Virus record (IMG/VR): IMGVR_UViG_3300030389_000587
Location: 562-23,876 of that record
From: a virus
Reading direction: 5' to 3' (one strand)
Length of the DNA: 23,315 nt
In this document: positions 1 to 23,315 of the stretch, one piece after another
Position numbering within the stretch: the first letter of the stretch is position 1
Layout: each line of letters starts with the position of its first letter
Position numbers and translations under genes: made by a program
The notes under the pieces: model-generated
The model's input: the letters and a program-made list of their open reading frames with translations, nothing else
What the model was told of the DNA's origin: nothing
Databases searched by the model: none

Positions 1-70
1 CAATAGTCCCTTCGGGAATGAGTTCAAAATCAGAACCACCACCCCCAGTTACATTATTTAAATCAATCAC
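1..70 (-). CDS. DUF669-like protein, N-terminal fragment (cut by window edge)
   Basis: Only the first 23 codons are present. A GTG start (68-70) overlaps the TGA of the upstream ATPase gene in a GTGA arrangement, and an AAAGG ribosome site lies 9 bases before it (80-84). The peptide reads MIDLNNVTGGGGSDFELIPEGTI in two parts: a Gly-rich linker after residue 8, then the FELIPEG motif. That motif is typical of the beginning of phage DUF669 proteins, which often sit beside Sak4/AAA_24-type ATPases and are thought to act as single-strand DNA binding or annealing partners. The family call rests on this short motif and on the neighbour, so it is tentative. The gene continues beyond base 1. Confidence 0.55.
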   Translation of the reverse strand, partial: MIDLNNVTGGGGSDFELIPEGTI

Positions 71-921
71 GATAATTTTCCTTTCTCAATTGGTTGTGAT
101 TCAACTTTATTTAAATCGGTTACAATATTTCCATTTAGCTTCGCCATTAGCTTACCTAAATGTGGCTCCTCAATAACATTAAGTTTGCCAGATCTGTCTT
201 TGGCTGGATAACCCCACTCATTAAGAGTTTGACATACAAAAGCTCTGTATGGTTGCACACCTTCTCCACCACCCATCACTGTCATTGTTATAACTTCATC
301 GACAATGCCAGGTAGTTCTCGTGCAGTTTTAGAACCTTCTATCTGTAACTCATAATTAGTTCGACCATAATCATCTAACTTAGAGTCAAGTATGCCAACA
401 AATATAACATTCTTATCTCTAATGTGTTGTAGATGAGTAAGCCAAGCCATCATCTCTCTGCCGTGCATACCATAAGCAGCACGAGTATCAACTTTGCCAG
501 ATCTTTCGGCAATGTTATCGGGATGAGACATACAATATTGAAAGCATAAACGTCCTGCAACTGTAATACTATCCACAAAAATTGTGTCGTATTTATTCAT
601 TTGCACAAGTTTATCTCCAAACTCTTGCATAACTCTCTCATGATGTAACTTATCATAAGGCTCCCTTGATAAAGACGGATTAACACCACCAATGTAACAA
701 ACAAAGTCACGACACTCTTGCCATGTCTTTGGTCTAATTACATCGATAGGAAAATCCTTAATAGCAGTATCACCTGCTTCAAGATCAATAAATAAAGTTG
801 TATCTGCATCAAGAGTACGGGCAAGAGTTGTCTTGCCCACACCACTTTGACCACAGATGACCATCTTATGACCTCTCTTTTCTGCCATACGTTGTTCGGC
901 AGTAATTATTTGTAAAGCCAA
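67..921 (-). CDS. Sak4-like RecA-fold ATPase (AAA_24 family), single-strand annealing/recombination
   Basis: This 284-residue protein is a P-loop ATPase. The Walker A motif GQSGVGKTT lies at residues 24-32 and a Walker B strand with DTIFVDS at 112-118. Length, the early Walker A and the overall pattern match the phage AAA_24 (PF13479)/Sak4 group, RecA-core ATPases that work with a single-strand DNA binding protein in phage recombination and replication. It would act in the host cytoplasm on phage DNA. It lies directly after the small coiled-coil gene with no gap, and its stop overlaps the start of a DUF669-like gene by four bases, so the three probably form one recombination operon read from the promoter near 1400. 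The assignment as Sak4 rather than another RecA-like ATPase is by pattern only. Confidence 0.8.
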   Translation of the reverse strand: MALQIITAEQRMAEKRGHKMVICGQSGVGKTTLARTLDADTTLFIDLEAGDTAIKDFPIDVIRPKTWQECRDFVCYIGGVNPSLSREPYDKLHHERVMQEFGDKLVQMNKYDTIFVDSITVAGRLCFQYCMSHPDNIAERSGKVDTRAAYGMHGREMMAWLTHLQHIRDKNVIFVGILDSKLDDYGRTNYELQIEGSKTARELPGIVDEVITMTVMGGGEGVQPYRAFVCQTLNEWGYPAKDRSGKLNVIEEPHLGKLMAKLNGNIVTDLNKVESQPIEKGKLS

Positions 922-1356
922 TTAAGCCTCCTCTTGTTGTACAAGATCAACATTAATAGTACCTTGCTCGACAGTTCTAGCTGGTTGAAGCATTTCTACT
1001 ATAGCTGGAGGAGCATTTGTATATTTCCTCTCGTCAACAGAGTATGTGACTTTTGCATAGTGTCTTGCATCATCAGCATTCATACTATCGAAAGCATCTC
1101 TTAATGCTTGTTGATCCCATGTTACTTTTTTTGCTATGGAGACCTTAACTTTATCCTCTTGATCAGAAAATACTGTAGTCGTACCGAAATCTTTGCCTTG
1201 TCTCTGCAAATCTTCACGAGCAATACTAAAGTATCTATCGGTAAGATAGCCATTAAGCTCTTCCATTTTCTTTTTATATCGATCAATCTCACGTTTTATA
1301 GACATCTTTGCCTGTAAAAGTTCGTGATCACTCATGTCATAGAAATTCTGTTCCAT
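922..1356 (-). CDS. small coiled-coil phage protein of the recombination operon, function unknown
   Basis: The frame is open up to 1476, but I place the start at the ATG at 1354-1356. It gives a 144-residue protein beginning MEQNFYDMSDHEL, has a GAGG ribosome site five bases upstream (1362-1365), and lies just downstream of a strong promoter that would otherwise sit inside the gene. Residues about 10-50 are a charged heptad-like helix (ELLQAKMSIKREIDRYKKK), probably a coiled coil. A beta segment with KVKVSIAKKVTWDQ follows, then a short acidic tail. No catalytic motif is visible and I do not recognise a named family. It immediately precedes the Sak4-like ATPase and may be its partner or an accessory in recombination; that role is inference from position. 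Confidence 0.75.
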   Translation of the reverse strand: MEQNFYDMSDHELLQAKMSIKREIDRYKKKMEELNGYLTDRYFSIAREDLQRQGKDFGTTTVFSDQEDKVKVSIAKKVTWDQQALRDAFDSMNADDARHYAKVTYSVDERKYTNAPPAIVEMLQPARTVEQGTINVDLVQQEEA

Positions 1357-1361
1357 ACTAA

Positions 1362-1365
1362 CCTC
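1362..1365 (-). promoter_or_regulatory. ribosome binding site deciding the start at 1356
   Basis: GAGG, in the context AGTGAGGTTAGT before ATG, lies five bases upstream of the chosen start. The farther ATG at 1476 falls inside the A+T palindrome and lacks a comparable site. Confidence 0.6.
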
Positions 1366-1396
1366 ACTTTCATTAAAATTTCTACTTGCAAGGTCT

Positions 1397-1424
1397 AATA
1401 TAGACATCATTACAACAATGTCAA
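1397..1424 (-). promoter_or_regulatory. sigma70-type promoter for the recombination operon
   Basis: Reading the minus strand, a perfect TTGACA (1419-1424) is followed after 16 bases by TATATT (1397-1402), five of six matches to the -10 consensus. Transcription would begin near 1388-1391, about 30 bases before the ATG at 1356. This is the best bacterial-type promoter I found in the window. It fits early expression of the recombination genes by host RNA polymerase. Confidence 0.65.
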
Positions 1425-1460
1425 TACCTAAACTATCTTTTTTTATTTTTCTCTTGTAAT

Positions 1461-1489
1461 ATATATGATATATCATATATATGATATAT
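1461..1489. repeat. overlapping A+T palindromes, candidate operator
   Basis: ATATATGATATATCATATAT (1461-1480) is a perfect 20-base palindrome. Overlapping it, TATATCATATATATGATATA (1469-1488) is a second perfect 20-base palindrome, so three alternating ATGATAT/ATATCAT half-sites lie about ten bases apart. Centres one helical turn apart are what a dimeric repressor binding cooperatively would use. The site lies between the leftward promoter and the ribosome site of a ribbon-helix-helix gene, so autoregulation by that protein is a reasonable inference. A+T-rich DNA forms palindromes easily, so chance or cruciform/terminator roles remain possible. Confidence 0.5.
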
Positions 1490-1516
1490 AAATTAATTTA
1501 ACAAAAGGAGTTTTAA

Positions 1517-1912
1517 ATGGGTAATTCACAAATGATTCAAGTAGATTACGAGGAATCTCACATACTTAATGGTTTTCAACGAGACTTATATACAAAAAAG
1601 GAGACGTTAGAAAAGCTCGAAAATTTAATTGATCAATACCCACATCTATATGGTTTTGAATTAGCTGATGAATATGGAGAAGCTTTAGATAAAAAAGAAT
1701 GTAAAAAAGCAGCACAAGATTTATTGAATCATCATATAAAAATCAGTCCGTCAAAAAAATACAAGCAGGTAAACATAACTCTCGAAGTATATAAAGAAGT
1801 TAAAATGTTATCTATACATATGGAAAAGTCTATGGCTGGCACATTTCTTTTTTTACTGCAAGCCTACAAAAGAAGAGTAAATGAATACTTAGAAAGGATT
1901 GCATCAAAATGA
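1517..1912 (+). CDS. ribbon-helix-helix DNA-binding protein, probable transcription regulator
   Basis: The 131-residue protein starts at an ATG six bases after a perfect AAAGGAG ribosome site (1504-1510). Residues about 1-75 are helical and charged without a recognised motif. Residues about 80-120 look like a ribbon-helix-helix fold: a short basic strand (KKYKQVNITLEV), a first helix (YKEVKMLSIHMEKS) and a second helix (AGTFLFLLQAYKRR). Such Arc/CopG-type proteins bind palindromic operators as dimers, and the palindrome just upstream is an obvious candidate target. It lies on the strand opposite to nearly all other genes, and its stop overlaps the next start in ATGA, so the two plus-strand genes are co-translated. 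The RHH call is from pattern; the repressor role is inferred. Confidence 0.65.
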   Translation: MGNSQMIQVDYEESHILNGFQRDLYTKKETLEKLENLIDQYPHLYGFELADEYGEALDKKECKKAAQDLLNHHIKISPSKKYKQVNITLEVYKEVKMLSIHMEKSMAGTFLFLLQAYKRRVNEYLERIASK

Positions 1913-2298
1913 GAAATACTGATGAATATACTAAAGCGAGAGTTAGATCTCACCCTATGCAGTGTTGGAATTGTAAAAGATTTGCACCAAAGCTAATAGA
2001 AGAACTTAACAGTGAGAAACCTAACGAAAAATATATCGGCAATCTTGAAGTTGTAGGTAAACCAGTAGCTACAGAGTTCAACGGAAAAATGTATTGGCGA
2101 TATAAAGTATGGACTGGTGAATATAAAATGAACTTTGGACATTTTTGTATGCAGAAATGTGCTACCTCATGGGCAAACAAACAAGTTTGGAACATTAAAA
2201 AACGAACTAATAAAGGAGATCCCGTTGATGGTAATCACAAATTTGAACAGTTGAAAGAAATGAGAAATAAATTATCTAATCATTTTAATCGACATTAG
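1909..2298 (+). CDS. small protein with a CxxC...CxxxC zinc-finger-like site, function unknown
   Basis: The 129-residue protein begins in an ATGA overlap with the RHH gene, so it is translationally coupled to it. Four cysteines are placed as a likely zinc site: C19 and C22 in CWNC, and C80 and C84 in HFCMQKCA, with H78 next to the second pair. The middle (about 42-75) is beta-rich with aromatic residues, and the tail is basic. This spacing resembles a treble-clef or zinc-ribbon protein, possibly nucleic-acid binding or an adaptor that works with the upstream regulator. No family is recognised. Its stop meets the stop of the opposite-strand nuclease gene in a four-base convergent overlap, and no hairpin terminator is visible there. 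Confidence 0.6.
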   Translation: MRNTDEYTKARVRSHPMQCWNCKRFAPKLIEELNSEKPNEKYIGNLEVVGKPVATEFNGKMYWRYKVWTGEYKMNFGHFCMQKCATSWANKQVWNIKKRTNKGDPVDGNHKFEQLKEMRNKLSNHFNRH

Positions 2299-2675
2299 CT
2301 TTTATTTTTGTAGGAGAGATGAATGTCTATACCATGTATAGCTTTCATCATCTTCTTTTTAAGCTTGAACTCAGGTGTCAATACACCTTTTGCATCCTCT
2401 ACAACTAATCTTGAAAAGCCATCTTCTTCTTGTTGTAAATATCTAAAATCAGCTATGTAATCACAAATCTTTACATCATTAATAGATAATTCATATTTTA
2501 TTTGACGTTCTAACTCTGTAATGACACCAGCTCTTTCCATAGCTTTAAGTTGTCCCCATCTCTCTGCTTCCCATCGTGAGTCAAACTTTAATCCCATAGC
2601 AATGGTTTTTTTTGCAAAATACTTATTGTTGCTTGTTCTATTCTTTTTGGGTATAAATGGGTATCTATGAGTCAT
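2295..2675 (-). CDS. DUF1064-type endonuclease (PD-(D/E)XK-like, Holliday junction resolvase-like)
   Basis: The 126-residue protein matches the DUF1064 pattern: NKYFAKKTIAMGLKFDSRWEAERW near the start (18-40, with the FDSxxEAxR core at 31-39), the I-TELERQ strand (52-58), YIADFRY (73-79) and VEDAKG (92-97), then a basic helix. E36, D76, E93 or D94 and K96 are the likely metal and catalytic residues of a PD-(D/E)XK nuclease fold. Such small phage nucleases are thought to resolve branched DNA before packaging or to degrade DNA. The ATG at 2675 has no clear ribosome site; the 12 bases before it are shared with the divergent regulator gene. It follows the lysozyme in the minus direction but is separated from it by the plus-strand regulator. 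Confidence 0.7.
   Translation of the reverse strand: MTHRYPFIPKKNRTSNNKYFAKKTIAMGLKFDSRWEAERWGQLKAMERAGVITELERQIKYELSINDVKICDYIADFRYLQQEEDGFSRLVVEDAKGVLTPEFKLKKKMMKAIHGIDIHLSYKNKS
2629..2657 (+). promoter_or_regulatory. weak candidate promoter for the second RHH gene
   Basis: TATAAA (2652-2657) could be the -10 element, with TTGCTT (2629-2634) 17 bases upstream as a poor -35 (three of six matches). A start near 2664 would leave room for the GGAGG ribosome site at 2676-2680. It lies inside the opposite-strand nuclease gene. Confidence is low because the -35 is weak. Confidence 0.3.
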
Positions 2676-2680
2676 GGAGG
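2676..2680 (+). promoter_or_regulatory. ribosome binding site deciding the start at 2688
   Basis: GGAGG lies seven bases before the ATG at 2688-2690. The earlier in-frame ATG at 2667 lies upstream of this site, so it is not the likely start. The later start also removes any overlap with the divergent nuclease gene. Confidence 0.7.
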
Positions 2681-2687
2681 TAGTATA

Positions 2688-2900
2688 ATGACAGATACAA
2701 CAAAATTCAAGTCAGTTGGTTTAGACGTTAAAAGTTATGATAAGTTACTTAAAATATGTGATCACCAAAGAAGAAACATTAGACAACAGCTTGGTCTTTT
2801 TATAGATCAAGAGTTTGAGAAAGAAGAGTATAATAAATATAAAAGTAAAGTTACAAGTTTAGGATTAGGTGCTATCAACAGCATTCATACGAGAGATTAA
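2688..2900 (+). CDS. second small ribbon-helix-helix-like protein
   Basis: With the start at 2688 this is a 70-residue protein. Residues about 5-45 fit a ribbon-helix-helix layout: strand TKFKSVGLDV, helix SYDKLLKICDHQRR, helix IRQQLGLFIDQEFEKE, followed by a basic, helical tail. Such proteins are usually dimeric DNA-binding regulators. It is divergent from the DUF1064 nuclease with only 12 bases between the two start codons, and its last 36 bases overlap the end of the lysozyme gene on the other strand. That arrangement places a plus-strand transcript across the junction between the late (lysozyme) and nuclease genes, so it might damp one of them. Function is inferred. Confidence 0.6.
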   Translation: MTDTTKFKSVGLDVKSYDKLLKICDHQRRNIRQQLGLFIDQEFEKEEYNKYKSKVTSLGLGAINSIHTRD

Positions 2901-3314
2901 ACGATCAGCGCGTTTGGTTACTTGCTTGTGCCATTTCGAGTCTTCCATTTGAATTGCACATTCTTTCCAGTTTCTTTCAGCTACAGCTTTACATAGCTTT
3001 CTGAATTTGGATAGACGAGGTCTGCCGAGATTAAACATCATATTTGCCAAAATTTGCTGTACTTCTTCTGGCAAATCCTGAAAGTTACCGAATAATTGTT
3101 CGCACTCGTCAATCGTAATCTGGATGTCTTTGTCAAATAATTCATTGACTCGTTCTTCTGATACTGGTGTCCCAACTGGCTTACCATACTCTTCATCCCA
3201 TTCATTAATAAGGTGACCAATTCCTAGCGTGGGTAGGTTGAGGTGGTCTAAATAAATAGAATTGACACAGCCCTCATCAACTTTGAGGGTGTCTCTTAAC
3301 TGTTCTACATTCAT
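2865..3314 (-). CDS. T4-type phage lysozyme / endolysin (glycoside hydrolase 24)
   Basis: The 149-residue protein has the GH24 active-site pattern E-8-D-5-T: E14, D23 and T29 in DEGCVNSIYLDHLNLPTLGIGH, given here as the span 13-34. The C-terminal half carries the family's conserved MMFNLG (about 92-97) and a late W-x-x-Q-V-x-x-R-A segment. It cleaves the glycan backbone of peptidoglycan for lysis, or locally during DNA entry. There is no signal peptide or membrane anchor, so a free lysozyme would need a holin to reach the wall, and none is visible nearby. Its start overlaps the stop of the 1056-residue virion protein in ATGA, so it is the last gene of the long late operon. Slightly shorter than T4 lysozyme (164). 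Confidence 0.9.
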   Translation of the reverse strand: MNVEQLRDTLKVDEGCVNSIYLDHLNLPTLGIGHLINEWDEEYGKPVGTPVSEERVNELFDKDIQITIDECEQLFGNFQDLPEEVQQILANMMFNLGRPRLSKFRKLCKAVAERNWKECAIQMEDSKWHKQVTKRADRLISRMNAVDST

Positions 3315-6300
3315 TGTGTTCCTCTTCTTCTCTGTGCTATGGCTATGTCAGTAGGGTTTAATCCTAATGAAAAAGCATTAGCTGGATTCGTAACATCTAT
3401 ATTTCCTAATGTTGTGCCAGATACTGGCTCTGGTATTTTTAACTGACTCAGAGGTACATTAGGTCTAGTTGGGGATAAGAATGTAGATAGATTGCCAGTC
3501 TTTAAATCTTCAGCCTTTATGTCTGGCAACTTAACATTTAAACCTTGACTCTCAAGAAATGATTGAGCTTGACTCTCTGCCTCATCAACAACATTTTGTA
3601 TTGTTTGTCCTGTTCCAACGCTAAGAGCTTTACCTATAATAGATCCTAAACTCTTTGCTCTATCAGCAGGTTTTTGAAATTGTTTTAAAGTCACACCATT
3701 ATATTGTTTAAGTATGTCATCATAGTATCCATTAGACAGAAGTCTGTTACCTAAAATGCTAAATTTTATAAGTTTACCTACGTTTTGGAATGGTGAAGCA
3801 GCTATATTAGCAGCAACGAGATCACCACCTTCAGCAGTTCTGGCATTAAATTTAAGTATCTGACCAAATTTTTTCATATTGTTACCAACTTCTTTGCCAA
3901 AGACTGTAACAAGTTTGTTGTCTTTGGAAGCCGCTAACAGTCTGTCGGCAAAAGCATTTAAAGATTTACCATCAGTCATTATAGATTCACCAAAATCATC
4001 TATAATACTATTGATGTAATAACTTTGAATTTTATTTAATGCTTGCTGACCATTTTGACCTTGTTTCTTAAAATACTCTATTACTGGCTTAATCTGTGAG
4101 TTTTTGGTTGTTTTTTGAACAAGAAAACGAGCTGCCTCAACTGGATCTAAATCACCAGTATCATCTGCTAATTTTCTTAATATGACATTTTTTTGGTTAG
4201 CGGCTAGTCTTTTTTGTGTGGTTGCTAATGCTTCAAGTTTTCTTAACAATGAAGTGTTAGATCTTGTGTCACCCTTAATATTTCTAAACTGTCGAAGCAC
4301 TTGATCAGACTCAAGACCTGTAATTTTCACAGATCCTATCTCGTCTGCTAATTTAAGTATCTGATCTGTTTCTGCTCCGAACAATTCTTTTGCAGTTGTT
4401 CCTAAATTTTTGATAGATTGTGCAAATTTTTCAGAATTAAAGTTTTTTACATTTGTAAAATTACTTATTCCAGATTTTTTAAGAGCTTCCTCTAAGGTAT
4501 GATTGGCGGCTCTTGCAACAAATTCATCAGCTAATTGCGCTCCACCACCATATTCTGTAATAAATTGTCTTGCACGTTGTATAAAATTTGGATTGTTGTT
4601 CTTTACAATATTTTCGTAAATGTCAATATTTTGTGGAACATCATCAACTATATTACCTGGTTGAGATTTATAAGCCTCTAAATTTTTAATTGTTTTTGAA
4701 GCATTTAAATCTTCAATAAGTTTTCTTCCTAGGAAAAATTGTGTTTGTGCTTTTTTTATTGCCTTACCAGCATTTTTGAATTTTTGAGCGTCAGCAGGAG
4801 ACAATGATTCTCTTGCTATTATTTCTCTAAATGTTGCACTATTTTCATCACCCATTTCTTTAAAAATTTTGTCAACTTGATCAAGTAATCCATCACCATC
4901 TTTTGTAACAAGTTCTCCACGAACTGTTTTAGATTGAGGTGGTAATTCCATTCTTATATCACTTAATGTTTTTCTTAAATTGTACATCTGATTAAAAGAA
5001 GCACTTTTGTTAAACGCTGCTCCTCCAACATTTTCAAAGGCAGCGATGATTTGCCCTATCCTTTTTCCATCCTTTGTGCCAGCGGCTATTCCAGATCCAT
5101 AATCTCTTTTTAGTCTTTTAATCGTGTCTTTAAATCTACCAGTAGTTATAAAAGCATCACCACCTAAACTTGAATTTCTTAACACTTTATCAACTGCTGC
5201 AAATTTACCTGAAATCATTTCATCAAAATTGACTGAAGCATCTTTAATTATTTCAAATAAATCATCTTCTACATTTGAGTTTCTAACTCCAGCTTGTTTG
5301 AAGGCATTCACAGAATCTTCTAAATGTTTCACAACAACATTTGTTAATGTTTCTTCATTATTTAAAAGCTTAGTGTTGTTCTCAACCATTCCATCTTTAA
5401 GTATTTGACCTACGTCTGCATCAATTACGTCATCTGTAACACCATATTTATTTTTATAAGCATCAAGTAATGTTTTAATTTGATCATTGTTGTTTTTTAG
5501 TCGATCAGATGTTTTAAATATTTTTTCACCGATTGCTTGTATTCTAGCTACAAGAGATGGTGCTTTTATTGCTGATAGAGTTGGTCTAACACCAAATCCA
5601 CCACGAACAACTGTCCCGTCTGGTTTTGTTACAACACGACTTGTTGCAGCTATTTGTTCATCAGCAGTCAATTTTGCAAAATCTTTTGGTTTAATTATAT
5701 TACCAGCTTCATCAATCGGCTCTGATATAGATTGTCCTGCTGTGGTTGCTTCTTTAGAGGTTAGTCCTTTGCCAGGTGTTACTCCTCTTCGTGCAAATCT
5801 GAAAGCAGCCACTGCACCACCAAGCAAACCCTCACCTACAAATCCGTAAGCAAATTCTCTACCTATGTCTTTAGCTATCTCTTCTCCTGATTGTTTTGAT
5901 ACACCAGCTAGAGCTTCAACACCTTCTTCAATAGCTTGCCCAGAACCAGCTCCTAATCCAGCACCGATGGCTGCACCTAAAACAGGTATTGGAATTGCTA
6001 TTTGACCAGCTATAGCTCCACCTATACCAGCTATAAGTTCTGGTGCTAATCCAGATAAATCTGAAAAATCGTAACGACTAAATCCTTCTTCATCTATAAG
6101 TATGTTTTTATCTGTCTCTTGTCCAAACTTTGAAGCTCCAGTTGGAGTTAAGGCTAATCTACCTCTGTTGTCTCTGGTAAAATCATCATCTGACAAATCA
6201 AACTTTCTTAATATAGCCTCTTCTTCTTCTTTTGTTTCGGCTACTCCGAGTGCAGCTCTCAGTGCATTGTTCTTAATTCCTGTTTCGACATCGAACAATT

Positions 6301-6481
6301 GTTTGTTCTTTTCTGGTGATGGTTCAGTTGTTTGTGCTGCTACTTCTTCAGCTTTTTTTGATTCAGCAAGTTTCTGTTGCACTATTTGATTGATAGCAGC
6401 CTGTTCTTCTTCAGTAGGCTCATTACCTTCAATCTCGAAATTAAAGCTCTCATTAGGTAAATTTATTTTTATCTTTGCCAT
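3311..6481 (-). CDS. large internal virion / DNA-ejection protein (1056 aa)
   Basis: This is the longest gene in the window. The N-terminus (1-45) is a short beta segment followed by an acidic helix, a layout I recognise from large structural proteins of marine phages. Residues about 145-185 and 208-230 are glycine- and alanine-rich hydrophobic stretches (for example AGIGGAIAGQIAIPIPVLGA) that resemble glycine-zipper membrane segments. The remaining 800 residues are mostly helical with many Asn, Lys and Asp. The last part ends FSLGLNPTDIAIAQRRRGTQ. No lytic transglycosylase or other enzyme motif is seen. Size, membrane segments and place just before lysozyme suggest a protein packaged in the head and ejected with the DNA, like T7 gp15/gp16 or P22 gp16/gp20 in role; homology to those is not shown. 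Confidence 0.65.
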   Translation of the reverse strand: MAKIKINLPNESFNFEIEGNEPTEEEQAAINQIVQQKLAESKKAEEVAAQTTEPSPEKNKQLFDVETGIKNNALRAALGVAETKEEEEAILRKFDLSDDDFTRDNRGRLALTPTGASKFGQETDKNILIDEEGFSRYDFSDLSGLAPELIAGIGGAIAGQIAIPIPVLGAAIGAGLGAGSGQAIEEGVEALAGVSKQSGEEIAKDIGREFAYGFVGEGLLGGAVAAFRFARRGVTPGKGLTSKEATTAGQSISEPIDEAGNIIKPKDFAKLTADEQIAATSRVVTKPDGTVVRGGFGVRPTLSAIKAPSLVARIQAIGEKIFKTSDRLKNNNDQIKTLLDAYKNKYGVTDDVIDADVGQILKDGMVENNTKLLNNEETLTNVVVKHLEDSVNAFKQAGVRNSNVEDDLFEIIKDASVNFDEMISGKFAAVDKVLRNSSLGGDAFITTGRFKDTIKRLKRDYGSGIAAGTKDGKRIGQIIAAFENVGGAAFNKSASFNQMYNLRKTLSDIRMELPPQSKTVRGELVTKDGDGLLDQVDKIFKEMGDENSATFREIIARESLSPADAQKFKNAGKAIKKAQTQFFLGRKLIEDLNASKTIKNLEAYKSQPGNIVDDVPQNIDIYENIVKNNNPNFIQRARQFITEYGGGAQLADEFVARAANHTLEEALKKSGISNFTNVKNFNSEKFAQSIKNLGTTAKELFGAETDQILKLADEIGSVKITGLESDQVLRQFRNIKGDTRSNTSLLRKLEALATTQKRLAANQKNVILRKLADDTGDLDPVEAARFLVQKTTKNSQIKPVIEYFKKQGQNGQQALNKIQSYYINSIIDDFGESIMTDGKSLNAFADRLLAASKDNKLVTVFGKEVGNNMKKFGQILKFNARTAEGGDLVAANIAASPFQNVGKLIKFSILGNRLLSNGYYDDILKQYNGVTLKQFQKPADRAKSLGSIIGKALSVGTGQTIQNVVDEAESQAQSFLESQGLNVKLPDIKAEDLKTGNLSTFLSPTRPNVPLSQLKIPEPVSGTTLGNIDVTNPANAFSLGLNPTDIAIAQRRRGTQ

Positions 6482-8319
6482 TATTTAACCAAAGTATAAG
6501 TTATTGTTCCATCATCAGCAGTTGATACGTTAAACTTAGGTCCTGACTTACCAAACTGTTCCACAGTCCCTGCTCTAAGTTCTTTCTGCGCCCTATCAAA
6601 CTGATCGTCAGTTAGATAACTATTTCTATCTTTAAAACCAGTAAGTGTATTTGTTATTTGATCTTGTGTCTTAGCAAATATCTGGTCGATTTCGTTTATT
6701 CTTTGCAATGCCTCTTGTGGATTAGAAAATAAATCTACCTCTCCTAAAGATTTTTGCAGAATTTCAACATCTTTATTAGAAATACCATTACCTGTTTCTT
6801 GTGTTAAAAATCTTTTATATTCATTGATTAAAGTTCTATTTAAAATTTTAATCATTTGTTCTCTTCCAACACCCTTTACAAGCTGTGGCTGTCCATCTTT
6901 TCCTATTGTAACAAGATCTTTAAATAATTTTTTAGGATCTAATCCAATAGCAGCACCAACAGTTTTGACTTTATCAAAAACTTGATCAACTAACGGAGAT
7001 CCAGTATCAGAACCTAAATCTTGAACTAATCCACTAATACTGCTTAATGTGTTTCTAGCTCTTGTTATGTTACCATAAGCATCTTTAAATTTTCTAATAT
7101 CATCAGGTGCTTGTGTATAAACAAGAGGATTACCTACACTTGCATCTTTTCTTAAAGCTTTTTGAATTTTTAAATTAGCTTGTCCGTCAATAGGTGCAAA
7201 TCCTTGATTCTTTGTTATCTCAGACAGTTTTGCTTGTCCCTTACGGAATGCTTCTAATCTTTTTTGAGTGAACTCTAATTCTTTCAATTCAACATCATTT
7301 AGGTGTTTGGCGGCTGCTAGCCTTCTAGCTTCAGCTTTACCTCTAAACTCCTTACCAAGACCTAGTAGAGCTAGTCTCTTTTCTTTGTTCAGAGCAGCTA
7401 ATGCTTTTGTATCAGCCATTTTCTGTCCTAGTGCAAACTTACCAGCGGCTAATTGACCAGCTCTTGCTTTGTCTTTTGCTCTCTCAAAAGCAGGTAATGT
7501 TTCTTCTCCTGCTTTACCAACTTCTGTAAGTATTTTAGATAAATCGAAGCCCTTACCAGCTCTGTTTTGCATTAGCTTTAAACCAAGAGCCATAAGAGCT
7601 GATTTGTTATCAGGCTCTCCTGTTATATCTATACCAGTTGCTTTTTGAAAATCTGCTTTATACTCTTCAATACTTTTAGGTTGAGCTTTTGTTATTTCAT
7701 CAGTGTATAATGCTTCTGTTTCTGACATAGTTTCAGTAAATAAATCTTGTAATGCTTTTTGTTCTTTAGCTAAAGTTGTTTCAGGAGTTGCTTCCTCTTC
7801 TGGAGCTAATGAGCCAGGCTCACCGACATCACTGTAGTCTATATCTGCATCAGAACCTGCTGCTATTTCAAATTGATCATCTAATTGTGTTTTTTTATCA
7901 GCTCCTAAACCAGATACATCTTGATCAATACCAGCAGATTTATCACCCAATTGTGCAGAGTCAACAGTAGATGCTCCTTCAACATTGCTTAAATTCTTTT
8001 TTGCTTGCTCTTCCTCAAATTGTTTAATTCTTTGTTTATTAATTGCATCTTGATTAATAAAATTCTGCACATCATCAGAAAAAGAAGTAGGTCCTAATCC
8101 AAGTTGTGATAATTGAGTTTGTCCTTTTTGTGTATCTAAATCTTTACTTAGTATAGCTCTATCTTTTTGAGCTTGTTCTTCTGCTAATTGTTGAGCTAAA
8201 GGTTTAACTCCTATTTTTTCAAGTAAAGAACCTAATAGACCCATTTGACTTGTAGGAGTAGATGAGACACCAGGTGAGCTTACAGTTAATCCAGAAGTTA
8301 ATGTTGGTTGTTTTGCCAT
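6481..8319 (-). CDS. helical internal virion protein (612 aa)
   Basis: The start of this protein is Ser/Thr/Pro-rich (1-27), followed by long charged helical segments. A central region around 240-310 (SALMALGLKLMQNRAGKGFD and the Ala/Lys-rich helix after it) has a pattern I recognise from internal structural proteins of marine phages. Coiled-coil-like stretches rich in Lys, Glu and Ala follow at about 310-370. No enzyme motif, signal peptide or clear membrane segment is visible. It shares one base with the start of the 1056-residue protein and follows the 307-residue Gln/Ala-rich protein by nine bases, so the four genes from 3311 to 10073 appear to be one set of internal or ejection proteins. 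That role is inferred from order and composition. Confidence 0.6.
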   Translation of the reverse strand: MAKQPTLTSGLTVSSPGVSSTPTSQMGLLGSLLEKIGVKPLAQQLAEEQAQKDRAILSKDLDTQKGQTQLSQLGLGPTSFSDDVQNFINQDAINKQRIKQFEEEQAKKNLSNVEGASTVDSAQLGDKSAGIDQDVSGLGADKKTQLDDQFEIAAGSDADIDYSDVGEPGSLAPEEEATPETTLAKEQKALQDLFTETMSETEALYTDEITKAQPKSIEEYKADFQKATGIDITGEPDNKSALMALGLKLMQNRAGKGFDLSKILTEVGKAGEETLPAFERAKDKARAGQLAAGKFALGQKMADTKALAALNKEKRLALLGLGKEFRGKAEARRLAAAKHLNDVELKELEFTQKRLEAFRKGQAKLSEITKNQGFAPIDGQANLKIQKALRKDASVGNPLVYTQAPDDIRKFKDAYGNITRARNTLSSISGLVQDLGSDTGSPLVDQVFDKVKTVGAAIGLDPKKLFKDLVTIGKDGQPQLVKGVGREQMIKILNRTLINEYKRFLTQETGNGISNKDVEILQKSLGEVDLFSNPQEALQRINEIDQIFAKTQDQITNTLTGFKDRNSYLTDDQFDRAQKELRAGTVEQFGKSGPKFNVSTADDGTITYTLVK

Positions 8320-8328
8320 ATAATTATC

Positions 8329-9252
8329 CTACGGAGATTTTGAACCACCAAAAGGTGCAATCTGTGACAACGTAGTATAAGCACCAATACCCTGCAAGAA
8401 TGGATTTGCACCAGGTGTTGTTGCTTGTTGGAACGTAGAAGGTATTGAAGCACTTGGCATACCTTGTAATAAGTTTTGTCCTAACTGCAATCTAGTGAAT
8501 GGTTCTTGAGCTTGTTGTAATAAATTTTGACGTTGTGCATCTAGTTCTGCTTGTGACTGTCCTTGCCTCAATGCACCTAACTGTGATAGCTGTGATATAT
8601 CTGCTTGACCTAATGCTTGTTGTAATCTTCCTATATCACCAGTAGTTCCTGCTAAAGTACCAAAAGCTTGTCCAAGACCACCAGATAGTCTTCCTGCATT
8701 CTGTGCCGCTTGTAGAGCTGTTCCAAAGCCACTTGCTAACAATTTAGATAATGTATCTGCTTTAACTTGTTGCAACCCTCTATCTGCCTCTGCTTGCCTT
8801 ACACCCTCTCTTGAGCCACCAAAAGCTCCAGCTTGTATTGCTTGCGCTCTAGCTCCTGCTCTTTGCAGATCTGCTTGACGATCAAGCTCTCTCATAGAAG
8901 CATCAATCACTTGTTGTTGAAATGGATTCTGAAATTGTTGTATAGCTTCAGGTTGCAAAAATTGTAATCCTGATGTTAAAGCTTGCTGACCAGCTAATGA
9001 TTGATCTCTTGCTCCTTCGACAAATGGTCTAAAAGATCCAACTAAATTTTCTCCAAGTGTAATTGCACGTTCTCTTAGAGGGTCTATTCCTGCAATTTGA
9101 AATTGAGGAAGATCAAGGGGAGAATCGAGCAGACCTGGCGTTGTTTGTTCTTCACCATCAAACTCACCAAATCCAGTTTGCAAAAGTCTTTTTTGCAGAC
9201 CCTCTAAGAATGGGGGTAATCTTTGTATATTTTCTACAGTTTGTACAGCCAT
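8329..9252 (-). CDS. Gln/Ala-rich helical virion protein (307 aa)
   Basis: This protein is unusually rich in glutamine, alanine, leucine and glycine. The middle carries FQNPFQQQVIDASMRELDRQ followed by a GARAQAIQAGAFGGSREG segment, a pair of motifs I associate with internal structural proteins of marine podovirus-like phages. Much of the protein is predicted amphipathic helix, with no enzyme motif and no signal sequence. It shares one base with the neighbouring 273-residue gene, so both are probably made together. It may form part of the core or an ejected channel inside the particle; the sequence alone does not decide this. Confidence 0.6.
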   Translation of the reverse strand: MAVQTVENIQRLPPFLEGLQKRLLQTGFGEFDGEEQTTPGLLDSPLDLPQFQIAGIDPLRERAITLGENLVGSFRPFVEGARDQSLAGQQALTSGLQFLQPEAIQQFQNPFQQQVIDASMRELDRQADLQRAGARAQAIQAGAFGGSREGVRQAEADRGLQQVKADTLSKLLASGFGTALQAAQNAGRLSGGLGQAFGTLAGTTGDIGRLQQALGQADISQLSQLGALRQGQSQAELDAQRQNLLQQAQEPFTRLQLGQNLLQGMPSASIPSTFQQATTPGANPFLQGIGAYTTLSQIAPFGGSKSP

Positions 9253-10073
9253 TATGCCCTCGCTTCCAATTGATCCATCATATTATAAGCTCTTTGTATT
9301 CCTTTTCGTGAGTTGCCATCACCTAATCCTTTTACAGCATCTTTTGTTAAAACAAACTCTCCAGCCATTAGCATTGCAGGTACGTCATCTTTTGTGCCTG
9401 AACCTTCTGATGGATCTATGCCACCTGTTCGTCTAGGAAATCCCATCTCTCCACCTTCTTTAGCAAATGTTATTCCACCTAGTTTACCACCAGGTCCACC
9501 TGTTCCAAAAGGTCTTCTTTCAAAAGATGTCCTTGTATCTTCATCTTCATCACCACCAGATAGCAGTTGTGCTAATAAACCTGCTGTTAAACCCTCTCCT
9601 AATGGTGTATTTAAAAGTCTTGCAAATAAATTGTCACCACCAACGCCAGCAGACTTTAATAATTCTGCACTAAATGTTCTTGGTTTAAATGCTTCTGCTA
9701 CTTTTTGTGTTGCTTGCTCGGTTGGAACAATTGCTGATCCTGATGCAGATTCACCAGTTCTCAAAAATTCACCACTTCCTCGACTGCCAGTTGGTAGACC
9801 TTTCCGAACAATTGTTCCCTCTCCACCAGTATTAACAGCCTGTTCACCACCACCAAACTGATCAAAGGCAGCTCCACCAACACCAGCAATTAAAGCATTT
9901 CTAAGTGCATCTTTAGTTTTACCACCCATTAGTTTAGATGTTAAAGCTCCAGTCACAGCTCTACTGATAAAAGGACTTGCACCAGTTCCAGCTACAGCAG
10001 TGCCTATGCCAGGTCCTAAAAATGCTCCAAGTGCTACTGGTGCTAAATTTTTTAACAACTTACCTAAACTCAT
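9252..10073 (-). CDS. glycine-zipper virion protein with tape-measure-like C-terminal motif (273 aa)
   Basis: Residues about 11-50 (ALGAFLGPGIGTAVAGTG and onward) and 60-70 form glycine-rich hydrophobic helices of the glycine-zipper type, suitable for entering a membrane. The middle (75-200) is flexible and rich in Gly, Ser and Glu. The C-terminal 60 residues contain GGEMGFPRRTGGI and then TKDDVPAMLMAGEFVLTKDA (228-247). The D-x-V-P-A-M-L-x-x-G-E-F-V pattern is common at the ends of phage tape-measure and related tail proteins. A tape measure is not needed by a short-tailed phage, so it is better read as an ejected or tail-lumen protein. It precedes the other internal protein genes and follows the 127-residue protein after 32 bases. 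Confidence 0.6.
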   Translation of the reverse strand: MSLGKLLKNLAPVALGAFLGPGIGTAVAGTGASPFISRAVTGALTSKLMGGKTKDALRNALIAGVGGAAFDQFGGGEQAVNTGGEGTIVRKGLPTGSRGSGEFLRTGESASGSAIVPTEQATQKVAEAFKPRTFSAELLKSAGVGGDNLFARLLNTPLGEGLTAGLLAQLLSGGDEDEDTRTSFERRPFGTGGPGGKLGGITFAKEGGEMGFPRRTGGIDPSEGSGTKDDVPAMLMAGEFVLTKDAVKGLGDGNSRKGIQRAYNMMDQLEARA

Positions 10074-10105
10074 GGCTTAATCCTACCTTATTTCTGTTTT
10101 TCTGT

Positions 10106-10489
10106 CTACAGACCACTTGTTGTATTTCTATTCTGTGCAAATTCTTGTATGCTTGCAACAACATGAAGTCTATTTGCAGTTGCCGCTTGTACTTTCAAAA
10201 TCTCTCCACCTTGTAAGATTAAATCATTTGTTAGTAGCTCAATTGTTGTATTGGCAGCTACTGCTTTTACTTTAAATAAGCTAAAGACAGTGCCTGCACC
10301 AGTTACTAAAGTTACTGTTATAGTATCTGCATTACCAGAATCCTCTGAAACTAAAATTGATGATACAATCGATGAGTTAAAATCTGAACCACTTGGTGCT
10401 GTGTATAATACTGTATTATCAGTAGATGTTAAATCAAGTTTAGCATTTGTAATATTCTGTATATATTGAGGTATAGTTGTAACTAACAT
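10106..10489 (-). CDS. small beta-rich structural protein, unknown role
   Basis: The 127-residue protein is made almost entirely of short beta strands separated by Ser, Thr, Gly and Asn turns: for example TVLYTAPSGSDF, ISSILVSEDSGNADTITVTL read as strands, and EILKVQAATANRLHVVASIQ at 96-115. No charge clusters, cysteines or membrane segments are present. This layout fits a small virion decoration or appendage protein with a beta-sandwich fold. Its start shares one base with the stop of the gp10-like tail hub gene, so the two are probably made in step, and it may attach to that tail part. No family is recognised with confidence. Confidence 0.55.
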   Translation of the reverse strand: MLVTTIPQYIQNITNAKLDLTSTDNTVLYTAPSGSDFNSSIVSSILVSEDSGNADTITVTLVTGAGTVFSLFKVKAVAANTTIELLTNDLILQGGEILKVQAATANRLHVVASIQEFAQNRNTTSGL

Positions 10490-12357
10490 TATTGTCTTCC
10501 ATCTGGTCTAACATCAATCCTTGGTGTACCTAATCTCCATGATACACCCTGATCTGTTGATTCAAGTTTCATATTAAATGATCTTCCTCTTAGCCTTACA
10601 TCAATACGATCTGTAAATTGCTCGACTGGTGTTGTTGCTGTTCTAGAAGATGTACCACCTGAATTTGTGTCATATGTGCTACCAGGTCCGTTTCTAGCTT
10701 GTAAAGTAAAAGTGACATTTGGATTGCCTGTATTGCTAGTTGATCCATTAAAACTAACGTCTGGAATAAGTTGTCGTATAAAAGAAAATTGATAGCCATC
10801 ACCAATATCTATTTGACTTGATTCTACAGATGCAGTCATTGGATTAACATCGTCATCATTGCCATTTTCATGCTCAAATAAATGTGGAGATCCTGCAGCT
10901 ATTGGAAATCTTCTAATACCTCGATCATGCCATGCAGTTCTACTTAAAGTCCCATAATACCAAGTTTTGTTAGAATAATTATAAATTACATACTTATCAT
11001 TTTCTTCAGAACTTGCAGATGGATAAAACCACCAAACCTCTGTCCATTGAGTATTTACACCACCAAAAACTTTTTGACCTTGCGAATTATTAAAATCAAG
11101 AAATATTTTATCTCTTACAGTGCATGGTAATTGAGTAGTTTGACCTCCTGTATAAACATAAAAACTTTCTTTACCCATCCAAAACACTGAATCTTCTACA
11201 GCTATTGCAGATTTAGGACTCATAATGGTTATGCTTTTTGATAATTCTTGCAAACCGAAGGTAAATGGAGGTCCGATAAATCTCATACTAAATAGACTTC
11301 TGTCTGTAAAAACTAAAATTTGTTGTCTTGTTTCAACAGCTTGTATAAATTCTGATCCACTACTTAATCGTAAATCACCAGCAGTATTAGTTGCAGTTGG
11401 TGTGAAATCAACTAATGATTCCTGTGATCCAAATCTTATTAATAAAGGATCTTGTGTCGTTGTGCCTAATGTGTTTGCACCAAATGCTATAATGTGTCTG
11501 TCTATATCAGATACCATGATTTGCCTAGCAATAGTAGGCACATCTGATGCTCCACTTTCACTTGAAAGCAACACTGCTCTATTGCCTAATCCATCAGATT
11601 TATCCCAGTAAAAAATACCACCATCTCTTGGATTAATTAACAAATCTTCACCAAAATTGTCATGTGTCCACAATCTAATTTCATTTGTTGTGCCTGTTGC
11701 TGCTGCTTCACCCCAACCAAATGTTGATAAATCTAAGTTTACACCACCATATCCACCTGCACCCCATCCAACACCACCAACAGCAGTGTCTAGTCCTACG
11801 TTAATTTGGTAACTTCCATCAACTCCCGACCCACCATTTCCAGTGTCGGATGAATTAGCAGTTGCACTTACTGTTATCTTATATGAGTTTGAATTAACAA
11901 CTGTTGTTATTTGATGTTCTGCATTCAATATCGTTGCAGTAATATTACCACCTAAACTTACTGCACCTGATATAGTTACAAAATCATTTTGAACTGCACC
12001 ATGAGAACTGTCTGTTACTGTAAGTTCAGCAGATCCATCACTTGCCGCAAATGTAATGCTATTAGTTGATGTTTTTCTTATAGGAGTAATATCAGTAAAA
12101 CTACCACCTTCTTCTATGTAATATTTAAGATGAGAACCCACTCCCATAAAGTTTGAGCCATCTAAAGCTAACCAATTGTGTAAAGCTCTAGCAGTACCCA
12201 AATATGTATTGCCAGATTGTTTTACCCAACCACCTATTTTTTCTGGAAAAGGTGTGTAAAATCTAACTTTTTCACAATCAAAATATCCACCCTCGTTTGA
12301 AAAAGAAGTAATTTCTCTATTTATACCTGGTCTAAATTTTAAACTTGTTAGTGGCAT
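10489..12357 (-). CDS. P22 gp10-like tail hub / DNA-stabilisation protein (622 aa)
   Basis: The N-terminus MPLTSLKFRPGINREITSFS, the following CEKVRF motif and FPEKIGGW are characteristic of the gp10/tail-tubular-B type structural proteins of short-tailed phages. The rest is beta-rich with repeated Gly-Asn turns, as expected of a beta-propeller-like hub. Residues about 96-190 look like an inserted Ser/Thr/Asn-rich beta domain (TNSITFAASDGSAELTVTDS). These proteins lock the DNA in the head and join the gp4-like adaptors to the needle and receptor-binding proteins. Two gp4-like genes lie upstream in the same operon (20360-21004, 21315-21983), which supports a P22-like tail, but here they are separated from the hub by the fibre and oxygenase genes. 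The exact family name is from recall. Confidence 0.75.
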   Translation of the reverse strand: MPLTSLKFRPGINREITSFSNEGGYFDCEKVRFYTPFPEKIGGWVKQSGNTYLGTARALHNWLALDGSNFMGVGSHLKYYIEEGGSFTDITPIRKTSTNSITFAASDGSAELTVTDSSHGAVQNDFVTISGAVSLGGNITATILNAEHQITTVVNSNSYKITVSATANSSDTGNGGSGVDGSYQINVGLDTAVGGVGWGAGGYGGVNLDLSTFGWGEAAATGTTNEIRLWTHDNFGEDLLINPRDGGIFYWDKSDGLGNRAVLLSSESGASDVPTIARQIMVSDIDRHIIAFGANTLGTTTQDPLLIRFGSQESLVDFTPTATNTAGDLRLSSGSEFIQAVETRQQILVFTDRSLFSMRFIGPPFTFGLQELSKSITIMSPKSAIAVEDSVFWMGKESFYVYTGGQTTQLPCTVRDKIFLDFNNSQGQKVFGGVNTQWTEVWWFYPSASSEENDKYVIYNYSNKTWYYGTLSRTAWHDRGIRRFPIAAGSPHLFEHENGNDDDVNPMTASVESSQIDIGDGYQFSFIRQLIPDVSFNGSTSNTGNPNVTFTLQARNGPGSTYDTNSGGTSSRTATTPVEQFTDRIDVRLRGRSFNMKLESTDQGVSWRLGTPRIDVRPDGRQ

Positions 12358-12374
12358 ATTAAAATTCCTTTCAA

Positions 12375-12923
12375 CTATACTACATCAATATTCATTAAAT
12401 TAGTATCAATATCTAACAGATTAACATTACAACTTATAATTGTTTTTCTATCATTTGTAACTATAGCAGGAGATCTATGTGGGATAAAAGATGGAAAAAC
12501 TACAATATCACCCTCTTTTACATCTAATGTAAATTTTTGTTTTTTAGTTGTATCATAAAATTCAGTATTATAGTTTTTATCATTTAACTCAACATAGTAA
12601 ACCCAACTAATATTTGTTTGACCATGATTATGCCAAGAGTGATTATCATTTTTATAATATTGCTGAAACCAACAATTAGTAATCGTAAAATTTTCAACAC
12701 AATAATAACTCATAAAATCTTTAGCAAAATCATCTAAAATATTTGCAAAAGTGGCAAAATAAGGTCTTTCTGTGTGATGATTATTATTACGAAAATCTGT
12801 ATATGTTATTGAATCTAAATCATTTTTTTCAATTCTTTTTTCGGTAACCTTAAAAGTATCTAACAAATTAGATTTTATATCATTGTGATTTTTTAAATTA
12901 TATGACCAAACTAAATCTTTCAT
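12375..12923 (-). CDS. 2-oxoglutarate/Fe(II) oxygenase 5 (HNHG type)
   Basis: The 182-residue protein carries a double-stranded beta-helix oxygenase signature: HSWHNHG with H98 and H100 (H95 nearby) as the first metal ligands, ISWVYYV after it, then LDVKEGDIVVFPSFIPH ending in the distal ligand H149, and R159 or K160 as the likely 2-oxoglutarate anchor. The layout fits the putative 2OG-FeII_Oxy_5-type group. It would hydroxylate or otherwise oxidise a substrate that the sequence does not reveal. It is the last of five oxygenase genes and its start overlaps the stop of the preceding one in ATGA. It is clearly related to oxygenase 3 (13482-14024), with nearly the same LDVKEGD and PSFI-x-H segment. 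The gene is strongly A+T-rich. Confidence 0.8.
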   Translation of the reverse strand: MKDLVWSYNLKNHNDIKSNLLDTFKVTEKRIEKNDLDSITYTDFRNNNHHTERPYFATFANILDDFAKDFMSYYCVENFTITNCWFQQYYKNDNHSWHNHGQTNISWVYYVELNDKNYNTEFYDTTKKQKFTLDVKEGDIVVFPSFIPHRSPAIVTNDRKTIISCNVNLLDIDTNLMNIDVV

Positions 12924-13504
12924 TTAAAAGGCTCTCCACAAAACCATGTAACTAAAGAATATCTAATACCTTTTGTAACTGGTTTAACTCTATGCATCAT
13001 ATAAGATGGAAAAACAATAATAGTTCCTCTTTTACCTAAAACTTGTTGTCTTCCAAAAAATTCAAATTCGCCACCCTCATATTCATCATTTAATATAATA
13101 GACATTGATAATTTTCTTGTTTTGCCATGAACAAATTTGTTGCCATTATCGAACCTTGTAAATCCATTACCATCTTGATGAAATTTAAAATGACCATTTT
13201 TATTATATCTAGCCAATTGCATTGCTTCACACGCATCTATTTGAAAGTTCCAATTAGAATTACGATTTGCAATATCTAAATAGTTCCAAACCAAATCATA
13301 TACCCATCTTTCGTTACACCAAGTAACATCTGTTATTCTTTCATAGTGATTTTCTTTGTTTTCACCATTCAAATTTTGATGTACCTTTGCTGGATACCAA
13401 TCTTTTGCCAAACCTATTATTTCATCACAGATTTTTTTATCTACTTCTCTTTCAAAGTACCAATATTCATCATTTGCATTATTATCTATTAGTGGGGCTT
13501 CCAT
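12920..13504 (-). CDS. 2-oxoglutarate/Fe(II) oxygenase 4 (PKHD/prolyl-4-hydroxylase type)
   Basis: The 194-residue protein has the classical facial triad of 2-oxoglutarate oxygenases: H109-x-D111 in KFHQDGNG and a distal H171 in FPSYMMHRV, with R181 in GIRYSLVTWF as the 2-oxoglutarate anchor. The order YNKNGHFKFHQDG, LSMSIILND, GGEFEF and VFPSYMMHRV matches PKHD-type hydroxylases related to YbiX/PiuC. It is the only one of the five with an intact canonical HxD, so it is the safest to call active. Its substrate is unknown; protein prolyl or other side-chain hydroxylation is typical of relatives. The start overlaps the end of oxygenase 3 by 23 bases, and its stop overlaps the start of oxygenase 5. 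Confidence 0.85.
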   Translation of the reverse strand: MEAPLIDNNANDEYWYFEREVDKKICDEIIGLAKDWYPAKVHQNLNGENKENHYERITDVTWCNERWVYDLVWNYLDIANRNSNWNFQIDACEAMQLARYNKNGHFKFHQDGNGFTRFDNGNKFVHGKTRKLSMSIILNDEYEGGEFEFFGRQQVLGKRGTIIVFPSYMMHRVKPVTKGIRYSLVTWFCGEPFK

Positions 13505-14024
13505 TTTTCATATCCCAAGATATTATTCTTTTCAAAGATTTAGATTTATTTTGCTGTGTAAAATGATTTATAAAAGATGGCACTACTAAAACATCCCCCT
13601 CTTTTACATCTAACACAGCATAAGTGCTTTTGTCTGTCAAAAAATTGTTCCAAGGTTGCAAAAAAGATGTTTTTGGTGCGTCTGTTGGCAATGTAAGATA
13701 TAATATACAAGACAAACCAACTGAACCATGATTATGTATAGGGTGGTAGCCATTTTCTTTGTATGTAACTGACCAAACATCAGATACATAAAAATCTGTT
13801 TTGAAAGCATTTACTATTGATTGTAACTCATCACGCAGTATGTTTGTAAACTCTTTGTTGACCAATTCTGTATCATATCTATTAGAGCTAAAATTTGCTA
13901 ATTCTTCATCATTTTTCTTTTCATCAAAAGGTTCAAATAAAGTTATTAATTTTTGTTTTTTCAAAGCAAAGTTTTTCACTGATGACTTACAAAAAGGTAT
14001 TGAAAAAAGATTACCAATGTTCAT
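13482..14024 (-). CDS. 2-oxoglutarate/Fe(II) oxygenase 3 (HNHG type)
   Basis: The 180-residue protein has YHPIHNHGS with H97-x-H99 (H94 nearby), the strand GLSCILYLTLP, then LDVKEGDVLVVPSFINH with the distal H154, and R166 in LKRIISWDM. This is the same plan as oxygenase 5, and the two share the LDVKEGD and PSFI-x-H residues almost exactly, so they are probably ancient duplicates with the PKHD-type gene now between them. The first ligand pair is H-x-H rather than H-x-D. It starts one base after the stop of oxygenase 2, with a GAGGG ribosome site inside the end of that gene. Substrate unknown; a phage structural or host protein is possible. Confidence 0.75.
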   Translation of the reverse strand: MNIGNLFSIPFCKSSVKNFALKKQKLITLFEPFDEKKNDEELANFSSNRYDTELVNKEFTNILRDELQSIVNAFKTDFYVSDVWSVTYKENGYHPIHNHGSVGLSCILYLTLPTDAPKTSFLQPWNNFLTDKSTYAVLDVKEGDVLVVPSFINHFTQQNKSKSLKRIISWDMKNGSPTNR

Positions 14025-14025
14025 T

Positions 14026-14616
14026 TTAGCTACCCTCGTTTTTAATAATACTTAAATTGAAAGATATTGCTATTCTACTTTCACTCATGTTTAATTCAAC
14101 TGAATGAGGCAAATCAGACTTCCAAATTAATATACCACCTTTTTCTGGACGAAAATACCACTCACTAGAATTATACTTATTGTATTCTGTAAATTTATAA
14201 GCACCATGTGGATCGTTTACAAATTCGTATCTATGGAATACTAAATTTGCACTATTTGGTTCGGAATGAACATAAAATGTGCCACTTAAATCACAATACC
14301 CAGAATGACCATGCACTCTATGTTGACCATATTTATACATCTCTGACACCCAAATACTTTCTATGTTAATTTTTTCAATGTTCAGTATTTGTAGTTTTTC
14401 ACAATATGCAAAAGCATTTTTATAAATGAAATCATATAAAATTTTAAATTTATTGTGATACTCTTGCCATATTTTATCATTGTAATATGATGTTTTGCCA
14501 AACTTATATCTGTCATCTTCTGGAATATTAGTCAAAATAGATTTGCAAGGTTCTAACACAGCATCTGCCACAGATTCATCTTGATCTATTTGTATATAAG
14601 TTGTGAATAAATCCAT
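14026..14616 (-). CDS. 2-oxoglutarate/Fe(II) oxygenase 2 (2OG-FeII_Oxy_5-like)
   Basis: The 196-residue protein contains YGQHRVHGHSG with H99, H102 and H104 as candidate metal ligands, the strand SGTFYV (111-116), the segment PEKGGILIWKSDLPHSV with the distal H171, and R181 before IAISFNLS. The order SG-x-x-YV, G-x-L-I-W, L-x-H-x-V, R-I-A-I-S-F-N is the hallmark of the PF13759/TIGR02466 group of putative oxygenases. The substrates of that group are not well known. It begins immediately after the prolyl-hydroxylase-like gene, using a GGAAG ribosome site inside that gene's last codons, so the two are probably translated together. Confidence 0.8.
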   Translation of the reverse strand: MDLFTTYIQIDQDESVADAVLEPCKSILTNIPEDDRYKFGKTSYYNDKIWQEYHNKFKILYDFIYKNAFAYCEKLQILNIEKINIESIWVSEMYKYGQHRVHGHSGYCDLSGTFYVHSEPNSANLVFHRYEFVNDPHGAYKFTEYNKYNSSEWYFRPEKGGILIWKSDLPHSVELNMSESRIAISFNLSIIKNEGS

Positions 14617-15195
14617 TTATTCTTCCCAAATATAACTATACCAACCAGTTACAATGGTTTTTTCTTGTGTTTTTGATATTTGACCAACATGGGTATGTGT
14701 CCAATCTGAGGGAAATATAACAGTTTTACCTTTTTGTGCCTTAACTGTTCTATTTTGATATGGAAATATTGTGCCACCTGAATCTAAATCATTTAAATAT
14801 GTCATAAACACCAAACATCTTTTAATGGTAAGGTCATTATAACCACATCTTTCAAAATGTTCTCTTTTAAATCCCTCACCTTTTTTGTAATGTTGAATAT
14901 TATAAGGTTCAACAATATCAAATCTACAAAGATTATCAATTTTTGGATAAGTTTGTATGTAATCTTCTAAACATTTTTGTAAATAAATTCTGTAATCTTT
15001 AAATGGTTGATTAAAATTTTGAGGTGAAATGCCTATATCTGTTGATTTTTTTATATCAGCCCAACTTTCGTCTCCATTAATAACTCCCTTGTGATGAAGT
15101 TTTGGATTTAAGTTATAAAATTCTAATATGGCATCACAGATACCCTCTGGAATATGCCAAGTATAAATAAAATCGTTTTTAGTCTGAGTCAACAC
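14617..15195 (-). CDS. 2-oxoglutarate/Fe(II) oxygenase 1 (prolyl-4-hydroxylase-like)
   Basis: I choose the GTG at 15193-15195, giving 192 residues. It has AAGG eight bases upstream (15204-15207) and overlaps the previous gene by only 17 bases. An ATG at 15303 would add 36 unlikely residues and overlap that gene by 125 bases. The prolyl-4-hydroxylase core is clear: IQHYKKGEGF, then REHFERCG with H113 and E115, LVFMTYLND, GGTIF, FPSDWTHTHVG with the distal ligand H167 or H169, and K179 in EKTIVTGW as the 2-oxoglutarate anchor. H-x-E replaces the usual H-x-D; I recall the same change in cyanophage relatives. It is the first gene of the oxygenase cluster, after the fibre genes. Confidence 0.85.
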   Translation of the reverse strand: MLTQTKNDFIYTWHIPEGICDAILEFYNLNPKLHHKGVINGDESWADIKKSTDIGISPQNFNQPFKDYRIYLQKCLEDYIQTYPKIDNLCRFDIVEPYNIQHYKKGEGFKREHFERCGYNDLTIKRCLVFMTYLNDLDSGGTIFPYQNRTVKAQKGKTVIFPSDWTHTHVGQISKTQEKTIVTGWYSYIWEE

Positions 15196-15595
15196 GAAAC
15201 CAACCTTGTGAATTATCTTTTTGATAAGCATCTTCGTCCCAATAATAATCATTGGTATCTGATGGATATGGTATGGGAGACTCCCATTCACAAGTAGTTT
15301 CATTTAATGTCCACGAGGCATATTCACATGGCTCGTAAAACGCATCTCTGACTGAATCATAAACGCCACCTATAATTGCATAATTTTTTCTTAATGCTTT
15401 ACTTTGGTCTTCAGAAGGCGTGTTTTTTTCTTCAGGTGTTGAGTCGACATCAGATGGTACATAATGAATACCACCACGAGTGTTGTATGAAGTTTTAATC
15501 CACGTTTCGTTTTCTGGTAATGTATCTATAAATTCTTTTTTTGCGACTATAACATCAACAACTTTACCATCTACTACTTTTGCATAATGTCCCAT
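15179..15595 (-). CDS. small conserved phage protein next to the fibre genes, function unknown
   Basis: The 138-residue protein starts MGHYAKVVDGKVVDVIVAKK and contains ETWIKTSYNTRGGIHY, IIGGVYDSVRDAFYEPCEY and SWTLNETTCEWESPIPYP, followed by a Trp- and Asp-rich tail. I recognise this set of motifs from small proteins found beside tail-fibre and prolyl-hydroxylase genes in marine T4-like phages, but no function is established to my knowledge. The two cysteines (in EPCEY and TTCEW) and many aromatics suggest a compact beta-rich fold. It lies between the glycine-rich protein and oxygenase 1, so it may be a fibre accessory or a substrate or partner of that enzyme. That link is inference. Confidence 0.65.
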   Translation of the reverse strand: MGHYAKVVDGKVVDVIVAKKEFIDTLPENETWIKTSYNTRGGIHYVPSDVDSTPEEKNTPSEDQSKALRKNYAIIGGVYDSVRDAFYEPCEYASWTLNETTCEWESPIPYPSDTNDYYWDEDAYQKDNSQGWFRVDSD

Positions 15596-15599
15596 AATC

Positions 15600-16580
15600 T
15601 TAACTCTGAAATTGATATTTTATAACTACCACACCTGAACCACCATTACCAGTCAACCTATTTCCTTCATGATCTCTAGTGCCTCCCGTTCCAGAACCAG
15701 TATTTGCAGTTGCGTGTGCAGAACCATTAGAGCTACTACCACCAGCAGATGCACCTCCTCCACCAGAGCTACCACCAGTGAAAGTGCCACCACCTCCGCC
15801 TCCTGCTCTTGCAACAGATGAACCTGTTATTGATGAAGATGAAGATGAACCACCAACAGAGTTTCCACCACCAGCACCTCCAGAGCCTCCACCACCTCCG
15901 CCAGAGAGGTCAGCTCTATTACTTCCTGATTGACCAGAATTGCCTTGTCCGCTTGTACCACTTCCTCCACTTGATGATGGCGCACAGCCACCTCCACCAG
16001 AGCCACCAGCACGACCAGGTTTATTGGAATTGCTTAATCTTCCACCACCTCCACCGCCGCCAGTATTGGTTAAACCTAATGCAGAGGTGTTTCCACCATT
16101 TCCACCAGCAGTTCTTGCACTTGTGGTTCTAACACCACCTCCACCACCACCAATGGTTATTGTATAATTTCCTGCTGACAAGCTAGAGTTACCAGTTCTA
16201 TAACCACCTGCTCCTCCGCCACCACCTGTGTGCTGACCACCAGCTCCACCTCCTGCTACGATAAGGTGTGAAAAAGTTGTACCTTGATTGCCAGCAGTAG
16301 AAAGAGCGAATGTTCCAGATGAATTAAATACATGAATTTTAAAGTTACCACTTGTGGTTACACTACCACCAGTAGCAGATGGATATACAGCATTTTCTGA
16401 GCCTCTAAAATCTCCCATATCTAAAGCACCAGATGTCGGAATGTTTCCATTATTACCTGAAGTTCCTGACGGAACATTAGAGCCACCAGCATAATATTCA
16501 CTCATACTTATTGGATTAGAACCACCAAACTCCGTTTGGATGTCAGACATTGCTATCGAGCCAGATGATGGTATTGCCAT
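15600..16580 (-). CDS. glycine-rich adhesin-like virion protein (326 aa)
   Basis: The N-terminal 60 residues (MAIPSSGSIAMSDIQTEFGG, then NPISMSEYYAGG) form a pattern I recognise from marine phage virion proteins, probably the attachment domain. From about residue 110 to the end the protein is a series of glycine runs (GGGGGAGG, GGGGGG, GGGGGGG) separated by short polar loops rich in Ser, Asn, Thr and Arg, with NYTITIGGGGGG near 137-149. Such layouts are used by distal adhesins, where poly-glycine II helices hold variable loops that touch the receptor. The opposite strand is therefore full of CCA/CCT triplets. It lies directly after the S74 fibre gene, so it may sit at the fibre tip. The binding role is inferred. 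Confidence 0.7.
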   Translation of the reverse strand: MAIPSSGSIAMSDIQTEFGGSNPISMSEYYAGGSNVPSGTSGNNGNIPTSGALDMGDFRGSENAVYPSATGGSVTTSGNFKIHVFNSSGTFALSTAGNQGTTFSHLIVAGGGAGGQHTGGGGGAGGYRTGNSSLSAGNYTITIGGGGGGVRTTSARTAGGNGGNTSALGLTNTGGGGGGGRLSNSNKPGRAGGSGGGGCAPSSSGGSGTSGQGNSGQSGSNRADLSGGGGGGSGGAGGGNSVGGSSSSSSITGSSVARAGGGGGGTFTGGSSGGGGASAGGSSSNGSAHATANTGSGTGGTRDHEGNRLTGNGGSGVVVIKYQFQS

Positions 16581-16583
16581 TTA

Positions 16584-17996
16584 CTACCCCTTTTTTAATT
16601 CATCAATTTCTGCTTTTAAGTCTTTAATTGCCTCAATCAAGACTGCTGTAAGTTTACCATAATCTACTGATTTTGTTTGCATTTCATCATCAGCAGTTAG
16701 AACAATCTCTGGCACTATAGCTTCCATATCTTGTGCTAATACACCTATTTGTGGTTTTGCATCTTCTACATCATTTCTCTTATAGTGAACGCCTTGCATC
16801 TGCATAACTTTTTCTATGCCATTCTCTATATTAGAAATATCAGTTTTTAATCTTTTATCAGAAAAGGCAGTTACATCATTGTTAAATGTAGCCGCTCCTG
16901 CACCAGACATATCAAGTGTAAGGGCAGTTATAGTTGAGCCACCATCATTACCTTTAAATATAATGTCTTTGTCGCTAGCTTGTGAGTTAAAAGTAGCGTG
17001 AGAATCAGCAATACCTAAATTTAATACATTAGTGCTTCCATCTGCAAACATAATGTCTCCACCATCTGCATTAATAGAAATATCATCTGATGAATCTAAT
17101 ATTAAATCACCATTAGGAGTAGCTATAGTTCCATTTGTGCCATCACTTGTGAGCGTAAGGTCAGCACCAGCACCTAATTTTATTAAAGCATTATCCACAA
17201 AAGTAGCATCGTGGTTAAACGCCGCCGTTCCAGCATCTGACATATCAAGTCTTAAAGCAACAACATCACTTGTGTCATCAACTCCTACAAATTCCATATC
17301 TTGATTGTTAACAGCACTTTTAATTCTAAAAAAATTTGAATTATTTTTTAACTCTCCAATGGTAGTGCCACCATCTTTGAATAATATATCTCCACCATCA
17401 GCATCAAGAACAATATCTCCAGCTACATCAACAGTTAAATCACCAGTTGCATTTGTAATAGTTCCAGCAGATCCACTATGTGTAATTTGTAAATCATTGT
17501 CTGCACCTACATTTAAAACAGCAGAGTCTGAAGTTAAACTTAAATCATCTTGAACTTTTAGGTCAACAACAGATAAAGAGGCAAAAGCATCAACAACTGC
17601 CGCTCCACTTCCTGCACCATCTAGGTAAACTACTTTAACATCACCAGGTGGAATTGTTACATTTGCACCAGAGCCTTGTGATATGATTATGTTTTGTGAT
17701 CCACTTGTAGCGTTCTCAATCATATGAACTCTTTTTAAAGTATTTGGACCTATGGTTATTGTACACGCAGAATCTAATGTTCCAGTATATTTAATATACA
17801 TGGCTCTACCTTCATCTGCTGAACCATCTGCTATGTTAGTAGTGTGTGTATCTGCATTTGTTGTTATAGCTTCTGTACCAAAACCTAATGCCTCACCTAT
17901 TAATTCTAAATTTGTGTTGGTTGAAGCACCCCATGTTCCTGATTCATCACCTGTGGCTATTTCTTTCAACCTGAGATTATTAGTATATTCTGCCAT
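16584..17996 (-). CDS. tail fibre with C-terminal S74 self-cleaving chaperone (470 aa)
   Basis: Residues 379-384 are SDKRLK, the start of a peptidase S74 (intramolecular chaperone of endosialidase) domain that runs to the end: KTDISNIENGIEKVMQMQGV, then IGVLAQDMEAIVPEIV and a final coiled coil. In this family the Ser of SDxR and a following Lys cut the chaperone off after it has guided trimer folding. The N-terminal part (1-70) should bind the tail. The shaft is beta-rich with repeats: the units at about 185-216 and 296-327 both read GDL...DI...DADGGDI-like segments, and the ALxLDM segments at 247 and 358 repeat again about 111 residues apart. It shares its first base with the WG-repeat gene. 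It very likely contacts the host surface. Confidence 0.85.
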   Translation of the reverse strand: MAEYTNNLRLKEIATGDESGTWGASTNTNLELIGEALGFGTEAITTNADTHTTNIADGSADEGRAMYIKYTGTLDSACTITIGPNTLKRVHMIENATSGSQNIIISQGSGANVTIPPGDVKVVYLDGAGSGAAVVDAFASLSVVDLKVQDDLSLTSDSAVLNVGADNDLQITHSGSAGTITNATGDLTVDVAGDIVLDADGGDILFKDGGTTIGELKNNSNFFRIKSAVNNQDMEFVGVDDTSDVVALRLDMSDAGTAAFNHDATFVDNALIKLGAGADLTLTSDGTNGTIATPNGDLILDSSDDISINADGGDIMFADGSTNVLNLGIADSHATFNSQASDKDIIFKGNDGGSTITALTLDMSGAGAATFNNDVTAFSDKRLKTDISNIENGIEKVMQMQGVHYKRNDVEDAKPQIGVLAQDMEAIVPEIVLTADDEMQTKSVDYGKLTAVLIEAIKDLKAEIDELKKG

Positions 17997-18871
17997 TATG
18001 CGACCCTTTCAATCCAATTTGCTACTTGATCTGGAACGATTAAACCCCAAACATTCTCTTCTCCAGTAGAACCTGTAGCACTTACTCCACTCAAAGATAA
18101 CACAGAACTAGCAGTTATTGCAACTGTTCCTAAAGAAATTGTTGCTTCAGATAATGTTACCTCTACCAAAGCTCCTGCTGTTACAGTTTCAGAGCCAAGT
18201 GCAGTAGTTCCAACAACTGTCGTTACTGGTGCGCCAGTTGTGGTTGTGATAAATTCGTCACCTAATCCTGTAGTTCCAGCAACACCAGTAGGTGAAATTA
18301 ATGCAGTTCCTACAACAGATTCATCACCAAATCCTATTGTTCCAGTTAATCCAGTTTCAGTTACTATAGCTCCAGCAGCTGCTAAAGCATTTCCTACAGC
18401 AGTTGTTCCTGCGTTACCTGTTACAGAAAAAATACCTGTGCCAGTTACAGTAACTGTTCCTACAGATCCAGTAGCCACAGCAGGAGTTGGCACAATATCT
18501 TGACCAGGTATAGCGGCTACACCACCACCCCAGACTCCAGCACCCCAAGTATCATTACCCCAACCAGTTAAAAAACCAATTGTTGCAGACACACCTGTGA
18601 CTACAGCAGTAATTGGTATTTTAGGAAGAACAGTGCCAACAGCAGTTGTGCCAGATACACCAGTTACTGCAAATTGGAAGTTAGCAAAAGCAATTACTGT
18701 GCCTACTGCACCTGTGGCTTCTAAGCCAGTTTCTATTACAGTTGAGCCACCTGTTGCACCTTCATCACCAACGGCTGTTGTACCAGCTACTCCAGTAACA
18801 GCAAAAGAGGTGTTGCCTATACCACCCCAACCAACAGCACCCCAAGTGCCTTGTCCCCAGCCGTTAGCCAT
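17996..18871 (-). CDS. WG / VTG-repeat beta-rich virion protein (291 aa)
   Basis: The protein begins with tryptophan-glycine motifs (GWGQGTWGAVGWGG), which recur in the middle at GWGNDTWGAGVWGG. Between and after them are about ten degenerate repeats of roughly 20-23 residues built on VTGVAGTTAVG, for example at the start, AVTGVSGTTAVGTV, SVTGNAGTTAVGNA and ISPTGVAGTTGLGD. It ends WGLIVPDQVANWIERVA, a Trp-rich tail that I associate with the same type of protein in marine phages. No charged clusters or enzyme motif are seen. The layout suggests a repetitive beta fibre or a head/tail decoration. A GAGG ribosome site precedes it; its stop shares a base with the S74 fibre start. Confidence 0.65.
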   Translation of the reverse strand: MANGWGQGTWGAVGWGGIGNTSFAVTGVAGTTAVGDEGATGGSTVIETGLEATGAVGTVIAFANFQFAVTGVSGTTAVGTVLPKIPITAVVTGVSATIGFLTGWGNDTWGAGVWGGGVAAIPGQDIVPTPAVATGSVGTVTVTGTGIFSVTGNAGTTAVGNALAAAGAIVTETGLTGTIGFGDESVVGTALISPTGVAGTTGLGDEFITTTTGAPVTTVVGTTALGSETVTAGALVEVTLSEATISLGTVAITASSVLSLSGVSATGSTGEENVWGLIVPDQVANWIERVA

Positions 18872-18891
18872 AGAACCTCACAATTGTTCGG

Positions 18892-19347
18892 TTAAGCTAT
18901 ACGAATAATAGCGTTCGAAGCGTCAGCAGTAGGAAATTGTATTGTAAAAGTCCCAGATGTTGATGTTTTATTAGATGAAAAGTCTAAAACACAAACAGCT
19001 TTGTTACTGTCAGAACTATTATAAATTAATGCTCCCATCGCAGTAATTGTTGCAGTTGTGAAACTTAAATCAGCAAAATCTGTAAATGCAGTTGTGCTTG
19101 ATGTAGTTGGGTCTACTCTTGTTAAAGAACCACCACCAGTTGCATATGTGCCACTTGAAGCGACTTCACCAGTTGTAGTAAATGCAGTAGTTGTTGCTCC
19201 TAATGTTGCAGTTGTAGATGATTTACCACCACTGCCCTCTGCATAGAGTGCTAATTTAAAAGTATCTCCACCAGAGTTTTTAAAATTGTGTACACCTTCT
19301 AATAACTCTTTTTTGAAGGAAGTACACATTGCTTGTGCTATAGCCAT
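18892..19347 (-). CDS. conserved small structural protein (151 aa)
   Basis: The start MAIAQAMCTSFKKELLEGVHNF, the segment DTFKLALY, the long Ser/Thr/Gly-rich middle and the ending GTFTIQFPTADASNAIIRIA form a pattern I recognise from many marine phage genomes, where it sits among virion genes. The first 20 residues are an amphipathic helix and the rest is beta-rich. No enzymatic motif is present. It is probably a virion component, such as a decoration or tail protein, but I cannot say which. It begins one base after the end of the 95-residue gene in the same operon. Confidence 0.65.
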   Translation of the reverse strand: MAIAQAMCTSFKKELLEGVHNFKNSGGDTFKLALYAEGSGGKSSTTATLGATTTAFTTTGEVASSGTYATGGGSLTRVDPTTSSTTAFTDFADLSFTTATITAMGALIYNSSDSNKAVCVLDFSSNKTSTSGTFTIQFPTADASNAIIRIA

Positions 19348-19348
19348 A

Positions 19349-19636
19349 TTAGAGTCTCCTTATATATTCAGCCGTTTCCTTTTGACCACTTGATCTCAAG
19401 GCTTGAATGATAGTACCACGCTCTTCTCTTCTTGCCAATAGTAGATAATGATACAACACCTTTTTAAGATGTTCTCTAAATTGATTTGCTTGTTGTCTTA
19501 TGTGAGCTGGAGCGTCATCAGATATACTTACAATCTTATCTACAGCTAAATCAGCAATCTGTTCATTTGTCAAACCACCTTTATCTGAAGTCATAACATT
19601 GACCTTACCTGCTTGAGATACTCCTACATTAAACAT
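19349..19636 (-). CDS. small conserved helical phage protein (95 aa), function unknown
   Basis: Residues 20-35 (KGGLTNEQIADLAVDKIVSI) and the rest of the protein are helical. A charged stretch in the middle (IRQQANQFREHLKKVLYHYL) is followed by LLARREERGTIIQALRSSGQ and the end TAEYIRRL. The strongly helical, Arg-rich C-terminus could bind a partner protein or nucleic acid. No cysteine, metal site or membrane segment is seen. It lies directly after the Rossmann-fold gene and before the 151-residue structural gene, with only single-base spacing, so it is made with them. No function is proposed beyond a virion-module accessory. Confidence 0.6.
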   Translation of the reverse strand: MFNVGVSQAGKVNVMTSDKGGLTNEQIADLAVDKIVSISDDAPAHIRQQANQFREHLKKVLYHYLLLARREERGTIIQALRSSGQKETAEYIRRL

Positions 19637-20347
19637 TTATTTCTCCTCATATGTTACACCAGGTATATCTTCTCTGCCAATAATGTTTGGAGTTGAATCC
19701 AAAGGCTCTGGTGGATTTAATTTCGATTTTCTTGTTATTAACATACTTCCTTGTGTAGTTGTAGACACGATAGGATCATCAAGTCTATGGTATCCATAAA
19801 GTTTTTGATCTTCTTTTACATTTGTATCTAACAAAGATGAATTGTGTGCAATGTTTACTTTGATACCTTTTGATATAGCAATTGCTAACCAAAATTCACA
19901 ACACCCTCTACCTGCTTCTGCAAAAGCAACATTGTTGTAAGTAAAATCAATACCAAATAAATGTATCTCTTTTACCTCTTGTGCAATTGCAAAAGCTATG
20001 CTGTATGCGACTGTGTTATTCAAATAAGCATATTTTGTTTTCTGCAAAACTTCCTGAAGTGGATATTCTACGACATCTGGACACCTTTTGTCTAAGGTGC
20101 AAGAAAAGATTGGCACACCTAATTTTGTTTTCAGTCTTTCTACCATTATATTTGTTTGTTTACCAGCATTCGGACTATCTAAAAATCTTGAAGGAGGATC
20201 TAACATAAAACATTTATCGTGATAGATAACACCTGACATTGAATTTATTGTCCAGACCTCATCAAACTTTTCGCTTCTGATCCTAGACATTAGATATTCG
20301 CTACTACTATTGCCTAATCCAACAATGGCAATACTTTTTATTTTCAT
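19637..20347 (-). CDS. Rossmann-like protein resembling GT42/DUF115 transferases
   Basis: The 236-residue protein opens with IAIVGLGNSS (7-15), a nucleotide-binding type turn. It then has VWTINS (31-36), NNTVAYSIAFAIA (110-122) and EIHLFGIDFTYNN (127-139), followed by CCEFWL (149-154). The sequence of a helix with small residues, then E-I-x-L-x-G-I-D-F, is the same order as in GT42 sialyltransferases and in DUF115 proteins. This suggests a transferase using an activated sugar or a related nucleotide. I do not see all known catalytic residues, so activity is uncertain. It sits among structural genes, just after the gp4-like adaptor, so it may modify a virion protein or the host surface; this is inference. 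Confidence 0.55.
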   Translation of the reverse strand: MKIKSIAIVGLGNSSSEYLMSRIRSEKFDEVWTINSMSGVIYHDKCFMLDPPSRFLDSPNAGKQTNIMVERLKTKLGVPIFSCTLDKRCPDVVEYPLQEVLQKTKYAYLNNTVAYSIAFAIAQEVKEIHLFGIDFTYNNVAFAEAGRGCCEFWLAIAISKGIKVNIAHNSSLLDTNVKEDQKLYGYHRLDDPIVSTTTQGSMLITRKSKLNPPEPLDSTPNIIGREDIPGVTYEEK

Positions 20348-20359
20348 TTTGCTACCTTT

Positions 20360-21004
20360 TTATTGTTTTGGGATTCTTACCAAGCCCTCCCTATAGGCAT
20401 CTGTATTTTCTTGTGCCTCTCCATATACTTTTAGTCTGCTCATGGCTTCTGTAAATCTTGCAGTATAAAGTTGCAATAAATCTGACTCGCCTTTCATAAA
20501 AGTGTAAGCCTCTACTAAACAAGCATATAACAAAGCATCAGGAGCATTTGTTGCAATCCAAGTCGTTCCAGAGTCATCTGTAGTTATCGATGCTGGTCTA
20601 TAATAATAATGTAATTCGGCACTGTAATCTGCGTCAGGTGTTGGTGCTACGATAAAATTGTCCACATCGAATGAAGAATAATATCTAGGACTACCTGTTG
20701 TGCTAGGATTTGGAGTAAATTCTTGTATAAAATTTACATCTTTTTGTAAAAGAAAAACATTTGCACTATCTTTTACATAAGATAAAGAAAAAGTGGCTAA
20801 ATAATCAGATGGTTTTTGTAAAAATTTATTACCAGTTGTTAAACCACCAGTTACATTTTTTCTAAAATAATCTAAATCAACTACTTTAAATATACGTTCT
20901 TCAGCATTCTTAATTATAAAATCAAGTTCATTTACAAAAGTAGTTTCTGAATTTTGTGTCCAATCTTGTATTGATTGTTTTAAAGTAGTTAAAGTAAAAC
21001 TCAT
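20360..21004 (-). CDS. head-tail adaptor, gp4/gp11-like (first copy after the 104-aa gene)
   Basis: The 214-residue protein begins with TLKQSIQDWTQNSETTFVNE, then NAEERIFKVVDLDYFRKN, SDYLATFSLSY, and later YYRPASITT and DALLYACLVEAYTFMKGESD before a final helix (YTARFTEAMSRLKVYGE). This helix-strand-helix layout is typical of phage adaptor proteins that form the ring under the portal, such as T7 gp11 (tail tubular A) or P22 gp4. It lies in the same operon as another protein of similar plan (21315-21983), separated by a 104-residue gene. Two adaptor rings are therefore possible. A four-base overlap with the 104-residue gene supports coupled translation. The exact family is by pattern. Confidence 0.7.
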   Translation of the reverse strand: MSFTLTTLKQSIQDWTQNSETTFVNELDFIIKNAEERIFKVVDLDYFRKNVTGGLTTGNKFLQKPSDYLATFSLSYVKDSANVFLLQKDVNFIQEFTPNPSTTGSPRYYSSFDVDNFIVAPTPDADYSAELHYYYRPASITTDDSGTTWIATNAPDALLYACLVEAYTFMKGESDLLQLYTARFTEAMSRLKVYGEAQENTDAYREGLVRIPKQ

Positions 21005-21315
21005 GTTACACTCACTGTTACTGTACCAACTGATGCTGTTGCACTAAAGGTATCTAATAAAGTACCTATGTTTCCTAGTCCAGTATTTGTATATACTATA
21101 AATTTTTTATTATCATCTTTTACGTCTGGTCTAGCATCTCTAATTGCTTCTAAATCAGTTCTAATTCTTGGAGGAGTAAGTTGTGGATGTTTTTCTTCAT
21201 ATTCATCATAACCAACGATACTACCATTCCACTCCTTTCTCATATCTCTTATACGATAACGAAATCCAGAACGATCTGAAATTCTGTAAGCATATTTACC
21301 TTTAGCAAAAGCCAT
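21001..21315 (-). CDS. small conserved structural-module protein (104 aa), function unknown
   Basis: Residues 1-60 contain AFAKGKYAYRISDRSGFRYR, EWNGSIVGYDEYEEKHPQL and TPPRIRTD. I recognise this set from small proteins next to adaptor genes in marine phages. The protein is basic and polar at the start, then helical (TDLEAIRDARPDVKDDNKK). It ends with a beta stretch SATASVGTVTVSVT that resembles the repeats in the WG/VTG protein (17996-18871). It lies between the two adaptor genes, overlapping the downstream one by four bases and the upstream one by one base. A role as a connector accessory is inferred from position. Confidence 0.65.
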   Translation of the reverse strand: MAFAKGKYAYRISDRSGFRYRIRDMRKEWNGSIVGYDEYEEKHPQLTPPRIRTDLEAIRDARPDVKDDNKKFIVYTNTGLGNIGTLLDTFSATASVGTVTVSVT

Positions 21316-21983
21316 TATCCAACCCTATAGTATGATAGTTGTGGATTAACCTTAAAAGCAGATCTGTCTCTATCTTCTGCCATAGCTCTTTCAAACTCTT
21401 CTTCATAAACAGTTTTAAGTAGCTGTATTCTGTCTGGCGCACGTTTCATAGCAATATAATAAGCCAAGCCAGCAGTTAAACATGGAAAAAATCTAAAAGG
21501 TATTTCCAACGTATTTACTTGTGTATCGGCATCTTGCATTCTTGTTAAAGCATCATAGATAATTACATCTGTGCTATTTTCAGGAGCAGGATATATTTTA
21601 AGGTTAGGTGTAATTTGTCTGTCCAAAAAGTATTGAGTTGGTCTGCCAGTTGTAGATTTATTTGGTAAGTTTAAATAAGTATCTCTACTTATTCTGCTCA
21701 TACTAAAATCAGTATCACTTCTTCTAACAACCAAAGATAAAACATCAATAACATCAGTGCCAAGGCTATACTCTATGCTATCTGCTGTTAAAGCTTGTGT
21801 TCTTTGCTCTATAGTCCATTGATTTAAGCCACGATTTGCCCACTCTGCCAACATGATGTTCATAGAACGTCTGGCTGTTTGCAAATCGTAGCCTGTTCTA
21901 GCTTCTAAGCCACATCGCTCAAAAGCTTCTTCAATGTACTCTGCAACATCCAATTCAAAATTAGTTGAACTTGACAATGCCAT
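21315..21983 (-). CDS. P22 gp4-like tail accessory factor / head-tail adaptor (222 aa)
   Basis: The protein has the layout of P22 gp4-type adaptors. An N-terminal helix pair (VAEYIEEAFERCGLEARTGY, then TARRSMNIMLAEWANRGLNQ) is followed by a beta domain with EYSLGTDVIDVLSLVVRR and LKIYPAPENS. Last comes a C-terminal helix with FFPCLTAGLAYYIAMKRAPD and ending in TVYEEEFERAMAEDRDRS. These proteins bind the portal ring and extend it to receive the hub and needle. Its start overlaps by one base the stop of the 54-residue KKM/GGG gene. Together with the gp10-like hub at 10489-12357, it points to a P22-like short tail. A lytic activity reported for P22 gp4 cannot be judged from this sequence. Confidence 0.8.
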   Translation of the reverse strand: MALSSSTNFELDVAEYIEEAFERCGLEARTGYDLQTARRSMNIMLAEWANRGLNQWTIEQRTQALTADSIEYSLGTDVIDVLSLVVRRSDTDFSMSRISRDTYLNLPNKSTTGRPTQYFLDRQITPNLKIYPAPENSTDVIIYDALTRMQDADTQVNTLEIPFRFFPCLTAGLAYYIAMKRAPDRIQLLKTVYEEEFERAMAEDRDRSAFKVNPQLSYYRVG

Positions 21984-22147
21984 TAAGCTTTACCACCTTT
22001 TTTCATTTTTTTAGCCATGCCACCACCACGCATTTTTTTGGCAGCGCCACCACCCATCATTTTTTTGACCTTACCTCCAGCCATCATTTTAGCTGCTTTT
22101 TTTAGTTGATCGCCCATAGCGTTCATTTTTCTAGGACTCATTGCCAT
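21983..22147 (-). CDS. 54-aa Lys/Met/Gly repeat protein, highly basic
   Basis: A short gene translated by me from the minus strand: ATG at 22145-22147, stop TAA at 21983-21985, 54 residues. It starts MAMSPRKMNAMGDQLKKAAK and continues with three imperfect repeats of K-K-M followed by glycines (VKKMMGGG, AKKMRGGG, AKKMKKGG), ending KA. Apart from one aspartate it has no acidic residue, and it carries about 17 Lys or Arg. An AGGAG ribosome site lies about seven bases upstream (in AAAGGAGAGTAAA). It overlaps the upstream A+T-rich gene by ten bases and shares one base with the start of the gp4-like adaptor. Such a peptide should bind DNA or an acidic protein; a DNA-condensing virion component is a guess. 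Confidence 0.7.
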   Translation of the reverse strand: MAMSPRKMNAMGDQLKKAAKMMAGGKVKKMMGGGAAKKMRGGGMAKKMKKGGKA

Positions 22148-22701
22148 TTTACTCTCCTTTTAAGATTATTGTAGTATTGTTGTCTTTGCTCATAAATATC
22201 TTCAACATTGTATTCATTATAATATTTATCATAATAACCAAGTTTCTTCAATTTATTTGCACTTTCTTGTAGCTTTGTTAATCTTTGAACGAAAATCAAA
22301 GCATATTCCTCCTTTACAATTTCTGCAAATGTGCCATCGTCAATCAGCTCATTTACGTCATCATCAGGGTGGAATCCCATTAACCAAATATCATTTTGGT
22401 TGAATTTATCATCATGTATTAATCTGTTAAGATTAGTTAAATTATTGTGAAATATTTCATTATTTTCATAAGATAAATCAATAATTATCACTAAATCTTT
22501 GGAATCATGAAATTTATTTATTAAAGTATAAACTATGTCATAATTGTTCGTATTTTTAATAGCAAAACCAACTTTGTTATTTTTCCAAGCAGACTTTGCA
22601 TAAGGACATGAGGGTAAATTATTATAATTTTCATTAGGCGTTTCTAAGGCATATTTTGACCAAGCTTTAATTTCTTTACAAATTTTATGCTCTTCTATCA
22701 T
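22138..22701 (-). CDS. A+T-rich gene for a conserved protein with an LPSCPYA motif, function unknown
   Basis: The 187-residue protein has an N-terminal segment ICKEIKAWSKYALETPNENY, then NNLPSCPYAKSAWKNNKVGF, a beta strand DLVIIIDLSYEN, the segment DIWLMGFHPDDDVNELIDDG, and a C-terminal helical part ending with many Tyr, Asn and Arg. C32 is in SCPYA; H119 and the DDD after it lie in GFHPDDD, possibly an active site. I do not recognise a named family. Base composition differs sharply from its neighbours: I counted 9 G+C in the 60 bases 22441-22500, against 28 in 22861-22920. It overlaps its upstream neighbour in ATGA, so it is still read with the operon. It may be an acquired accessory gene. 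Confidence 0.7.
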   Translation of the reverse strand: MIEEHKICKEIKAWSKYALETPNENYNNLPSCPYAKSAWKNNKVGFAIKNTNNYDIVYTLINKFHDSKDLVIIIDLSYENNEIFHNNLTNLNRLIHDDKFNQNDIWLMGFHPDDDVNELIDDGTFAEIVKEEYALIFVQRLTKLQESANKLKKLGYYDKYYNEYNVEDIYEQRQQYYNNLKRRVKWQ

Positions 22702-22979
22702 TTTTTCTTTCTTCGCCTTACTGCTTGAACTCTTCTAGGCTTACCTGCTGGTTGACCTAATCTTTTCTTTTGAGCTATACGTTTTCTTTTTTCAGAAGCT
22801 GACATCTCAGATCCAGTCTTTGGAGTTTTACTGGATATTCTTTTTGATGGTCTGCAATAAGGTGTGCCACGTTTTTCACCTTTTTGTCTTCCACAAGGCT
22901 TGCCAGTTCTTTGATCCTTCCAATCTTCTTTAAACCATCGTTTAAGAGCAAGACCAGCTTTTGTTTTACGAACAGCCAT
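22698..22979 (-). CDS. basic DUF5872-like protein (93 aa)
   Basis: The 93-residue protein starts MAVRKTKAGLALKRWFKEDW, followed by TGKPCGRQKGEKRGTPYCRP, KRISSKTPKT and EMSASEKRKR, and ends with an Arg/Lys-rich tail (RRVQAVRRRKKK). The LKRWFKEDW-x-D, KPCGR and YCRPSKRIS blocks match what I recall of DUF5872 proteins found in phages and large DNA viruses. C29 and C42 may pair or bind metal. About a third of residues are Lys or Arg, so nucleic acid binding is likely. It lies between two other unusual genes and overlaps both by a few bases. The precise function of the family is unknown to me. Confidence 0.65.
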   Translation of the reverse strand: MAVRKTKAGLALKRWFKEDWKDQRTGKPCGRQKGEKRGTPYCRPSKRISSKTPKTGSEMSASEKRKRIAQKKRLGQPAGKPRRVQAVRRRKKK

Positions 22980-23266
22980 TATCTAAACTTTGTTACTTTT
23001 CTTCTATTATTCATAACAACACCACAACCTCGTGCAATGTTTGGATTTTTTGTTTTTCTCTTACGAGTTCTTTTTGGCACAGAACCACCATTCTTTAACT
23101 CAATTACACCACCTTCAGCTTTTTTCTTGGCTTTCTTTTTTTTGCCACCAGTTCCGTAGTTGGCTGCACCTACCTTTCGGCATTTAGCAATAGCTCCTGA
23201 GGCATAAGCTGATGGAAAAACTCTGTAACGAGCTTTTACTTTATGATAACAAGCGTCTTTAGGCAT
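22979..23266 (-). CDS. basic protein with YHKVKARYRVFPSAYASGAI motif (95 aa)
   Basis: Residues 7-34 (YHKVKARYRVFPSAYASGAI, then AKCRKVGA) form a highly conserved-looking block that I associate with small proteins of marine phages and some larger viruses. Next come a run of Lys (GKKKKAKKKA, 41-50), EGGVIELKNGGSV and a C-terminal block IARGCGVVMNNRRKVTKF. Cysteines at 6, 29 and 81 are the only ones. The protein is very basic and should bind DNA, RNA or an acidic partner. A clear AAAGGAAG ribosome site precedes its ATG. It is the first complete gene of the operon in this window, after a partial gene at the right edge. A virion or packaging role is inferred from position. Confidence 0.65.
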   Translation of the reverse strand: MPKDACYHKVKARYRVFPSAYASGAIAKCRKVGAANYGTGGKKKKAKKKAEGGVIELKNGGSVPKRTRKRKTKNPNIARGCGVVMNNRRKVTKFR

Positions 23267-23278
23267 AATATCTTCCTT

Positions 23279-23315
23279 TCAATACTTTCCAACAGGTACA
23301 CCAATATTTTCTCTT
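23279..23315 (-). CDS. C-terminal end of an upstream gene (cut by window edge)
   Basis: On the minus strand one frame reads RENIGVPVGKY and then a TGA at 23279-23281, followed by the AAAGGAAG ribosome site of the next gene. The peptide looks like the natural end of a protein, and phage gene order would allow it to be a capsid-region gene. Eleven codons are too few to name it, and another frame stays open through here, so this is a tentative partial gene. Confidence 0.4.
   Translation of the reverse strand, partial: RENIGVPVGKY

Follow-up and report, generated by a model that had tools for sequence, protein, structure and literature searches.

Arrays of divergent Fe(II)/2-oxoglutarate oxygenase-fold genes that change in step with adjacent adhesin genes in phage structural operons

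Fe(II)- and 2-oxoglutarate (2OG)-dependent oxygenases are common in marine phages, where they are usually discussed as metabolic helpers. In the T4-like cyanophage S-SCSM1, 24 2OG-Fe(II) oxygenase genes have been reported in one phage (PMC9602691). The sets of S-SCSM1 and of S-RSM4, also a T4-like cyanophage, are drawn from the same PHROG families as the arrays presented here (61, 81, 2954, 274 and 2297) with several genes in tandem. In S-RSM4 the genes ahead of a nine-member array, which has two other genes interspersed, encode a giant tail fibre, a Gly-rich protein and a phrog_7759 protein, an arrangement similar to that of our locus. The cyanophages are large myoviruses with many 2OG genes elsewhere in the genome (in cyanomyoviruses, related oxygenase genes are also found among the replication genes), whereas the podovirus-sized relatives of our locus concentrate them in the adhesin block. 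The HTVC023P-type pelagiphages have eight types of 2OG genes (PMC9599517). Several non-orthologous genes are located in the structural region of HTVC023P and HTVC027P beside the same tail gene as here, but they are described in that paper as nearby, not adjacent, and are paired with a 'ferrochelatase'. Mizuno et al. found Fe(II) oxygenases among the host-recognition genes of under-recruiting metaviromic islands (PMC3909814); the accessible text of that paper counts them, like tail fibres, among the hypervariable genes for host recognition, which resembles the present case, but holds no description of arrays, orthogroup turnover or adhesin association. Both the presence of multiple 2OG genes in marine phages and the occurrence of Fe(II) oxygenases within islands for host recognition are thus already published. 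No description of contiguous arrays or of adhesin coupling was found in the open-access literature, and within that limit the new elements are contiguous and fast-reassorting arrays of six subfamilies, an array make-up that tracks the adhesins, and three PHROG subfamilies that are probably mislabelled.

The window used in this work is the whole stretch of 23,315 nt and covers a viral contig of 23.9 kb almost completely. A structural operon on the minus strand encodes, in this order, an S74 fibre, a Gly-rich PF21722 protein, a phrog_7759 protein, five consecutive oxygenase-fold proteins (g1-g5) and a phrog_3287 tail protein. The tail fibre with its Peptidase_S74 intramolecular chaperone (16584..17996) was identified by PF13884 (58.4 bits) and tail-fibre PHROGs, the Gly-rich adhesin-like protein (15600..16580) by PF21722 (50.3 bits, cut-off 24.3) and phrog_2295, and the small protein that recurs on the 5' side of oxygenase arrays (15179..15595) by phrog_7759 (9e-25). 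Gene maps of S-RSM4 and HTVC023P also have phrog_7759 located 5' of the oxygenases. On the other side of the array, a conserved tail structural protein (10489..12357; phrog_3287, 7e-63) is referred to as the hub, a name taken over from an earlier sequence-only reading of this DNA; the corresponding annotation in DSL-LC04 is 'stabilization protein'. The hub is 40% identical to the DSL-LC04 protein and 29-30% identical to those of HTVC023P and HTVC027P. That reading had placed the oxygenase genes between receptor-binding genes and the tail hub, and this location is confirmed. The array genes overlap or abut. The GTG start of g1 at position 15195 lies a few bases ahead of the phrog_7759 stop codon, so that these two overlap, and g3/g4 and g4/g5 share 23 and 4 bases, respectively, as expected if they belong to one operon. 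The GC content of the array is 28% compared to 38% in the upstream structural block.

All five open reading frames (ORFs) passed the Pfam gathering cut-off (27 bits in all cases) as Fe(II)/2OG oxygenases, and all matched phrog_61 or phrog_81 with E-values of 4e-29 to 4e-37 (2e-34 for g1 against phrog_61 and 4e-29 for g3 against phrog_81). PF13640 was found in g1 (14617..15195 from the GTG start, the longest ORF reaching 15303) with 35.3 bits and in g4 (12920..13504) with 57.3 bits, and PF13759 in g2 (14026..14616), g3 (13482..14024) and g5 (12375..12923) with 49.4, 38.9 and 36.4 bits, respectively. For the NCBIfam subfamily TIGR02466, with a cut-off of 62.5 bits, g2 scored above (74.4) and g3 and g5 below (33.5 and 31.1). 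The PKHD-like 2OG oxygenase g4 has the pattern HxD...H...R of PiuC and is similar to it in sequence (solved relative PiuC 9ghl, E 1.2e-7), yet its score is below every PKHD equivalog cut-off (47.8 bits for PRK05467, where 143 is required), and g4 is only related to the PKHD-type hydroxylases (PiuC/YbiX).

Pairwise identities among the five proteins are 17-33%, which together with separate nearest relatives for each gene rules out a recent tandem duplication. Orthologues in related loci were 69% identical for g2 (locus L098), 67% for g3 (L011) and 67% for g4 (L010). Against orthologues, dN/dS was 0.12-0.30 where dS was finite (0.15-0.23 for g1), rough values with dS near saturation, which indicates that all five genes evolve under purifying selection. 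Chance or misread ORFs are ruled out by the intact frames, the Pfam and PHROGs matches and dN/dS. A scan of a genome collection with g4 gave only matches of 24-39% identity, mostly from alphaproteobacterial and other MAGs, and therefore no host or donor is named.

The ligand residues are those listed in the sequence-only reading. H113-x-E115 (counted from the GTG), a distal His and a Lys anchor are present in g1, H109-x-D111, H171 and R181 in g4, and H-x-H, a distal His and an Arg or Lys anchor in g2, g3 and g5, with Arg in g2. The patterns HxE..K, HxD..R and HxH make up the minimum of three subtypes proposed in that reading. In g1 (HxE) and g4 (HxD) this is the 2-His-1-carboxylate triad; HxH...H is found instead in g2, g3 and g5, possibly as a three-His metal site, and we infer that these HxH members also use 2OG. 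An alignment of 200 array proteins covering six subfamilies was constructed in order to bring the active-site residues together, and here the first metal His is conserved in 100%, the distal His in 99% and the anchor R/K in 96% of the sequences. HxH was found in 64/64 PF13759-type relatives, and in the PF13759 family alignment (22% mean identity) W85, H98, H100 and H149 are likewise invariant. All phrog_274, phrog_2954 and DUF6445 types carry HxD, with the anchor Arg in 27/27, 18/20 and 6/6, respectively, and the phrog_61 proteins have either HxE with Lys (32) or HxD with Arg (25), the exceptions being two HxH/R sequences and one gap. With active-site residues conserved to this extent, degenerate or purely structural copies are unlikely.

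Pfam and PHROGs identify five different and consecutive 2OG-oxygenase-fold genes, and for g5 structure prediction agrees. The AlphaFold2 model of g5 (pLDDT 88) has the superfamily fold including the double-stranded beta-helix core, which for g1-g4 is assigned by Pfam match. Among solved structures, 2rg4 (Z 17.2) and 3bvc (Z 16.8) are the best relatives of the model; PKHD enzymes and prolyl hydroxylases come next, the latter with Z 14. Both 2rg4 and 3bvc are roseobacter PF13759/TIGR02466 proteins that have the fold and the H-x-H...H in common with g2, g3 and g5, but they are cellular proteins of unknown function with approximately 15% identity. A phmmer search with g5 alone gave no match among the PDB sequences; a family profile search instead recovered both structures.

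Three array subfamilies have other labels in PHROGs: phrog_2954 is called 'ferrochelatase', phrog_274 'DNA endonuclease V' and phrog_2297 'DNA endonuclease'. DUF6445-like array members are filed as 'minor coat protein' (1644). With few exceptions, the members of all four carry HxD...H and an Arg anchor, and in the phrog_2954 genes of sister arrays HxD...HWR is invariant. A phrog_2954 member was modelled with AlphaFold (pLDDT 86), and the fold matches listed for it include P. putida P4H, PHD2 and SnoN at Z 15-17 but no ferrochelatase; no ferrochelatase family of Pfam or NCBIfam was matched by phrog_2954. Motif, model and lack of a family match thus speak against a ferrochelatase, and phrog_2954 is predicted to have a prolyl-hydroxylase-like 2OG fold. 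The motif and the profile similarity to the other subfamilies suggest that phrog_274 and phrog_2297 should be reassigned to the oxygenases as well. In two published papers the phrog_2954 family was treated as ferrochelatase and its co-occurrence with 2OG oxygenases was discussed (PMC9599517, PMC11561400). The predicted fold undercuts both claims of a phage ferrochelatase, which were the basis of ecological and genomic conclusions; by this prediction, what was taken for a ferrochelatase accompanying the oxygenases is an oxygenase-fold protein too.

A scan with the hub protein resulted in 80 viral loci, from which the six subfamily profiles were made and then checked against PHROGs. Among 23 dereplicated close relatives, this stretch included, 22 have 1-8 array genes in the interval that separates the adhesin from the hub (range 0-8 for the whole set). 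Together with the 24 genes of S-SCSM1, this corrects the sequence-only reading, in which one or two such genes were taken as known and five as unusual. Ten array genes in a row are found in L015 and L016, where the hub has 728 amino acids and which are not in the close set of 23. HTVC027P has three adjacent genes at the same place on the opposite strand (gp72-gp74), and HTVC023P has gp65-gp67 and gp71 there. The oxygenase genes are thus linked in the relatives and not scattered.

The hub is found in all 23 close relatives with a median identity of 81%. The array genes of the same loci fall into 37 orthogroups, the commonest of which is present in 8/23 loci only. In the window, g1, g2 and g4 are as in L030 and L098 and g3 and g5 as in L011, so that the array looks like a mosaic. 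A PP-loop/QueC-like gene is also present in two arrays. The staged oxidation suggested in the sequence-only reading found no evidence, and the variation in enzyme set and order between close relatives argues against a fixed pathway.

Array composition follows the adhesin genes, with a partial Mantel r of 0.63 (p 2e-4, n=22) when controlling for hub divergence, and the hub, i.e. the downstream tail gene, is a poor predictor (r 0.20). The association was 0.57 without the first array gene, 0.74 for the first gene alone and 0.30 for the last gene alone, and this fall along the array implies that linkage by distance contributes. The Mantel test does not separate function from shared recombination blocks, since block structure alone can yield co-inheritance. 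An array is present in 17/18 loci with Gly-rich/phrog_7759 genes versus 11/41 without (Fisher p 1.4e-6) and, counting distant loci only, in 4/5 versus 2/31 (p 0.0012); both p-values are optimistic because loci share ancestry. The order Gly-rich, phrog_7759, array recurs in the cyanomyovirus S-RSM4 and, with one gene between, in HTVC023P. A block of Gly-rich, phrog_7759, g1, g2 and g4 is found in a 53-kb phage contig, possibly incomplete, in which no hub homologue was detected. Some relatives have their arrays beside unrelated adhesins. As a strict partner of the array, phrog_7759 is ruled out by the phages Bellamy, Melnitz-3, CRP-207 and zth2-2, which have phrog_7759 and no oxygenase within 8 kb. 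Overall, the array forms part of the host-recognition section within the structural operon, and its composition changes fast and together with that of the adhesin genes beside it.

We tentatively favour the reading that the reassorting array of Fe(II)/2OG oxygenases, with prolyl-hydroxylase/PKHD fold, hydroxylates the phage's own adhesin module, which we regard as quite possible while still short of probable. The oxygenases would be produced late, together with the structural proteins (the accessible text on the HTVC027P transcriptome gave no timing for gp72-gp74), and would hydroxylate side chains of the Gly-rich protein, the phrog_7759 protein and/or the S74 fibre ahead of virion assembly, each enzyme having a separate target site. 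A joint swap of enzymes and adhesin would then alter or stabilise the receptor-binding surface. Indirect support for targets in the adhesin module comes from the adhesin-coupled turnover and from the order Gly-rich/phrog_7759/oxygenase in unrelated phages; no direct study of phage tail-fibre hydroxylation was found in the open-access literature. A more far-reaching version, which we consider rather unlikely, is that the arrays of up to ten divergent oxygenases are combinatorial cassettes for post-translational modification, swapped as a unit with matching adhesins, where the hydroxylation pattern on the receptor-binding proteins helps set host specificity. The adhesin-coupled arrays point to a part played by protein modification when the host is recognised, and HTVC027P, HTVC023P and S-RSM4 are cultured phages with arrays that are open to direct tests.

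Host proteins as targets are a serious rival to adhesin modification. EF-Tu or ribosomal proteins, for example, could be modified so that translation in the infected cell is tuned or protected, in the manner of cellular P4H, YcfD-type and OGFOD1/Tpa1-type enzymes. With the phrog_2954 model, the nearest solved bacterial enzyme whose substrate is known was Pseudomonas P4H, in a structure where it binds EF-Tu, and OGFOD1 and Tpa1 are among the fold matches of g5. A housekeeping target would, however, be expected to go with a stable gene set, whereas the 37 orthogroups turn over and track the adhesins, and the oxygenase genes sit in the structural operon; we place this explanation on the unlikely side.

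Modification of a host envelope or surface molecule (superinfection exclusion or receptor masking), or countering of a defence, with a diversity that reflects host-strain variation, would fit a hypervariable cassette adjoining host-range genes, as well as the Fe(II) oxygenases in the under-recruiting islands of marine phages in the accessible part of PMC3909814. This is nonetheless clearly unlikely, as the proteins are small and single-domain, with no signal sequence or membrane segment noticed by eye, and the recurring partners are virion-type genes and not envelope enzymes. It is quite improbable, too, that the adhesin-tail spot is a passive cassette which gathers late cargo, and where oxygenases of differing targets accumulate by recombination linkage. 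The decreasing association from first to last gene, the PP-loop/QueC-like gene and the low GC content of the array would be explained, but the cargo is nearly all of one superfamily where a neutral site would gather other genes too, and the association holds without the first gene.

An auxiliary metabolic role has been proposed in cyanophages and pelagiphages (PMC3037559, PMC9602691, PMC12753301), by which such genes would shift the 2-oxoglutarate/nitrogen status of the cell or its use of iron. This role is very improbable here, as many divergent paralogues, individually conserved active sites and adhesin coupling would be left unexplained. Nucleic-acid oxygenases for AlkB-like repair or base modification are hardly credible either: a role in repair was put forward for relatives in cyanophages that are located next to UvsX/UvsY (PMC2984593), and AlkB is low among the fold matches of g5 (Z 14), but protein hydroxylases, PKHD enzymes and natural-product oxygenases rank higher, though within approximately 3 Z units, and the genes are located in the structural operon away from the replication genes.

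Three proteins of the family phrog_2954, named 'ferrochelatase', are encoded in related viral loci (L024:8059-8742, L115:8295-8915 and L120:14076-14711). This name looks wrong, because HxD...HWR is invariant in these proteins and a structure model of a phrog_2954 protein has a prolyl-hydroxylase-like fold. Relatives of phrog_2954 were found in 156 phage records, many of them with ferrochelatase as the annotation. Members of phrog_274 ('DNA endonuclease V') and phrog_2297 ('DNA endonuclease') at L028:4675-5319, L020:3407-3913 and L120:10237-11227 carry HxD...H...R, are located within the tandem oxygenase arrays and, judged from sequence, are probably misannotated 2OG oxygenases.

In phrog_61-type array proteins from many loci, ligand and anchor are strictly paired as HxE with Lys (n=32) or HxD with Arg (n=25), the tally also holding two HxH/Arg proteins and one gap. 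This pairing suggests two functional subtypes.

At 28%, the G+C content of the window array (12375-15195) is lower than that of the structural block at 15600-22000 (38%) and that of the hub gene (36%), which encodes a conserved tail protein. A block of the Gly-rich adhesin-like protein, the small protein phrog_7759, and oxygenase genes g1, g2 and g4 is present in L098, a possibly incomplete contig of 53 kb in which no hub homologue was found; the block therefore appears mobile between tail types.

Among the structural genes of the window, a 236-aa protein (19637-20347) matched no Pfam family and lacked a significant hit in PHROGs; it is missing from many distant relatives and has a median conservation of 80% in close ones. 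Two oxygenase arrays contain a PP-loop ATPase/QueC-like gene near the hub (L025:8720-9382 and L029:9279-9944).
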